Assembly (NCBI RefSeq): GCF_014644295.1 | Contig: NZ_BMKK01000006.1 | Span: 124,001-188,000 of the forward strand | DNA: 64,000 nucleotides | Reading direction: 5' to 3' | Origin: Emticicia aquatilis | GTDB taxonomy: Bacteria; Bacteroidota; Bacteroidia; Cytophagales; Spirosomataceae | In this document: in pieces, positions 1-64,000 of the stretch | Position numbering within the stretch: position 1 is the stretch's first letter | How the letters are laid out: each line of letters starts with the position of its first letter | Program-made: the position numbers and the translations under genes | The notes under the pieces: model-generated | Database searches by the model: none | What the model was told of the DNA's origin: nothing | The model's input: the letters and a program-made list of their open reading frames with translations, nothing else

Positions 1-878
1 TTTGTTACATCATCAGGGCTTCCCTCGAAGGCTTTGTCTTCCACTTCAATCACAACTGGGCCACGATAACGCACATCAGTGAGTGCAGCAAAGAATTTTC
101 CCCAACGAACATCTCCCAGACCAGGCAGTTTTGGTGAATGATATTCAAGCGGATTGGCTAAGATTCCAACTCTATCCAATTTATCGTGATATACTTTTAC
201 ATCTTTTAAGTGAATATGATGCAAACGGTCTTTGTATTGATAAATTGGTTTGATTTCGTCCATCATCTGAAAAATCATGTGCGATGGGTCATAATTCAGT
301 CCGAAAAGTGGGGTTTTGAAGGTTTCAAACATTCTGTCCCAAACAACTGGGCTGATTGCTAAGTTTTTTCCCCCCGGCCATTCATCATTCGTAAAGAACA
401 TTGGGCAGTTTTCAATACCAATCTTAATACCTTCTTGCTCAGCAGTTTCGATGATTGGCTTCCACAATTTCTTAAAGATTTTCAAATTATCTTCGATATT
501 TTTCTTGGGGTCACGCCCAATAAAAGTATTCATTACAGGAACACCAAGCGTATTGCAGGCTCTAATTACTTTCTTGATATGCTCAATATAAAATTCAGAT
601 TTTGCCTTATCGGCATCTAATGGATTAGGGTAATAACCTAAGCCCGAAATACTAATGTTTTTTTCGTGAAGATATGATTTGATATACTTCACTTGATGTG
701 GGTCGTGTAGTTTATCGACATTGATGTGGGTTACGCCTGCATAACGACGTGTCTCGCCTCCCTCTGTTGGCCAACACATCATCTCTAAGCACGAAAATTC
801 GTGTTTAGATGCAAAATCTACTACGTGTTCAAAGCCAAAATCGGCCAGAATCGCACTTACAAATCCGAGTTTTAACAT
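1..878 (-). CDS. Sugar phosphate isomerase/epimerase-like TIM barrel (3' end outside window)
   Basis: The reverse strand encodes at least 292 residues and runs off the left edge, so the C-terminus is missing. It begins MLKLGFVSAILADFGFEHVV and reads as a xylose-isomerase-like TIM barrel. Metal and substrate ligand blocks of the family are visible: IGIENCPM (Glu), NYDPSHM (Asp/His), HIHLKDVK (His) and VVIEVED (Glu). Such proteins isomerise or epimerise small sugars or sugar derivatives, usually in the cytoplasm; no export signal is seen. The substrate cannot be told from sequence. A plausible reverse-strand promoter lies just upstream. Family assignment is firm, the exact reaction is not. Confidence 0.85.
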   Translation of the reverse strand, partial: MLKLGFVSAILADFGFEHVVDFASKHEFSCLEMMCWPTEGGETRRYAGVTHINVDKLHDPHQVKYIKSYLHEKNISISGLGYYPNPLDADKAKSEFYIEHIKKVIRACNTLGVPVMNTFIGRDPKKNIEDNLKIFKKLWKPIIETAEQEGIKIGIENCPMFFTNDEWPGGKNLAISPVVWDRMFETFKTPLFGLNYDPSHMIFQMMDEIKPIYQYKDRLHHIHLKDVKVYHDKLDRVGILANPLEYHSPKLPGLGDVRWGKFFAALTDVRYRGPVVIEVEDKAFEGSPDDVT

Positions 879-907
879 AATACTTGTTGAATAGAAGTTT
901 GTTCAAT

Positions 908-937
908 CAAATTTATGAAAAAAATACCTTCGTCAAA
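908..937 (-). promoter_or_regulatory. Bacteroidota-type promoter for the isomerase-like gene
   Basis: On the reverse strand TTTG (937-934) is followed 18 bp later by TAAATTTG (915-908), matching the TAnnTTTG -7 box. The spacing is slightly short of the usual 19-21 bp. The start codon is about 30 bp downstream. Confidence 0.45.
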
Positions 938-1150
938 ATCCAAATATCATATTTCAACGTATGTTATTCTTTAAAGCAGCATTTATTGTTTATGATTATA
1001 TACTTTTGTTTAAACAAATAGACATATAAGCATAAGCCCAATTAAAACGTAAAAGTGAGTATTATTTGCTATAATCGTGCTTTTTAGTTAGTATTTAATA
1101 GTCCACCGCCAATTACGTTTAACTTTTTATAAATATTTTTACACAAAAGC

Positions 1151-1182
1151 TTGTTTTTACAAATACATTTTGTTTAACTTTG
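1151..1182 (+). promoter_or_regulatory. Promoter of the ECF sigma-factor gene
   Basis: TTG (1151-1153), 21 bp, then TAACTTTG (1175-1182), a perfect TAnnTTTG -7 box. Transcription would begin near 1189, downstream of the ATG at 1170. This argues for translation from the ATG at 1206. Confidence 0.7.
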
Positions 1183-1205
1183 CTTCAACAAAAATAAACA
1201 AAGCT

Positions 1206-1718
1206 ATGACTGCTCTCGAATTCAACTACGCCATATCAAAAACATCAAAGTCATTGAAGCCTTTTGCTATGAGGCTCACAAAAGACAATGAAGATGCCAA
1301 TGATTTATTACAGGATACACTCATGAAAGCATTCTTGAATCGTGATAAGTATTCGGACGGTACAAACCTAAAAGCATGGCTTTATACCATCATGAAGAAT
1401 ACGTTCATTACGAACTATCAGAGAATGGTGAGAAAGAATACTTTTATTGATACAACGGATAATCTTCATTATATCAATAGCACTGAAAGTTTAGTTGATA
1501 ATGATGCTTATTCGTCGTTTGCGATGGAAGACATCAATAATGCGGTAGAAACACTCGATGAAGCGTATCGTCAACCATTTATGATGCACTTCAAGGGTTT
1601 TAAATACCATGAAATTGCTCAGAAATTGAGTATTCCGATTGGTACAGTAAAAAACAGAATACATATTGCAAGAAAAGAATTAAAGGATAAATTGTACATG
1701 TACGCTTATTCTTTCTAA
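1206..1718 (+). CDS. RNA polymerase sigma factor, sigma-70/ECF type
   Basis: A 170-residue ECF-type sigma factor. Region 2 is seen as DNEDANDLLQDTLMKAFLNR followed by LKAWLYTIMKNTFITNYQR. Region 4 is the C-terminal helix-turn-helix EIAQKLSIPIGTVKNRIHIARK. It would direct RNA polymerase to a distinct promoter set. A longer frame from 1170 exists, but the -7 box at 1175-1182 lies inside it, so MTALEFNY at 1206 is chosen. No anti-sigma gene is next to it: the upstream gene is divergent and the downstream one convergent, so it stands alone. Highly similar stand-alone ECF factors are widespread in Bacteroidota. Its regulon cannot be read from the sequence. Confidence 0.9.
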   Translation: MTALEFNYAISKTSKSLKPFAMRLTKDNEDANDLLQDTLMKAFLNRDKYSDGTNLKAWLYTIMKNTFITNYQRMVRKNTFIDTTDNLHYINSTESLVDNDAYSSFAMEDINNAVETLDEAYRQPFMMHFKGFKYHEIAQKLSIPIGTVKNRIHIARKELKDKLYMYAYSF

Positions 1719-1779
1719 TAATATTATTTTGATGGTTACGACCATCTGTATAGTTTTTGGTTAAAAAAGAGGAAGGTTC

Positions 1780-1813
1780 AAAAAGGTTGTATGCTTTGCT
1801 GACAACCTTTTTT
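1780..1813. terminator. Bidirectional terminator between sigma factor and prenyltransferase
   Basis: Stem AAAAAGGTTGT (1780-1790) pairs with ACAACCTTTTTT (1802-1813) over an 11-nt loop. A-rich and T-rich flanks on the two sides suit both convergent genes. Confidence 0.8.
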
Positions 1814-1843
1814 CATTTTTGGGCAGCAGAAATTCACAATTTC

Positions 1844-2689
1844 TTATTTGACACACAACCAAATATAGAAACCATTCAAACAAACTGATGCAAGTAAATT
1901 GAGCCACATCGTATTTTTGAAATTCGCTTGACTTTTATTCTTCAGCGTTTTCAGAAACCACCAACCAAAAAATGCGAGCGTAGGCAGATTGAAAATAGAT
2001 AAAGCTATAAAATTGTTTATGGTAAAATAATAGAAGAATCCAGCAAATGCAAGCATGAAAACAATAGCCGTAAAAACGAACGTACCGTTGATGCCCAATA
2101 ATATGCTCATAGTGGTATCTCCTCGCTTGGCATCTTCTTCGTGCTGATAAATCTGAGACATCGGATAAACTGCCCAAAGCATTAGCGTGCTGATAATGGC
2201 AGGTAAAATTTGAGGTTTTAAGATTTCAAAGTTTTTTTCAAAAGCCATAATGATTGCGAAATAAGTAAATGCTCCTTGAAAAAAACCAACAACTAACCAA
2301 CTCAAAATCGGATATTTCTTTAATCTAATGCTATCGTTGCTATAAGCTTTTGATACTAAACCATAAACAAAAATCATCAGAGCAAAAACCCAGTCAATAA
2401 CAAAAAAAACTATTATCACGGCCAAAACATCCATTACCCACGAAACCCAAAAAAGTTTTTTATCAACCGCCGGAGGTTTTTCGAGTCCACCAATGCTGCC
2501 TTCATCTTTATCAAAATAACTATTGTAAGCATTACTGGCAGGATAAACCAATAAATGTAAAATAATAAATATCCAAAAAGCTTTAGATTTATCAAGATTG
2601 GGAGCCTGACTAATCGCAAACCAATAGACAGGCATCAGAAAAAACGAAAATGGGATTCGTAGGTGAAGTAGAATATCTTTAGCATTCAT
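1844..2689 (-). CDS. UbiA-family prenyltransferase-like membrane protein
   Basis: 281 residues with about eight hydrophobic segments. The first Asp-rich loop reads SNAYNSYFDKDEG (about residues 52-64). The second loop reads QIYQHEEDAKRGDTT. Both are the placements expected for Mg-diphosphate binding in the UbiA superfamily, which transfers prenyl groups to aromatic or lipid acceptors in the inner membrane. The first motif is NxxxDxDE, not the classical NDxxDxxxD, so this is a divergent member and the acceptor is unknown; quinone, heme-like and carotenoid or tetraether side branches are all possible. No pathway neighbours are present. A good promoter lies upstream on the reverse strand. Confidence 0.8.
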   Translation of the reverse strand: MNAKDILLHLRIPFSFFLMPVYWFAISQAPNLDKSKAFWIFIILHLLVYPASNAYNSYFDKDEGSIGGLEKPPAVDKKLFWVSWVMDVLAVIIVFFVIDWVFALMIFVYGLVSKAYSNDSIRLKKYPILSWLVVGFFQGAFTYFAIIMAFEKNFEILKPQILPAIISTLMLWAVYPMSQIYQHEEDAKRGDTTMSILLGINGTFVFTAIVFMLAFAGFFYYFTINNFIALSIFNLPTLAFFGWWFLKTLKNKSQANFKNTMWLNLLASVCLNGFYIWLCVK

Positions 2690-2718
2690 GGGTTCTTAGC
2701 TCTGTTTTTCATTCAAAT

Positions 2719-2749
2719 CAAAAGTAGATATATACCACACAAAAACAAA
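2719..2749 (-). promoter_or_regulatory. Promoter of the UbiA-like gene
   Basis: Reverse-strand TTTG (2749-2746), 19 bp, TACTTTTG (2726-2719). Both boxes and the spacing fit the Bacteroidota consensus. The ATG at 2689 is 30 bp downstream. Confidence 0.7.
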
Positions 2750-2898
2750 ATATCTTTCGGATTGAGGTTTTATAAATGTACATTTAGCACGAAATCTAAA
2801 TCATGAAAGAATCTTTATTTTGGTATTTTTCTGAATTTAGAAGGAAGGATTTTAAATTTGTGCCTAAATTGTCGTGATTATCGTCACACCACTACCCT

Positions 2899-5496
2899 AT
2901 GCTAAGAGCCGTTATACCCATAAAATTGATTTCCTTACTACTAACCCTGACCTTTTTACTCTCTATTCGGGTCAATGGACAAGAGTATGGCCTTGAGTTC
3001 TTGGGTCACGAAGTAGTTACTGACCAACGTACTGCCTTAATAATAGGAAAAGAGCAACCAGTCTGCATAAAAAAAGATTTTGAACTAAGTTTTGAGCTAA
3101 AATTTAAGCCAAAGGTTCAATCGTATTTTGGCTATGTATTCAGAATTATTACTGACGAAGGCCAAAATCTCGATTTATTGTTTCAGTCGGATGCCCGTGG
3201 CAAACAGCAAACCTTTAGGGTAATTTCGGGCGATAAAGACATTAAGCTAAAAACCCTCAATACCAATTTATTCTATGCTAAATGGAATAAATTCAGAATT
3301 GCGATTCAAGATAAAAAGATTGAAGTCTTCGATGATAATCAACTATTAGGCTCGGGCGTAATCTCGTCTAAGATAAAAGGTTGCTTTAAAATTTATTTTG
3401 GAGAATGCTCTGACCCAAAATTTCTGACGAGCGATGCTCTACCGATGTATTTAAGGAACATCACGCTCAAATCTGAGCAAAAAATCTTGCACCACTGGCC
3501 TTTAAGAGAGATTTCGGGTACAACTACTGCCGATATTTTTAATGCTCAACAAAAAGCCTTTACTAAAAATGCGAATTGGCTACTCAAAAAACACTACGAG
3601 TGGAAACAACTCGGAAGATTGAAAGTAAAAGGAAATTCGAGCTTTGCGTTTGATTCTAATCAACGGAGAATTATTATTAACACCGACCTAAAGACTTATT
3701 TTTTCAATACTCAAAATGATTCTTTGAGCAGCAAGCCACTGGGGCAAAGCCATAAGAAGTTTACGTTTGGCGATATGGCAGTTTTTCTACCATCACAAAA
3801 CAAGCTCATGAATCTTCGACTAAACGAAAAAAAGGTTTTTAATTATAATGCCTCACAAAACAGTTGGGATATAACGCCCGACGAAAAATATAACCTGACC
3901 GAATATTGGCATCATAATAAATACATATATCCGACTGATTCGGCAATGGTACTAATTGGTGGTTACGGACAATATAAATACAAAAACAGTTTTCAGAAAT
4001 ATTCTTTCAACAACAATACGTGGTCTGATTTGCACCTAAAAGGCGATACCATTACGCCTCGGTATATGTTTGGCCTCGGCACGAAAAATAGCACAAAGTC
4101 ATATTTATTTGGTGGTTTTGGCTCAAAAACTGGCGACCAAGGCCTAAATCCACAAAATTATTATGATATGTTTGAAATTGACTGGCAAACAAACACTATC
4201 AAAAAAATCTATGATTTAAAAGTACCCGAAACCCCTTTCGTGGTAGCATCATCATTAATTCTAAATGATAAAAACGATACTTTTTATGGGCTAATATATA
4301 ATCAGTTAAAGTTTAATTCGAGTCTCCAGTTGGTTGAAGGTTCGCTTTCAAAACCCGAAATAAAACCTATTTCCAAAGAAATCCCTTATCAGTTTTTGGA
4401 TGTAGGTAGCAACGCCGACATCTATTTCGATAAAAACAACTCAAAACTTTTTTGCGTAACGAGTTTTCATGACCGTATTCCAGTAGATTCGACTGAAATC
4501 ATCATTTACTCGCTTGATTTTCCACCATCAAACCTACCCGCTGAGATAAAAGCCAATAAGGTGTCTTTTAGCCAATATTTCAGCAAAAACATTTATATCA
4601 TTCTTCCTCTTCTGTTGCTTGGTGGTCTCGGCTACTATTTTTTGCGTAGAAAAAAAGCAATGCCTGAGAATACAGAAATTGCATTGAACGAAACGCAAAC
4701 AGAAGCAGCCCTATTCGATGAGCCAGTTATTGAAGAACTACCAACACCTCAACTCAACGAAGAAGTTATCAATAAGGGGAAAGTACTTTTGTTTGGCGGT
4801 TTTCAATTCATCAACGATAAAGGAACAGACCTAACCAATATGTTCACGCCTTTATTGAAGGAAATGTTTTTGTATATTTTGTTGCATTCGGTTAGATGGA
4901 ACATGGGAATTAATTCGCAGCAACTCAACGAATTATTGTGGTTCGATAAAACTGCCGATAGTGCCAGAAATAATCGCTCGGTAAATATTACAAAACTGAA
5001 GACCATCTTTGAGCAGTTACCTTCGATAGCCATTGGCAAAGACACAGGAAACTGGATGATTACACTCGACCCCGAAAAAGTGTATTTAGACTACTTTGAG
5101 TTTTTGAAATTGACTAACTCAAAGAAAACAATCAATAGCCAACAAATTGGTCAACTAACCGAAATCATTAATCGTGGCGGTTTTCTGACAACTTTAGAAT
5201 ACGAATGGCTCGATGATTTTAAAGGCGAAATTTCTAATAAAGTTATTGATACTTATTTGGCCTATTCTAAGCAGCTCGACATCAGTAAAAATGCCGAAGA
5301 GATTATCGAAATTGCCGACAATATTTTCAAATTCGACTCGGTTGACGAGACCGCCATGTCAATGAAATGTCGTGCTTTAGTTCAGCTCGGAAAGCATTCT
5401 TTAGCCAAAACATCCTACGAAAAATTTGCGAAAGACTACAAACGCTTATACTCCGAAGATTATGGCGTATCGTACAAGGAAGTCTTAGGAACATAA
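2899..5496 (+). CDS. Membrane-anchored LamG/kelch sensor with cytoplasmic winged-helix regulator domain
   Basis: 865 residues in a two-sided arrangement. An N-terminal signal or anchor (residues 1-28, ending SIRVNGQ) leads into a concanavalin/LamG-like beta region (about 30-200). Next comes a kelch-like propeller region (about 270-530, with blocks such as GGYGQYKYKNSFQKYSF and LFGGFGSKTGDQG). One strong membrane helix follows (about 564-583, IYIILPLLLLGGLGYYFL), ending in RRKK. The C-terminal part (about 627-745, from GKVLLFGGFQFINDKG) looks like an OmpR/SARP-type winged helix, followed by an alpha-helical TPR/BTAD-like tail. The charge after the helix places the DNA-binding part in the cytoplasm. 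It lies directly upstream of susC/susD and could control them, which is inference. A terminator separates it from susC. Confidence 0.75.
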   Translation: MLRAVIPIKLISLLLTLTFLLSIRVNGQEYGLEFLGHEVVTDQRTALIIGKEQPVCIKKDFELSFELKFKPKVQSYFGYVFRIITDEGQNLDLLFQSDARGKQQTFRVISGDKDIKLKTLNTNLFYAKWNKFRIAIQDKKIEVFDDNQLLGSGVISSKIKGCFKIYFGECSDPKFLTSDALPMYLRNITLKSEQKILHHWPLREISGTTTADIFNAQQKAFTKNANWLLKKHYEWKQLGRLKVKGNSSFAFDSNQRRIIINTDLKTYFFNTQNDSLSSKPLGQSHKKFTFGDMAVFLPSQNKLMNLRLNEKKVFNYNASQNSWDITPDEKYNLTEYWHHNKYIYPTDSAMVLIGGYGQYKYKNSFQKYSFNNNTWSDLHLKGDTITPRYMFGLGTKNSTKSYLFGGFGSKTGDQGLNPQNYYDMFEIDWQTNTIKKIYDLKVPETPFVVASSLILNDKNDTFYGLIYNQLKFNSSLQLVEGSLSKPEIKPISKEIPYQFLDVGSNADIYFDKNNSKLFCVTSFHDRIPVDSTEIIIYSLDFPPSNLPAEIKANKVSFSQYFSKNIYIILPLLLLGGLGYYFLRRKKAMPENTEIALNETQTEAALFDEPVIEELPTPQLNEEVINKGKVLLFGGFQFINDKGTDLTNMFTPLLKEMFLYILLHSVRWNMGINSQQLNELLWFDKTADSARNNRSVNITKLKTIFEQLPSIAIGKDTGNWMITLDPEKVYLDYFEFLKLTNSKKTINSQQIGQLTEIINRGGFLTTLEYEWLDDFKGEISNKVIDTYLAYSKQLDISKNAEEIIEIADNIFKFDSVDETAMSMKCRALVQLGKHSLAKTSYEKFAKDYKRLYSEDYGVSYKEVLGT

Positions 5497-5552
5497 AGCA
5501 CAAAATCAATATTAAGATATTATCAAATATTTGTTTATTTATTAAAAAAATT

Positions 5553-5589
5553 AAAAAAGCCCTTTAAGCGATGTTTAAAGGGCTTTTTT
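5553..5589 (+). terminator. Rho-independent terminator after the membrane regulator
   Basis: Perfect 15-bp stem AAAAAAGCCCTTTAA (5553-5567) with TTAAAGGGCTTTTTT (5575-5589), ending in a T run. Confidence 0.9.
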
Positions 5590-5752
5590 AGTGCTTCTAA
5601 GGCTATTTAAGGCCATTTGTGTTGTTTAAAAGTAGGTAAAAATGGGCTTTCTGTTAATTTAAAATTAAGAAAAAATTATGTGCGTGTTAATATTTTAGAT
5701 GTCAATAAAAGTTTCATAATTCTTTTCATTAACCTAATATTTAAATTCGAGT

Positions 5753-8700
5753 ATGAAGAAAACATTACGACAGTTTTTCAATGCCTTCATACTTTCTCTT
5801 TTTGTGTTTTCGGCTTATGCCCAAAACGTGAAAATTACAGGGAAAGTAACCGACGACGGAGGGTCTCCTCTCTATGGTGTCAATGTGGCAATCAAAGGTT
5901 CTACTAAAGGTACAATTTCTGATGATAAAGGAATGTACTCAATTGAGGCTGCTAAAGGAAGCGAACTAACATTTAGTTACATTGGCTTTTCTGCCACAAA
6001 CGTAACAGTTGGTAGCTCAAATGTCATTAATGTAAGTCTAAAACCAGAGGCTGGCGTACTCAACGAAGTAGTTGTAACGGCTTTGGGTATCTCTAAAGAA
6101 GCCCGTAAAGTTGGTTATGCAGTAACAACTGTAAATGGCGACCAAATGACTAAAGCCCGTGAGACTAACGTGGCTTATTCGATGGCTGGTCGTGTAGCAG
6201 GTTTGAATATCTCAGGTACAAATGGAGGTTCGGGTTCTTCGGCCAGAATTTTGTTGAGAGGTATGGCCAGCTTTACCGCAAGCTCTCCGCTAATCGTATT
6301 AAACGGTGTGCCGATTGACAATACGCAAAGAGGTAGTGCTGGAGAGTGGGGTGGTGCAGATAACGGCGACGGTATCTCAAACTTAAACCCTGACGACATC
6401 GAAAGTATGTCGGTTTTGAAAGGTGCTTCGGCATCGGCTCTTTATGGTGCAAGAGCAGCCAACGGTGTAATTTTGATTACTACCAAATCTGGTAAAAAAG
6501 GCAAAATGTCAGTTGACTACAACCTTAATACAGTGGCTGAACAAGCTATCAACTACACCGATTATCAGTATGTTTATGGTCAAGGCTTGAATGGCAAAAG
6601 ACCAGCTAATACGGTTAGTGCATTAAACAGCGGTATGTTGAGCTGGGGTGAAAAATTAGACGGTGCTTCAACTATCCAATTTGATGGCAAAAGCTATCCA
6701 TACTCAGCAGTTAAAGACAACATCAAAAACTTCTACCGCACAGGTTCGTCAATCACTAACTCTTTGGCAATCGCAAGCGGTAACGAGACTGGTAGCTTCC
6801 GTCTCTCACTGGCAAATTTGGGTAATAACTCAATCTTGAGAAATAGTGGCCTCGACCGCAAAACTGCCAACTTCACTGGTTCACAAAAATTTGGTCAAAA
6901 ACTCAAAGTTGATTTGATGGTAAATTATGTTGATGAGAAAAACACCAACAAACCACAACTCAGCGACGGCCCAATGAATGCCAATAACATCAACTTCTTG
7001 GCAACCAACGTGGCTCAATCAGTATTAATGCCTGGCTACGATGCAAGCACCGAAAACGGAAATGAGATTCAGTATAACGATGATATTTACGTAACCAACC
7101 CTTGGTTTGTTGTAAATCGTTATAGAAATGATGTAAAACGTAAGCGTATGCTTTCGGCATTGACGGCAAAATACGACATCACTAAAAAAATCTACTCACA
7201 AATACGTTTTGGATACGATTTATTGAATGATGGTACTTTCAAAGTAACTCCAACTGGTACAGCCTATTCAAATGGACAAAAAGGTGGCTTAGATGATTTA
7301 TCAAAATCTACTACTTCTGAGTTAAATGCTGAAGCTATTTTAGGTGGTAGCTTTGATTTAGTAAAAGATATTTCATTAGATGCCATTGTTGGTGCGGCAG
7401 CTCGTAAAAACAAATACGATATGCTTCGTGTAGGTGGTGGCCCATTTGTTATCCCGTTCTTCTATAGTCCATACAATGTTCTTTCTTTCAACCGTGATTA
7501 TGGTTATAGCGAGAAACAAACCAATTCGGCTTTCTATTCATTAGATTTCAACTACAAAAATCAGTTGATTTTATCTACAACAGGCCGTTATGATGCGTTC
7601 TCGACATTACCAAAAGACAATTACGGTATCTTTACTCCATCAGTTTCTTTGAGCTATGATTTCACAGATTTAGCAAACTCATCGAAATTGAGCTATGGTA
7701 AATTCAGAGCATCTTACGCAGTTGTAAGTGGTGAGCCAGCAAGTCCATATAGTACTTCGCAGTATTATAGCGTTGGTGGAGCTATCCAAGGAATCACAAC
7801 TGGTTCGTTTAGCAGTACATTACCAAATTTATTCCTGAAACCTTATACGCTTTCAGAGTTTGAGTTAGGTACTGAATTGAAATTCTACAAAAACCGTTTA
7901 GGTTTCGATGTGGCTTATTTCAACCGTAAAACTCATAACGAAATCATCAATGGTTCGTTGTCAGAAGCAACTGGTTTTAGCAGCCAACAAATCGGTACAG
8001 GTTCAACTCAAAACTCAGGTTTAGAAGCATTAGTAATGGGTGTACCAGTTGAGACAGGTGGTTTGAAATGGACTACTTCATTCAACTTTACTTGGATTAA
8101 AAACAAAATCGTTGAAATCAATGGTTCTGGAAGTGCCGACCAACAATTAGGCTTAGGAACATACCGCCCGTTGAACGCCAATACAGCTTTGATTAAAGGC
8201 TTACCTGGCCCACAAATCATGGCTTATGATTATGTTTATGACGCTCAAGGAAGAATTGTAATCGACGAAACTGGTATTCCTGTACAAGCAGCAGCACGTA
8301 CGCCAATGGGTTCGGTATTACCGAAAGTTTATGGTGGTTTCAACAACGAATTTAGCTACAAAAACTTCAATCTTTCATTCTTGTTTGACTATCGTTTTGG
8401 TAATAAAGTGCTTTCAGCAACTAACTATTACACAATTTTCCGTGGTTTGAACCAAATGACTCTTGAAGGTCGTGAGACAGGTGTAGTAGCTGCTGGTGTA
8501 ACAAAATCTGGTGCAACAAATACAGTAAATGTACCAGCTCAAACTTACTACCAAAACTTAGCACGTAGAATTTCAGCATTGAACGTAATGGACGGAAGTT
8601 TCATCAAACTTCGCCAAGTTACACTCGGCTATTCTCTCAATCCTAAATTCTTGGGTAAAACTCCAATCAAATCTATCGAACTTTCAATCGTAGGAAGAAA

Positions 8701-8839
8701 CCTTCTTACATTATTGAAACACACCGATAACATCGACCCAGAAGCAGGTTTCTCATCTGTACTAAGCTATGCAGGTATCGAAGGTAACAGTTTACCATCT
8801 ACTCGCACTTATGGTTTGAACCTAAATGTTAAATTCTAA
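5753..8839 (+). CDS. SusC/RagA-family TonB-linked outer membrane transporter
   Basis: 1028 residues. A signal peptide ends near AYAQ. A carboxypeptidase-regulatory-like domain follows (VKITGKVTDDGGSPLYGVNV, about residues 24-105). The TonB-dependent plug carries SusC signatures such as LNEVVVTALGI and SVLKGASASALYGARAANGV. The rest is a long beta-barrel ending RTYGLNLNVKF with a terminal aromatic residue. It imports oligosaccharides or other large nutrients across the outer membrane with energy from TonB-ExbBD. The susD partner begins 12 bp after the stop, so the two form one unit. No glycoside hydrolase or peptidase sits beside the pair, so the substrate is unknown. The ethanolamine-type permease downstream is convergent and not part of the operon. 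Confidence 0.95.
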   Translation: MKKTLRQFFNAFILSLFVFSAYAQNVKITGKVTDDGGSPLYGVNVAIKGSTKGTISDDKGMYSIEAAKGSELTFSYIGFSATNVTVGSSNVINVSLKPEAGVLNEVVVTALGISKEARKVGYAVTTVNGDQMTKARETNVAYSMAGRVAGLNISGTNGGSGSSARILLRGMASFTASSPLIVLNGVPIDNTQRGSAGEWGGADNGDGISNLNPDDIESMSVLKGASASALYGARAANGVILITTKSGKKGKMSVDYNLNTVAEQAINYTDYQYVYGQGLNGKRPANTVSALNSGMLSWGEKLDGASTIQFDGKSYPYSAVKDNIKNFYRTGSSITNSLAIASGNETGSFRLSLANLGNNSILRNSGLDRKTANFTGSQKFGQKLKVDLMVNYVDEKNTNKPQLSDGPMNANNINFLATNVAQSVLMPGYDASTENGNEIQYNDDIYVTNPWFVVNRYRNDVKRKRMLSALTAKYDITKKIYSQIRFGYDLLNDGTFKVTPTGTAYSNGQKGGLDDLSKSTTSELNAEAILGGSFDLVKDISLDAIVGAAARKNKYDMLRVGGGPFVIPFFYSPYNVLSFNRDYGYSEKQTNSAFYSLDFNYKNQLILSTTGRYDAFSTLPKDNYGIFTPSVSLSYDFTDLANSSKLSYGKFRASYAVVSGEPASPYSTSQYYSVGGAIQGITTGSFSSTLPNLFLKPYTLSEFELGTELKFYKNRLGFDVAYFNRKTHNEIINGSLSEATGFSSQQIGTGSTQNSGLEALVMGVPVETGGLKWTTSFNFTWIKNKIVEINGSGSADQQLGLGTYRPLNANTALIKGLPGPQIMAYDYVYDAQGRIVIDETGIPVQAAARTPMGSVLPKVYGGFNNEFSYKNFNLSFLFDYRFGNKVLSATNYYTIFRGLNQMTLEGRETGVVAAGVTKSGATNTVNVPAQTYYQNLARRISALNVMDGSFIKLRQVTLGYSLNPKFLGKTPIKSIELSIVGRNLLTLLKHTDNIDPEAGFSSVLSYAGIEGNSLPSTRTYGLNLNVKF

Positions 8840-8851
8840 ACGAGGCTTACT

Positions 8852-10456
8852 ATGAAAAAAATAGGATATATATTAACAATACTGACAGTATTTGCTACGG
8901 CTTGTACTGACAAGTTTGAAGAAATCAACACCGACCCAAACAAAACAAGTGCGGCGGTCTTCAACCCTAATTACTTATTGTCGCAGTCACAGTACGAATA
9001 CGGAAACACTGGATATTCTCAGTTGTTGTTCCAAAGTATGTGGACTCAGGTTTTGGCTTCTACGTTTTCGTATTATGGCAATGGCGATAAATACGTTGCA
9101 TCGGGTAGCTTTGTAGCGTACCAAGGTCGTGTTCATGAAGAAACTTACCGTGCAGCATCTTTGTCTTACGAAATGATGAATTTGGTAAAAGACAAACCAG
9201 AGATGTCGAACCTATATAATGTAGGCACAATCATGAAAGTGCTTTGTTTAGCACGTATCACTGATTGCTATGGTGATGTTCCTTATTCGCAAGCTCTTAA
9301 AGCTAAAGAAGGTATCACTTTACCAAAATACGATTCTCAATCAAGCATTTACCCTGCCATGTTGACTGAATTAGATGCTGCGGTTACGGCTCTTAGTACT
9401 TCTAAAACAAAACCAACCGCTGATTTAATCTACGGTGGAGATGTGGCTAAATGGAAAAAATTCGGTTATTCTTTGATGTTGCGTTTGGCCATGCGTTTAT
9501 CGAAAGTTGATGCAGCTGCTGCTAAAACTTGGGCAGAAAAAGCGTATGCTGGTGGTGTTTTCACAAGCATCGACGATAACGCTAAAGTTTTGACTGATAA
9601 TGCAACAGCAGGAAATAACACAAGTGGTGCATTGAGAGTACCTGACGATTACCGTGAGGTTCGTTGGAGCAAAACTTTCATTGATTATTTGAAAGCTACT
9701 TCTGACCCACGTGTAAGTGCTATTGCTGAGGTTGCACAAGCTGGATATGCTAACAACACAAACCAAGCTTTAGCTGGCGATAATTCAGCGGCAGCTCAAA
9801 TCGGTCTTCCGAATGGCTATGACCTAAATGGTGGTGCTACTGATATTGCCAAACACCCACAATATCCAGGTGCTTCGGGTACTGGTGCTGATGTAGCTCG
9901 TGTAGGTAAATACTCTCGCCCACGTACATCAATTTTCATTGATAGAAGTGGCGTGAATTTTGTACTAACTTATGCAGAAACCGAATTGTTATTGGCAGAA
10001 GCTAAAGTAAAAGGTTGGAATGTTGGTGCAACAACTGCGGCAGACCACTATAAAAATGGTGTGAAAGCGGCAGCAGCTTCATTAGCACAGTTTAATACTA
10101 CAGCCGCTGGAGATGCTGCGGTAGCAAAAGCTGTTTCAGAAATGGATGCTTACTTAGCTAAAAACCCATTGAATGTAAGCTCAACAGATGCTTCTATCAA
10201 ACAAATCAATGAGCAGATTTGGGTAACAACAGGTATTACATTCAACTTTATCGAAAACTGGTCTAACTGGCGTCGTTCGGGCTATCCTGCTCTAACTCCT
10301 GTTGTATATCCAAACGGATTCTCTGGCGGAACTATTCCAAGAAGAATTCCTTACAAATCAACAGAGCCATCATACAACCCAGAAAACTATAAAACTGCAG
10401 TTGCAGGTATCTCAGGTGGAGATACTTTCACAGCAAGAGTTTGGTGGGATAAATAA
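8852..10456 (+). CDS. SusD/RagB-family nutrient-binding outer membrane lipoprotein
   Basis: 534 residues with a type II signal peptide: ILTVFATAC places the lipidated Cys at residue 18, followed by TDKFEEINTDPNKT, the usual opening of SusD-like proteins. The fold is the TPR-like alpha-helical SusD type, of the subgroup often annotated SusD-like_2; the terminal part contains NFIENWSNWRRSGYPALTP, typical of the family. It sits on the cell surface as the lid of the SusC barrel and captures the ligand. Only 12 bp separate it from susC, implying cotranscription. A strong hairpin follows the gene. The ligand cannot be inferred. Confidence 0.95.
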   Translation: MKKIGYILTILTVFATACTDKFEEINTDPNKTSAAVFNPNYLLSQSQYEYGNTGYSQLLFQSMWTQVLASTFSYYGNGDKYVASGSFVAYQGRVHEETYRAASLSYEMMNLVKDKPEMSNLYNVGTIMKVLCLARITDCYGDVPYSQALKAKEGITLPKYDSQSSIYPAMLTELDAAVTALSTSKTKPTADLIYGGDVAKWKKFGYSLMLRLAMRLSKVDAAAAKTWAEKAYAGGVFTSIDDNAKVLTDNATAGNNTSGALRVPDDYREVRWSKTFIDYLKATSDPRVSAIAEVAQAGYANNTNQALAGDNSAAAQIGLPNGYDLNGGATDIAKHPQYPGASGTGADVARVGKYSRPRTSIFIDRSGVNFVLTYAETELLLAEAKVKGWNVGATTAADHYKNGVKAAAASLAQFNTTAAGDAAVAKAVSEMDAYLAKNPLNVSSTDASIKQINEQIWVTTGITFNFIENWSNWRRSGYPALTPVVYPNGFSGGTIPRRIPYKSTEPSYNPENYKTAVAGISGGDTFTARVWWDK

Positions 10457-10490
10457 TCTTATTAGTAGATTTGTTTCATAATAGTTAATA

Positions 10491-10520
10491 GAAACGGGGC
10501 AGTATCTGCTCCGTTTCTTT
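10491..10520. terminator. Terminator after susD, convergent with permease
   Basis: GAAACGGGGCA (10491-10501) pairs with TGCTCCGTTTC (10507-10517) over a 5-nt loop, with one G-T pair, and is followed by TTTCGTTT. Confidence 0.85.
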
Positions 10521-10523
10521 CGT

Positions 10524-11840
10524 TTAAGACAAATCTGCGTTAAAAAACTTAGCTAAAACATAGCTTCCGAGCAGAATACCAAAGAACACCAACGATAAAT
10601 TGAAGTTATAAACAATCAATGCCACCAAAGCCACAGAAGCGATAACTAAAGCAATAATTGGCGAAACTGGATAAAACGGTACTTGAAAAGGACGTTTAAG
10701 TTTAGGTTCTTTTTTGCGTAAAACCAATAACGAAACCATCGAAAAAATATACATCGTCAAAGCACCAAAAGCCGAAAGAATGATAATATCTGCCGTTGAA
10801 TTGCTCAAAAGTGCCACAATTCCGAAAACCATGTTCAACAGTAAAGCGTTGGCTGGAGTTTTGAATTTTGGGTGAACATTGCCCATAAATTTTGGAGCAT
10901 TTCCTACCCTACCAAACTCAAAAGTTGCACGTCCTGCCGCCAAAACTAAGCCATGAAACGATGCAATGAGTCCGCAAGTGCCAATGCCAACTATCAATTG
11001 ATAAACCCCGCTCGTATCACTCATAATTTTGCTCATAGCCATTGGTAAAGGCGAGTCAGTTACGCTTCCATCTGCTTTATAAACGATTGATTCCCAGCCG
11101 TTTATTCCGACTGCCGTAATGAAAGTCAGCACACACAAAACCACCAAAGTAGCCATTGCTGAGCCAAATCCCCACGTAATATCTTTTTGTGGATTATTCG
11201 ATTCTTCGGCCACATTTGCCAAACCTTCAATTCCCAAAAAAAACCAAATCGCAAACGGCAAAGCCGCAAAAGCTCCACTCCAACCATTCGGCAAATTATT
11301 AGTCAATAAGTTTTTCGCTTCAAATTTCGGAAAAGTGAAATACCAAAAAATAATCAAACCCAAAACCGCTAAAATCGTGATAATCAGTTCAAATGCTGAG
11401 GCGAGTTTGGTGCCAAGTATATTGAGTAAAGTAAAAACCAAATAAGCTCCAATGGCTACTCCCAAAATAGAAAGTTGCGGAAAAACCGCATTGAAATAAG
11501 CCCCGATTCCAACCGCAATAGCGGGTGGAGCAAACAAAAATTCAATGTTTTGAGCCATTCCCGCCAGAAATCCCCACTTTTTCCCCAAAGCTCGATTCGC
11601 ATAGTCAAAAGCACCACCCGCTTGCGGAATCGCACAAGCCAATTCGGCATAACTCAACGAAAACGTAACATAAAGAATAATCACAAAAAAAGTGGCAACC
11701 GCCATTCCGAACGTACCGCCTTTTTCGAGGCCGAGATTCCAACCAAAGTACATTCCAGAAATTACGTATCCAACGCCCAGCCCCCAAAGGAGTGTTGGTG
11801 TAAGGCTTTTTTGAAGTTTTTGTTCGTTAGGGTTCGACAT
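10524..11840 (-). CDS. eat: APC-superfamily permease, ethanolamine permease type
   Basis: 438 residues with about twelve membrane helices. The N-terminal stretch GVGYVISGMYFGWNLGLEKGG and the block EFLFAPPAIAVGIGAY are characteristic of the ethanolamine permease branch of the amino acid/polyamine/organocation superfamily. It would import ethanolamine, or a related small amine or amino acid, across the inner membrane. No ethanolamine ammonia-lyase, aldehyde dehydrogenase or shell-protein gene is in the window, so a catabolic use cannot be shown; an amino acid substrate is the alternative. It is transcribed towards the SusD terminator and stands alone. Confidence 0.8.
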   Translation of the reverse strand: MSNPNEQKLQKSLTPTLLWGLGVGYVISGMYFGWNLGLEKGGTFGMAVATFFVIILYVTFSLSYAELACAIPQAGGAFDYANRALGKKWGFLAGMAQNIEFLFAPPAIAVGIGAYFNAVFPQLSILGVAIGAYLVFTLLNILGTKLASAFELIITILAVLGLIIFWYFTFPKFEAKNLLTNNLPNGWSGAFAALPFAIWFFLGIEGLANVAEESNNPQKDITWGFGSAMATLVVLCVLTFITAVGINGWESIVYKADGSVTDSPLPMAMSKIMSDTSGVYQLIVGIGTCGLIASFHGLVLAAGRATFEFGRVGNAPKFMGNVHPKFKTPANALLLNMVFGIVALLSNSTADIIILSAFGALTMYIFSMVSLLVLRKKEPKLKRPFQVPFYPVSPIIALVIASVALVALIVYNFNLSLVFFGILLGSYVLAKFFNADLS

Positions 11841-12168
11841 GGCAAGGTTTTAGTGTTGAATTAATATCTTTAAAGTAAGGTTTTTAATCGCAAAAAATCA
11901 AGAGATATACCCTGCGAATCTAAAAATCTTATAAATCCTGTTATGTTTTGGTTTATGTTCTGTAATTTTGTAAAAAACTCCCAAGTAATGTCTCATACGT
12001 CTGCCTTTCGATGTTGTTGTTGCTGTCTGTAATTGTATTACTCTGCTAACTGTTCCCAAACAATAGCTATCCTATATTTTCCTAAATACAAAGAGTTTTG
12101 ATAGAATCATTGATGAAACTATTTCATTCACTCATTCACTCATTCGCTCATTCACTCATTAAATTTCT
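11841..12168. other. Intergenic region upstream of cysS, 328 bp
   Basis: Spacer between the divergent permease and cysS genes. A TAATTTTG box at 11963-11970 resembles a -7 element, but the nearest TTTG is only 12 bp upstream, so no promoter is called. The right end carries an 8-bp tandem repeat (12125-12160). No ORF, RNA gene or strong hairpin is supported. Confidence 0.55.
12125..12160. repeat. 8-bp tandem repeat abutting the cysS start
   Basis: Four and a half copies of CATTCACT (the third copy is CATTCGCT), ending 8 bp before the cysS ATG. Any transcript starting upstream carries this unstructured pyrimidine-rich run at the ribosome landing site. Copy number could vary by slippage. Confidence 0.85.
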
Positions 12169-13656
12169 ATGCAAAATCTGAAAATTTATAATACGCTAAC
12201 TCGCCAAAAAGAAGAATTTCAGTCCATCACGCCCAACCACGTGGGTATGTACGTTTGTGGGCCTACTGTTTACAACAATGTTCACTTGGGCAATGTCCGC
12301 ACGTTTATGACTTTCGATGTGCTTTATCGTTACCTTACTCATATTGGCTACAAAGTACGTTATGTGCGAAATATCACCGACGTTGGTCACTTAGTAGGCG
12401 ACGGCGACGAGGGTGAGGATAAAATCGGCAAAATGGCGAAGCTCGAAAAACTCGAACCAATGGAAATCGTACAACGCTATACCAACGATTTTCACACGGT
12501 TTTGGAGCAATTCAATTTCTTGCCACCAAGCATTGAGCCAACCGCAACTGGACACTTGATTGAGCAAATTGAGGCAGTTAAAACCCTAATAGAAAAAGGA
12601 TTAGCTTACGAATCGAACGGTTCGGTTTATTTTGATATTAATAAATACAACGAAGGCGGGCACGACTATGGCAAACTTTCGGGTAGAATTTTGGAAGACC
12701 TTTTGAATGAAACACGTGAGTTAGATGGACAAGCCGAAAAACGCAATCCGCTTGATTTTGCGATTTGGAAAAAAGCAAATCCAGAACATATCATGCAATG
12801 GAAAAGTCCGTGGGGAATGGGCTTTCCAGGCTGGCACTTAGAATGTACTTGCATGAGTACCAAATATTTAGGGGCTCAGTTCGATATTCACGGCGGTGGA
12901 ATGGATTTAAAATTCCCGCACCACGAATGCGAAATTGCACAAGGTGTCGGTATCACGGGCAAAGAACCAGTAAAATATTGGATGCACTCGAATATGCTTA
13001 CCGTAAACGGCCAAAAGATGTCGAAATCTTTGGGAAATTCGTTTTTACCAGCCGAACTCTTTGCAGGAAATCACCCATTACTTGAGCAACCTTACAGCCC
13101 AATGACGGTGCGTTTCTTCATGTTGCAATCACAATACAGAAGTACGCTTGATTTCTCGAACGATGCCCTAAAAGCAGCACAAAAAGGCTTCAGAAGATTG
13201 ACAAATGGCCTCAGAATTGTAAAAACGCTAACTTTCGAGCCAGCAGAAGTAGCCACCGACGAAAAGAAAAAACAAGACATCGAAAAATCAATCGTTGCAT
13301 TTTATGATGCCATGAACGATGATTTGAATACCGCCGTAGCGATTGCACAATTATTCAATTTACTGAAATATGTAAACATGATTTACATGAATCAGTTGCA
13401 ACCAGCCGCTATCGGAGAAGGAACTTTCAATGAGTTAAAATACAAGTTTGTACTTTTCATTGAAGGAATCTTAGGTTTGAAAGAAGAAAAAGCCGAAAAC
13501 TCAGATGCGGTACTGAACGGAATGTTGAATCTTTACCGAGAATACAAAGCCGCTCAACAATACGATAAAGTTGACGAAATCAGAAGCTATTTCAAAGCCA
13601 ACGGAATGTCAATCAAAGACATGAAACACCGCATTGATTGGGCTTGGGAGGAGTAA
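12169..13656 (+). CDS. cysS: Cysteinyl-tRNA synthetase
   Basis: 495 residues, class I aminoacyl-tRNA synthetase that charges tRNA-Cys in the cytoplasm. Visible motifs: VCGPTVYNNVHLGN with zinc-ligand Cys30 and the HIGH variant HLGN (39-42), the zinc-region block GWHLECTCM and HHECE, and the KMSKS loop as KMSKSLGN. The C-terminal helical anticodon-binding part ends in AWEE. Length fits bacterial CysRS. The ATG is the first in frame and begins the conserved MQNLKIYNTLTRQKE. The gene stands alone between an 8-bp tandem repeat and a palindromic repeat cluster. Confidence 0.98.
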   Translation: MQNLKIYNTLTRQKEEFQSITPNHVGMYVCGPTVYNNVHLGNVRTFMTFDVLYRYLTHIGYKVRYVRNITDVGHLVGDGDEGEDKIGKMAKLEKLEPMEIVQRYTNDFHTVLEQFNFLPPSIEPTATGHLIEQIEAVKTLIEKGLAYESNGSVYFDINKYNEGGHDYGKLSGRILEDLLNETRELDGQAEKRNPLDFAIWKKANPEHIMQWKSPWGMGFPGWHLECTCMSTKYLGAQFDIHGGGMDLKFPHHECEIAQGVGITGKEPVKYWMHSNMLTVNGQKMSKSLGNSFLPAELFAGNHPLLEQPYSPMTVRFFMLQSQYRSTLDFSNDALKAAQKGFRRLTNGLRIVKTLTFEPAEVATDEKKKQDIEKSIVAFYDAMNDDLNTAVAIAQLFNLLKYVNMIYMNQLQPAAIGEGTFNELKYKFVLFIEGILGLKEEKAENSDAVLNGMLNLYREYKAAQQYDKVDEIRSYFKANGMSIKDMKHRIDWAWEE

Positions 13657-13670
13657 GAAACCTTACAAGA

Positions 13671-13822
13671 TGTCCCAGCGGGACTAAATATTGGTAGATT
13701 CAATCAAAAGAGTTACCTATCGAAATGCCGTAGGTATGACATATATTACCGTTGCATACCTACGGCATGATAAAATGCCTGTTTTTCTTGTATTGCTACC
13801 AATATTTTACCCCTACGGGGTA
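13671..13822. repeat. REP-like nested inverted-repeat element, about 150 bp
   Basis: Outer arms ACTAAATATTGGTAG (13683-13697) and CTACCAATATTTTAC (13796-13810) are inverted copies. Inner arms ATGCCGTAGGTATG (13725-13738) and CATACCTACGGCAT (13755-13768) match perfectly. Each end has a small hairpin, GTCCC-AGC-GGGAC on the left and ACCCC-TAC-GGGGT on the right. A half copy of the same words lies at 60777-60860, so this is a dispersed family. No coding capacity. Confidence 0.85.
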
Positions 13823-13860
13823 TTTCTTAATTTAGTAGGGTTTTACTTCAAGACAGTTTT

Positions 13861-16188
13861 ATGAAAATAGCTTTTTACTTCTATTTTTTGCTTTTATTCT
13901 GTACTGTTTTTAGCTTCGCCCAAACCCCTACCCAAAATCTTCGAGGAAGAGTTTTAGATAAGGAAACTCAACAACCTATACCTGCGGTTTCGGTCATTAT
14001 TTCACCATCAAACAAAGGCACTACTACTGACAACGAAGGCAATTTCCGCTTTGAAAAGCTACCAATCGGGCGTTATTCGCTTACTTTTTCAATGATTGGC
14101 TATGATAAACGTAATCTACCAACGCTCGAAATTGGTAGCGGAAAAGAGTTGATTCTGACCATAGAAATGACCGAAAGTCCACAATTTTTGAAAGAAGTTG
14201 TCGTAAAAGCCGAACAAAACAAAGAAAAAACCTTAAACGAACTCGCCATGGTAAGTGGCAGGCAATTTACGGTGCAGGAAAGCAACCGCTACGCAGGCGG
14301 ATACGCCGACCCCGCACGTATGGCAATGGCGTTTGCGGGCGTAACATCGGCTGGCAATGACCAAAATAACGAAATCGTTATCAGAGGAAATTCTCCCAAA
14401 GGCTTACTTTGGCGTTTGGAGGGAGTAGAAATACCAAACCCTAATCATTTTGGCGATGGACAAGGCTCAACGAGTGGAATCATCAGCATGATAAATAGTG
14501 GAAGTTTGGCAAATTCGGATTTTCTGACTGGAGCATTTCCTGCCGAGTATGGCAATGCCACTTCGGGTGTTTTTGACTTAAAACTACGGAGAGGAAACGA
14601 CCAAAAACACGAATTTATGGGTCAACTAAGTGTCATTGGTTTAGAAGCTGCCGCCGAAGGGCCAATTTCTAAAAATGGAGCTTCTTATCGCTTTAATTTT
14701 CGCTATTCTACGCTCGAACTTTTACTTAAATCAGGGCTACTGGCCATCGAAACGGGTGGATTTAAACCTGCTTACCGAGATATGAATTTTACGCTAAATC
14801 TACCCACCAAAAAAGCAGGAATATTTTCGCTTTGGGGCGTTGGTGGTTTAAATTTCTCAGATGATAATGGCACGACTTTCAGGGCAAACGAACGAAACCA
14901 AATGGGCGTGAGCGGTCTAAGCCATAAAATTTCGACAGGAAGTAAAGGATATTTTTATTCCGTTTTATCGGCCTCAAACGAATCAAACAAGTCATTTCAA
15001 GAGAATTTTATCAATAATACAACTTGGGTAACGACCAATCAGAATCTTTATGCTTATAATAATCTTCGCTTTTCGACACTCTATAATTATAAGATAAACT
15101 CTCGTGGAACAATTCGTACGGGACTTATCATCAGTCGATTAGGCTACAAATTAAACGAAGACCGCCGAGATAATGCCCGAAATACTTTGGTAAATTATCT
15201 CACCGAAAACGATGCTACGCATTTTATTCAAGTATATAGTCAAGCAAAATATAATCTTTCTCAAAAACTGAGTATTACGGGCGGCGTACATTTCAACAGA
15301 TTTTTATTGAATGATAATCAGACCATCGAACCACGTTTTGGTTTACGTTATCAGATTGATGAAAAACAATCGCTCAGTGCTGGTTTTGGTCTTCATAGTC
15401 GGCTTGAACCAATTTCTTTATATCTCTACAAACGTCGCAAAACGGGCGAAACATTTGTTCAACCCAACCGCAATTTGGGCATGACCCGTGCCGCCCATTA
15501 TGTGATTAGCTACGACCGAAGTCTGGGAGAAAACACTCGCCTGAAAATCGAAGGTTACTATCAGAAATTATTTGAAGTACCTGTTGATTCAAACCGCAAA
15601 AATTTCTTTTCGATGCTCAATTCTTCATCAGGTCTGACAACGACAGTGCTTACAAATGACGGTTTGGGCGAAAACCGAGGTTTGGAGTTAACTTTAGAGC
15701 GGTATTTTGCTAAAGGTTATTATTTCTTGCTCACAGGCTCATTATTCGAGTCGAAGTTTAAAGCACGAGACAATCAGTGGAGAAATACGGTTTTTAATAA
15801 TACTTATGCAGGAAATGCTTTGGCAGGAAAGGAGTTTCCGCTTGGCCGACAAAAACAACATTTTTTTGTGATAAATAGCCGATTAATGTGGCGAGGTGGG
15901 AATCGGTACATTCCAATAAATTTGCCAGAATCAATCAAGAAAAACACAACCGTTACCGACGCTACGCAAGCATACGTACCTCGCCTACCCGACTATTGGC
16001 GAATTGATTTAGGAATAGCCTACAAAATCAATAAAATGGGTGCAACATGGACTCTGAGTGCTGATTTACAGAATGTTACGAACCGAAAAAACAAAATTCA
16101 ACAACGCTACAATAGCACCACCAAGCAACTTTATTATAATTATGCCCTACCGATTGTGCCAATTTTGAACTTCAAAGTTGATTTTTGA
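13861..16188 (+). CDS. TonB-dependent receptor with carboxypeptidase-regulatory-like N-terminal domain
   Basis: 775 residues. A signal peptide ends near SFAQ. A CarboxypepD_reg-like beta-sandwich follows (LRGRVLDKETQQPIPAVSV, about 26-110), then a plug region with EVVVKAEQN and VIRGNSPKGLLWRLEGVEIP, then an outer membrane barrel ending LNFKVDF with the terminal Phe needed for barrel assembly. It should import an unknown ligand with TonB energy. It is shorter than SusC and has no SusD beside it, so it belongs to the general receptor class. The downstream gene is convergent. Confidence 0.93.
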   Translation: MKIAFYFYFLLLFCTVFSFAQTPTQNLRGRVLDKETQQPIPAVSVIISPSNKGTTTDNEGNFRFEKLPIGRYSLTFSMIGYDKRNLPTLEIGSGKELILTIEMTESPQFLKEVVVKAEQNKEKTLNELAMVSGRQFTVQESNRYAGGYADPARMAMAFAGVTSAGNDQNNEIVIRGNSPKGLLWRLEGVEIPNPNHFGDGQGSTSGIISMINSGSLANSDFLTGAFPAEYGNATSGVFDLKLRRGNDQKHEFMGQLSVIGLEAAAEGPISKNGASYRFNFRYSTLELLLKSGLLAIETGGFKPAYRDMNFTLNLPTKKAGIFSLWGVGGLNFSDDNGTTFRANERNQMGVSGLSHKISTGSKGYFYSVLSASNESNKSFQENFINNTTWVTTNQNLYAYNNLRFSTLYNYKINSRGTIRTGLIISRLGYKLNEDRRDNARNTLVNYLTENDATHFIQVYSQAKYNLSQKLSITGGVHFNRFLLNDNQTIEPRFGLRYQIDEKQSLSAGFGLHSRLEPISLYLYKRRKTGETFVQPNRNLGMTRAAHYVISYDRSLGENTRLKIEGYYQKLFEVPVDSNRKNFFSMLNSSSGLTTTVLTNDGLGENRGLELTLERYFAKGYYFLLTGSLFESKFKARDNQWRNTVFNNTYAGNALAGKEFPLGRQKQHFFVINSRLMWRGGNRYIPINLPESIKKNTTVTDATQAYVPRLPDYWRIDLGIAYKINKMGATWTLSADLQNVTNRKNKIQQRYNSTTKQLYYNYALPIVPILNFKVDF

Positions 16189-16198
16189 GAAAAAATAT

Positions 16199-16250
16199 AA
16201 CCACAGAATCAATTTCGTGCTAATCTTTAAATCTGTGCCTCCGTGGTAAT
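16199..16250. repeat. Dispersed inverted repeat in a convergent spacer
   Basis: ACCACAGA at 16200-16207 faces TCTGTGCCTCCGTGGT at 16232-16247. The words match the general class of short inverted repeats common in Bacteroidota spacers, and it may end transcription from either side. Confidence 0.6.
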
Positions 16251-16257
16251 GGAAAAT

Positions 16258-17712
16258 TCAACGCAGAACCTGCTTAAAAGTATAGAACAAAACACTTCCA
16301 TACCCCACAATTAGCATCAAATGAAAAGGCACTAAACCGTAGTTACTTAGATATATTTCAATAACCAAAGCCATAATAAAATAGCACATCAACAAAAGCT
16401 CAATCCAAGTGCTTTTACCAATATTTTGGGCCAAATATTTATTTCCTTGCCACGAGTCTGATTGATTGTTTACATTAAACTTAGGTGTACGCACAAAAGG
16501 TGTTTTTCGCCCCATCCAGCCCTCTACCACAGCAATCGAATTATGAAACGAAAGCCCCATCATAAAAAGTAAGAAAAGCACAAAACGCTTCACAAATTCA
16601 AAAAAACCAAGTCCAGTTTTTCGGAAAGAAATCCAATAAAAACACCCCAAAATCACCCAACTGACTTGAAATAAAGCTGTATATCGAAAAAATACATCAA
16701 ATCTATCCGAACTTGAAGTAATAAGCATCACAGGTAAACTCAAAATCGACAAGAAAAATACTGCCACAAAAACCGCACTATTCATTAGATGATAAAAACC
16801 GTGCAACCTCGTAGAAATGCTTAAATGGCTATCCGATAATAATTTACGGAGATTTTTTACGACACATTCGGCCGCACCTTTTGTCCAGCGATATTGCTGA
16901 GATTTGACGGCCGACATGGTTACGGGTAACTCGGCGGGGCATCCAACGTTTTCTAAATACACAAATTTCCAGTCTCTCATCTGAGCTCGATAACTTAGGT
17001 CTAAGTCTTCGGTCAAAGTATCGGCCGACCATCCTCCTGCATCTTCAATCGTACTTTTTCGCCAAACTCCTGCCGTGCCGTTGAAATTGATGAAATGGTT
17101 TTCAGCATTTCGACCACCTTGCTCAATCGTGAAGTGAGCATCTAAGCCAAAACCTTGTAATTGAGTCAGTAAAGAATAGTTTTCGTTGAGGTGCTGCCAG
17201 CGAGTTTGTACAACACCAACGTTTGGAGCAGCAAAATGAGGAATTGTTTTTTGTAGAAAATCAACTGGCGGAACAAAATCAGCATCAAAAATGGCAATAA
17301 ATTCGCCCTTACAGATTTTCATGCCGTAAGCCAAAGCCCCAGCTTTAAATCCTTTTCTATCTGTGCGTCTGATATGCTGAATATCAACGCCAGACGCTTT
17401 AATTTGTTGAATCTTATTAGCTATGATTTCTACCGTTTCATCAGTCGAATCATCTAAAACTTGAATTTCAAAACGTTCTTTCGGGTAGTCAAATTTAGCT
17501 ACGGCATCAATCAACCGCTCAACTACATACAATTCGTTATAAACAGGAAGTTGAATGGTTACGAAAGGAGTTTTATTAATTGATAATTGATAATTAATAA
17601 TTGATAATTGTCTTTTACCTAAATAATTAATAATCAAACTCAACTGCACCAAGCTGTAAGAAAAAATAAAAACCAACGGAATGGCATAAATGACAAGAAT
17701 AAATAGCTCCAT
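16258..17712 (-). CDS. Membrane GT2 glycosyltransferase, cellulose-synthase-like
   Basis: 484 residues. One N-terminal membrane helix is followed by a GT2 catalytic domain (about 50-290) and several C-terminal helices. Processive-type motifs are all visible: VLDDSTDET (first Asp), DADFVPP (DxD), TEDLDLSYRAQ (base TED) and QQYRWTKG (QxxRW). It should polymerise or add sugars from a nucleotide donor at the inner membrane; proteins of this type are often annotated as glucosyl- or glucomannan-like synthases. A dispersed repeat, LSIINYQLSIN in the protein, lies in frame between the first helix and the catalytic domain. The second GT2 gene ends 6 bp upstream, so they form an operon. Confidence 0.9.
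   Translation of the reverse strand: MELFILVIYAIPLVFIFSYSLVQLSLIINYLGKRQLSIINYQLSINKTPFVTIQLPVYNELYVVERLIDAVAKFDYPKERFEIQVLDDSTDETVEIIANKIQQIKASGVDIQHIRRTDRKGFKAGALAYGMKICKGEFIAIFDADFVPPVDFLQKTIPHFAAPNVGVVQTRWQHLNENYSLLTQLQGFGLDAHFTIEQGGRNAENHFINFNGTAGVWRKSTIEDAGGWSADTLTEDLDLSYRAQMRDWKFVYLENVGCPAELPVTMSAVKSQQYRWTKGAAECVVKNLRKLLSDSHLSISTRLHGFYHLMNSAVFVAVFFLSILSLPVMLITSSSDRFDVFFRYTALFQVSWVILGCFYWISFRKTGLGFFEFVKRFVLFLLFMMGLSFHNSIAVVEGWMGRKTPFVRTPKFNVNNQSDSWQGNKYLAQNIGKSTWIELLLMCYFIMALVIEIYLSNYGLVPFHLMLIVGYGSVLFYTFKQVLR
17575..17610. repeat. Dispersed AATTGATAATT repeat inside a coding region
   Basis: Overlapping copies of ATTGATAATT fill 36 bp of the glycosyltransferase gene and read through in frame. 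The same word (as CAATTATCAATT) occurs in the spacer before the coxL-like gene near 49410. Confidence 0.75.
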
Positions 17713-17718
17713 TGACTT

Positions 17719-18396
17719 TTACAAATATTTAAAAATAGTAGTAATAATCTTATAACCAGCCAAAACAGTACCTTTTACCGTTCCCGAAATCTTTGATTTT
17801 CCAACTCTACGACGGTAATTAACGGCCATTTCGGTGGTTTTCATTTTCATTTTGGCTGCTTTTAGCTGCATTTCTACTGTCCAGCCGTAGGTTGTATCTT
17901 GCATATTAAGTGCCAAAAGAGAATCAAACTTTATCGCTCTGAAGGGCCCTAAATCAGTATAACGTACGCCGTAGAACAAACGCAGGAGATTGGTAGCCAG
18001 CCAATTACCAAAAATCTGTGGAATTGTCATTGACCCAGCTTGACGTTCGCCCAAAGCTCGTGAACCAATCACCATATCATAATTTTGCTCGGTAATAGGT
18101 TTTATCAACTCTCGCATTTCTTCGGGATAATCTGAGTAATCGGCATCTAAGAAAACTACAATATCAGGCTTTTGTTTTTTTGCGTACTCAATTCCCTTCA
18201 AACACGCAAAACCGTAGCCCTGCTGGAGTTCGTCTAAAACGGTTGCTCCTGCTCGTTGAGCTACTTTTGAGGTTTCATCGCTCGAATTATTATTTACCAC
18301 AACTACCTCATCAACAATATCTTGTGGAATCTCGGCAATTACTTTATCAATAGATTTTGCTTCGTTGAAAGCAGGAATGATGACAATTATTTTCAT
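17719..18396 (-). CDS. GT2 glycosyltransferase, dolichol-phosphate-mannosyltransferase-like
   Basis: 225 residues, soluble GT-A fold. It opens with IIVIIPAFNEAKSIDKVI. VVVNNNSSDET gives the first Asp, FLDADYSDYPEE the DxD motif, and GSRALGERQAGSM and YTDLGPFRAIK are typical of bacterial DPM1-like enzymes. It would move a sugar from a nucleotide donor to a polyprenyl phosphate or a similar lipid. There is no membrane anchor. It is the first gene of a two-gene unit: the membrane GT2 gene starts 6 bp after its stop, so the two may make one lipid-linked glycan. Donor and acceptor are unknown. Confidence 0.9.
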   Translation of the reverse strand: MKIIVIIPAFNEAKSIDKVIAEIPQDIVDEVVVVNNNSSDETSKVAQRAGATVLDELQQGYGFACLKGIEYAKKQKPDIVVFLDADYSDYPEEMRELIKPITEQNYDMVIGSRALGERQAGSMTIPQIFGNWLATNLLRLFYGVRYTDLGPFRAIKFDSLLALNMQDTTYGWTVEMQLKAAKMKMKTTEMAVNYRRRVGKSKISGTVKGTVLAGYKIITTIFKYL

Positions 18397-18748
18397 TAAA
18401 ATTATATTTCGACTGCAATTTAGGCTTTTTCTACATACACAAAGGTAAGCAAGCCGACAAAGTGTATGAATTTGAAACAGTAAAGACTTATTTATGCGTT
18501 TTTCTTGTTCAATATTTTACTTTTACCGACATGATTATTCCTAAAATTTTTCACCTTTATTTATACAATAATCTCATTTTCCTCTTTTACTCCAACAAAT
18601 AAGGCAGAAAAAGAACTTTTCTCTAAAAAAAATACAAAAACTATGTCACAAGTTTTGCTTTTCAGAACTTGATTATCTAATTTTGCACGCTGAAATGCGA
18701 GTACACTAAAATCACGGTTTCAGATTTTAATTTAAAAATTCTCAATAA
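18397..18748. other. Divergent intergenic region upstream of atpD, 352 bp
   Basis: The region contains the atpD promoter (18654-18685). On the reverse strand a TACCTTTG box (18447-18440) could be a -7 element for the glycosyltransferase unit, but no -33 box lies at the right distance. Nothing else is recognised. Confidence 0.55.
18654..18685 (+). promoter_or_regulatory. Promoter of atpD-atpC
   Basis: TTTG (18654-18657), 20 bp, TAATTTTG (18678-18685): a full match to the Bacteroidota promoter pattern. The leader to the atpD ATG is about 57 nt. Confidence 0.75.
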
Positions 18749-20254
<1,506 letters not shown>

Positions 20255-20326
20255 ATTAAGAGTTAAGAATTAAGAATGTAGAATTTATCCGCCATTCTTA
20301 ATTCTACATTCTACATTCTTAATTAT
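20255..20326. repeat. Palindromic AATTAAGAATGTAGAATT repeat between atpD and atpC
   Basis: The left arm AAGAATTAAGAATGTAGAAT (about 20265-20284) faces the inverted copy ATTCTTAATTCTACATTC (about 20294-20311) plus a further partial copy. The right end stops 7 bp before the atpC ATG. The same words recur at 51803-51903 before the coxM-like gene. Confidence 0.8.
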
Positions 20327-20332
20327 AAAGAA

Positions 20333-20575
20333 ATGAACTTAGAAATAATTACTCCTGATAAGAAAGTTTACGCTGGTGTTGTTGACTCGGTAATTTTACC
20401 AGGAAGCAACGGTGGATTTCAGATTTTGAATAACCACGCACCTATCGTTAGCACACTCGCTAAAGGAAACTTAGTTATCGAAGCCAACGGCAAAAAGGAA
20501 ACTTTCGTGGTGGATGGTGGCGTAGTTGAAGCAGCCAAAAATAAAGTTTTGGTTTTAGCTGAGTCAGTAGCTTAA
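20333..20575 (+). CDS. atpC: F1 ATP synthase subunit epsilon, short form
   Basis: 80 residues, matching only the N-terminal beta-sandwich of subunit epsilon: MNLEIITPDKKVYAGVVDSV, LPGSNGGFQILNNHAPIVS and VDGGVVEAAKNKVLVLAES. The C-terminal helical hairpin, which in other bacteria inhibits ATP hydrolysis, is absent. Short epsilon subunits are known in Bacteroidota. It links the rotor to the beta subunits. It follows atpD by 78 bp filled with a palindrome and is followed by a terminator. Confidence 0.95.
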   Translation: MNLEIITPDKKVYAGVVDSVILPGSNGGFQILNNHAPIVSTLAKGNLVIEANGKKETFVVDGGVVEAAKNKVLVLAESVA

Positions 20576-20600
20576 AAACTTTTCTTGAAAAGCATATCCG

Positions 20601-20639
20601 AAAGAGGCATAGAGAATTCTGTGCCTCTTTTGGTTTTTT
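20601..20639 (+). terminator. Terminator of atpD-atpC
   Basis: AAAGAGGCA (20601-20609) pairs with TGCCTCTTT (20622-20630), followed by TGGTTTTTT. Confidence 0.85.
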
Positions 20640-20740
20640 ATGCGAAATGAGAGTATATTTACTCAAACAATAACACCCATCAATAATTTTTGAACCTCAA
20701 AGATTATAAATAGGTTATGTAAATATTACTTATCGTATTG

Positions 20741-21727
20741 ATGCTCATAGATAATCACGGAAGACCTATTAATTACCTGCGATTGGCTGTTACCGACCGC
20801 TGTAATTTGCGTTGCTTTTATTGTATGCCCGAAGAGGGAATTCAATATTTGCCCAAACCGCATTTATTGAGCTACGAAGAAATGATTCGACTTTGTACGA
20901 TTTTGGCCGAAATGGGCATTAGTAAAGTCAGAATTACGGGCGGAGAACCTTTCGTTCGCCGAGATATTATTCCTTTTCTCTGGAAGTTATCAGAAATTGA
21001 GGGAATCAACAAAATTAATATTACTACTAATGGCGTGCTTACTGCTCCATTAGTGCCAGAATTAAAGAAAATTGGCATCAGTTCGGTTAATCTTAGCCTT
21101 GATTCACTCGACCGCCAACGATTCTTTGAAATTACTCGCCGAGATGAATTTCCGAAAGTGTGGGCAACACTTGAAGCACTTCTCGAACATGACATTCCTG
21201 TAAAAATCAATACGGTAGTGATGGCGGGTAAAAACGACGAAGATATTTTATCAATGGTTGAACTGACTCGCAATCAAAACGTTTCATTGAGATTTATCGA
21301 AGAAATGCCTTTCAATGGCGAAGGTCTTCGCCCCGAACAAATGGAGTTTTGGAGTTATCGACGTATTATTGATTTAATTCGCTCTGCTCACCCTGAACTC
21401 TATAAATTACAAGACGAACCTAATTCTACGTCATATAATTACCATATTCCGAATTTTAAAGGAACAGTTGGCGTAATTGCAGCATTTAGCCGAACTTTTT
21501 GTGGCACTTGTAATCGCATTCGTGTTACGCCAACAGGCAGTTTCCGAACTTGTTTGTACGATGATGGTGTTTTCAACGTAAGAGATTTCATGCGTCAGAA
21601 ATTATCTAATGATGAAATCAAACAACGCATCTACGACGCCCTGCAAAATCGAGCAAAAGATGGTTTTGAGGCAGAAAATCGCAGGTCAAGTGTGGTTTCA
21701 GAGTCAATGACTACGATTGGAGGATAA
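20741..21727 (+). CDS. moaA: GTP 3',8-cyclase, molybdenum cofactor step 1
   Basis: 328 residues, radical SAM enzyme that converts GTP to 3',8-cyclo-GTP in the cytoplasm, the first step of molybdopterin synthesis. Cluster 1 is CNLRCFYC (Cys21, 25, 28). The SAM-binding block is RITGGEPFVRRDI. The second 4Fe-4S site has CGTCNRIRVTPTGSFRTC. The C-terminus ends in the conserved Gly-Gly. The ATG at 20741 is preferred to the TTG just before it. The product is needed by the molybdenum hydroxylase locus at 45-59 kb, although the genes are far apart. Other moa genes are outside the window. Confidence 0.97.
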   Translation: MLIDNHGRPINYLRLAVTDRCNLRCFYCMPEEGIQYLPKPHLLSYEEMIRLCTILAEMGISKVRITGGEPFVRRDIIPFLWKLSEIEGINKINITTNGVLTAPLVPELKKIGISSVNLSLDSLDRQRFFEITRRDEFPKVWATLEALLEHDIPVKINTVVMAGKNDEDILSMVELTRNQNVSLRFIEEMPFNGEGLRPEQMEFWSYRRIIDLIRSAHPELYKLQDEPNSTSYNYHIPNFKGTVGVIAAFSRTFCGTCNRIRVTPTGSFRTCLYDDGVFNVRDFMRQKLSNDEIKQRIYDALQNRAKDGFEAENRRSSVVSESMTTIGG

Positions 21728-21812
21728 ATCCAATGAGAGAATGATTCAATGATAGGATGATAGAATATTAAAATTAGAATAAAACTTTACAAATTACCAA
21801 ATTCAAAAAAGT

Positions 21813-22256
21813 ATGTTAAAAGCAGAAATGATTACCGACAAAGGTACAATGACAATCGAATTCTATGAGCAAGATGCTCCGATTGCAGTAAATAACTTTG
21901 TTACTTTAGCAAAAAAAGGTTTCTACGATGGTTTGATTTTCCACCGTGTGATTCCAAACTTTATGATTCAAGGTGGCGACCCAACTGGTACAGGTGCTGG
22001 TGGCCCAGGATATACAATTCCTTGTGAATTGACAGGAAATAACCAATACCACGATAAAGGTGTACTTTCAATGGCTCACCGTGGGCGTAACACTGGCGGT
22101 TCGCAGTTTTTCATTTGCCATAACCGTTCAAATACGCAACACTTAGACCGTAATCATACTTGTTTCGGTAAAGTTGTTGAAGGACTTGACGTTGTTGATG
22201 CTATTCGTCAAGGAGATAAAATCCAAAAAATCAATGTTATTGAAGTTGAGGCATAA
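21813..22256 (+). CDS. Cyclophilin-type peptidylprolyl isomerase
   Basis: 147 residues, a compact cyclophilin. Active-site blocks: FHRVIPNFMIQGGDPTGTGAGG, SMAHRGRNTGGSQFFIC and HTCFGKVVEGLDVVD. No signal peptide, so cytoplasmic. It accelerates cis-trans isomerisation of proline bonds. The 85-bp spacer after moaA contains low-complexity ATGATAGAATGATT-like words; no terminator is seen between them, so read-through from moaA is possible, but there is no functional link. Confidence 0.95.
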   Translation: MLKAEMITDKGTMTIEFYEQDAPIAVNNFVTLAKKGFYDGLIFHRVIPNFMIQGGDPTGTGAGGPGYTIPCELTGNNQYHDKGVLSMAHRGRNTGGSQFFICHNRSNTQHLDRNHTCFGKVVEGLDVVDAIRQGDKIQKINVIEVEA

Positions 22257-22291
22257 TATTGTTTTTAACGTATGCTATAACCAATAAAATT

Positions 22292-22390
22292 AGCACACGA
22301 ATGACGCAGATTAGGCTGATTTTCACTGATAAAACAAAATTTCATTTAAAATCAGCGTAAATCTGTAAAAATCTGCGTCATCAGCGTTCC
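22292..22390. repeat. Gene-free inverted repeat with ctgcg/cagcg words
   Basis: The left arm around 22299-22323 contains GAATGACGCAGATT and GCTGATTTT. The right arm 22347-22390, reversed, reads GATGACGCAGATTTTTACAG then ATTTACGCTGATTTT. The arms are imperfect copies enclosing about 25 bp. The word set resembles the ends of the GxxExxY unit at 53.8 kb. It may be a non-coding dispersed element. Confidence 0.7.
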
Positions 22391-22424
22391 ATTTTTTGAA
22401 GGTTACAACTTGAATTAATTTAAA

Positions 22425-22463
22425 GAAAGCTACTCAAAAACTTGTTTTTCGAGTAGCTTTTTC
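22425..22463 (+). terminator. Terminator downstream of the cyclophilin gene
   Basis: GAAAGCTACTC (22425-22435) pairs with GAGTAGCTTTTTC (22451-22463). The loop arms AAAAAC and GTTTTT can extend the stem. Confidence 0.85.
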
Positions 22464-22530
22464 TTTATGCTTCACCAAAAATAATTATTTCTTTCTATCT
22501 TCGCATAAAATCAAACTTCATCCATTTTAT

Positions 22531-24912
22531 ATGAAAAAACTATCCATCTTTACCCTACTTATCCTAAGTTGTAGTTTGGTGGTTCAAGCCCAACGTCCTG
22601 CGACTACTACCGAATACAATGCCAATACCCGATTTGAACAAATAGGAGCGGCATTGCCTACACCAAACACTTTCCGTACAGCAGCGGGTAGCCCTGGGCG
22701 AGATTATTGGCAACAAAAAGCTGACTACGACATCAAAGCTGAACTGGACGACTCAAAACAGTCGATAACGGCAACTGAAAAGATTACTTACACAAATAAT
22801 GCCCCCGAAGAATTAAGATATTTGTGGCTACAACTCGACCAAAATCTCTTTGCTAAAGGTTCGATGGGTTCGAGTATTGGTCAATCGGCCATTAACCCAG
22901 CTAACGGTGCAAGTTTCAATACACTTGGCAACATGACAGGAGCAAATGCTAAAGATTATGGTTATAAGATTTCAGCCGTAAAAGATGCTCTCGGAAAAGA
23001 TTTGAAATATACCATCAACGAAACAATGATGCGTATTGATTTACCAACACCTTTGACAAAAGGCATGGCTTTTACGCTACAAGTCGATTGGAAGTTTAAT
23101 ATCGTAGATTTGAAAGGCAGTGGAGCAAGAAGTGGTTACGAGCTTTTCCCGAAAGATGGAAACGTATTGTACGAAATTGCTCAGTGGTTTCCACGCATGG
23201 CAGTTTATGATGATGTGAATGGCTGGCAACATAAGCAATTCTTAGGTCAAGGCGAATTTACTTTGCCTTTTGGTGACTATAAAGTTGCTCTGACTGTTCC
23301 AAATGACATGGTTGTTGGTGCAACTGGCGAGCTCCAAAATGCTAAAGATGTATTGACAACTACGCAAATTAAGCGTTGGGAGCAAGCAAAAAACACTAAA
23401 AGCCCAATTGCAATCGTAACGCAAGAAGAGGCAGAAGCTGCCGAGAAAGGCAAGCCAACTGGCAAAAAAACTTGGGTTTATGCTGCTAAAAATGTGCGTG
23501 ATTTCGCTTTTGCTGCTTCTCGCAAATTTATCTGGGATGCCATGCAAGTTGATGTAGAAGGTAAAAAAGTTTGGGCGATGTCGCTTTACCCAAAAGAAGC
23601 CAATCCACTTTGGGGGCAATATTCTACGAGAGTAGTTGCTCATACACTCACAAGCTATTCAAAGCGTAGTGTTGCCTATCCTTATCCTGTTGCCTATTCG
23701 GTGCATGGTTCGGTTGGTGGTATGGAATACCCAATGATGAGTTTCAATGGTGCAAGACCCGAAGCTGATGGTACGTACTCGGAAGGTACAAAAAACTTCT
23801 TAATTTCGGTAGTAATTCACGAAGTTGGTCATAATTTCTTCCCGATGATTGTAAACTCTGACGAACGTCAGTGGTCGTGGATGGATGAAGGTTTGAATAC
23901 ATTTTTGGAATGTTTGGCTTCGCAAGAATGGGACAGAAATTTCCCAGTAGGTGGTATTGAGCCACAGGCAATTACTGGCTATATGAAAATTGATGCCGCC
24001 AAACAAAATCCAATTATGAGTAGTTCGGACAATATTTTGCCAGGAACTTTCGGCCCAAATGCTTATTCAAAACCCGCAACTGGTTTGAATATTTTGCGTG
24101 AAAGCGTAATGGGACGTGAATTATTTGATTATGCTTTCAAAGAATATTCTCGCCGTTGGGCATTTAAGCATCCAACACCAGCTGATTTCTTCCGCACCAT
24201 GGAAGATGCTTCGGGTGTTGATTTAGATTGGTTCTGGAAAGGTTGGTTCTACAGTGTTGAACCTGCCGACCAAGCGATTGCCAACGTAGAATGGTACAGC
24301 ATCGACAGCCAAGACCCAAGCAAGTTAAAAGCTGCTGCCAAAGCTGATGCCGATGCAAAAGCACAGACTTTGAGCAATATCAGAAACAAAACCGACATCA
24401 AAGAAACGGTTGTTGAGGCAGACCCAACAATGAAAGATTTCTATAATACTTATGATAGATATGCCGTAACCGATGCCGATAAGAAAAAATATGAGCAGTA
24501 TTTGTCAACTTTGAGCGAGGACGATAAGAAATTGATTGAAGAAGGAAAGAATTTTTATGTGGTAAATCTGAAAAATAAAGGTGGCTTAATTATGCCAATT
24601 ATTATTCAAATGCAGTTTGAAGATGGCACAAAAGAAGACGTAAGAATTCCAGCCGAGATTTGGCGTTTGAATGATAAAGAAGTAAAGAAAACTTTGGTAA
24701 CAACTAAAAAAGTAGCCAAATTTAAGCTTGACCCTTATCACGAAATTCCTGATATTGATACCTCTGATAATGCGTTCCCGAAAGAACCTGAGCAACCAAC
24801 AAAATTCCAAGCCTTCAAGCAAAGAAGTTTTGGCAGTGGCGGTTCAAACCCAATGCAAGAAGCATTGAAAAACAAACCAGCAGGAACTCAGACGAGCGGA
24901 GATAAGAAATAA
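22531..24912 (+). CDS. M1-family zinc metallopeptidase, exported
   Basis: 793 residues with a signal peptide ending near VVQAQ. The M1 zinc motif HEVGH is at residues 430-434, and the third ligand Glu453 in WMDEGLNTF gives HEXXH-x18-E. The upstream SVGGMEYPMMSF block is the M1 GxMEN-like substrate element in a variant form (GGMEYP). The long C-terminal part has an EAT/M1-like beta region ending in a Pro-rich tail. It would cleave amino-terminal residues from peptides in the periplasm or outside the cell. The gene stands alone between two strong terminators. Confidence 0.92.
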   Translation: MKKLSIFTLLILSCSLVVQAQRPATTTEYNANTRFEQIGAALPTPNTFRTAAGSPGRDYWQQKADYDIKAELDDSKQSITATEKITYTNNAPEELRYLWLQLDQNLFAKGSMGSSIGQSAINPANGASFNTLGNMTGANAKDYGYKISAVKDALGKDLKYTINETMMRIDLPTPLTKGMAFTLQVDWKFNIVDLKGSGARSGYELFPKDGNVLYEIAQWFPRMAVYDDVNGWQHKQFLGQGEFTLPFGDYKVALTVPNDMVVGATGELQNAKDVLTTTQIKRWEQAKNTKSPIAIVTQEEAEAAEKGKPTGKKTWVYAAKNVRDFAFAASRKFIWDAMQVDVEGKKVWAMSLYPKEANPLWGQYSTRVVAHTLTSYSKRSVAYPYPVAYSVHGSVGGMEYPMMSFNGARPEADGTYSEGTKNFLISVVIHEVGHNFFPMIVNSDERQWSWMDEGLNTFLECLASQEWDRNFPVGGIEPQAITGYMKIDAAKQNPIMSSSDNILPGTFGPNAYSKPATGLNILRESVMGRELFDYAFKEYSRRWAFKHPTPADFFRTMEDASGVDLDWFWKGWFYSVEPADQAIANVEWYSIDSQDPSKLKAAAKADADAKAQTLSNIRNKTDIKETVVEADPTMKDFYNTYDRYAVTDADKKKYEQYLSTLSEDDKKLIEEGKNFYVVNLKNKGGLIMPIIIQMQFEDGTKEDVRIPAEIWRLNDKEVKKTLVTTKKVAKFKLDPYHEIPDIDTSDNAFPKEPEQPTKFQAFKQRSFGSGGSNPMQEALKNKPAGTQTSGDKK

Positions 24913-24941
24913 GAGAAATTAAATAAAAGTTTCTTAATTTT

Positions 24942-24978
24942 AACGGTGAAGTCAATCAAATGGCTTCACCGTTTTTTA
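24942..24978 (+). terminator. Terminator of the M1 peptidase gene
   Basis: AACGGTGAAG (24942-24951) pairs with CTTCACCGTT (24964-24973), followed by TTTTTATT. The GTG at 24946, the start of the longest frame of the next gene, lies inside this stem. Confidence 0.9.
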
Positions 24979-25002
24979 TTATCATTCAACAACAAAACCA
25001 TC

Positions 25003-25809
25003 ATGCAGACGCTCAAACTATCTATCGAAAACCATATTGCTCATGTGATAATCAATCGCCCCGAAAAAGCCAATGCTTTGAATCAAACTGCTTGGGACGA
25101 AATCACCGAAGTTTTTGAATACCTCGACGAAAACCCCGAAGTACGAGTTGTAGTACTCGAAGGTGGCGAAAGCAAGCATTTTTGTGCAGGAATTGATTTG
25201 AGTTTGCTGATGTCGGTTTCACAAACCAATATAGCTTGCGATGCTCGGCGACGTGAGCGTGTGCGTAAAGATGTTTTTCGTTTACAAGCCCCAATCAATG
25301 CCATCGAAAACTGCTCAAAACCTGTTTTAGCAGCCATTCATGGTGGTTGTATCGGTGGCGGAATCGACTTGGTTTGTGGTTGTGATATGCGTTATTGCAC
25401 CGATGATGCTTATTTTACTATCAAAGAAATTGATATGGGAATGGTGGCCGATTTAGGCACTTTGCAGCGTTTACCCAAACTCATTGGCGATGGACTGGTG
25501 CGAGAAATGGCTTATACTGGCCGAAATGTAGAAGGAAAAGAGGCCGAGAAAATCGGAATTGTTAATCGTTCATTTACTGACAAAGCTACGATGATAGAAG
25601 AAGTAATGAAAATAGCTGCTACAATTGCTTCAAAATCGCCATTGTCGATTCGTGGAACAAAACATATTTTGCTTCACACCCGTGACCATTCAGTGGCTGA
25701 CGGACTCAACTACATGGCAACTTGGAATGCCGCCATGTTGCTCTCAAACGACCTTCAAGAAGCCTTTGCCGCTAAAATGCAAAAACGTGATGCTAACTTT
25801 GAAAATTAA
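25003..25809 (+). CDS. Crotonase, delta(3,5)-delta(2,4)-dienoyl-CoA isomerase-like
   Basis: 268 residues from ATG 25003; the longer frame begins in the preceding terminator and is rejected. The crotonase fold is shown by VIINRPEKANALNQTAWDE and HFCAGIDLSLL. The segment GGGIDLVCGCDMRYCTDDAY, then KEIDMGMVADLGTLQRLPKL, and late in the protein RDHSVADGLNYMATWN, follow mammalian ECH1 almost block for block. They include the acidic residues that shift double bonds (Glu in KEID, Asp in VADLG). It should isomerise 3,5-dienoyl-CoA to 2,4-dienoyl-CoA during oxidation of unsaturated fatty acids. A plain enoyl-CoA hydratase is the weaker alternative. No other beta-oxidation gene is adjacent. Confidence 0.88.
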   Translation: MQTLKLSIENHIAHVIINRPEKANALNQTAWDEITEVFEYLDENPEVRVVVLEGGESKHFCAGIDLSLLMSVSQTNIACDARRRERVRKDVFRLQAPINAIENCSKPVLAAIHGGCIGGGIDLVCGCDMRYCTDDAYFTIKEIDMGMVADLGTLQRLPKLIGDGLVREMAYTGRNVEGKEAEKIGIVNRSFTDKATMIEEVMKIAATIASKSPLSIRGTKHILLHTRDHSVADGLNYMATWNAAMLLSNDLQEAFAAKMQKRDANFEN

Positions 25810-25817
25810 GTTTAAAT

Positions 25818-25893
25818 GGATGCTGATAATCACTTGTTTAAAATAAAAAAAACGTGATTATCAGCGTTGGTACATCCGTTTTATCAGCGTGCC
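25818..25893. repeat. Inverted repeat with GCTGATAATCAC arms
   Basis: GCTGATAATCAC (25822-25833) faces GTGATTATCAGC (25854-25865), a perfect 12-bp match. GGATG just outside on the left is echoed by CATCC at 25873-25877 on the right, and a further TCAGCG follows. It may terminate the isomerase gene and belongs to the same general repeat class as 22292-22390. Confidence 0.7.
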
Positions 25894-26029
25894 AAAATCA
25901 TTTAGTTTTGAAACAAAAACATTCAAATCACAGAATTTTCTTATTGTCTTTTATAAAAACACTCCTATCTAATTAGCTCATTGTCAGCATTTATTTCAAA
26001 AAAATGTGGTTTTTCAATTTGAAAGGAAG

Positions 26030-26037
26030 TAATTTTG
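26030..26037 (+). promoter_or_regulatory. Probable -7 box of the aminotransferase gene
   Basis: TAATTTTG followed by GCAC, the same octamer and context as the atpD promoter. The expected -33 position shows only TGTGG, so support is partial. Confidence 0.4.
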
Positions 26038-26100
26038 CACCCGATTTGAGCAGTTTTACTCAATTCTTCAATTTTATTATTAATTTTACAAAAAAGTATC

Positions 26101-27303
26101 ATGTCTGCATTAAATTTAGTCGCTGACAGAATCAATGCGTTGGAAGAATCTGCCACGCTTGGTATGTCGAAAAAGTCACGTGAATTAGCGGCACAGGGAC
26201 ACAAAGTAATCAACCTCTCAGTTGGAGAGCCAGATTTCAAAACCCCAAAACACATTTGCGATGCTGCAAAAGCGGCAATCGACGCTGGTTTTCACCACTA
26301 CACGCCCGTAGCAGGTATTCCTGAACTACGAAAGGCTATTGCAGACAAACTTAAACGTGAGAATAATATAGATTGGAAACCAGAAAACATTGTGGTTTCG
26401 ACAGGAGCAAAACACTCTTTGGCGAATGTTATTTCTTGTTTGATTAACCCAGGTGATGAAGTAGCTATTTTATCGCCATATTGGGTAAGTTATTCAGAAA
26501 TGGTAAAATTAGCTGAAGGAAAATCGGTAATTGTAGAAGGAAAATTTGAAAATGATTTCAAAGTAAAACCTGAGCAATTAGAAGCAGCCATCACAGACCG
26601 TACGAAAATTGTAATGTATGCTTCGCCAAATAATCCAACAGGTTCTATTTATAGCGAAGCAGAATTGCGAGCATTGGCGGCGGTTATCGAAAATCACGAA
26701 AATATTTTCGTTTTAGCTGACGAAATCTACGAATATATCAACTTTACTGACGAAGGACATTTCAGCATGGGTTCAATTCCAAGCATGAAAGACCGTGTAA
26801 TCACAGTAAACGGTTTTGCTAAAGGTTTTGCTATGACTGGCTGGCGTTTGGGCTACATCGCAGCGGCAAAATGGATTGCTGATGCAGTAGAGAAACTACA
26901 AGGACAAGTGACTTCGGGAACAAACTCAATCGCTCAACGTGCAGCGGTTGTTGCTTGGGACGATACTTCGGCTGCCGAATCAATGAAATTAGCTTATTTA
27001 CGTCGTCGTAATTTGGTAGTTGGTTTATTGAGAGAAATTCCAGGTTTCAAAGTAAATATGCCTGACGGAGCGTTCTACGCATTCCCAGATGTAAGTTATT
27101 ATTTCGGAAAATCTGACGGAAATGTAACTATCCAAGATGCTGACCAATTGTGTATGTGGTTGTTGGAAACAGCTCACGTAGCACTTGTGGGTGGGGGCTC
27201 ATTCGGAGCTCCAAACTGTTTACGTCTTTCAACTGCCGCTTCTGACGAAGCACTTACTGAAGCAGTTGCAAGAGTAAAAGCTGCTTTGGCTAATTTGAAG
27301 TAA
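26101..27303 (+). CDS. PLP-dependent aminotransferase, aspartate aminotransferase type
   Basis: 400 residues, fold type I subgroup I-alpha. The PLP lysine is Lys241 in NGFAKGFAMTGWRLGY. Other family blocks are LSVGEPDFKTPKHI, YASPNNPTGSIYSEAEL and LADEIYEYINF. The C-terminal substrate arginine lies in NCLRLSTA. It transfers amino groups between aspartate, or another amino acid, and 2-oxoglutarate in the cytoplasm. Arg-type residues agree with an AspC-like role, but related enzymes act on aromatic or methionine substrates. The gene stands alone, ending in a perfect 15-bp terminator. Confidence 0.92.
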   Translation: MSALNLVADRINALEESATLGMSKKSRELAAQGHKVINLSVGEPDFKTPKHICDAAKAAIDAGFHHYTPVAGIPELRKAIADKLKRENNIDWKPENIVVSTGAKHSLANVISCLINPGDEVAILSPYWVSYSEMVKLAEGKSVIVEGKFENDFKVKPEQLEAAITDRTKIVMYASPNNPTGSIYSEAELRALAAVIENHENIFVLADEIYEYINFTDEGHFSMGSIPSMKDRVITVNGFAKGFAMTGWRLGYIAAAKWIADAVEKLQGQVTSGTNSIAQRAAVVAWDDTSAAESMKLAYLRRRNLVVGLLREIPGFKVNMPDGAFYAFPDVSYYFGKSDGNVTIQDADQLCMWLLETAHVALVGGGSFGAPNCLRLSTAASDEALTEAVARVKAALANLK

Positions 27304-27318
27304 GCAATTTATAAATAT

Positions 27319-27355
27319 AAGGACGGCATCGCTTTGAGCGATGCCGTCCTTCTTT
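27319..27355. terminator. Strong bidirectional terminator
   Basis: AAGGACGGCATCGCT (27319-27333) and AGCGATGCCGTCCTT (27337-27351) pair perfectly over a TTG loop. It overlaps the last codon of the opposing GNAT gene. Confidence 0.92.
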
Positions 27356-27932
27356 ATGCCCTCCAATCCCAAACAACTACTCGCCAAACTTCGCCAAGAG
27401 CAGCATCGTGGAAATCCTTTACAGGAATAAAACCTACTCGTGCGTGAGCTTTCAATGAGCGAGTATTATTAGTTGAAATATCGGTTACACACATTTCAAA
27501 CTTAGCAGATAGTTCTTCTCGGAGTTTCTGATACATTCCATCAAAAAAACCCATGCTGCGGTAGCCCTCTCCTACGCAAACTTGTCCCATAACTACGTAA
27601 TTAAAGTCTTTTAATGTTTGTCCGTCGTAGTCTATTTCATCAATTGCCTCGAATAAGGTTTTTAATTCTGGCACACCGTTTCTGAATTGTGGTAACATCG
27701 CCAAACAATAAGCCACAACTGTATCGCCATCTTTTACGATAACGCTCGGCTGAGCATCATTCATTGCCTTTAACACTGCATATTCATGTTCGACTGTCAC
27801 AAATCCTTGGCTTTGGATTTGTTCGGGTGTAAGGTTTTTTTTGAGGTTTTTTTGTTGAAGTGCTAAAATTCCTCTAACATCATCGTCACTCTTGACTGTG
27901 GTAATAATTGGTCCTTTGGATGAATCGAGCAT
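27354..27932 (-). CDS. GNAT-family N-acetyltransferase
   Basis: 192 residues with a GNAT-like core. The acetyl-CoA block appears as VCVGEGYRSMGFFDGMYQKL, preceded by the VVMGQ strand and followed by DISTNNTRSLKAHARVGF, a classic GNAT end motif with the AxxxYxxxGF-like pattern. It would acetylate an unknown small molecule or protein. Its first 70 nt overlap the end of the upstream glycosyltransferase gene in another frame; the residues coded there (ITTVKSDDDVRGILALQQ) look like genuine family sequence, so the overlap is believed. No export signal. Confidence 0.82.
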   Translation of the reverse strand: MLDSSKGPIITTVKSDDDVRGILALQQKNLKKNLTPEQIQSQGFVTVEHEYAVLKAMNDAQPSVIVKDGDTVVAYCLAMLPQFRNGVPELKTLFEAIDEIDYDGQTLKDFNYVVMGQVCVGEGYRSMGFFDGMYQKLREELSAKFEMCVTDISTNNTRSLKAHARVGFIPVKDFHDAALGEVWRVVVWDWRA

Positions 27933-28699
27933 ACTTTTTCCGAATTCGTTTTAATTATGTATTTATTTGGAAATATTCTTCTAATATACTGTTTATAAAA
28001 CTTCTGCATTTGCCATGCAAATCTCCTGTATTGGCTTCGGGGCTTGGTAGAAATCGTTGCGTTCAGGTGTCCATTATGCGAGCCTTCTTCAACCATTGGT
28101 GGATGTACCCAATACATTTTAATGATATTTTGTTGAATCAATTGGTCGTGCCAGCCATCAACAACCGTTGGACATTTATTATCCTTCAGTTCTCGGAGAA
28201 TATTAATCGCTCCCTGTTGGTCAATGATATATGAACCCGACATCCGGCACGTAGAAGCTTGATATAAATGCTTGTCTTTTTTAACATCCCAATACGAAGG
28301 AAATCTTAAAGTACTATTTTCTAATGAAATCATAAATCCTTTATCCAGACTTTCAACTTCATTAAATATCAATTCCAAATCTTCAACAAAATTCCCTAAA
28401 AAGAAAGGGTCATTTTCAAAAATGAGGGCATAATCAAGTTCTTTTTCAACAATTCTTTCAAGAGCAAAGATGTGATTTAAGGTACATGAAAGCACCCCAT
28501 CAGATAAAATATCTCTTATGTTTGGAACAAAGTATTTATCCAGAATTTCTTGCCTGAAATAAATAGGGTCGCCATCAGTAACGAACTCATACGACATACC
28601 CATCTGGTCAAATAACTCAATAATTCTTTTTTCGTGGTATTCATACCCCTTTAGGGCGTGGACTACCATCACTCCTTGTTTTAGCAGTTTCTCAATCAT
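27863..28699 (-). CDS. Glycosyltransferase family 25 (LPS-type)
   Basis: 278 residues from the ATG at 28699. A longer frame reaches 28870 but would begin upstream of the promoter found at 28812-28783. GT25-like blocks: VVHALKGYEYHEKRIIEL near the start, GVLSCTLNHIFALE, the acidic metal-site-like ALIFENDPFF, and SGSYIIDQQGAINIL. The family adds galactose or similar sugars to lipooligosaccharide or glycans. The C-terminal tail of about 25 residues is coded within the GNAT gene and looks unselected, suggesting that an earlier stop was lost. The 5' leader contains a 10-bp inverted repeat. Confidence 0.82.
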   Translation of the reverse strand: MIEKLLKQGVMVVHALKGYEYHEKRIIELFDQMGMSYEFVTDGDPIYFRQEILDKYFVPNIRDILSDGVLSCTLNHIFALERIVEKELDYALIFENDPFFLGNFVEDLELIFNEVESLDKGFMISLENSTLRFPSYWDVKKDKHLYQASTCRMSGSYIIDQQGAINILRELKDNKCPTVVDGWHDQLIQQNIIKMYWVHPPMVEEGSHNGHLNATISTKPRSQYRRFAWQMQKFYKQYIRRIFPNKYIIKTNSEKVCSIHPKDQLLPQSRVTMMLEEF

Positions 28700-28722
28700 T
28701 TTTTTGTAGAATAGGTTAGTTG

Positions 28723-28751
28723 CCTTGAAGTATTGGTTAAGTACTTCAAGG
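28723..28751. promoter_or_regulatory. Inverted repeat in the GT25 leader
   Basis: CCTTGAAGTA (28723-28732) and TACTTCAAGG (28742-28751) are perfect inverted copies 9 nt apart. They lie between the reverse promoter and the GT25 ATG, so they could form a leader hairpin or bind a dimeric regulator. Role unknown. Confidence 0.6.
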
Positions 28752-28782
28752 ATAAAGTTTATAACACGTTTAAATCGTTCTA

Positions 28783-28812
28783 CAAATATAGATTCTGAAA
28801 AACTATTCGCAA
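28783..28812 (-). promoter_or_regulatory. Promoter of the GT25-GNAT unit
   Basis: Reverse-strand TTG (28812-28810), 19 bp, TATATTTG (28790-28783). The predicted leader to the ATG at 28699 is about 75 nt and contains the inverted repeat. Confidence 0.7.
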
Positions 28813-28860
28813 TACATTTATTATCATTAAAATATATTATCTCCGAGATTGTTACTAATC

Positions 28861-28891
28861 TTGAAATCAAGGTAATCTTAGTATATCTTTG
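28861..28891 (+). promoter_or_regulatory. Promoter of the lactonase-like gene
   Basis: TTG (28861-28863), 20 bp, TATCTTTG (28884-28891). Transcription would begin about 35 nt before the ATG at 28932, which excludes the longer frame from 28725. Confidence 0.72.
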
Positions 28892-28931
28892 GAAAAATTA
28901 TTTTCCAACTACGCCATTTATTCCTCTATTC

Positions 28932-30125
28932 ATGAACTTCAAACAAACTTTAGTTACCATATTTTGTAGCTTATTATTTTTGCCACAAATCAGCAAATCT
29001 CAGTCAAAAGATGAGCAATATCTAATCATTGGCACATATACTCGCCCCAACACAAAAAATCCGAGTGAGGGCGTTTATGTCTATAAATTCAATACCAATA
29101 CTGGCGAATTTAGTGCTGTTAGTAAAGCTACTGGCATCAAAAATCCTTCGTTTTTGACAGTTTCTCCCGACCAAAAATTTGTTTATGCTGTCACCGAAAC
29201 AAGCGATGGTTCGGTAACGGCCTATAGTTTTGATAAAAAATCAGGAAATTTAACTAAACTCAATACACAATCATCGGGCGGAGCAGACCCTTGCCACATT
29301 AGTATCGACAAAACAGGAAAATGGGTTTTGGTGGGAAATTATTCGGGAGGAAATTTGTCGATTTTGCCAGTTGAAGCCGATGGTTCACTTGGAAAAGCTA
29401 CGCAAACCATTAATCACGAAGGTAAAGGCCCGAATACTGGTCGTCAAGAAAAACCGCACGTTCATTCGGTAAATATTGCCCCGAATAATCGAGATGTTTT
29501 TGTGCCAGATTTGGGCATTGATAAAATCATGACGTACAGTTTATATGCCAAAAATGGTAAATTTTTGGGAGGAAAACCTGCTTTTACGAAGGTAGCCGAT
29601 GGTTCGGGGCCACGCCATTTTACGGTTCATCCAAACGGTAAATTTGCTTATGTGATTCAAGAATTAAGTAGCACCGTTACGGCTTTCAATTATATTTCGG
29701 GTAAATTGACTCCTATTCAGACGATTACGACGCTTGCCAAAGATTTTAAAGATAAAAACAAGAGTTTTTGTGCCGATATTCATATCTCGCCCGACGGAAA
29801 GTTTTTGTACGGTTCAAATCGCTTTGTTGATGCTGGCAATAAAAATGGCATTTTTGCTCCTAATAATACAACAGATACAATAGTTATGTATAGCATTGAC
29901 CAAAAAACTGGAAAACTGACCTACATCGGCAACGAACCAGTTTTAGGAAAAATACCTCGTAATTTTATGATTACACCCAATGGGAAATTTGTATTGGTAG
30001 CCAACCAAGAGACAGATAATATCACGATTTTTAAAAGAGATGCCAAAACAGGAAAATTATCGCCAACAGGCAAGCAAATCGAAGTTCCTGTGCCTGTTTG
30101 TTTGAAGATGGTTTCGGCGGAGTAA
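28932..30125 (+). CDS. Exported lactonase-family beta-propeller (6-phosphogluconolactonase-like)
   Basis: 397 residues. A signal peptide (MNFKQTLVTIFCSLLFLPQI) ends near SKSQS, followed by a seven-bladed propeller of the lactonase/YbhE type. Repeated blade motifs are SPDQKFVYAVTE, DKTGKWVLVGNYSGGNLS, HPNGKFAYVIQELSS, SPDGKFLYGSNRF and TPNGKFVLVANQ. In E. coli the cytoplasmic relative hydrolyses 6-phosphogluconolactone. The export signal here makes that substrate unlikely; secreted members may act on other lactones or sugars. Start chosen by signal peptide and promoter. The gene stands alone. Confidence 0.88.
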   Translation: MNFKQTLVTIFCSLLFLPQISKSQSKDEQYLIIGTYTRPNTKNPSEGVYVYKFNTNTGEFSAVSKATGIKNPSFLTVSPDQKFVYAVTETSDGSVTAYSFDKKSGNLTKLNTQSSGGADPCHISIDKTGKWVLVGNYSGGNLSILPVEADGSLGKATQTINHEGKGPNTGRQEKPHVHSVNIAPNNRDVFVPDLGIDKIMTYSLYAKNGKFLGGKPAFTKVADGSGPRHFTVHPNGKFAYVIQELSSTVTAFNYISGKLTPIQTITTLAKDFKDKNKSFCADIHISPDGKFLYGSNRFVDAGNKNGIFAPNNTTDTIVMYSIDQKTGKLTYIGNEPVLGKIPRNFMITPNGKFVLVANQETDNITIFKRDAKTGKLSPTGKQIEVPVPVCLKMVSAE

Positions 30126-30240
30126 TTTTTAGGACAGGGTTTTCAACTTATTTTGCTGGGTAGATGCTAAAAAATGATTTTAAACAAAATTAATATTATA
30201 TTTAATAAAATAATTTTCACCACATAAATTTTTCAAATAA

Positions 30241-30591
30241 ATGACTGTTTTTTTTCTTTGGTTTATTTTAGCAATTGTGGTCGGGTATGTTGGCTCTGAT
30301 AGAAGAATAGGCTTTTGGCCTGCATTTTTTTGGTCTATAATATTAAGTCCATTAATAGGTATAATTATAACATTCAACTCAACCAAAAAGGAAGAAGAAG
30401 AGTACAGAAAAAAGATGTTAGAGTTACAACAAAATCAACTAAAACCTCAAAATGATAAAAAACTCAGGAAAAATCTTGAAGAACAGTTGGTAAAAGCTCT
30501 AACACTTTATGAAAAAGGTATTATTTCTGAACAAGAGTATAGTGAACTCGAAATGGGTATCAAAAAAGACATAGATGACTTAAAAGAATAG
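30241..30591 (+). CDS. Small membrane protein with C-terminal SHOCT-like helix pair
   Basis: 116 residues. Two hydrophobic segments (about 3-18 and 25-46) are followed by a charged coil (KKEEEEYRKKMLELQQNQ). A C-terminal segment, QLVKALTLYEKGIISEQEYSELEMGIKK, resembles the SHOCT short C-terminal domain. Such domains are thought to mediate oligomerisation. Function unknown. It is on the opposite strand from the receptor remnant that begins 10 bp downstream. Confidence 0.65.
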   Translation: MTVFFLWFILAIVVGYVGSDRRIGFWPAFFWSIILSPLIGIIITFNSTKKEEEEYRKKMLELQQNQLKPQNDKKLRKNLEEQLVKALTLYEKGIISEQEYSELEMGIKKDIDDLKE

Positions 30592-30601
30592 TGTTCACCT
30601 C

Positions 30602-30722
30602 TTACAAAAACAAACTCAAACTCGCACCAAACTGCCAATTTCTTGGTGCAGCGGTGTTGAAATAGCAATTTCCTACGGCATTAATGTCTTTGCCGAGGCT
30701 ATACACTTCGTTGAGCAGAATT
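30602..30722 (-). pseudogene. 3' remnant of a TonB-dependent receptor gene
   Basis: The last 39 codons and stop of a receptor gene, paralogous to the 3' end of the intact receptor at 31356-33449. Over 117 aligned bases I count 14 differences, 11 of them synonymous (changes N to K, R to C and F to Y are the exceptions). The encoded end, NTAAPRNWQFGASLSLFL, is identical. Similarity stops abruptly at about 30722, just before the DinB gene. The synonymous bias suggests it came from a full-length gene under selection and was later truncated, not from a fresh partial copy. Confidence 0.85.
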
Positions 30723-30742
30723 CTATTCTGAAAGTAAGTTAA

Positions 30743-31273
30743 TTATGTCATTTTATGCAATTCAACAACCTGTCCAAGATGTCGGTTGATATGAAATGCC
30801 AAAAACTCTAATCTTTGTTGTATATCAAAAGGTCCAGAAATAGGGTGTGGTGGCGTCATTATCGATAAATCTTCGTCCGAAAGATGTCTTCCTAAACTTT
30901 CCAAAACTTGTTCTAAACTCAATAGCATTGTTTTCCAATAGGCAATTGGGCCACCAAATCGTGGAGCAGCAATGGCTGGAACTACTTCTTTTTCCTTCCA
31001 AGTTTCTGCAATGATTGTATCCATAGTTTTCCCTGCATGAATTCTTTCACCTTCCCATATAGCTTTGCCCTCTCTGTTTGCTTGCAAAGACCTCCAAATA
31101 CTCAAAATTCCACCTTGTTCAGCCCAAAATAAATGTTCCGTAATCTCAACAGTATTCCAGATTTCGGGAGCAGGTTTCCATTGAGCTTCTTGCTCAGTAA
31201 GTTCATTTACTTTTTTTAGATAACTTTGACGAGCAAAATTAACGGCTTCGATTAAGTTTTGTACTTTTTCCAT
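30743..31273 (-). CDS. DinB/YfiT-superfamily protein
   Basis: 176 residues forming the four-helix DinB bundle. Potential metal-ligand histidines are in the usual places: TEHLFWAE in helix 2 and FHINRHLGQVVE at the C-terminus. The N-terminal LIEAVNFARQSYLKKVNELTEQEAQWKPAPEIWNTVEI shows the typical sequence WNTVEITEHL. Members include bacillithiol-type thiol transferases and proteins of unknown activity; the substrate is unknown here. It lies between an intact receptor gene and the remnant of its paralogue, all on the same strand. Confidence 0.85.
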   Translation of the reverse strand: MEKVQNLIEAVNFARQSYLKKVNELTEQEAQWKPAPEIWNTVEITEHLFWAEQGGILSIWRSLQANREGKAIWEGERIHAGKTMDTIIAETWKEKEVVPAIAAPRFGGPIAYWKTMLLSLEQVLESLGRHLSDEDLSIMTPPHPISGPFDIQQRLEFLAFHINRHLGQVVELHKMT

Positions 31274-31355
31274 ATTATAATTTCAATTTTCAAATACAAT
31301 ATACAAAAATTAGAATAATGTAAATTTAAAAACAATATGGAAACTTATCGTACAA

Positions 31356-33449
31356 TTACAAAAACAAACTCAAACTCGCTCCAAACTGCCAGTTTCTTGG
31401 AGCTGCGGTGTTGAAAAAGCGATTTCCTACAGCGTTGATGTCATTACCGAGGCTATATACTTCATTGAGTAGATTATCGCCGGCGGTGTAAATATTCAAG
31501 CCAATTCGCTCGAAATTTTTACGATAGCCTATTCTGGCATTCAATAATTTATAAGAATTGGCATAAACCGTGTTGGCATCAGTCAACGGAATTCGGTCGG
31601 TGAAATTGAGGGTTGAGTTGAGGTAAAAGCCCATTTTTGTTTGTAAATCTACGCCCGAAACCCACACTTGACGAGGCACACCCGTGAGTGCATTGCCCGA
31701 TAAATCGGTTTTGAGTTGGAGGTAGTTTTTGAAGCTATAATCATTGAAAGTATAACTCGTAAAAACTCGCAATTCTTGAATAAATTCTTTATCTATATGC
31801 TTGATAATCAAGCCATTTAGCAATAATTCAAGTCCATTTTGAAGCGTACTTCCCGCATTTGTAAAAATCTCTCTTCCTGCATTGTCGGTACGGCGAACGA
31901 TGGTGTTTTTTAGGCGAAATGAATAAGCCGTGATATCAAAATTAATTCGTTTTTTCAGGAGATTTCCACGAGTACCGACTTCGTAGTTGATACCTTTTTC
32001 GGGAGCGAGCGAAGGCACAAACGTACTATTTTGATAACCGCTGATGTATTCGGTAACGGTTGGCGGAGAAAAACCACTACTCACACTCGCAAAAACTGAG
32101 ATTTTATCTTGTATTTTCTTCAAAAGGGCAATTCTTGGCAAAAAAGCCGCTGGCAATAATTCAGAAATTGGCTTGATTTTCGGAGCATCCGACAAACGAG
32201 TAAAATCATATTTGAAACGATTATAACTGCCGCCAATCGTCAGGATAAAGTTTTGAGGTAAGTCGGTTTCGAGCTGACCAAACAAAAAATAATTCCAAGC
32301 TGCTACATTATCATTGGTCTGTAAAGTATCGATTACGCCCGATTTATTTCCAAAATTACGAATCACCCAAGCCGATTTTTGTAGTTCACCGCCCACCGTG
32401 AAGCGATTTTTTAAATTTCCGACATCAAACGAATAATTCATTCGGCTTCTTCCGCCAAAAGTTTGTTCGTTGCGGATTTCATAATTCGTAATAAATGGAT
32501 TTCGTAGTTCGGAAACTGTTCCGTAAATACTCGTTACGTTTGTCCAATGAGCATTCAAACGGTATTCTTGCGAAACCCCAATATTGAATAATTTCTGATA
32601 AATTCCTGCTTTTTGCTGAATCGAACTTGGCAGAGTTGCAGTTGCCAAACGTGCCTGACTTGGGTCTTTTTCAAACTGTGCTTGATTCAATCCGCCTGGG
32701 GTTTGGTATTTAATATCCGAGTATAAAGTACTGATATTTAAGGTTTTATTGGGTGAAACAAAATAACTCGAACGCCAACTTAGTACATCACGAACGGCCG
32801 CACTATGTTGTCGATAGCCATCGGTTTGGGCGTGGGCATAACTCAGCACTGAATTAACTTTTTCGGAAGCCACATTCCACGAAACATTTCTATTTTGCAA
32901 GCCATAACTACCATAAGCCACACCAGTGTTGATATAATTCGTATGTCCTTTTCGGGTGTTATTTCCATCGGCTTTTGCTCCTCCGAGTAGCACAACTCCG
33001 CCCGTTCCTGCTCCGTAAACGCTTCCTGCAGGGCCTTTAATTACTTCGATATTGCCGATTGTGTTCATATCGAGCGAGTTCAGAAAAGTATTGCCATTGC
33101 CATCGGTCAGCGGAATATCATTCCAATAAACTTTTACATTGCGAACTCCAAAAGGCGAACGCAGCGAACTTCCACGAATGGCCAAACGATAACTCCCAGG
33201 CGAGCGTTCTTCCATGCGTACACCTGGCAAAGTATTGAAAACTGGTACAAGCGAAGTGTTTTCAAAACGCTGTATGTCTTTGATAGTAAGCACATTAACC
33301 GATGCGGCAGTTTCGCTCAACTTGCGTTCGGTTTCAAAACCTCGCACCACAACTTCGTTGAGTTGTTTGGTAGAATCAGCTTCTTGGGCAAAACAATTTA
33401 GAGCAATGAAAGCAATAAAAAGAGTATTAAAAAGGTAAGTTTTAAGCAT
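31356..33449 (-). CDS. TonB-dependent receptor
   Basis: 697 residues. A signal peptide ends near NCFAQ. There is no carboxypeptidase-like domain. The plug includes LNEVVVRGFETERKL, VFNTLPGVRMEERSPG and IEVIKGPAGSVYGAGTGGVVLL. The barrel ends FGASLSLFL. General features resemble iron-complex or vitamin receptors (FecA/BtuB-like), but no uptake genes lie beside it. The stop is followed by the DinB gene and then by a degraded copy of this gene's 3' end, so there was once a second receptor here. ComEC lies 22 bp upstream on the same strand, so cotranscription is possible. Confidence 0.92.
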   Translation of the reverse strand: MLKTYLFNTLFIAFIALNCFAQEADSTKQLNEVVVRGFETERKLSETAASVNVLTIKDIQRFENTSLVPVFNTLPGVRMEERSPGSYRLAIRGSSLRSPFGVRNVKVYWNDIPLTDGNGNTFLNSLDMNTIGNIEVIKGPAGSVYGAGTGGVVLLGGAKADGNNTRKGHTNYINTGVAYGSYGLQNRNVSWNVASEKVNSVLSYAHAQTDGYRQHSAAVRDVLSWRSSYFVSPNKTLNISTLYSDIKYQTPGGLNQAQFEKDPSQARLATATLPSSIQQKAGIYQKLFNIGVSQEYRLNAHWTNVTSIYGTVSELRNPFITNYEIRNEQTFGGRSRMNYSFDVGNLKNRFTVGGELQKSAWVIRNFGNKSGVIDTLQTNDNVAAWNYFLFGQLETDLPQNFILTIGGSYNRFKYDFTRLSDAPKIKPISELLPAAFLPRIALLKKIQDKISVFASVSSGFSPPTVTEYISGYQNSTFVPSLAPEKGINYEVGTRGNLLKKRINFDITAYSFRLKNTIVRRTDNAGREIFTNAGSTLQNGLELLLNGLIIKHIDKEFIQELRVFTSYTFNDYSFKNYLQLKTDLSGNALTGVPRQVWVSGVDLQTKMGFYLNSTLNFTDRIPLTDANTVYANSYKLLNARIGYRKNFERIGLNIYTAGDNLLNEVYSLGNDINAVGNRFFNTAAPRNWQFGASLSLFL

Positions 33450-33471
33450 TTGGAAGTTCTAAAAATTGTAA

Positions 33472-35547
33472 TTATTCATTAATCGAAAAAGCACCTGTAT
33501 CGTACAAAGAAATAAGATTGAGGTGTAGGCTATCGGCTTGGTGTTTGAGGTTTTCTACTACGTATCGTTTGTTGGAATCATCAACAATGATTAAACCCGT
33601 TTGGAATTTACTGAAAGCTGGGCTTAGTTCCCGAACGGCATTGTTTGAAAGCAGCACATAATCGGCGTTTCCTTGCAAATTTCCGTTGAATTTTTGTTGT
33701 AACCACAAGATTCTTTTTCCCTCAAAATCCAGAAAAGTTACACCTTGTTTGTTGGCGTACTGATTCAAAACCAATTCGTTTTGATTGACAACTCCGTGTT
33801 TATCATAATAGTTTTTGAGATGAAAATCATAGATTTTCTTACTGTTGAGCAGAGTCGTATCGGCAATGAACGTGGCAGATTTTCCATCAATGATACTAAT
33901 ACCTGATTTCTTAGGAATGAAATGAAAAGTTAGGGCTTTTTGATTACTTTGAAAATAATCCTCCGTAATATTCAGACAAAATAAAATGCTCATAATCAAT
34001 AAACTAACTCGTAGATATTTGATTTCAGAGCGAAGAAAAAAGAGAATAAATAGCAGGATTGTTGCGTACAAAAACAACATTTCGGGAATTGACATCGAAA
34101 AACCTTTCAGCGTACCAAAAGGCAGTTTTTCTACGAAAAAAACGCTTTTATTCAGCCAAACGAGTGAATATTTTAAGATAAAAGTAATAATATCTGATAA
34201 AACAGGAATCGGAGCAATCATCAATAAAAGCAAACCCGCAGGCAAAACCGCAAACGAGAAAAACGCCACAAATGGATTGGCAATGAGGAAAAATGTCGGG
34301 AATTGATGAAAATAATAAACGCTCAACGGAAAAGTAAACAACTGTGCCGAGAAACAAACGCAAGTACCTTCCCACAAACTTCTGAAAATCAGATTATTGG
34401 GCGTAGCAAGTTGATTGAGATAAGGATACAAGAAAACAATGCCAATAATGGCCAAATAAGATAACTGAAAACCCACATCAACTAACCAATAGGGATTCCA
34501 ACAAAGCAGTAAAAGTGCCGAAATGGCAAGTGTATTATAAATGTTCTGTTGGCGATTGAAGACTGGTGCTAATTGAATAATTGAAAACATAACCGTTGCC
34601 CGAAGCACAGTTGAGGAGAGTCCCGTAAAAACAGCATATCCCCACAAAAGCAGAATTACGACCGCTGCAAAGATTTGTTTGCCGTATCTTCCACGCTTTT
34701 TTATCCAATCCAGCATCCAACCGAGCAACAAAAACAATATTCCAACGTGCATTCCCGACACCGAAAGTACGTGAATTGCCCCCGAAGCTGAGTAAGCATC
34801 GAGTAAGTCATTGTCAATATCATCACGCAAACCAACAACCATCGCACTCGCAACTCTATATTCATTGGGCGTTTGAATTCGGGCTTTAAAAACGCTATCG
34901 GCATACTGATTGGCTTTATACGAAAACTCTAAAATTTTAGAAGGTGCTTCGTGACCAATTTTGATGTACTCCTGTCCCCACAAAAAATGGTGGGCATAAA
35001 TCCCTCGGTATTGCATAAACCTACGGTAATCAAATTCTTCGGGGTTTTTCGGGGCTTCTACTTCACGAGGCATATCTTTTATCAAAAAAACATCGCCGTA
35101 TTGCGGTTTCTCTGACTCTTGACGGTTGAAATAAAGGAGTGTTTTACCAGTAGAGTTTTGCCATTTACCATCAACTTTTATGGCGTTTATTTCGGCCTCA
35201 ACTTTGTAGGTTTTGGGTTTAGTTTCAGCATTTGAAATAATAACAGCCTGATAATGAGTAAACTGTGGCAAATTTGTATAATGACTTGACTGATTGATAG
35301 CGGTTTTCTGATAAGTGAGCAACCAACCAGCCAAGAAAACAATAAGCATGAGTGTTGTTCCACGCAGAATTGGTTTTTGCGTAAAAACTGAAGCGATGAA
35401 AACAATCAATAAACCGCCAATCAAGTAATAGATATTTGTTGGAGAAAATGGCAAAGTAGTATCTTCCGACTGCATGAACAAAAAAGCAGTTATCCCCAAA
35501 ATAAAAAACAGCAAGTATCTGACTACTGGAAAAGCGGTGAATTTCAT
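33472..35547 (-). CDS. ComEC/Rec2-family DNA-uptake channel protein
   Basis: 691 residues, mostly membrane. An N-terminal DUF4131-like part (about 1-200) is followed by the Competence domain. Its signature is DLLDAYSASGAIHVLSVSGMHVGILFLLLG, split across the first helices. A C-terminal soluble tail stands where other ComEC proteins carry a metallo-beta-lactamase domain. That tail shows no HxHxDH motif, so the nuclease-like part is degenerate or absent. ComEC moves single-stranded DNA through the inner membrane in transformation. Its ATG overlaps the stop of the upstream esterase gene (ATGA), implying translational coupling without an obvious functional link. Confidence 0.9.
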   Translation of the reverse strand: MKFTAFPVVRYLLFFILGITAFLFMQSEDTTLPFSPTNIYYLIGGLLIVFIASVFTQKPILRGTTLMLIVFLAGWLLTYQKTAINQSSHYTNLPQFTHYQAVIISNAETKPKTYKVEAEINAIKVDGKWQNSTGKTLLYFNRQESEKPQYGDVFLIKDMPREVEAPKNPEEFDYRRFMQYRGIYAHHFLWGQEYIKIGHEAPSKILEFSYKANQYADSVFKARIQTPNEYRVASAMVVGLRDDIDNDLLDAYSASGAIHVLSVSGMHVGILFLLLGWMLDWIKKRGRYGKQIFAAVVILLLWGYAVFTGLSSTVLRATVMFSIIQLAPVFNRQQNIYNTLAISALLLLCWNPYWLVDVGFQLSYLAIIGIVFLYPYLNQLATPNNLIFRSLWEGTCVCFSAQLFTFPLSVYYFHQFPTFFLIANPFVAFFSFAVLPAGLLLLMIAPIPVLSDIITFILKYSLVWLNKSVFFVEKLPFGTLKGFSMSIPEMLFLYATILLFILFFLRSEIKYLRVSLLIMSILFCLNITEDYFQSNQKALTFHFIPKKSGISIIDGKSATFIADTTLLNSKKIYDFHLKNYYDKHGVVNQNELVLNQYANKQGVTFLDFEGKRILWLQQKFNGNLQGNADYVLLSNNAVRELSPAFSKFQTGLIIVDDSNKRYVVENLKHQADSLHLNLISLYDTGAFSINE

Positions 35548-36836
35548 TTCTTGATTAATTTATCGAGCAACCAATTTTGTATAACTTCATTTTCTTCGGG
35601 AAAAGTCCAATGACCTGTTTCTTGGTATAATTTTAATTCTTTTGGCGAAGAAATAGAATTATACGCAGCCCACATCGAAGTCGGTGGACAAGTTTCGTCA
35701 TTGAAGCCCATCGAATAAATACACGGTACTTTAAGGTTTTTGGCAAAATTCACCACATCATAATAAGCAGCGGTCTTGATTTTAGCTTCAGTATTATGGT
35801 GCGGATTGTTTTTATCAAAAATATGTGGCCAACCGCCCGCACGACCTTTCAGATAACCAACCATGTCGGACATTGCTGGGTAAGTCGGAGCTGCCCATTT
35901 TACACGAGAATCAAGAGCAGCCGTAATAATCGACAAAGCCCCGCCTTGACTACCGCCCGCTACGGCCAAATTTGTGCCATCAAATTGTGGTAAACTTACC
36001 AAAAAATCATTGGCACGCACACAACCCATAAATACTTTTTTATAATAATATTGGTCACGATTATCTAAATTATAAGCCCAATAACCACTAAGTGCGGCTG
36101 CTCCCAAATCGGTATAAACGCCCAAATCCATTGTCACGGGAACTCCATGAATGCCAATTTCTAAGGTAATTACTCCTTTTTCGGCAGTTCTGACATCTCC
36201 TGCATACGGACGAACGCCCGCACCTGGTACACGCAACAAGGCTGGATATTTTCCTTCTTTTTTCGGTACACACAAAATGCCATATAAGCGAGTTGTGCCA
36301 CCTTCTTTATAATTTTGAAGGTTTAGGTGATAAACATTCACCGTTTCGGTGCATCGTTCGGGAAGCAAAGTCATTTTTGCATCCATTGGTACTTTGGCAA
36401 GATTTGCCTTCGCTTTATTCCAAAATTCATTAAAATCACTCGGCATTTCCACTGCTGGTTGAATCTTTTCGGGTTCAAAAGCAGCCGTTGCCAGATTTCG
36501 GTATTCTTTTCCATCAACTTTGGCAATGACCGTACAACGCAAAAAGCCCGAAGTTGTCATTGTTCCGCCATCGAGTTTTATCACACCATCTTTCAAAACC
36601 GCACTATCTTTCTTTGTTTCAAACCTTTCTGGCCCGATTTGATAAGTGATTTTTGTGTTTTTCAAAGGATTTCCCCATTTGAGAACCGTTACTGAGAAAG
36701 TTACTTTTTCGCCAATTTTGTATGTCCAATCTTCGTGGTCAGGTGCAACCATTACTTTTATCATTTGTGTGGCAGGTTGGGCAAAAGCCAAACTACTGAC
36801 AAGCAGAAAAGAGAGAATATAAACGAGTTTTTTCAT
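35544..36836 (-). CDS. Exported acetyl xylan esterase (AXE1/CE7) family hydrolase
   Basis: 430 residues from MKKLVYILSFLLVSSLAFAQ, a clear signal peptide; the longer frame starts inside a repeat and is rejected. An N-terminal beta region (about 20-130) precedes the alpha/beta hydrolase domain. The catalytic triad is visible as GGSQGGALS (Ser), GFNDETCPPTS (Asp) and ETGHWTFPEE (His). CE7 enzymes remove acetyl groups from xylo-oligosaccharides and cephalosporin-like esters. It would act in the periplasm or outside. The stop codon overlaps the comEC start. Confidence 0.9.
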   Translation of the reverse strand: MKKLVYILSFLLVSSLAFAQPATQMIKVMVAPDHEDWTYKIGEKVTFSVTVLKWGNPLKNTKITYQIGPERFETKKDSAVLKDGVIKLDGGTMTTSGFLRCTVIAKVDGKEYRNLATAAFEPEKIQPAVEMPSDFNEFWNKAKANLAKVPMDAKMTLLPERCTETVNVYHLNLQNYKEGGTTRLYGILCVPKKEGKYPALLRVPGAGVRPYAGDVRTAEKGVITLEIGIHGVPVTMDLGVYTDLGAAALSGYWAYNLDNRDQYYYKKVFMGCVRANDFLVSLPQFDGTNLAVAGGSQGGALSIITAALDSRVKWAAPTYPAMSDMVGYLKGRAGGWPHIFDKNNPHHNTEAKIKTAAYYDVVNFAKNLKVPCIYSMGFNDETCPPTSMWAAYNSISSPKELKLYQETGHWTFPEENEVIQNWLLDKLIKK

Positions 36837-36876
36837 TGAAAATATGATTTTAGGGTTGAATGTTTTTGTAAAAAGT

Positions 36877-36902
36877 GAGTGGCTTCGACTACGCTCAGCC
36901 AC
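36877..36902. repeat. GTGGCTtcgactacgctcAGCCAC dispersed palindrome
   Basis: GTGGCT (36879-36884) and AGCCAC (36897-36902) enclose a core TTCGACTACGCTCA. Words of this kind are common in spacers of Bacteroidota. It supplies the false N-terminal extension AERSRSHS of the esterase frame. Confidence 0.7.
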
Positions 36903-36913
36903 CCATTTCCACT

Positions 36914-37627
36914 TTATTTTAGCAAATATGGTCTAATAATTTTTGTCCAAGCTTCGTATCCTGCGGGTTTCATGTGCAAGCTATCGCCCACAAAATAATC
37001 ACCATTAATGCTGCCATTTGGACGATACATCGCTGGGCGAATATCAATATAAGTAAAGTTTTTATGCTTTTTGATATAATCTTCAATCATGGCATCGGCT
37101 TTGGCTACTTTCGGCCAATCGGTTTTCCTTGAAATTGAAGGTTTCATCGAAATATAGTAAACTTTCGTTTTTGGCAGTCGATTTTGAATTAAAGTGGCCA
37201 ATTCGGCAAAATTATCAAAAACTTGTTCAGAAGTTCGTTGAGGTTTTCCGATAAAAAGGTCATTTTCGCAATACAAAACAATCGTTTTTGGTTTATACGG
37301 CACGAGCATTCGTTCGGCATAATAAGTCATTTCGGGAAAAGTAGCCGCCCCAAAACCATGATTGATAACTGAAAGAGGAGCAAAATCTTCTTTCAAGGTT
37401 TTCCAAAGTCTGATACTCGAACTTCCGTAGAAAATTGTTTGTCCTTGTAGTTTTTCTAAGCCAATTTCGGCATCTTTTTTCTCATAATTCACAATTTCAC
37501 TTTCAAGTCGGTCGATTTTATAATCAACTCCATCAGGCGGTGCAATGGGTGTGTAAGTTAAGGTGCGTTGGCAAGCGATTGTAAGTAAACACAAGAAAAT
37601 AGGAAGAAGTAAAGTCTTTTTTATCAT
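36914..37627 (-). CDS. SGNH/GDSL-type esterase lipoprotein
   Basis: 237 residues from ATG 37627. Lipoprotein signal LPIFLCLLTIAC gives the lipidated Cys near residue 19. SGNH blocks: FYGSSSIRLW (Ser), YCENDLFIGKP (Asn block), and DSLHMKPAGYEAW (Asp/His). It should hydrolyse ester bonds on a carbohydrate or lipid at the envelope. It precedes the AXE1-type esterase on the same strand with a short spacer holding a palindrome, so the two esterases may act on the same acetylated glycan. Substrate unknown. Confidence 0.88.
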   Translation of the reverse strand: MIKKTLLLPIFLCLLTIACQRTLTYTPIAPPDGVDYKIDRLESEIVNYEKKDAEIGLEKLQGQTIFYGSSSIRLWKTLKEDFAPLSVINHGFGAATFPEMTYYAERMLVPYKPKTIVLYCENDLFIGKPQRTSEQVFDNFAELATLIQNRLPKTKVYYISMKPSISRKTDWPKVAKADAMIEDYIKKHKNFTYIDIRPAMYRPNGSINGDYFVGDSLHMKPAGYEAWTKIIRPYLLK

Positions 37628-37776
37628 GAGTTTTGTTAGGGTTGAATTGATTGGAGAAAAATAGATTATCAAAAATACAGAAAACACTATTGGTTTTCTA
37701 ATTTATTATCGTTCAAATCGCAAGAAATCAAATCTTGTAAAACTAATAATCTTTTTTAATCGTGTCTAAAATGATT

Positions 37777-37784
37777 TAGCTTTG
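37777..37784 (+). promoter_or_regulatory. Probable -7 box of anmK
   Basis: TAGCTTTG, 20 bp before the ATG. No TTG at the expected upstream distance, so support is partial. Confidence 0.4.
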
Positions 37785-37803
37785 TATTCAAAATATAGAC
37801 ATA

Positions 37804-38994
37804 ATGAACCAAAACATCGACAAACTTTATAAGATAGCCCAAAAGGAAGAACGTTTGATAATCGGCTTAATGTCAGGCACTTCGATGGATGGGCTTGACG
37901 TAGCTTTGTGCAAATTTCGTGGTAGTGGTGGAGATACCGAAGTAAGCATTGTTGCCTTTGAAACGGTCGGTTTTGATGAAGATATTAAGGATGAAATCAG
38001 AAAAATTTTTGCCAAATCAACCATTGATTTTCAACAGCTATGCGTGCTGAACCCTTGGATTGGGAATCTTCACGCCGAAATCATTAATGATTGTTTGAAA
38101 AAATGGAATATTTCAGCCGATGATGTGGACCTAATCGCCAGCCACGGGCAAACGGTTTTTCACGCTCCAAAAATTCTTCATGGACTCGAAAAATTCCCGA
38201 ATGCTACATTACAAATTGGTGATGGCGACCATATTGCTGTAAAAACAGGAATTATTACTTTATCAGACTTTCGTCAAAAACATTGTGCAGCGGGAGGTGA
38301 AGGAGCTCCACTGGCAGCTTATGGAGATTTCTTAATTTTCTCAAAACGAGGTGAAAATCGTATTTTGTTAAATATGGGAGGGATTGCCAATTTTACGTAT
38401 TTAGCAGGAAATTTGGATGCAAACGAAGTTTTTGCGACCGATACTGGCACTGGAAATACGTTGATTGATGCGTATGTGAAAAAACATTTTGGCTTACCTT
38501 ATGATGAAAATGCGAAAATTGCCAGTAAGGGAACAGTAAATCAAACTCTACTGTATGAACTAAAAAACAACGAGTTTTTTGAGAAACCTTTTCCAAAAAC
38601 AACTGGACCTGAGCTTTTCAATCTCAAATATTTGACAAATGCCCAAGAGAAAAGCCAAACGCTTGAGCTTTCGCACGAAGATATTTTGGCTACATTATGC
38701 CGTTTTTCAGCCGAAACGATTGCCGAAGCAATTTTACAGTTCAAATCAGATTCTTACAAAATCTACGGAAGTGGTGGTGGCGTTCATAATCCTTTAATTA
38801 TGAGTAATTTACAAAAACTATTGCCCAATTTTGATTTTCAGAAAACCGATGATTTAGGTATTTCGGGCGATGCAAAAGAGGCGGTTTTATTCGCAACCCT
38901 TGCCAATGAAGCAGTTGCAGGTGGACAAACAGATTTTGGTTCACGCAAGGGTGTTCCGAGTGTTAGTATGGGTAAAATTTCATTTCCTAACTGA
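37804..38994 (+). CDS. anmK: Anhydro-N-acetylmuramic acid kinase
   Basis: 396 residues. IGLMSGTSMDGLDVALC near the N-terminus is the family hallmark. DLIASHGQTVFHAP, NMGGIANFTYL, ATDTGTGNTLIDAYV and the C-terminal GGVHNP follow. AnmK opens and phosphorylates 1,6-anhydro-MurNAc to MurNAc-6-phosphate in the cytoplasm, recycling cell-wall fragments. A NamZ-type muramidase in the window (59.5 kb) would release MurNAc outside the cytoplasm; together they suggest wall recycling or scavenging. The gene is single. Confidence 0.96.
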   Translation: MNQNIDKLYKIAQKEERLIIGLMSGTSMDGLDVALCKFRGSGGDTEVSIVAFETVGFDEDIKDEIRKIFAKSTIDFQQLCVLNPWIGNLHAEIINDCLKKWNISADDVDLIASHGQTVFHAPKILHGLEKFPNATLQIGDGDHIAVKTGIITLSDFRQKHCAAGGEGAPLAAYGDFLIFSKRGENRILLNMGGIANFTYLAGNLDANEVFATDTGTGNTLIDAYVKKHFGLPYDENAKIASKGTVNQTLLYELKNNEFFEKPFPKTTGPELFNLKYLTNAQEKSQTLELSHEDILATLCRFSAETIAEAILQFKSDSYKIYGSGGGVHNPLIMSNLQKLLPNFDFQKTDDLGISGDAKEAVLFATLANEAVAGGQTDFGSRKGVPSVSMGKISFPN

Positions 38995-39080
38995 TTTTCA
39001 CCACATTTGTATAATATTTTAAGCGAAACATCAGTCTATTTCGTTATTATTGAAAATAGCCTGAGTAAAACTTTATAAAA

Positions 39081-41000
39081 ATGTACCCAAAAATCAGTAT
39101 TAAAAGACACATTTCCCTATTGGGTTTATTGTGTATCGTTTCTCTAAAGGCCATCTGCCAAATTGCCATTTCGCACCCCGTTGAGCGAATGATATTTCAG
39201 CGAAATAATTCAAATCAAGCATCAATCAATATTGCTGGCACTTATTATTCGGCCATTGATAGGATTGATGCAAGAGTAGTAGCACAGCAAGGCGGCACAA
39301 CAACTGCATGGACTACCATACAAACAAACCCAAGCAACGGCTATTTTTATGGCACGCTCACCGCAACAGGTGGCTGGTACAGCTTAGAAGTAAGGGCTTA
39401 TAAAGACAACGCTCTGATTGATACCAAAACCATTCAAAAAGTAGGTGTGGGTGAAGTTTTTGCCATTGCAGGGCAATCTAATGCACAAGGTGGAGCAGGT
39501 GTAAGTACACCCGCTACCGACGACCGTGTGAATTCGGTGAATTATTCAAATGACTATAGTGATTATAACAAACTACCAATTGGGTTTTCGCAATTAGGAA
39601 GCACACCAACAGCAAATGGAGATTCAACGAAAATAGGTCCATTTCACTATGTTCCTTGGGCGTGGGGTAGGTTAGGAGACTTATTAGCCACAAAATTAGG
39701 TGTACCTGTTTTATTCTACGGTGCAGGGCATGGGGGAACTTCAAGTGACCATTGGAGTAAATCTGCACAAGGTTTACCGTTTAGCGGCCCCGACTGGATT
39801 CAGCAAAATTTAGGAGCTCCATATCGTGCATTAGAAAACAGTGTTGCCTATTATGGTAGTCTGACTGGCCTTCGAGGGGTACTTTGGCATCAAGGAGAAA
39901 GCGACCCCGAAACCTTTCTTGTTCCATATTATGAAAATGTAAGAAATGTTATTTACAAAACTCGTGAAAATACCGAACATAACTCTTTATCATGGGTAGT
40001 TGCAAGGGCGTCAAGAAATCCAGAGTCACATGATGGTGTCGTTATTGGGCAAAATACCCTTATATCTGGCTTTAATAATATTATCCCTCCAGTACCAAAT
40101 GTTTTTGCAGGCCCAAATACAGATAATATTTATGGGCCTACCATCAGAACAGACGGAATTCACTTTGATACATATGCCGGGCAGATTGAGTTTGCCAATG
40201 CTTGGGATGCCAGCCTCAATAATACATTTTTTACCAATTCAACTCCAATGATGGCCTCTCCCTTACTCGCTATTTCATTGGCTTGCAATACAGGCAATCC
40301 GTCTGCACCAATTTTAATGACTGTTGCTTCTGATTATGATAAATATGCTTGGTCAAATAGACAAAACACAAACAATGAATCATTAGGAATTTCCAATAAC
40401 TGCTGTGGGCGTTTTACAAATTTCCCACTATCAAGTTATGAAAATCTTAATTGGCGAACACTGGATAGTGTAGCTACTATTAATGTTTCGGCGGCAAGAA
40501 TAGCTGCAAATGTTAGAAAAACTTCAAAAAAAGTACTTTTTAGTCCAGTTATTGATTTGACGAGCTTTGCATTAGCAACCAATCCTACTTTTACGACTTC
40601 GGCTATACAAGTAAGACCAAACGAAAATCTGACACTTACAGGAGCCAACTGTAATGGAAGTTATGTTTGGTCAACGGGTGCGAACGTAAATCCGCTTACT
40701 TTTGCTCCTGCTGCAACGGCAGCCTATACGGTTCAATGTAAAACCTTACATTGTATAAGTTCTGCTTCTTCGCCGCAATCTGTCATTGTTTCTTCCTGTT
40801 TTCCAAGTAGTTTATCGTTGAATGGCTCAGTGAATGTGGCCGAATCGGCTTATGAAAGTAAGCAGTCGATTCAGAGTAATCAGATTATTCAATTAAGTGG
40901 TAAAATTGATTATAATGCTAAAACCAAAGTAGAACTTTTGCCAGGTTTTGAAGCAAAAGCAGGAGCAGTTTTTAAAGCTTTTATTTTGGGGTGTGATTGA
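39081..41000 (+). CDS. Large exported SGNH/sialate-O-acetylesterase-like protein
   Basis: 639 residues. A signal segment (about 1-30) precedes a beta region (40-130). The SASA-type esterase domain has AIAGQSNAQGG with the Ser nucleophile, LWHQGESD, and DGIHFDTYAGQIEF with the Asp/His pair. The C-terminal third has an Ig-like block (YVWSTGANVNPLTFAPAA) and a 3-coathanger-like stack, ending VELLPGFEAKAGAVFKAFIL then GC. Such C-terminal stacks are common on surface proteins of Cytophagales. It probably removes acetyl groups from complex glycans. The convergent ppc gene is separated by a terminator. Confidence 0.85.
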   Translation: MYPKISIKRHISLLGLLCIVSLKAICQIAISHPVERMIFQRNNSNQASINIAGTYYSAIDRIDARVVAQQGGTTTAWTTIQTNPSNGYFYGTLTATGGWYSLEVRAYKDNALIDTKTIQKVGVGEVFAIAGQSNAQGGAGVSTPATDDRVNSVNYSNDYSDYNKLPIGFSQLGSTPTANGDSTKIGPFHYVPWAWGRLGDLLATKLGVPVLFYGAGHGGTSSDHWSKSAQGLPFSGPDWIQQNLGAPYRALENSVAYYGSLTGLRGVLWHQGESDPETFLVPYYENVRNVIYKTRENTEHNSLSWVVARASRNPESHDGVVIGQNTLISGFNNIIPPVPNVFAGPNTDNIYGPTIRTDGIHFDTYAGQIEFANAWDASLNNTFFTNSTPMMASPLLAISLACNTGNPSAPILMTVASDYDKYAWSNRQNTNNESLGISNNCCGRFTNFPLSSYENLNWRTLDSVATINVSAARIAANVRKTSKKVLFSPVIDLTSFALATNPTFTTSAIQVRPNENLTLTGANCNGSYVWSTGANVNPLTFAPAATAAYTVQCKTLHCISSASSPQSVIVSSCFPSSLSLNGSVNVAESAYESKQSIQSNQIIQLSGKIDYNAKTKVELLPGFEAKAGAVFKAFILGCD

Positions 41001-41040
41001 AATAGTCCACGGTCGATAGACGATGATTTCACAGAATAAG

Positions 41041-41086
41041 GCAACAAAAAAGGAGTTTTTCGCATGAAAAACTCCTTTTTTGTTGC
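41041..41086. terminator. Perfect 21-bp bidirectional terminator
   Basis: Arms 41041-41061 and 41066-41086 are perfect inverted copies over a 4-nt loop. The A and T runs within the arms serve both convergent genes. Confidence 0.93.
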
Positions 41087-41102
41087 TAAATATATCAGAA
41101 AC

Positions 41103-43658
41103 TTACGCCGAATTTCGACTGGCGTTGATATTTCCAAACAACGAACGAGTTACCATTTTTTCGTAAACTAATCGAGTTGTTTCGTCGGTTGTTTCTTCGA
41201 TTTTCTGTAACGCATATTGCTGAATTGTGAGTAGTGGTAATACAATATGCTCACGATAGTCTATCGAAAGTTTGCCAAGTGGCTCGCTTTCCATCAAAAC
41301 TTTTTGACCCGAAACCAAAAGCATATTTTTTACCGTCAGTAAATACTCATCGTAGAGAATCTTCCAAAAATCGCCATATTCTGTGTCATTTTTCATGTAG
41401 TTGGTCAGTGGGAAATAAGTTTTGGTCAAAGCCATCATGCTATTTTCCATTAAGGTCTTGAAATATAACGAACTTTGGTAAAGCGACTTCAAATCTTCCA
41501 AACGACCTTCTTCGATAACTTTTTGTAAAGCCGAACCAAAACCAAAATACCCCGGTACATTTTGCTTTAACTGGCTCCACGAACCCACGAATGGAATCGC
41601 ACGGAGGTCAGAAAGTGTCAATTTTTTACCTGAACTGCGTTTACTTGGACGGCTTCCGATATTAGTCAATCCATAGTATTTGAGCGGACTCTTGTTTTCG
41701 AGATACGACACAAACAATGGGTGTTCTTTCAATTCAAAATATTTTCTTACACCTTCTTCGCCCAACTCATCAATCAGATTGCGTTCTTTTTTGTCAATAA
41801 TCGACCTATCATCTTGGAAAACATCATTGATGATTCCTGCCGAAATCAGTTGCTCAAAGTTATACATCGCTTGAGCTCTTGAGCCATACATCGATGTAAT
41901 GGTTTGCCCTTGAATCGTAATCTGAATTTCGTTATTGGCAATCGTTGGTCCTTGCGAAGCATAAAACTGATGCGTTTTTCCACCTCCACGAGCGGGAGGG
42001 CCTCCACGACCATCAAAAAACTTCACTTCAATTTGGTTTTTCTTCGATACTCTCGAAAGTTTCTCTTTTGCCTGATAAATCTCCCAGTTGGCTTTTACAT
42101 ATCCACCATCTTTGGTTCCATCAGAAAAACCAAGCATGATTGTCTGATGATTTTTGCGATTTATCAAATGGTTTTTATAGTATGGCAACTGATACAAAGC
42201 CGACATTGTAGATTGGGCATTATCAAGACCTTCGATTGTCTCGAACAATGGCATTACATCAACCTTCACATCAGCGTCTTTATAACCGCAGAATCTGAAT
42301 AAGGCCAACACCTCTAACACCGAAAACATCGATGTAGAGTTACTGATAATATATCTATGGCAAGCTCTTTCGCCATTTAAGGCCTGAATTTCTTGAATGG
42401 CTTTTACTGTTCTGAAAGTATCTTTCGTGAGAGCGTCTTCAAAATCATCTTCGTTGATTAAGAGTTCTTTTTCGGTCAAGAAATGAAGTTTTTCGGCGTG
42501 TGTCCATTCTGAATATGGTTTTGGCGAAATCTCATATTTCTGGTTGATTTCCTCCATCACCTTTTCATGAATACTGCTATCTTGGCGAATATCCAAGCTG
42601 GCGAAATGTAAGCCAAAAAGTTTTACTTGTTGGATAAATCTATCGAAAAGGTCTAAGAAAATCGAATTATGCTTCGTGATAAGTAGTTCACGCACTTCAT
42701 ACAATGACGCCAATAATTCTTCAAGTGTTAAGTCGTTTTTCAGGCCATTCATGTTGGTATAGATGCGATTACTGATTTGGGTCAATAATGGCATGATACC
42801 TTTGAGTGTCAGACGACGACAAACAATTTTGAAATCATTATAATAGCATTTCAAGATGCTTGTGCGTAATTCTTGCGAAACTTTCTTCGAGATTTCGGCA
42901 GTTACGAATGGATTTCCGTCACGGTCGCCACCTGGCCAGAAACCAAGTTCGAGAACTGGACTAAAATCTGATTCTTCGTTTTGAAGATAATTGTTGATTT
43001 TCTGATGAATCTCGCCAATTACTTGGTAGTAAACGTGACGAAGATAGAATATAATACTTTGTGCCTCTTCGAGTGGTGTAGGTTTTTGGTCATTGATAAA
43101 TGGCGTTTTACCAAGCTGCTGCAAAAGAGCATCAATGCCGTTGATATCATTTTTCGGGATTAATTCCTCCAAATCTTGAATAATACGCAAAACGCTATTC
43201 GGGTAAAATTGCGTTGGGTGTGCCGTGAAAACAACTCGAACCTTAAAGTTCTTGAGTTTTTCTTTCACTTCTTCAAGTTTGTTTTGCTGAACCGCCAAAT
43301 CAAGCGTGCTTTGCAATGTACCTTTTCCGTTGAGCGGAGTAAGTTTCTCAAAAGCCGAATCTTCAATACTATCAAACAAAACTACCTGACGCTCAATGTA
43401 GGTGATGAACCGAAACAACAGGTCGATTTTTTCTTTTTCGTCTTTGATGGAGGTGTATTGACTAAAGAAAAGATTGATGATTTCTTTGGGTTCTTTACCT
43501 TGTTCAAAACCTGCTTCTGATAAATCATGTAAAAAAGGCATCAACTGGCCAATCTTAGCCATTTTATCGTAAGGCAGCCTCGAAAAAAGCGTATTGAATA
43601 CAAGATATTTGTTATGAACCTCTTGTGTAAAAACCGATTCGATTGAGTTTTTTGACAT
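41103..43658 (-). CDS. ppc: Phosphoenolpyruvate carboxylase
   Basis: 851 residues from MSKNSIES (ATG 43658), which replaces a longer frame. It makes oxaloacetate from PEP and bicarbonate in the cytoplasm. The catalytic histidine is His147 in FTAHPTQF. GFWPGGDRDGNPFVT, GFSDGTKDGGYVKANW and the glycine loop as FDGRGGPPARGGGKTHQF are present; the loop differs slightly from the classical GRGGxxGRGG form. The C-terminal RSLFGNINASRNSA end replaces the typical MQNTG. Length and motifs fit the shorter Bacteroidota type. Single gene. Confidence 0.95.
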   Translation of the reverse strand: MSKNSIESVFTQEVHNKYLVFNTLFSRLPYDKMAKIGQLMPFLHDLSEAGFEQGKEPKEIINLFFSQYTSIKDEKEKIDLLFRFITYIERQVVLFDSIEDSAFEKLTPLNGKGTLQSTLDLAVQQNKLEEVKEKLKNFKVRVVFTAHPTQFYPNSVLRIIQDLEELIPKNDINGIDALLQQLGKTPFINDQKPTPLEEAQSIIFYLRHVYYQVIGEIHQKINNYLQNEESDFSPVLELGFWPGGDRDGNPFVTAEISKKVSQELRTSILKCYYNDFKIVCRRLTLKGIMPLLTQISNRIYTNMNGLKNDLTLEELLASLYEVRELLITKHNSIFLDLFDRFIQQVKLFGLHFASLDIRQDSSIHEKVMEEINQKYEISPKPYSEWTHAEKLHFLTEKELLINEDDFEDALTKDTFRTVKAIQEIQALNGERACHRYIISNSTSMFSVLEVLALFRFCGYKDADVKVDVMPLFETIEGLDNAQSTMSALYQLPYYKNHLINRKNHQTIMLGFSDGTKDGGYVKANWEIYQAKEKLSRVSKKNQIEVKFFDGRGGPPARGGGKTHQFYASQGPTIANNEIQITIQGQTITSMYGSRAQAMYNFEQLISAGIINDVFQDDRSIIDKKERNLIDELGEEGVRKYFELKEHPLFVSYLENKSPLKYYGLTNIGSRPSKRSSGKKLTLSDLRAIPFVGSWSQLKQNVPGYFGFGSALQKVIEEGRLEDLKSLYQSSLYFKTLMENSMMALTKTYFPLTNYMKNDTEYGDFWKILYDEYLLTVKNMLLVSGQKVLMESEPLGKLSIDYREHIVLPLLTIQQYALQKIEETTDETTRLVYEKMVTRSLFGNINASRNSA

Positions 43659-43839
43659 TCTTGTGCAAGTATTATGGTTTTGAATAAGCAAAATACGCAA
43701 AAACATACTGCACTTTGATGATTTAACCGAATAAAGTTTGGATTTTCTTGGAAAAATTAAAATTTTTCAAAACAAATAACAAAATCAGCAGAGTAATTTT
43801 AGAGTATTTGTACTCAGATAGTTTTACTGCAAGAAAAAA

Positions 43840-44826
43840 TCAAAAAGCTTGACTATTCAGTACATATCCGAGTGGAAGATTTTTCAGACTGCCTACCGAA
43901 ATATCGTTCAAGAATTTTTTTCGATAATTGGCGGGCGTAGTTTGTGTATATTTTTTGAAGGTCTTAATGAAATGATTATGATTATTGAAACCGCACGAAA
44001 AACAAATATCAGCAATATTTGTCTCGATGGTTTGAAGCAATTTTTTTGCCAGTTCGATACGTTTTTGGTTGATATACTCTACTGGCGAAATACCAAACTG
44101 TTGTTTGAAACACCTATAAAAATTAGGCTCGCTCATACAAGCTTTCTCGCTCAACTCCTTGACTGATAGTGTTCGATATAAATTATCATGGATATACTTT
44201 ACCGCATACGAAAGTCGATTTGTATTGATATTTTGCTGGAAATTTTCGAGCAGAATTGTTCGGGCTTTCGTTTGCATAAGCCTGATTATCAACTCTTTCA
44301 GTACTAAATCAGCAAATACGTCTTTGGCTTTATTGTTTTCGGTAAAAATATAAATTAAGTGCGAAACCAAATGATTGATACCATTATCGTTGGTCAGATA
44401 AAAGTTCGATTCTGTAAAATTCCAACCATTTTTATCATCGACAAGCGGGAAATGTTCGTTCAGTTCATCAGTTATTTTCTTTATTTGTGGCTGCGAAATG
44501 GCCAAAGCCAAGCATTGTGTGGGGTTGTCTTCTTTGGCTTCGGGAAAATCTATTTGCATGATTTCATGGCTCGGCACAATTACGGATTCTCCAGGCAAAA
44601 AATCAAACGATGGCAAATCTGTGAGGTGCATCACTTTTTTGCCTCTAATCATACTGGCCAAAACAGGATTTGTGAATTGTAAAGCAACTTTTTCGGCTGT
44701 TTTATGGGTTTCATAGATATTCAATTCAGCATTATTCAACGTATAAGCTGTTCGATTCTCAACCAAATCGACTAATTTGCGGTTTTGTTGATGGTAGCTG
44801 ATATTAAAATAAGGTTCCATTGCCAA
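43840..44826 (-). CDS. AraC-family transcriptional regulator
   Basis: 328 residues. An AraC_N-like region (about 40-210) is followed by the double helix-turn-helix of the AraC/XylS type at the C-terminus. HTH 1 is LSVKELSEKACMSEPNFYRCF. HTH 2 is NIADICFSCGFNNHNHFIKTFKKYTQTTPANYR. A 178-bp divergent spacer separates it from the cysteine desulfurase gene that heads the molybdenum hydroxylase locus, so it may regulate that locus; this is inferred from position only. The effector is unknown. ATG at 44826 or 44820 are both possible. Confidence 0.9.
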   Translation of the reverse strand: MAMEPYFNISYHQQNRKLVDLVENRTAYTLNNAELNIYETHKTAEKVALQFTNPVLASMIRGKKVMHLTDLPSFDFLPGESVIVPSHEIMQIDFPEAKEDNPTQCLALAISQPQIKKITDELNEHFPLVDDKNGWNFTESNFYLTNDNGINHLVSHLIYIFTENNKAKDVFADLVLKELIIRLMQTKARTILLENFQQNINTNRLSYAVKYIHDNLYRTLSVKELSEKACMSEPNFYRCFKQQFGISPVEYINQKRIELAKKLLQTIETNIADICFSCGFNNHNHFIKTFKKYTQTTPANYRKKFLNDISVGSLKNLPLGYVLNSQAF

Positions 44827-45004
44827 AGGTTGATAGAATAGTTCTCTTAATTTATACGATTGTTCAAACTGAAAACTAAGATATATGTTTATTTCGTATA
44901 AATATTAGAATAATTATTAGTACAATTTTAATAATAATTTTACAAAATCACGATTAATTGTTGATTAATTATTCGTTAGAAGAAAAATTAAGTAAGCCAA
45001 GTAG

Positions 45005-46144
45005 ATGATAAAATACCCGATTTATATGGATTATAACGCCACCACTCCGCTCGACAAAAGAGTTTTGGAGGAAATGATACCATATCTGACCGAACACTTC
45101 GGCAATGCGGCCAGTCGCTCGCACGCCTACGGCTGGAAAGCCGCTGAGGCCGTTGATACGGCTCGTCAACAAGTGGCCGATTTATTGGGTTGTACTTCAA
45201 AAGAAATCATTTTTACGAGCGGGGCTACCGAAGCAGTTAATTTGGCAATTAAAGGTGTTTTTGAAGCATTTCGTCATAAGGGAAATCATATCATAACAGT
45301 TAAAACCGAGCATAAGGCAGTTTTAGATACTTGTCAACATTTAGAAAAACTCGGGGCAGACGTGACTTACTTAGATGTTGATGCTGAGGGCAATATTTCG
45401 TTAGAAAATCTCGAAAAATCCATCAAAAAAGAAACAATTCTGATTTCGGTCATGGCGGCGAATAACGAAACTGGCGTAATTTACCCCATTAAACAAATTG
45501 CCGAAATAGCTCATCGACACGGCGTTTTGTTTCATTCCGATGCTACGCAAACCGTTGGAAAGATTCCGATAAATGTGCTGGAAGATGAAATTGATTTACT
45601 TAATTTTTCGGGACATAAACTTTATGGCCCAAAAGGCGTTGGGGCTTTATTCATCAGAAAAAAACTCAACCTTGTAGCCCAACAAGATGGCGGAAAACAT
45701 GAACGAGGAATGCGTTCCGGAACCCTCAATGTGGCAGGAATAGTAGGTTTGGGCGAAGCTGCCCAGATTTGCCAAGAAGAAATAGATTTGGAAGTAAAAA
45801 GGATTTCGGAACTGCGAAACAAGCTCGAAACGGGTATTTTAAAGCAAATTCCAACGGCCAAATTGAATGGAAATAAACAAAACAGATTACCCAACACAAC
45901 CAATATTAGCTTTGGAAAGATTGATGGCGAACAATTATTGATGAATCTCAACGAAATTGCGGTTTCAAATGGTTCGGCTTGTAATTCGGCCTCAACTGAG
46001 CCAAGTTATGTACTGAAAGCTATGGGTCTCGACGACGAATCAGCTTACAGTTCGGTTAGATTTAGTTTGGGCCGAATGACCCAAGAGAGTGATATTGATT
46101 TAGCCATCGAACACGTAGTGAGCGTCGTAGAAAAAATGAAGTAG
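45005..46144 (+). CDS. Cysteine desulfurase (NifS/IscS type)
   Basis: 379 residues, PLP enzyme that takes sulfur from cysteine. MDYNATTPLDKRV opens the protein. FSGHKLYGPKGVGALF carries the PLP lysine. The active-site Cys is in NGSACNSASTEPSYVL. The position directly before xdhC suggests that it supplies sulfur for the terminal Mo=S ligand of the cofactor, as dedicated NifS-like proteins do with XdhC elsewhere; general Fe-S assembly is an alternative. It is separated from xdhC by 94 bp with two hairpins. Confidence 0.92.
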   Translation: MIKYPIYMDYNATTPLDKRVLEEMIPYLTEHFGNAASRSHAYGWKAAEAVDTARQQVADLLGCTSKEIIFTSGATEAVNLAIKGVFEAFRHKGNHIITVKTEHKAVLDTCQHLEKLGADVTYLDVDAEGNISLENLEKSIKKETILISVMAANNETGVIYPIKQIAEIAHRHGVLFHSDATQTVGKIPINVLEDEIDLLNFSGHKLYGPKGVGALFIRKKLNLVAQQDGGKHERGMRSGTLNVAGIVGLGEAAQICQEEIDLEVKRISELRNKLETGILKQIPTAKLNGNKQNRLPNTTNISFGKIDGEQLLMNLNEIAVSNGSACNSASTEPSYVLKAMGLDDESAYSSVRFSLGRMTQESDIDLAIEHVVSVVEKMK

Positions 46145-46199
46145 AACAATTTTTTAAATTGTTTCTGCTGATTACAAGGAACAAGTTGAAAACTTGTTC
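46144..46199. repeat. Two adjacent hairpins between desulfurase and xdhC
   Basis: The first, around 46144-46165, pairs ACAATTT with AAATTGT. The second, GAACAAGTT-GAA-AACTTGTTC (46179-46199), has a perfect 9-bp stem. They look like a REP-type pair and could attenuate or protect the mRNA. Confidence 0.65.
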
Positions 46200-46238
46200 T
46201 ACAAAACAATTGAAAAAATGCCTTTTTACAGAATATAC

Positions 46239-47351
46239 ATGAAAGAAATTAAGCAAATTACAGAAGCCTATCAAAACATAGATTTTAGTAAAACCCAAGC
46301 CGCATTGGCAACAGTTGTGAGAGTTGAGGGTTCGTCTTACCGCCGTACGGGAGCCAGAATGTTAGTATTAGAGTCAGGCGAATGGATTGGCGGAATCAGT
46401 GGCGGTTGTTTGGAAGGTGATGCTTTGAAAAAAGCTCGTTTGGCGATGTCACAAAACAAAGCCACGCTTATTACCTACGATACTACCGACGATGACCCTT
46501 ATCAGATTGGCGTTGGTCTTGGCTGCAATGGCATCATTGATGTCCTTATTACGCCCCTCGACCCACAGAACCCTAACAATGCTGTTCGACAACTCCAAAG
46601 TTGTATCGACCAGCGTACGCCTAATTTGGTAGTTACTGTTACGGGCATCAGTAAGGCACACGAAAGCATTGCTCTTGGAAATGTATTTAGGTTTGATAAT
46701 GAAGCACATTTCACAGAAATCTTTCCTTTATCGCAGCTCAACGAAAGCTTAATTCCTGCCATTAATGAGGCACTTGATACAACCAAATCAAGCTCGAAAG
46801 AATATACTCTGGAAGATGGCACAAAACTTACGTTTTTCTTAGAAGTAATTCCTCCAGCTATTCAATTATATGTTTTTGGTAGCAATTATGATGTTTATCC
46901 GATGGTGCGAGTGGCCAAAGAACTCGGTTGGCGAGTGATTTCGGTTTGTAATCCAGCCAAAATGCACGCTTCGCTCTCCGAAATGGCCGATGCGGTTGTT
47001 CCGAAAGACCATCAACCCGAAATTGATGATTTCACAGCGGCTATTTCGATGTGCCATGATTACGAGACCGACTACCGAAATCTACAAATGTTACTAAAAA
47101 CCGACATTAAATATATAGGTTTACTTGGTCCGAAAAAGCGTACAATAAAAATGTACGACAGAATGAGCAAAGAAGGCTCTTCTCTAACTCCCCAACAAGA
47201 AGAACGCATTTACAGTCCCGTTGGACTTGATATTGGAGCTGCCACTCCCGAAGAAATCGCACTTTCAGTTTGTGCCGAAATCCGTGCATTTTTCTCAGGA
47301 AGAGATGGGAATCGACTGAAATTTAGGCCAAAACCTATTTATGAAAATTAA
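46239..47351 (+). CDS. xdhC: XdhC/CoxF-family molybdenum cofactor insertion protein
   Basis: 370 residues from MKEIKQITEAY at 46239. The N-terminal XdhC/CoxI domain shows VEGSSYRRTGARMLV and GGISGGCLEGDALKKA with the conserved Cys. The C-terminal Rossmann-like domain has VFGSNYDVYPMVRVAKELGWRV and KYIGLLGPKKRT. XdhC binds molybdopterin, helps its sulfuration and hands it to the apo-hydroxylase. It lies between the desulfurase and the cox-like structural genes, which fits both roles. Cytoplasmic. Confidence 0.92.
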   Translation: MKEIKQITEAYQNIDFSKTQAALATVVRVEGSSYRRTGARMLVLESGEWIGGISGGCLEGDALKKARLAMSQNKATLITYDTTDDDPYQIGVGLGCNGIIDVLITPLDPQNPNNAVRQLQSCIDQRTPNLVVTVTGISKAHESIALGNVFRFDNEAHFTEIFPLSQLNESLIPAINEALDTTKSSSKEYTLEDGTKLTFFLEVIPPAIQLYVFGSNYDVYPMVRVAKELGWRVISVCNPAKMHASLSEMADAVVPKDHQPEIDDFTAAISMCHDYETDYRNLQMLLKTDIKYIGLLGPKKRTIKMYDRMSKEGSSLTPQQEERIYSPVGLDIGAATPEEIALSVCAEIRAFFSGRDGNRLKFRPKPIYEN

Positions 47352-47352
47352 T

Positions 47353-47383
47353 TTTGTACTTCGGGGGAATGGTCATACTTTTG
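47353..47383 (+). promoter_or_regulatory. Internal promoter before the membrane protein gene
   Basis: TTTG (47353-47356), 19 bp, TACTTTTG (47376-47383), beginning right after the xdhC stop. It gives the downstream genes their own transcript start. Confidence 0.7.
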
Positions 47384-47409
47384 TCGAATATTTTTGCTAA
47401 AACTAACCT

Positions 47410-48150
47410 ATGACCGCTAATTTTGTTACATTTTACTTGATATTAGTACTTATTACGGGGCCTTTCTTTCAATACCTTCCAGTAGCTACTTATCTGAAAT
47501 GGGACGAAGTTTTGTTGGCAAAAATTCTCAACCAAGCACCAACAGTTTTTCTATTGGGTTACTTGGCTTTTCCACTCAATAAGGCAAAAAGAAGAGTAAC
47601 TTGGCTTCTGATACTGTTCTTGATAAGTTCTATCATTCCCGAAGTTTATCATTATATCATTCATCCAGATAACCAATTTGCGGTTATTGTTATGAATAAT
47701 ATTGTTTCGTACGCAATACTTCTTTTTATATTGTTGAACAAAAAAAATAGCTTTGACAAAGCCTCCAAATCGGTTTGGGCTTGTGCTATTGGCTTTACGA
47801 CACTTGTGATAGCCGCATTTAGTTTTTCGGGTATAGAGATTTTCCAATATTATATACCTGCTCGTCCATTCACTTTTCTAATCCTGATTAGCTTTTTACT
47901 TATCGCTTCTTTGCTTGTTTTCTTGAGTTTCTTCGTCAATCGCCCATTCAAACGTACTTGGTACGAACTCGTAGTTGGTATGATTGCCATCGTTACGGTT
48001 GACATTTATGTTTACACTTGCTTTTTCGTACTAAACTCGCAGCCAAACTTGCTCTATACCTATGGTAAAATTTTGTTTTCGGTCGGCTTGCTATTGGTAG
48101 TTGATGGCCTTTCTCGCCAAAAGAACAAAAAACAGATGTCATTCTATTAA
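47410..48150 (+). CDS. Seven-helix integral membrane protein of unknown function
   Basis: 246 residues with about seven membrane helices and short loops. No family was recognised. The layout (N-terminal helix pair, polar YIKW-like loop, basic C-terminal RQKNKKQ) resembles 7TM integral-membrane input modules, but no signalling domain is attached. It lies between xdhC and coxG and has its own promoter, so membership of the molybdenum locus is uncertain. No motif for transport was seen. Confidence 0.6.
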   Translation: MTANFVTFYLILVLITGPFFQYLPVATYLKWDEVLLAKILNQAPTVFLLGYLAFPLNKAKRRVTWLLILFLISSIIPEVYHYIIHPDNQFAVIVMNNIVSYAILLFILLNKKNSFDKASKSVWACAIGFTTLVIAAFSFSGIEIFQYYIPARPFTFLILISFLLIASLLVFLSFFVNRPFKRTWYELVVGMIAIVTVDIYVYTCFFVLNSQPNLLYTYGKILFSVGLLLVVDGLSRQKNKKQMSFY

Positions 48151-48341
48151 TTCGAGTTTCTTCTCCTTCCAAATCAATCCTATTCTCTCAATATTTTTGA
48201 TAGAATACTTACATTCTTTTATACAATTCTTCTATCAGTCTTCGCTATTTTCTCGATATTTTTGTAAAATACAAAGAAAAAATTATCTTATTTAAAGCAA
48301 ACTCCTGTTCTATTTTCCTCTAAAACTTAAATATTATCATT

Positions 48342-48785
48342 ATGGAACTTACAGGTTCACATGTTTTACAAGCACCCGTACAAAAAATATGGGATTTAAT
48401 TCTGAACCCAGAGTTTTTGGCAAAAGTTACTCCTGGAATCTCTCGACTCGAACAAGAATCAGGCGATTTATACAAAGCCATTGCCGAAATTAAAATCGGG
48501 CCAGTTCATGGCAAATTTGAAGGTTCTGCCGAATTGACAGACAAAGTAGAACACGAAAGTTTTGTGTTGAAAGTAACGCAAAATAGCAAAATCGGAAATG
48601 TAGAGGCCGATATTAAGATGCTCATGAAGCCCACCGAGAATAACGAAACCGAGTTGTCGTTTGATGGCGTAGCCAATATGTCGGGGCTTTTGGCTCGTAC
48701 AGGAAACCGTGTGATGAGTGGCGTAGCCAATACGCTTACCAAGCAATTCTTCTCAAACTTCGAGAAAGAATTACAGAATCATTAA
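48342..48785 (+). CDS. coxG: CoxG-like SRPBCC-fold protein
   Basis: 147 residues. [20 protein letters not shown] and [31 protein letters not shown] match the CoxG subgroup of SRPBCC proteins. CoxG is linked to aerobic CO dehydrogenase and is thought to tether it to the membrane or bind a hydrophobic partner. The protein here is 147 residues with no long tail. Two TATTTTTG -7-like boxes (48192, 48257) lie upstream, but neither has a -33 partner. The coxS-like gene follows in 34 bp. Confidence 0.85.
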
Positions 48786-48819
48786 TCTTCTATTCAAATC
48801 ATATAATCATTTATTTTCT

Positions 48820-49296
48820 ATGGCAGAAACAGTTAATATTACCGTAAACGGCACTCAATACTCGAAAGAAGTGGAAGGACGCACGTTGTTGGTACATTTC
48901 CTACGAGATACGCTCGGACTTACGGGTACGCACGTAGGCTGCGACACGAGTAGTTGCGGAGCATGTACCGTACACATCGACGGAAAAGCCGTAAAATCTT
49001 GCTCAATGTTGGCCGCTCAAGCCGATGGTAAAAGTATTACGACCATCGAAGGCATGGCTAATGGCGACGAGCTTCATCCGTTGCAAGAGTCGTTCCGTGA
49101 AAAGCATGGCTTACAATGTGGTTTTTGCACACCAGGTATGATTATGACAGCGGCTGATTTGCTCAATCATAATCCAAACCCATCAGAAACCGAAATCAGA
49201 GAAGCTCTCGAAGGCAATATTTGCCGCTGCACTGGCTACCATAATATCGTTGAGGCCATCAAAGACGCCGCCGAAAAAATGGCAGTTACAGCTTAG
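48820..49296 (+). CDS. coxS: Molybdenum hydroxylase small subunit, two 2Fe-2S clusters
   Basis: 158 residues. The plant-type cluster is ligated by Cys41, Cys46, Cys49 and Cys61 ([16 protein letters not shown]). The second cluster is ligated by Cys100, Cys103, Cys135 and Cys137 (CGFCTPG and CRCTGY). It carries electrons from the Mo site to FAD. It begins 34 bp after coxG and is separated from coxL by 140 bp of repeat-rich spacer. Cytoplasmic type; no Tat signal, unlike periplasmic isoquinoline-oxidoreductase-type enzymes. Confidence 0.95.
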
Positions 49297-49298
49297 CT

Positions 49299-49436
49299 GT
49301 TTCTGCTTAATGGATAATGTAAAATTTATTATGGATAATTTATAGAAAAAACATAAGTGATTAGTAGTAAGGCATTTACTATTTGTTTTTTTCTGCATTA
49401 TCCATTTTCAATTATCAATTTTTAATTAAAAAAACT
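49299..49436. repeat. Repeat-rich spacer between coxS and coxL
   Basis: It contains TGGATAATGTAAAATTTATTATGGATAA-like words (described, not aligned) on the left and ATTATCCATTTTC then AATTATCAATTTTTAATT on the right. The two sides are inverted, giving a weak long hairpin. The AATTGATAATT word is shared with 17575-17610. It ends directly at the coxL ATG. Confidence 0.6.
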
Positions 49437-51803
49437 ATGAGTAATAAATATATAGGTCAGTCCGTCAAGCGGGTTGAAGATAAAAGGTTCATTACAGGCC
49501 AAGGACGATATACTGATGATATTGTACTGCCACGCATGGTACACGCCTACATTTTGCGTAGCCCTTATGCACACGCCCGCATCAAAAGCATTGATACGAG
49601 CGAAGCTCTGGCTATGAAAGGTGTGGTGACTATTTATACAGGCAAAGACTTTGAGAACATCAACGGTGTGCCGTGTGGTTGGCAAGTCAATTTCAAAGAT
49701 GGTACAACCATGCGTGAGCCAAAGCACCCACTTTTAGTTTTGGATAAAGTAAAACACGCAGGCGATGGCGTAGCGATGGTAGTGGCCGAAACCAAAGAAA
49801 TTGCTGCCGATGCTGCCGAAGCAATTAACGTAAAATATGAGGTTTTGAAGGCCGTAACAAACCCGAAAGAAGCCCTTGCTCCTGGTGCTCCGCTCGTACA
49901 CGATGAATACCCAGATAATGTTGCTTTTGATTGGCAAATCGGAAATGATAAAGCTGAGGTTGATGCAGCAATGGCCTCGGCTCATCATATTACTAAATTA
50001 GATTTTACGAATAACCGTGTTGTGCCTAACGCAATGGAGCCACGCAGCTACATCGGCGATTACGATACGGCCTACGACCGTTATACGCTTTATACATCTA
50101 CTCAAAATCCGCACTTAATTCGCCTACTTATGTGTGCCTTTGTGCTTGGTATTCCCGAGCATAAGGTACGTGTAGTAGGGCCAGATGTAGGTGGAGGTTT
50201 CGGTAGTAAAATTTATCATTACACCGAAGAAGCTCTGGTAACTTGGGCTGCTAAGCAACTACGCCGCCCAATTAAGTGGACTTCTGACCGCTCAGAGGCT
50301 TTCTTGACAGATGCTCACGGTCGTGACCACGTTTCGACTGCCGAAATGGGTTTCGATAAAGATGGACATATCGTCGGGCTTCGCATCAAAACTTACGCAA
50401 ACCTTGGTGCGTACCTTTCTACGTTTGCTTCGGCAGTACCCACCTATTTGCACGGAACACTCTTGCAAGGTGTTTATACCACGCCAAAGATTCATCTCGA
50501 CATGACTTGTGTATTCACGCACACCACAGCCGTAGATGCGTATCGTGGGGCGGGGCGTCCAGAGGCAACTTATTTGCTCGAAAGATTAATGGATGTATCG
50601 GCTCATGAAATGGGCATTGACCCTGCCGAACTTCGTTTCAAAAACTTCATTCCTCCGTTTGATGGAGTCAATCAGCCCGGTTATCAAACCCAAGTAGCCT
50701 TGCAATATGATAGTGGAAACTATAAGGCTGTTTTAGAACGTGGTTTAGAAATGCTCGGTTATGCCGATTTCAAAGAAAAACAAGCCGAAGCCCGAAAGAA
50801 TGGAAAACTTTTGGGAGTTGGTTTCTCGACTTATATCGAGGCTTGCGGAATTGCTCCGTCGGCCGTTGTAGGGGCTCTGGGTGCAAGAGCAGGTTTGTTT
50901 GAGTCGGCACAAGTACGTGTTCAACCCACAGGAAAAGTAAGTGTTTATACAGGCTCACACTCGCATGGGCAAGGCCACGAAACCAGTTTCGCACAAGTAG
51001 TAGCCGATAAACTCGGTATTCCGTTAGCCGATGTCGAAATCATTCACGGAGACTCTGATTCGGTAGCTTTTGGTATGGGAACTTACGGTTCACGAAGCTT
51101 AGCCGTTGGTGGAAGTGCCATCGTAAAAAGTATCGAAAAAGTCCTTGAAAAAGGAGCAAAAATAGCAGCTCATAAATTAGAATGTTCGGCCGATGACCTC
51201 GATTTTGCTGATGGTAAATGGACAGTAAAAGGCACAGATAAATCAATTGGTTTCGGCGATGTTGCCCTTACGGCTTATGTCCCGCACGTTTATCCAGCCA
51301 ATTTAGAGCCAGGTCTCGACTTCTCGAGCTTCTATGACCCAGCTAATTTTACTTATCCGTTTGGTTGCCATATTGCCGTAGTGGAGGTTGATGCTGAAAC
51401 TGGAAAAGTGACTATTAAACGCTTCGTAGCCGTTGATGATGTAGGTAATGTAATTAACCCAATGATTGTAGAAGGTCAAATTCATGGTGGATTGGCCCAA
51501 GGCATTGGTCAAGCATTGCTCGAAGGAGTAATTTATGACGAAAACGGCCAATTAACCACTGGAACATTCATGGATTACGCCATGCCTCGTGCCGACGACC
51601 TACCGATGTTTGAAACCGACCGTAAAACAACGCCTTGTCCGCACAACCCACTGGGTGTGAAAGGTGCTGGCGAAGCGGGTGCAATCGGCTCAACACCAGC
51701 AGTCGTAAACGCCGTAATGAATGCCACTTGGCACTTGGGCGTGAGTGACCTCGAAATGCCATTAACTCCACAAAGAGTGTGGCGAGCAATGAACCATAAA
51801 TAA
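49437..51803 (+). CDS. coxL: Molybdenum hydroxylase large subunit, form II CoxL-like
   Basis: 788 residues from [20 protein letters not shown]. It binds the Mo-molybdopterin-cytosine dinucleotide cofactor. GGGFGSK near residue 260 and the active-site loop AYRGAGR at residues 368-374 mark it as form II; form I CO dehydrogenases have AYRCSFR, where Cys binds copper. The catalytic Glu746 is in [13 protein letters not shown]. The substrate is therefore an unknown aldehyde, purine, heterocycle or perhaps CO. It would work in a CoxLMS heterotrimer. The frame's upstream extension from 49383 is repeat-derived and rejected. Confidence 0.93.
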
Positions 51804-51903
51804 TTAAGAATGATGAATTAAGAATTAGGCATTCATATTAAAGGAATATCTAATTCTTGATTTTTTAAAATTCTTAATTCTACATTCTTAATTTTTAATT
51901 CTA
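51803..51903. repeat. Palindromic AATTAAGAAT repeat between coxL and coxM
   Basis: The left part (AATTAAGAATGATGAATTAA) and right part (AATTCTTAATTCTACATTC) are inverted copies of the repeat also found between atpD and atpC. The right end lies 8 bp before the coxM ATG. Confidence 0.8.
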
Positions 51904-51910
51904 AAAAAAT

Positions 51911-52762
51911 ATGCTACCAAATACAGTAGATTATTATAGAGCAAGCTCGGTCAGTGACGCCCTTAGTGTTTTGAAGGCGAATCCTGACGCAAAAATATTG
52001 GCGGGTGGACATAGCCTAATTCCTGCGATGAAGCTACGCCTCAATAGCCCTTCGATGGTGATTGACATTGCCAACTTATCTGATTTGAATTATATCAAAG
52101 AAGAAGGCGGAAACATTTGCATCGGTGCCATGACTACGCACGGACAGATAGCCCATTCATCGCTTCTTGCCGAAAAACTACCTCTTTTTACCGAAACTGC
52201 CGATGTAATTGGCGATGTGCAGGTACGAAATATGGGAACAATCGGAGGAAGTATCGCTCACGCTGACCCATCAGCCGATTGGCCAGCGGCTCTTTTGGCG
52301 GCTGATGCTTCAATCGTAGTTACGAATGGAGATGATACAAGAAGCATTTCTGCGGTCGATTTTTTTGTAGGTTTTTTCTCTACGGCACTCGAAGAAGGCG
52401 AAATCATCACCGAAATCCAAGTACCAGTACCCGCAGCAGGCACAAAAATGACTTACCAAAAATTCATGCAGCCAGCCTCTCGCTTTGCGATTGTGGGCTG
52501 TGCCGCAATGGCAAAAGTCGAAAATGGTGTGGTTGCTGATGTGAAAGTTGCTTTTACGGGTGTTTCGGATGGGCCATTCCGTGATGGAAATGTAGAAGCG
52601 GCTATTTCGGGCAAAACAGCAACTGCCGAAAATATCGCTTCGGCGGCTGCACAAGCGGCCTCTGACGTAAGCCTCAACGCCGACCATTATGCCGATGAAG
52701 ATTACCGCCAACATTTGGCAAGAGTATATGCCAAACGAGCCTTAACAGCTGTTTGCAGATAA
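51911..52762 (+). CDS. coxM: Molybdenum hydroxylase medium subunit, FAD-binding
   Basis: 283 residues. FAD-binding motifs: ILAGGHSLIPAMKLRLNSP and the second loop VRNMGTIGGSIAHADPSADW. The C-terminal CO dehydrogenase flavoprotein domain ends VYAKRALTAVCR. It receives electrons from CoxS and passes them to quinone or another acceptor. It completes the S-L-M set, here in the order SLM and not the MSL usual for form I genes. A long-loop terminator-like hairpin follows before coxD. Confidence 0.95.
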   Translation: MLPNTVDYYRASSVSDALSVLKANPDAKILAGGHSLIPAMKLRLNSPSMVIDIANLSDLNYIKEEGGNICIGAMTTHGQIAHSSLLAEKLPLFTETADVIGDVQVRNMGTIGGSIAHADPSADWPAALLAADASIVVTNGDDTRSISAVDFFVGFFSTALEEGEIITEIQVPVPAAGTKMTYQKFMQPASRFAIVGCAAMAKVENGVVADVKVAFTGVSDGPFRDGNVEAAISGKTATAENIASAAAQAASDVSLNADHYADEDYRQHLARVYAKRALTAVCR

Positions 52763-52774
52763 TTAATACCTCAC

Positions 52775-52844
52775 AAAAAGGCATCGAAAACGCACTTATT
52801 ATCCCTTGAAAGGTTAATATAATTGTGTTATCCATGCCTTTTTT
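52775..52844 (+). terminator. Possible terminator or attenuator after coxM
   Basis: AAAAAGGCAT (52775-52784) pairs with ATGCCTTTTT (52834-52843), followed by T and a G-T run. The loop of about 49 nt is long, so it may be partial or regulatory. Confidence 0.5.
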
Positions 52845-52910
52845 GTTTTCTTTGTTTAGAGATAAAACTTTCATAAAATCAGAGATTGTTTAGACCCGTG
52901 ATTTTCATCA

Positions 52911-53795
52911 ATGAATTTAGATACTATTAAATCACTCCTCCAATCGCAAGGCTATATTACCGACGACTACGTCTCGATGTCGGTCTTTTTGGCTATGACG
53001 CTCAACAAGGCACTCTTGATTGAAGGGCCTGCGGGTGTAGGAAAAACTGAAATAGCCAAAGTAATGGCAAAGGCGTTGGACACCAACTTGATTCGTTTGC
53101 AATGTTATGAAGGCTTAGATTCAAACCATGCCATTTATGAATGGAACTACCAACAACAGTTGCTTTTTTTGAAAATGTCAGAAAACCAAGAGCTTTCAAA
53201 CACAAACTTGCTTGAATCTCAACTTTTCTCAGATAAGTTTTTATTAAAACGCCCACTTTTACAAGCCATTTCACAAGAAAAAGCACCTGTTCTACTCATT
53301 GATGAAATGGATAGAGCCGATGAAGAATTTGAAAGTTTTCTCCTCGAAATACTTTCGGATTGGCAAATCACGATTCCAGAAATTGGCACAATTCAAGCGA
53401 AATCTATCCCGCACGTAATCATCACAGGCAACCGCAATCGTGAACTTTCGGAGGCTCTTCGCCGAAGATGCTTGTATTTATGGATTGATTACCCCGAATT
53501 CGATAAAGAACTCGAAATTGTAAAACAAAAAGTACCACAAATTGACGCCCAACTGGCCTTACAAATTACGAAGTTCATGCAGCATCTTCGCCACGAAAAA
53601 CTCAATAAAGTGCCAGGTATTGCCGAAACGCTTGATTGGGCAACGGCTTTGGCTGCCATGCACTTCGACCATCTCGACAAAGAAATAATAGAAAGCACTT
53701 TAGGCGTAATTCTGAAAGATTGGCAAGACATTCGTAATACCCAACTTTCACTTTCTGAATTAATGGAAAAAGTTGGCGTTACTTCAAGACTTTAA
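52911..53795 (+). CDS. coxD: MoxR-type AAA+ ATPase, CoxD-like
   Basis: 294 residues. Walker A is GPAGVGKTEIAKVMAKAL (about residue 39 on). Walker B is VLLIDEMDRADEEFESFLLEIL. VIITGNRNRELSEALRRRCLYLWIDYP supplies sensor and arginine finger regions. CoxD and the VWA protein CoxE form an AAA+/VWA pair needed to mature the Mo centre of CO dehydrogenase-type enzymes. Its partner lies downstream, but a 476-bp GxxExxY unit separates the two genes. Cytoplasmic. Confidence 0.93.
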   Translation: MNLDTIKSLLQSQGYITDDYVSMSVFLAMTLNKALLIEGPAGVGKTEIAKVMAKALDTNLIRLQCYEGLDSNHAIYEWNYQQQLLFLKMSENQELSNTNLLESQLFSDKFLLKRPLLQAISQEKAPVLLIDEMDRADEEFESFLLEILSDWQITIPEIGTIQAKSIPHVIITGNRNRELSEALRRRCLYLWIDYPEFDKELEIVKQKVPQIDAQLALQITKFMQHLRHEKLNKVPGIAETLDWATALAAMHFDHLDKEIIESTLGVILKDWQDIRNTQLSLSELMEKVGVTSRL

Positions 53796-54271
53796 TTTCC
53801 CGCAAAAATCGCTGAAAAACGCAGACTTTTTACACAATAATACAATAGAGCATGACTGAAAATGACATTTCGTACAAAATTAGAGGTGCGATTTATGAAG
53901 TTTATAAAAACTTAGGGCCAGGTTTACTCGAATCGGTTTATGAAGCTGTACTAACTTTTGAACTTCAAAAGCTTGGTCTAAAAGTTGAAACTCAAGTGCC
54001 CGTTCCTGTGGTTTACAAAGACCAAAAATTAGAAGTTGGCTTTCGGCTTGATATTTTGGTTGAAAATAAAGTAATTATAGAAATAAAATCCGTCGAAAAC
54101 TTAGCAGAAGTTCACCATAAACAGGTGCTTACTTATCTTCGATTAACAGGGTTAAAATTAGGTTTATTGGTCAATTTCAACAGCGATGATATTTTAAAAT
54201 CAATTTACAGAAAAGTAAATAATTTATAGAAAATCCAACTTTCAGCGTTTTTCTGCGATTTCTGCGGGAGA
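53796..54271. mobile_element. GxxExxY gene unit with 30-bp terminal inverted repeats
   Basis: The left end 53796-53825 and the right end 54242-54271, taken as reverse complement, agree at 26 of 30 positions without gaps. Differences are at four single positions. The unit begins one base after the coxD stop (53795) and ends 9 bp before the coxE ATG (54281). The only gene inside is the 125-residue GxxExxY protein. No transposase and no clear target duplication were seen. Words in the ends (TCTGCG, TTTCAGCG, TTTGCGGGA) resemble dispersed Bacteroidota repeats. Confidence 0.65.
53852..54229 (+). CDS. GxxExxY protein, PD-(D/E)XK nuclease-like
   Basis: 125 residues. The naming motif is G24-L-L-E27-S-V-Y30 in GPGLLESVYEAVL. 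A PD-(D/E)XK-type active site is visible as Asp67 in GFRLDILVEN with Glu77-Ile-Lys79 in VIIEIKSVEN. The C-terminal part LLVNFNSDDILKSIYRKV is standard for the family. GxxExxY proteins are widespread and often multicopy in Bacteroidota; their activity is not established to my knowledge. Here the gene lies inside inverted repeats in the cox-like operon. It has no signal peptide and is complete. Confidence 0.88.
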   Translation: MTENDISYKIRGAIYEVYKNLGPGLLESVYEAVLTFELQKLGLKVETQVPVPVVYKDQKLEVGFRLDILVENKVIIEIKSVENLAEVHHKQVLTYLRLTGLKLGLLVNFNSDDILKSIYRKVNNL

Positions 54272-54280
54272 ATAGAAACA

Positions 54281-55423
54281 ATGCTTCAAAGAGAAACCGA
54301 AATATCTGCTCATATTGTGGCTTTCAGTCGTTATTTGCGGGTGAAAGGCTTCATGGTTTCGCCCATGCGAGAAAGCGATGCACTTTTGGCACTGACACAC
54401 ATCGAACCTACCAAACAAAATTTCTACTTAGCACTTCGGTGTGTTTTCCCTCAAAACTTTAAGAATTTAAAAGATTTTGATGCCATTTTTGATAACTATT
54501 GGAAAGAACTCGAAAAAGGTGTTGACGCAAAGATTGCAATGGCCGAAGAAGAATCGGCCAAGAAAAAGAAGAAACCCGTTGAAAAAAAACAATCTGCTCC
54601 AGCTTTTGAATCATTAAAAAACTGGCTTTACGGCAATAAGGAAAAAGAGGAAGAATTGGCGGCTTATAGCGACAATGTTTCGCTCGAAAAAAAGGATTTT
54701 TCTGCTTTTACAGATGAAGATTTAGCCGAAGCCGAAAAATTAATCAAACTGATTGCCAGACGTTTAGCCCAAAAGCCAAGCCGAAGATTCGAGCCAACTC
54801 GCCGTGGCGGAGTTTTGGATTTACGCCGAACACTTCAAAAAAACTTCCGAAATGGTGAAGAAATCCTATTTCTGCACCATAAAAAAGCCAAACCTACTCG
54901 TGTAAAGTTGTTTCTGATTTGCGATGTAAGCAAATCAATGGAAATTTACAGTCGATTTTTCGTGCAGTTTATGTATGCCTTCAAAAAAGTATATCACCGC
55001 ATCGAAACTTATGTGTTTAGCACTTCATTACAACGAATTTCGGAAGAACTCAATGAATCTGATTTCCGCACGGCCCTACAAAAAGTTTCGGACACAGTTC
55101 CTCATTGGGCAGGCGGAACCGATATTGGACAAAGCTTACAAAATTTCGCCGAAAACGACTGCCAACGGCTTCTCGACCGTAAAAGTATTGTTTTGATAAT
55201 CAGTGATGGCCTTGACATGGGCGAACCTGAGCTTGTAGAAGACAGCCTAAAAGCCATCAAGAAAAGAGCCAATAAAATCGTATGGCTCAATCCACTGGCT
55301 GGTCATGCGGGCTATAAACCAGAAGCTCGTTCTATGAAAGCCGCCCTCCCACTACTTGATGTGTTTGCATCAGGACACAATTTTGAAACTTTGAAAGAGG
55401 TGATTTTGAAGTTAAAAGTTTAG
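54281..55423 (+). CDS. coxE: VWA-domain protein, CoxE-like
   Basis: 380 residues. An N-terminal helical part (1-200) has a charged Lys/Glu segment near 87-130. The C-terminal VWA domain shows the MIDAS in order: FLICDVSKSMEIYSRFF (DxSxS), GGTDIGQSL (Thr) and LIISDGLDMGE (Asp). It partners CoxD for Mo-centre maturation. The stop overlaps the stop of the opposing gene by 3 bp (TTAG at 55420-55423). Its start is 9 bp after the right inverted repeat of the GxxExxY unit, so its ribosome site may derive partly from the repeat. Confidence 0.93.
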   Translation: MLQRETEISAHIVAFSRYLRVKGFMVSPMRESDALLALTHIEPTKQNFYLALRCVFPQNFKNLKDFDAIFDNYWKELEKGVDAKIAMAEEESAKKKKKPVEKKQSAPAFESLKNWLYGNKEKEEELAAYSDNVSLEKKDFSAFTDEDLAEAEKLIKLIARRLAQKPSRRFEPTRRGGVLDLRRTLQKNFRNGEEILFLHHKKAKPTRVKLFLICDVSKSMEIYSRFFVQFMYAFKKVYHRIETYVFSTSLQRISEELNESDFRTALQKVSDTVPHWAGGTDIGQSLQNFAENDCQRLLDRKSIVLIISDGLDMGEPELVEDSLKAIKKRANKIVWLNPLAGHAGYKPEARSMKAALPLLDVFASGHNFETLKEVILKLKV

Positions 55424-58152
55424 TTTGCCACACACCTAAAACCCACCGTTGCATTTCGCTCAAAACCTTCCGAGACTCGTAATAAATGCTGGCGATGCGT
55501 AAGTTTTTGTGGCCCACCTTGTACATACCACCAGCTTGAAGTCGGTTTGAAGTATGAGCCACCTTTCAACATAATGTATTTGTATGAGCCATTTTGATAA
55601 ATATCATTGGTTAGTTGCCAAACACTACCTACCAAATCATTGATTTTCAAGGCATTTGTACCGCTTGGGTATTTTCCAACAACACTTATTCTTCCATCTC
55701 CAATATTTATTTTCGTCGAATCGAAGTCTTTTCCCCACGGATATTCACGGGCATCGGGATATTGAGCGGCATATTGCCATTCTTGCTCAGTCGGAAGCCT
55801 TTTTCCTTTCCACGCACAGTAATTTTGGGCATCTTCATAACTGACATATACCGCAGGGAAGTTTGCCAAAGTATCAGGCATTTTCTTGGCTTGCCAATGT
55901 TTCAGAAAATTCTGAGCGTCGGTGGGCTTGTATTTTGATTGTATCAAGAAAGTCTGAAACTCAGCATTGGTCACCAAATTTTGGTCTATCCAAAAGCTTT
56001 TCATGGTTTTCTCCATGCCACTTTGTCCGTCGGGATAAAACACAAAATCATCGCCACGAGTAAAAGTAAACTTAAAATTCCCTGCTGGCACTTGTACCAT
56101 ATTTTTTGTATTTAAAACAGCTTTTTTGTTGGTTTTATGAGTGCTTACTAATCGAGGTGTACCTGCTTTTATTTCAAAAACTCGTTCATCAATAATCCTT
56201 TGATTATCAAACAATTGCACTACAAATTTACCTTCGTATTCCTCAAAATAATCCATGAGTTTTATAGAAAAACTTTGCTGGTTTTTGAAAGATTTATATT
56301 CCTTCTCATAGCTTGGCGAACCCGCCCAAATTCTGACTTCTGTTCCTTGTTTTGCTTCTACTTTCAATGAATCTACGTAAATATTCAAGCTAATTTTGAG
56401 GAGATTGGGAAATTTTGCAACCGCATCGACCTCACCTTCATTATTTGTACCCAACCAAGAAGCATTGAACGCATCTGTTTCGGCTTCGATATAGAATTTG
56501 CCATCATTTTGCTTGTTTGGCGTAAGCTCTTTATGATGCCAAAGGTCGATATAATGATAATCTTTCGTAGAATCTACCGCAAATAATGCACCTTTGAAGC
56601 CTTCGGTAATCAAGCTAAAAATTGTATAAATCGCTTCTTTGCCATTTTCGTGCTTCCATTCATTGACGTAGATTTTATCTTTTAGTGTAGAAATGAGTGG
56701 AATGTAGTTTTTTGAGTGAAAAAATGCCGAGTTTTCCCGCAAAATTCTTGAGGTTTTACCTAAATAACGGTATTGTTCATCGAGCCATTCGAGTGGTTTT
56801 CCATTTCTGAAAATATTCAATTCTGTACCATAACCATTAAAAAATGCAGTTGCAAACTCTCTTTTGATTGGTTCGAGATACAATTCGGCTACTCTAAAAA
56901 TAGCAAAATCTGGTCGAATAAATTTATTGAGGTTCAACATCGGTGGATAGTACAAAGCATTATGCACTCGCCCCGAAATTATTCCAGGCATATTTTTCGG
57001 CACGGCCATTCCTTCCGAATACATAACCACGCCTTTTCTGACCCCATCAGCCGCCGCTTGCAAATCTCTACTCGATTCTCCTTTCGTATCAAGCACCACA
57101 CCATCAGCCGAAATTTCCTTTACCAACTCCGCCATACCATCAAGATGCCCTTTTTCGCCTTCTTTGGCTGAGGTTTTATAACTCGTACTTTCGTCCCACG
57201 GATTATAACAAATGAAGAATTTAGTGTCTTGTTTTCGGGAATATTCGGCCAATTCTCGCAATTTTGGTAGTCCACCCGGCAAATCTCGGAATAAATCCCA
57301 TTGATTTCGTTGGTCAAGTCCGAGCGTTGGCCAAGTTGGCCAAATTCCTACTACATCGTTTCCTCCGTAGAGTTTTTCGCCATTTTTCAAGAAGTTCTTA
57401 TACGCATCATAGCCATCTTTAGGCGTGTAAAACCACTTATCCCACGCCATAACTAAATGCATGACGTAAGTATCTTGAATCCATTTCAAATCTTCTCGTT
57501 GATAAAGCGACTCGTCGAATTTTTCCACATCATACAAGTAATTTTCTTGAAAAACCTTTCGCACACCATCTTGCCAGGTTCCTTCATAAAAATCAGCATA
57601 GAGTTCATAAACAACCGTTCCTTGGGGAGCAACAATTGTCTCAAAACGCTTGCGAGTGGCTTTCTCCCAACTTTTTCGCCGAGTAACGGCACAAACTTTC
57701 TGTCCGTTTGCGAGTTCAATTCCTGCATAGCCCAACTCCCAAGCGTTGTCAGGCACAATGACATTTACAGGAACTTTATTTGGCTGAAAAAGATGCGTGC
57801 GAGAAAGCCAATGGTCACCCAAACCTGTCATATAAACATGCTTTTCAGAAGCACCAAACGGTACTATATTTCGGAGGTTGAGCGTATCTTTTGATATATT
57901 TTTGAAAACAATTTTAGCTTTAAAAGCATTTCTAAAGTATCCTTCTTCGGTGTAAGTAATTTCAAATTTTGAAGTCCAATCTTTGTTTAGCGAAGACGTT
58001 GCCTGCTTATTAATTTCAAACGAAATCAAGGGTAAAGATTCAACGGTTTTGGTATTTGAAATGCTTTTGATGGCAAAATCATCAAGCTGTATTTTGAGAT
58101 GCTGAGCCTGTAAAGTCAACGAGAAAAAGAGGAGAAATAAAGTTTTTTTCAT
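55420..58152 (-). CDS. Exported glycosidase-like TIM barrel fused to SUMF1/FGE-like domain
   Basis: 910 residues with a signal peptide (MKKTLFLLFFSLTLQAQ). The N-terminal part is beta-rich (to about 220). A TIM-barrel-like central region follows (about 220-560) with WPTWPTLGLDQRNQWDLF, FICYNPWDES and GVVLDTKGESS. The C-terminal region (about 682-910) is a formylglycine-generating-enzyme-like domain: MVQVPAGNFKF, ENxxTNAEF-like LVTNAEFQTFL, WKGKRLPTEQEWQYAA, VWQLTNDIY, and the terminal VGFRC. The catalytic Cys pair of true FGE is not seen, so that domain probably binds a ligand. It may cleave and recognise surface glycans. It opposes the cox genes. Confidence 0.72.
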   Translation of the reverse strand: MKKTLFLLFFSLTLQAQHLKIQLDDFAIKSISNTKTVESLPLISFEINKQATSSLNKDWTSKFEITYTEEGYFRNAFKAKIVFKNISKDTLNLRNIVPFGASEKHVYMTGLGDHWLSRTHLFQPNKVPVNVIVPDNAWELGYAGIELANGQKVCAVTRRKSWEKATRKRFETIVAPQGTVVYELYADFYEGTWQDGVRKVFQENYLYDVEKFDESLYQREDLKWIQDTYVMHLVMAWDKWFYTPKDGYDAYKNFLKNGEKLYGGNDVVGIWPTWPTLGLDQRNQWDLFRDLPGGLPKLRELAEYSRKQDTKFFICYNPWDESTSYKTSAKEGEKGHLDGMAELVKEISADGVVLDTKGESSRDLQAAADGVRKGVVMYSEGMAVPKNMPGIISGRVHNALYYPPMLNLNKFIRPDFAIFRVAELYLEPIKREFATAFFNGYGTELNIFRNGKPLEWLDEQYRYLGKTSRILRENSAFFHSKNYIPLISTLKDKIYVNEWKHENGKEAIYTIFSLITEGFKGALFAVDSTKDYHYIDLWHHKELTPNKQNDGKFYIEAETDAFNASWLGTNNEGEVDAVAKFPNLLKISLNIYVDSLKVEAKQGTEVRIWAGSPSYEKEYKSFKNQQSFSIKLMDYFEEYEGKFVVQLFDNQRIIDERVFEIKAGTPRLVSTHKTNKKAVLNTKNMVQVPAGNFKFTFTRGDDFVFYPDGQSGMEKTMKSFWIDQNLVTNAEFQTFLIQSKYKPTDAQNFLKHWQAKKMPDTLANFPAVYVSYEDAQNYCAWKGKRLPTEQEWQYAAQYPDAREYPWGKDFDSTKINIGDGRISVVGKYPSGTNALKINDLVGSVWQLTNDIYQNGSYKYIMLKGGSYFKPTSSWWYVQGGPQKLTHRQHLLRVSEGFERNATVGFRCVAN

Positions 58153-58250
58153 AGTTTGAAGATTAGGACACGAATGAAGCGAAAATTGTGATTTTTTACC
58201 AAATAATTCACAAAAAATCTGGTAATTTGTCTTTCTGAATAAACTATTTT

Positions 58251-59450
58251 ATGATAACTGTCGAACAAGCCGAACAACTAATTTTAGAAAATACGATTGC
58301 AATTCCCACCGAAAAAGTATCCATTGATGCCTCTCTGGGACGAATTTTAGCCGAAGATTTATGTGCCGACCGTGATTTTCCGCCCTTCAATAGAGTTACG
58401 ATGGACGGTATCGCCATTCGACACGAGCAACTTTCAAAAGGTCAAACCAGCTTCTTGATTGAAGCAACGGCGGCGGCAGGAAGCCACGAAAAAACCTTAC
58501 AAAACCCCGAAAATTGTATTGAGGTAATGACTGGGGCAATGATTCCACTCGGAACTGATGCTGTCATTCGATACGAAGATATTGAAATAAAAGATAAAAC
58601 TGCCCGAATTACGATTGACATAAACGAAATCAAAGCAAGGCAAAACATTCACCCACAAGGTTCTGACCGAAAAATGGGTGATATAATTGTGCCGAAAGGT
58701 CGAAAACTTTCTCCTGCCGAAATCGGTGTAGCGGCTACGATTGGAAAACATGAAATTTTGGTACAACGAAAACTACGTGCGGTAGTGATTTCAACGGGTG
58801 AAGAAATCGTGCCGATTACCGAAACGCCACTTCCGCATCAGATACGTACATCCAATGGATTTGCCTTACAAGCTTCGCTCAAAAACTGGGGACTTGAAAC
58901 TGAAAATGTGCTTTTACCCGATGACCAAGCAATTATTGAGCAAAAAATTGCAGCATTTATGGAAACGTTCGATGTACTGATTTTAAGCGGTGGGGTTTCG
59001 GCGGGGAAATTTGATTTTGTCCCGAAAGCTCTTGAAAATCAAGGAGTTAAGAAGCTATTCCATAAGGTTTCGCAACGCCCAGGAAAGCCTTTTTGGTTTG
59101 GGAAATCGGCTAACGGAACGGTGGTTTTTGCCTTGCCCGGCAATCCAGTTTCTACATTTATGTGCCTTAATCGCTATTTCAAAAAGTGGCTCGATGCTTC
59201 GCAAGACCTTGGAAATCAGCAATTAATGGCCGAGTTATCAGAAGATTTTACGTTCAAACCCGAACTGACGTTTTTCTTGCAAGTAAAGCTTTCTTATACA
59301 TTAACTGGCAAAATTTTGGCAACTCCAGTAGAAGGCCACGGCTCGGGCGATTTGGCGAATTTAGTAGAAGCTGATGCTTTTCTCGAATTGCCTTTAGAAA
59401 GAAGTTTATTTAAGAAGGGAGAAGCTTTTAAGGCTTTTATTTATCGTTAA
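58251..59450 (+). CDS. moeA: Molybdopterin molybdotransferase
   Basis: 399 residues. It inserts molybdate into molybdopterin-AMP. Motifs: DRDFPPFNRVTMDGIAIR (N-terminal), EVMTGAMIPLGTDAV, VISTGEEIVPI, GGVSAGKFDFVPKAL and FALPGNPVSTFM. The four-domain order and length match MoeA. It begins 99 bp after the start of the opposing SUMF1-type gene, and its function ties it to the cox-like locus and to moaA at 20.7 kb. It would be expressed from its own promoter; no good -7/-33 pair was found in the short spacer. Confidence 0.96.
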   Translation: MITVEQAEQLILENTIAIPTEKVSIDASLGRILAEDLCADRDFPPFNRVTMDGIAIRHEQLSKGQTSFLIEATAAAGSHEKTLQNPENCIEVMTGAMIPLGTDAVIRYEDIEIKDKTARITIDINEIKARQNIHPQGSDRKMGDIIVPKGRKLSPAEIGVAATIGKHEILVQRKLRAVVISTGEEIVPITETPLPHQIRTSNGFALQASLKNWGLETENVLLPDDQAIIEQKIAAFMETFDVLILSGGVSAGKFDFVPKALENQGVKKLFHKVSQRPGKPFWFGKSANGTVVFALPGNPVSTFMCLNRYFKKWLDASQDLGNQQLMAELSEDFTFKPELTFFLQVKLSYTLTGKILATPVEGHGSGDLANLVEADAFLELPLERSLFKKGEAFKAFIYR

Positions 59451-59453
59451 AAT

Positions 59454-59486
59454 AGTTGTGGCACACTTTTGAAGTGTGCCACAACT
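59454..59486. terminator. Perfect 15-bp bidirectional terminator
   Basis: AGTTGTGGCACACTT (59454-59468) and AAGTGTGCCACAACT (59472-59486) around a TTG loop, shared by moeA and the convergent namZ gene. Confidence 0.9.
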
Positions 59487-59498
59487 TAATTTACAAGA

Positions 59499-60734
59499 TT
59501 ACGGATAAATCAAATATTTCTTTCTCAAAACCTTAAAATCGCTTAAACCTGGCTCCCAACTTTTGCGGATTTCGGCTTCCGAAACGCCGTCTATGATTTG
59601 TTGTTTGAATTTTTCTGTTCCTGCCAATTTATTAATGTCTCCCATTTGTTTGCTTTGGGTTCTGTCAAAGAATTTGTCTTTCATTGGATACGCCTTGTAA
59701 AGTTCCATCATCCATGAAAGGTTGATTTGTCGGCTTTTTCTCAGAATACTCGTGTCGTATTTTCTTAAATCAAGTCCAAAGCAATCTTCGTTTTGGTGAA
59801 GGGGCGTTTCGCTCATGCCTTGAATACTTACTGGTTTGAAACTAAAATCGTATTTACCTTTTAGGGCTGGAGCACCCAAAACCGTAAACGGAATGTAAGT
59901 ACCACGACCTTGACTTAAAATTGTACCTTCAAACAAACAAGTGCTTGGATACAGCAAAATTGACTGCTGAGAATTAAGGTTTGGCGATGGAAAAACTGGT
60001 AAATCATACGACATATCGTGGTTATAATTGGCAATTTTGATAATTTTTATCTTGCATTGTAGATTATTCGGAAGCCAGCCTTCACCATTAATCATTTGGG
60101 CAAACTCCCCAATCGTAAGTCCATGAGTAATCGGAATCGGAAACATACCAATGCCCGAATAGTTTTGTTTTTCTAAAATTGGCCCATCTACCAAATAACC
60201 ATTCGGGTTTGGTCGGTCGAGAATGATTAGTTCTTTGCCATTTTCGGCACAAGATTCCATTACATGAGCGAGCGTATTGATGTAGGTGTAGAATCTCGCC
60301 CCAACATCTTGAATATCAAAAATCATTACATCAACATCGGCCAAATGTTCTTTCGTAGGGCGTTTGATTTTTCCGTAAAGCGAAATTATCGGAATACCCG
60401 TTTTCTGGTCAACTTCATTGTTTACTTTTGCTCCCGCACTCGCATTGCCACGAAAACCGTGTTCTGGGCCAAAGACTTTCACAATGTTTACGCCTAAACT
60501 CAATAAACTATCAACACTGGCTTTTTTGCCGATGATTGAAGTTTGGTTGACCAACATCGCTACTCGTTTGCCTTTTAGTAATGGCAAATATTCCGAAATT
60601 TGGTCGGCTCCCGTGATGATTTGAGTTTTCTGATTCGTAGAAACGGTATATTTATTGGCTACTTGTTTTTTTGTACAAGCAATGAATACCACAATTCCGA
60701 GGGCAATAAAAAGATTAAAAAGAGGACTTTTCAT
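59499..60734 (-). CDS. namZ: NamZ-type exo-beta-N-acetylmuramidase (DUF1343), lipoprotein
   Basis: 411 residues. Lipoprotein signal with Cys20 in FIACTKKQ. DUF1343 blocks: RVAMLVNQTSIIGKKASV, VFGPEHGFRGNASAGA, MIFDIQDVGARFYTYINT, DRPNPNGYLVDGP and THGLTIGEFAQMI. The family removes terminal MurNAc from peptidoglycan fragments (GH171). It would act at the envelope and produce MurNAc; AnmK (37.8 kb) handles anhydro-MurNAc inside. The genes are not adjacent, so the link is metabolic. A palindromic repeat follows upstream at 60.8 kb. Confidence 0.92.
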   Translation of the reverse strand: MKSPLFNLFIALGIVVFIACTKKQVANKYTVSTNQKTQIITGADQISEYLPLLKGKRVAMLVNQTSIIGKKASVDSLLSLGVNIVKVFGPEHGFRGNASAGAKVNNEVDQKTGIPIISLYGKIKRPTKEHLADVDVMIFDIQDVGARFYTYINTLAHVMESCAENGKELIILDRPNPNGYLVDGPILEKQNYSGIGMFPIPITHGLTIGEFAQMINGEGWLPNNLQCKIKIIKIANYNHDMSYDLPVFPSPNLNSQQSILLYPSTCLFEGTILSQGRGTYIPFTVLGAPALKGKYDFSFKPVSIQGMSETPLHQNEDCFGLDLRKYDTSILRKSRQINLSWMMELYKAYPMKDKFFDRTQSKQMGDINKLAGTEKFKQQIIDGVSEAEIRKSWEPGLSDFKVLRKKYLIYP

Positions 60735-60776
60735 AAAGTTTATAGATTGTTAATGTTTATTTTCTTGAATTTTAGG

Positions 60777-60860
60777 AGCCTGTCAGTTGCGTACCTACGG
60801 CACGCTAAATCGATGTGACATTTTTATTTCTACCAATATTTAGTGCCTAACGGCACATTT
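60777..60860. repeat. Half copy of the REP-like repeat
   Basis: GCGTACCTACGGCACGC (60789-60804 region) matches the inner arm of 13671-13822. TCTACCAATATTTAGTGCC (60829-60847) matches its outer arm. GTGCC-TAAC-GGCAC (60843-60856) is the end hairpin. Only one side of the element is present. Confidence 0.8.
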
Positions 60861-60924
60861 CACCAACCCATTAAGCGTTTAATGCAATCAACGTAAACCA
60901 GCAACAAATTAATCAATAACCAAT

Positions 60925-61728
60925 TCAAATAGCTTTGATTTGTTTCAAAATCGTTTTTGTGATTGTTTTTCTGCATTGACCAAAATTTGGATTCTGCTCG
61001 GTTCGCTTTTTTGCTATTCGAGTTGCAAAGAAATAAGTATTTTCTCGACTTTCCACATATCCAACCCACCAACCGGAATCAATACCACCATCACGAGTCC
61101 ATCCAGTTTTGGCTCTGATTGTGTAATCGTTGGTTTTCTCTACAAACATTACTTCTTTCAAAATTCCGTAATTTCGCTTAGAAAAAGGTAATTTTTCTTC
61201 ATAAACAGCCTTCATAAACGCAACTTGATTTTGCGGAGAAATTCCAAAACGTCCAAAATTCCAAAAATCAGCACCTTTCTCCGATAAATCTACATTACCA
61301 TAACGGCAGGCTTTCAGATACTTTGCATAATTCTTTCGACCTATTTTCTTGGCCAATTCGATAAACACCCAGCCAGCCGATACTTCAAATGCTTCCCGCA
61401 CGGTCATATCTTTATAAATCTCTGGGCGATAGCCATAAAGCGTAGTATCGGTCTTTCCTACCCACTTCACAACCTCGTTTTCGTCTCTGATTACTTTTGT
61501 TTCTAAGGCAATCAATAAATTAATGATTTTGAAGGTCGAAGCAGGCAAACTTAGCTTTTGAGCATCGAGAGAATCTGAATAAATCCACTTCTGATTTTTA
61601 TAATCATAGATTGTGGTGCTGCCTTTGATGCCACATTCTCGAAAAGCTTGCTGTAAATCAGTTTGCCCCGAAACCTTGACTTCAAAAACCAATAAGGTAA
61701 CCAGCAACACAAAGTAGTGGCGTTTCAT
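60925..61728 (-). CDS. Class D (OXA-type) beta-lactamase-like protein
   Basis: 267 residues with a signal peptide ending near KVSGQ. Motifs in order: Ser64-Thr-Phe-Lys67 in LPASTFKI; S117-A-G119 where class D enzymes have S-x-V; RYGNVD (YGN); FWNFGRFGIS for the Trp loop; and AKTGW then GWWVGYVE for the KTG motif. It should hydrolyse, or at least bind, beta-lactams in the periplasm. The Val-to-Gly change in motif 2 may reduce or alter activity. Upstream TAGTTTTG on the reverse strand (61772-61765) could be a -7 box, but no -33 is seen. Confidence 0.85.
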   Translation of the reverse strand: MKRHYFVLLVTLLVFEVKVSGQTDLQQAFRECGIKGSTTIYDYKNQKWIYSDSLDAQKLSLPASTFKIINLLIALETKVIRDENEVVKWVGKTDTTLYGYRPEIYKDMTVREAFEVSAGWVFIELAKKIGRKNYAKYLKACRYGNVDLSEKGADFWNFGRFGISPQNQVAFMKAVYEEKLPFSKRNYGILKEVMFVEKTNDYTIRAKTGWTRDGGIDSGWWVGYVESRENTYFFATRIAKKRTEQNPNFGQCRKTITKTILKQIKAI

Positions 61729-61882
61729 TTGAAATAATTATTTCTCATAATTTTAAATCTCAACCAAAACTAACATTTTATCGGTAAATAATATTGCTTT
61801 TACTGGCACAAAGTCACAAATCAACGATTCACTTTTCTTTTTTGGGCATTTTTCAATACTTTTGAACAAAAATCAGCTTAAA

Positions 61883-62296
61883 GTGAAAAAATCGAACGAA
61901 AGCATCATTAATATTCCTGTGGTTCCGCCAAAGGGAGTTAGCCGTGAAGAGCGTAAAGAATTTTTGCAGGAGTCGGCCAATAAATATTTGGAGGCCATCG
62001 AAACGCAAATCGGAGATTTGAAGAAAGTGGGGAAGAATGCTTTGGTTATCGGAGGGGTGGTTCTAACGGCCTACGCTCTGACAGAATTACTTTTGCCTTC
62101 GGCTAAACAAAAAATTTCGCTTGACCCTAAGCCAATCGTACAAGAAGAAGAAGACAACGACGAAGATTCTTTCGTATGGGCTGCTCTGAAAGGTGTTGCA
62201 ACGTCGGTTTTGCTGACTATTGCAAAAAATAAACTTTTGGGAATTATAGATAATCTTACCACCGACGCAACCGAAAATGTCGAGACCAATTCTTGA
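61883..62296 (+). CDS. Small membrane-associated protein of unknown function
   Basis: 137 residues from GTG 61883. There is no ATG at the 5' end: TTG 61862 is possible but overlaps a TACTTTTG -7-like box (61857-61864), so GTG is preferred. A charged N-terminal part (VSREERKEFLQESANKYLEAI) is followed by one membrane segment (about 56-74, ALVIGGVVLTAYALTELLLP), an acidic stretch (EEEDNDEDSF), and a second hydrophobic helix near residue 100. No family recognised. Its end overlaps the start of the GGGP synthase gene by 20 bp, so the two are cotranscribed. Confidence 0.65.
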   Translation: MKKSNESIINIPVVPPKGVSREERKEFLQESANKYLEAIETQIGDLKKVGKNALVIGGVVLTAYALTELLLPSAKQKISLDPKPIVQEEEDNDEDSFVWAALKGVATSVLLTIAKNKLLGIIDNLTTDATENVETNS

Positions 62297-63035
62297 TAAA
62301 ATAGTATCCAACAAGCAATTACAAAAGAAATCTTTGGCTGTTTTGCTCGACCCCGATAAAGTTGAGTTAAATTCTTTCGAGACTTTTTTATATGCTTGTG
62401 CCGAAAACCGAGTAGATTATTTCTTGGTTGGCGGTAGCTTGATTACAAAAAACATCATGGGCGAAATGATTGTCGTCATTCGCCAAAAAACCAATATTCC
62501 TGTCATTATTTTTCCAGGAAATAGCCTACACATTGAGCCAACGGCCGACGCTATTCTTTTACTGTCATTGATTTCTGGACGAAATCCCGATTATCTGATT
62601 GGTCAGCACGTAATTGCTGCTCCACTGCTCAAACAAAGCGGTTTGGAGATTTTATCAACGGGCTATATGCTTATTGATAGCGGTCGCCAAACTACGGTTT
62701 CTTATATCAGCAATACTACCCCGATTCCGCACGACAAAGCTGATATTGCAGTTTGTACGGCAATGGCGGGAGAAATGCTTGGTCAGAAATTGATTTATTT
62801 GGATGGCGGAAGCGGAGCGATGTATCCTGTTTCGCCAAAAATGATTGAGAAAGTAAGCAAAAACGTGAGTTTACCGCTAATTGTTGGAGGAGGAATAAAT
62901 TCGCCCGAAAAAGCTACCGCCGCTCTCGAAGCAGGAGCAGATATTATTGTGATTGGCAATGCCTTCGAGAAAAACCCTGCTTTACTTTCAGAAATTGCCG
63001 AAGCCGTTCAAACCTTTAATTTATCAATTGCTTGA
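62277..63035 (+). CDS. Geranylgeranylglyceryl/heptaprenylglyceryl phosphate synthase-like
   Basis: 252 residues, a TIM barrel. VLLDPDKVEL near the N-terminus, FLVGGSLITKNIM, FPGNSLHIEPTADAIL, IYLDGGSGAMYPVS and LIVGGGINSPEKATAALEAGADIIVIGNA are the phosphate and substrate loops of GGGP synthase. The enzyme joins sn-glycerol-1-phosphate to a polyprenyl diphosphate. Group II members occur in Bacteroidota, where the lipid made is not well understood. The start overlaps the small membrane gene, and the stop overlaps folK by 3 bp (TTGA). Confidence 0.93.
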   Translation: MSRPILDKIVSNKQLQKKSLAVLLDPDKVELNSFETFLYACAENRVDYFLVGGSLITKNIMGEMIVVIRQKTNIPVIIFPGNSLHIEPTADAILLLSLISGRNPDYLIGQHVIAAPLLKQSGLEILSTGYMLIDSGRQTTVSYISNTTPIPHDKADIAVCTAMAGEMLGQKLIYLDGGSGAMYPVSPKMIEKVSKNVSLPLIVGGGINSPEKATAALEAGADIIVIGNAFEKNPALLSEIAEAVQTFNLSIA

Positions 63036-63523
63036 AACCCCATAAAATCTTTCTTGGCTTAGGTTCTAATTTAGGAAATCGAGAAGATAATCTCTCGACG
63101 GCACAAAAGTTAATTGAAGAAAAAGTTGGCAAAATTCGCTCGAAATCAAGTATTTATGAAACCGCTGCGTGGGGAATTACCGAACAAAATGCTTTTTTGA
63201 ACCAAGTTCTTGAAGTTGAAACCAAGTTTTCTCCAAGTGCAGTGCTTCATTTAGTGCTAAAAATTGAGAAAGATATGGGGCGAATTCGTGAAATCAAGTG
63301 GGGCGAACGAAGCATTGATATTGATATTTTGTACTACAACAACGAGATTATTTCTACCCAAAACCTCGCAGTTCCGCACCCATTTATTCAAGAACGAAAA
63401 TTTGTTTTAGTGCCACTTTGCGAAATCGCTCCAGCGTTTATTCACCCGAAGTTGAATCAGACAAATCTTGAATTACTCGAAAAATGTCGAGATTCGGGCG
63501 AGATAAAACAATATTGTCTGTGA
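63032..63523 (+). CDS. folK: Hydroxymethyldihydropterin pyrophosphokinase
   Basis: 163 residues with a TTG start that overlaps the previous stop (TTGA). It makes 6-hydroxymethyl-7,8-dihydropterin diphosphate for folate synthesis. IFLGLGSNLGNREDNL opens the protein. SSIYETAAWG, NQVLEVET, KDMGRIREIKWGERSIDIDILYYN and VPHPFIQERKFVLVPLCEI follow, with the Mg-binding Asp pair in RSIDIDIL. Length is standard. It is coupled to the GGGP synthase gene; both share no pathway. Confidence 0.96.
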   Translation: MKPHKIFLGLGSNLGNREDNLSTAQKLIEEKVGKIRSKSSIYETAAWGITEQNAFLNQVLEVETKFSPSAVLHLVLKIEKDMGRIREIKWGERSIDIDILYYNNEIISTQNLAVPHPFIQERKFVLVPLCEIAPAFIHPKLNQTNLELLEKCRDSGEIKQYCL

Positions 63524-63559
63524 GGACACAGACAATGGCACAGGTGACTAAATATCAAT

Positions 63560-63605
63560 TAAGTAAATATCTGTGGACTTATGGACTATTGACCATGGAC
63601 TACTT
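63560..63605. repeat. Low-complexity GGACTATGGACTA words in spacer
   Basis: GTGGACTTATGGACTATTG and ACCATGGACTA are short iterated and partly palindromic words between folK and the methyltransferase end. Similar words are common in Bacteroidota spacers. Confidence 0.5.
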
Positions 63606-64000
63606 AATTCATAATGGCAGGTACTTTCTGAACCACAAAAATCATTCGGTCAGATTCCGCTACGTCGAAGGGTTGTAGGTCATAACTTCCATAAATTTCT
63701 TTGCAAGTCAATTCTGCCTTTCGGAAATAGTATCTAAAATCTTCACAAGTCAAAATCTTGACTCTCTCTTCAAAATGATGATGCTTATTTTCGTAGTCGA
63801 AATCAATATTTTTTACAATAAAACCATATTCGATTTTTTTTGTAATGACGAATTTTATGCCTTCAACTTCTTTTTCGTAGTATTTTGTTAAGTTTTTTAC
63901 GGCTTTGGCACTATTCATGTAATCGAGCACGAGTGTTCCGCCTGATTTTAAATTTTCGGCAACTGCTTTTATGGCTCGAAAATTGTCGTAGTTTTCTTCA
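63604..64000 (-). CDS. Class I SAM-dependent methyltransferase-like protein (5' end outside window)
   Basis: 132 codons at the 3' end of a reverse-strand gene; the frame runs open to the right edge, so the N-terminus with the SAM-binding loop is missing. Visible: ENYDNFRAIKAVAENLKSGG, then TLVLDYMNS, the beta-4/5 region of the Rossmann-like methyltransferase fold with the Asp, and a C-terminal beta-alpha part (LTCEDFRYYFRKAELTCKEIYGSYDL) ending MIFVVQKV. Substrate unknown. It converges on folK across a short repeat-rich spacer. Confidence 0.75.
   Translation of the reverse strand, partial: EENYDNFRAIKAVAENLKSGGTLVLDYMNSAKAVKNLTKYYEKEVEGIKFVITKKIEYGFIVKNIDFDYENKHHHFEERVKILTCEDFRYYFRKAELTCKEIYGSYDLQPFDVAESDRMIFVVQKVPAIMN

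Follow-up and report, generated by a model that had tools for sequence, protein, structure and literature searches.

The window analysed here is a stretch of 64,000 nucleotides from Emticicia aquatilis, in which a unit of 476 bp (53796–54271) holding a GxxExxY gene of 125 aa occupies the gap between the genes called coxD and coxE (Table 1). The site, a gap between two protein genes, does not lie in a 23S rRNA gene, and Rfam gave no match in positions 50000–57000 of the window. A sequence-only reading of this DNA had described the unit as bounded by 30-bp ends, and the left arm and the reverse-complemented right arm do carry identical letters at 26 of 30 positions. An inverted-repeat search returns the arm pair as 33 nt with 85% complementarity, the sole inverted pair within 53500–54500. 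The arms of the unit score 41; the highest score among 198 equally spaced shifted windows, taken from 33 GxxExxY loci, is 24. The ends are not the plain 30-bp terminal repeats for which they had been taken, since each is a run of sub-words of about 10 bp. Of the borders given earlier, the spacer of 9 bp between the right arm and the ATG of coxE (54272–54280) is correct, but no base separates the coxD stop from the start of the unit. The 125-residue gene with its GxxExxY motif, D67 and E77-x-K79 was found in the translation as described. The name coxE fits PF05762, whereas coxD is that reading's own label for an AAA ATPase whose top NCBIfam model is MadB, below its cut-off.

Table 1. Positions of the unit, its neighbours and gene-less hairpins in the window.
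Feature	Position	Strand	Remarks
Gene-less hairpin	20263–20322		built of 7-bp words
Gene-less hairpin	51796–51899		facing arrays of 7-bp words; same gene cluster as the unit; at the junction between an 806-aa ORF ending at 51803 and an ORF starting at 51911
Upstream neighbour, AAA ATPase called coxD	52911–53795	+	stop ends at 53795
Left arm	53796–53825	+	TTTCCCGCAAAAATCGCTGAAAAACGCAGA; outer end TTTCCC, then words CGCAAAA, CGCTGAA, CGCAGAC
GxxExxY gene, PD-(D/E)XK nuclease-like, 125 aa	53852–54229	+	
Right arm	54242–54271	-	reverse complement TCTCCCGCAGAAATCGCAGAAAAACGCTGA; words CGCAGAA, CGCAGAA, CGCTGAA
Downstream neighbour coxE, VWA_CoxE, PF05762	54281–55423	+	ATG at 54281

The GxxExxY protein

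The protein exceeds the cut-offs of both TIGR04256 (149.3 bits against 35) and PF13366 (PDDEXK_3; 145.5 bits against 22). PF13366 is its sole Pfam match; no known transposase domain, that of HUH (Y1) transposases included, was found by Pfam in the gene-bearing copy, and the S23/IVP profile PF05635 does not match the protein. E27, Y30, D67, E77, K79, Q91 and Y95 are invariant, among other columns, in all 29 aligned proteins, which also keep the GxxExxY motif together with the D and ExK residues. The AlphaFold model has a mean pLDDT of 95 and a pTM of 0.89. A Foldseek search with this model yields a single solved fold under E 0.001, namely 4ic1 (SSO0001, a Cas4 nuclease; E 7e-4, TM-scores 0.48–0.55 on the query); lambda exonuclease comes next among the solved folds at E 0.05. 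Cas4 profiles in PADLOC match weakly (E 0.011–0.035), a PHROG annotated as CRISPR/Cas-associated matches at E 1e-5, and a sequence search of the PDB with the protein returned nothing. The protein is predicted to be a single-domain PD-(D/E)XK nuclease of the Cas4/RecB type with distant kinship to Cas4.

The GxxExxY protein is under purifying selection. The dN/dS ratio is 0.03–0.12 in seven of eight pairs, with dS above 1 in three of these; in the eighth pair dS is not computable and each copy has a stop. Such strong selection suggests that the protein is of use to the host. Of 296 genomes sampled from the phylum, 152 have GxxExxY matches, with up to 12 copies per genome, and the own genome has three, the third being diverged and partial. 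With the window protein alone as query, 8 of 72,556 plasmid records and none of 50,697 phage records match. At 56 of 64 loci the gene runs in the direction of the upstream ORF and at 46 of 64 in that of both neighbours, counts that come without a background control; it is probably read from host transcripts.

Word arrays with and without a gene

Degenerate words of the form C[GA]CN[GA]A[GT] make up the arms; of 392 steps from one word to the next, 342 measure 8, 9, 10 or 11 bp. Immediately outside the first word, TTAAC is the most frequent sequence (25 of 199 ends). Each of the three GxxExxY matches in the own genome is bounded by inverted arrays, the words differing between them. Among 33 loci from the phylum and the own genome, 28 beat all 198 shifted windows. 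In a harder control, the left and right flanks came from different loci; its 99th percentile (53.9) was passed by 3 of the 33 loci and its 95th percentile (32) by 19, the distribution being heavy-tailed because loci share words. A collection scan of 80 loci reached several phyla; four loci were dropped for short flanks, and 56 of the 76 tested lay above the 99th and 29 above the 99.9th percentile of 1453 same-contig windows. With 40 loci added, the enlarged set comprises 156 genes in 153 loci (duplicates L045/L097 and L170/L249 included), of which 151 genes are testable. Inverted arms at a score of at least 26 are found at 110 of these 151 genes, and 41 are without them. The combination of gene and arms is found again in several phyla.

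The core words have a density of 49.9 per kb (299 in 5995 nt) in the arms of 108 GxxExxY loci (L097, the same place as L045, was left out), against 9 per kb (54 in 5995 nt) for the same words in the reverse sense. Mismatches between the arms show no leaning towards G.U on the coding strand (98 vs 97). There are 82 convergent array pairs 200–2000 nt apart; a GxxExxY gene lies inside 55 of them, and the remaining 27 are tandem hairpins, short spacers and ordinary genes.

Some loci show other arrangements of genes and arrays. At L099 (1978–3742), an ORF of 518 aa that looks AAA ATPase-like by eye lies between word arrays beside the GxxExxY gene and is possibly other cargo. Upstream of the GxxExxY gene of L092 (9024–9839), hairpins stand in a tandem row about 110 bp apart, and at L271 and L280 two near-identical GxxExxY genes lie in tandem within a single array set.

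Word type was placed on a tree of 141 proteins, 99 of them word-labelled, which rests on few columns and leaves 60 of 137 inner branches unsupported. Word type changes 33 times on this tree, against a mean of 61.1 and a minimum of 53 in 500 shuffles. Shuffles restricted to copies within genomes (10 genomes, 31 copies) gave a mean of 42.7 and a minimum of 35. The arms follow the lineage of the gene, not that of the host. Residue 122 (V or I), a mere candidate for reading the word, is tentatively associated with word position 2 (phi 0.66, resting on 3 well-supported independent pairs).

The same words also build hairpins that hold no gene. A search of the own genome for the word pattern with at most 2 mismatches gave 10 matches, namely the two ends of the unit and eight extra arms. 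These eight arms occupy five gene-less places, three of which have both arms at equal distance. Another 8 matches carry 3 mismatches, which is background level (11 in a backward-read control). The 80 scan loci (1.28 Mb) contain 190 three-word arrays, where a Markov control has 0; a further 15 hairpins without a gene lie over 700 nt from the GxxExxY gene. Within the genus of the window, as scored by eye, one gene-less hairpin can be recognised in 5 of the 9 genomes that have the flank. A second one, scored in 11 genomes, is intact in 1, has decayed in 3 and is missing from 7. In 400 kb of the own genome there are 17 periodic inverted repeats, against 2 in one Markov control; periodic repeats of 7-bp words in the window number 2, against 1 in a Markov control, a count that is not by itself above the control.

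PF05635 is the profile of the protein of 23S rRNA intervening sequences, a four-helix bundle. PF05635 genes outside rRNA also lie between inverted arrays, which consist of 7-bp words (L028, L029 and L030 in the own genome; L061–L090). Their arms have an identity of 0.56 at lag 7 and of 0.57 at lag 14, and the GxxExxY core words occur in them at 1.7 per kb. The signal is weaker here, a score of 26 being reached at 17 of 33 loci and all shifted windows being exceeded at 10 of 33. A leaning towards G.U is absent from these arm mismatches as well (16 vs 17). The Coxiella intervening sequence is reported to have tandem heptamers and a terminal stem (PMC4990558), and these heptamers fit the heptad arrays around four-helix-bundle genes.

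Presence and absence at fixed junctions

The coxD–coxE unit is present in all three genomes of the genus that have a full-length CoxE (the own genome, G008 and G010), and no empty site was found among these three. The CoxE match in G009 is weak and covers 34 residues only. The copy in G010 has an in-frame stop and has retained both arms. Since the unit is carried by all three congeners, one of them with this stop, the coxD–coxE insertion is not fresh. By eye, the G010 copy resembles the window copy much more in its second half than in its first.

The sequence-only reading had looked to close relatives for empty coxD–coxE sites. The gene is indeed absent from the junction in other genera, at all seven loci where CoxD was verified directly upstream (70–73% identity), but the junction is filled throughout the three congeners. 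The gaps at the seven loci are empty at 7, 7 and 29 bp, carry repeat-like letters at 55 and 70 bp and are gene-less at 234 and 235 bp. CoxE matches were found in 43 of 200 genomes of the family. Twenty-seven further family loci were inspected, and the 20 without an upstream CoxD match, seven of which have gaps of 1–4 bp, are uncounted. At L287 and L290, where upstream CoxD is unconfirmed, pairs of small ORFs upstream of CoxE resemble toxin–antitoxin modules by eye. Because an intergenic position is usual for GxxExxY genes, the intact flanks, once read as a choice of junction, say little about targeting.

At one junction in Flavobacterium, 194 genomes gave a match; the 50 places matching best, a non-random sample, were sorted by eye. 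The gene is present at 13 of these 50 places, a gene-less hairpin at 28, and a remnant, an empty site or other genes at 9. The hairpins are of three kinds, and one of the gene copies (L203) looks frameshifted. On a tree of the flanking gene, to which four further loci were added (among them L127, identical to L171), the gene/no-gene state requires no fewer than 8 changes (14.7 on average in shuffles, minimum 9), and all junction states taken together require no fewer than 21 (31.1 on average in shuffles, minimum 26). Since this tree is weak and recombination among congeners could produce the same pattern as gain and loss at this junction, the changes of state should not be read as numbers of transposition events. 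The gene-less hairpins at the Flavobacterium junction would be candidate alleles for cutting by a putative homing endonuclease.

Wherever two GxxExxY copies are alike over 80% or more, they have the upstream flank, if not more, in common, and alike copies at different places were not found among them. Therefore, none was observed at a new location. By eye, the flanks showed no target duplication, the sites compared lacking a near-identical empty allele.

A putative mobile element and the known systems

The recurrence of the gene with mirror-image word arrays in several phyla suggests an undescribed kind of small mobile element. The anatomy of the unit, its recurrence, the coupling of word and protein, the gene-less siblings, the presence and absence at fixed junctions and the purifying selection are established. 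On balance, we lean towards the view that the unit is a palindromic-array element, REPIN/RAYT-like, whose movement we infer and whose Cas4-like nuclease would recognise its own arrays. The nuclease gene lies between two facing arrays of a degenerate word of 7 bp, with a spacing of mostly 8–11 bp and often with a TTAAC/TTTCC-like sequence at the outer end. The nuclease would bind these arrays, or hairpins formed by them, and cut there. Such cutting may let gene-bearing and gene-less copies enter new intergenic gaps or, alternatively, sites already holding such a hairpin. The palindromes would spread slowly, with long residence between moves.

The small mobile cassette proposed by the sequence-only reading is supported by the recurrence of gene and arms across phyla, by the gene-less siblings and by the gene-less junction in seven of seven other-genus loci, although the insertion is not a fresh one. 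The proposal had been set to fall if all relatives carried the gene at this junction with diverged flanks or if GxxExxY genes elsewhere lacked similar ends; the junction is gene-less in other genera, and the arms recur elsewhere. Rarity on plasmids, absence from the phage records, the 41 of 151 genes without arms, the few loci beyond the 99th percentile of the harder control, the negative results on copies in new places and on target duplications, the weakly resolved junction tree and the strong selection count against a mobile element.

The main rival, a nuclease that serves the host in repair or defence, draws on the strong selection on the protein and on the upstream flank, at least, being retained by alike copies. 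Such a nuclease would have spread passively, and the arrays would be operator or self-marking sites that travel along because they are needed for control or safety. The dN/dS values of 0.03–0.12 in seven of eight pairs, the retention of at least the upstream flank by near-alike copies and the distant Cas4 kinship are what this account explains. However, gene-less hairpins of the same words stand elsewhere in the genome, some of them decaying in congeners, and the arms flank the gene on both sides and not at a promoter. Together with matches in 152 of 296 genomes of the phylum and copy numbers of up to 12, these features make a host nuclease unlikely, though it keeps an appreciable chance.

The unit may also act at the level of RNA in the manner of 23S rRNA intervening sequences, the arms pairing in the transcript, RNase III cutting the stem and the mRNA tolerating the insert. 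The orientation of 56 of 64 genes along the upstream ORF (a count without background control) and the parallel of four-helix-bundle genes in heptad arrays are consistent with this, as are the heptamers and terminal stem of the Coxiella intervening sequence (PMC4990558). However, such a working is weakened by the lack of a G.U bias in the arm mismatches (98 vs 97, and 16 vs 17 around four-helix-bundle genes), and Rfam is empty for 50000–57000; we regard it as rather improbable. Periodic intergenic hairpins are common in the own genome (17 in 400 kb vs 2 in one Markov control), and the gene could have landed by chance in an ordinary host hairpin such as a terminator or an mRNA stabiliser. This is very improbable, given that word type tracks the protein and not the host, that the words are unlike those around four-helix-bundle genes and that gene-less hairpins are decayed or missing in congeners.

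A wider scheme that builds on the palindromic-array element is offered tentatively, as possible but not probable. GxxExxY genes would be the autonomous members of a mobile class spanning several bacterial phyla, in which the Cas4-like nuclease recognises the word arrays, copies palindromes with and without the gene from site to site and turns gene-less hairpins into gene-bearing ones; four-helix-bundle genes with heptad arrays would form a second, convergent class, and rRNA intervening sequences would be those of its members that landed in rRNA. The word grammar tied to GxxExxY genes provides a testable substrate for the protein, and it is a possible source for many short intergenic repeats. 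The four-helix-bundle parallel provides a frame for testing the long-unexplained rRNA intervening sequences. A literature search, with most subscription papers outside its scope, found no account of the function or mobility of GxxExxY genes or of these words.

The unit touches on several known systems. QxxxY is a motif of Cas4/RecB/lambda-exonuclease-type nucleases, with which the protein shares the predicted fold (4ic1) and the order of the conserved D, ExK and QxxxY. Unlike these, it is a single short domain within its own repeat element; the profile matches are weak and the TM-scores modest. With 23S rRNA intervening sequences (PMC4990558), the unit shares a single small ORF and inverted ends with short repeats, and the PF05635 genes outside rRNA in the own genome share their layout. 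However, the protein is a different one, the word length of those sequences is 7 bp, and the unit has no rRNA context. As its site is not in a 23S rRNA gene and PF05635 does not match, assignment to the intervening sequences was rejected. Intergenic heptamer repeats (PMC4679880, PMC4692102) likewise consist of short periodic words, partly in facing pairs in Xanthomonas, but in the parts of these reports available they are not tied to a gene inside the repeats, and their word length is 7. Within the insertion sequence/MITE group, a classical insertion sequence was rejected by the tested features, no known transposase domain being found in the gene-bearing copy.

RAYT is an HUH (Y1) transposase, and in the lack of such a gene a RAYT system proper was rejected by the tested features as well. 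The system of REPIN/BIME palindromes with the RAYT (TnpA-REP) transposase (PMC3116915, PMC2817692, PMC8266576) shares with the unit short intergenic palindromes, copies without a gene, a cognate gene that these repeats flank and long residence in the genome. In contrast to that system, the cognate protein here is a predicted PD-(D/E)XK nuclease, degenerate words set about 10 bp from one another form the ends, and several phyla are involved. Gene-less palindromes that share the repeats flanking the gene, by which REPIN/RAYT is recognised, were found at five places in the own genome and 15 times in the flanks of 80 loci. In the way it would work, the unit appears to resemble REPIN/RAYT most.
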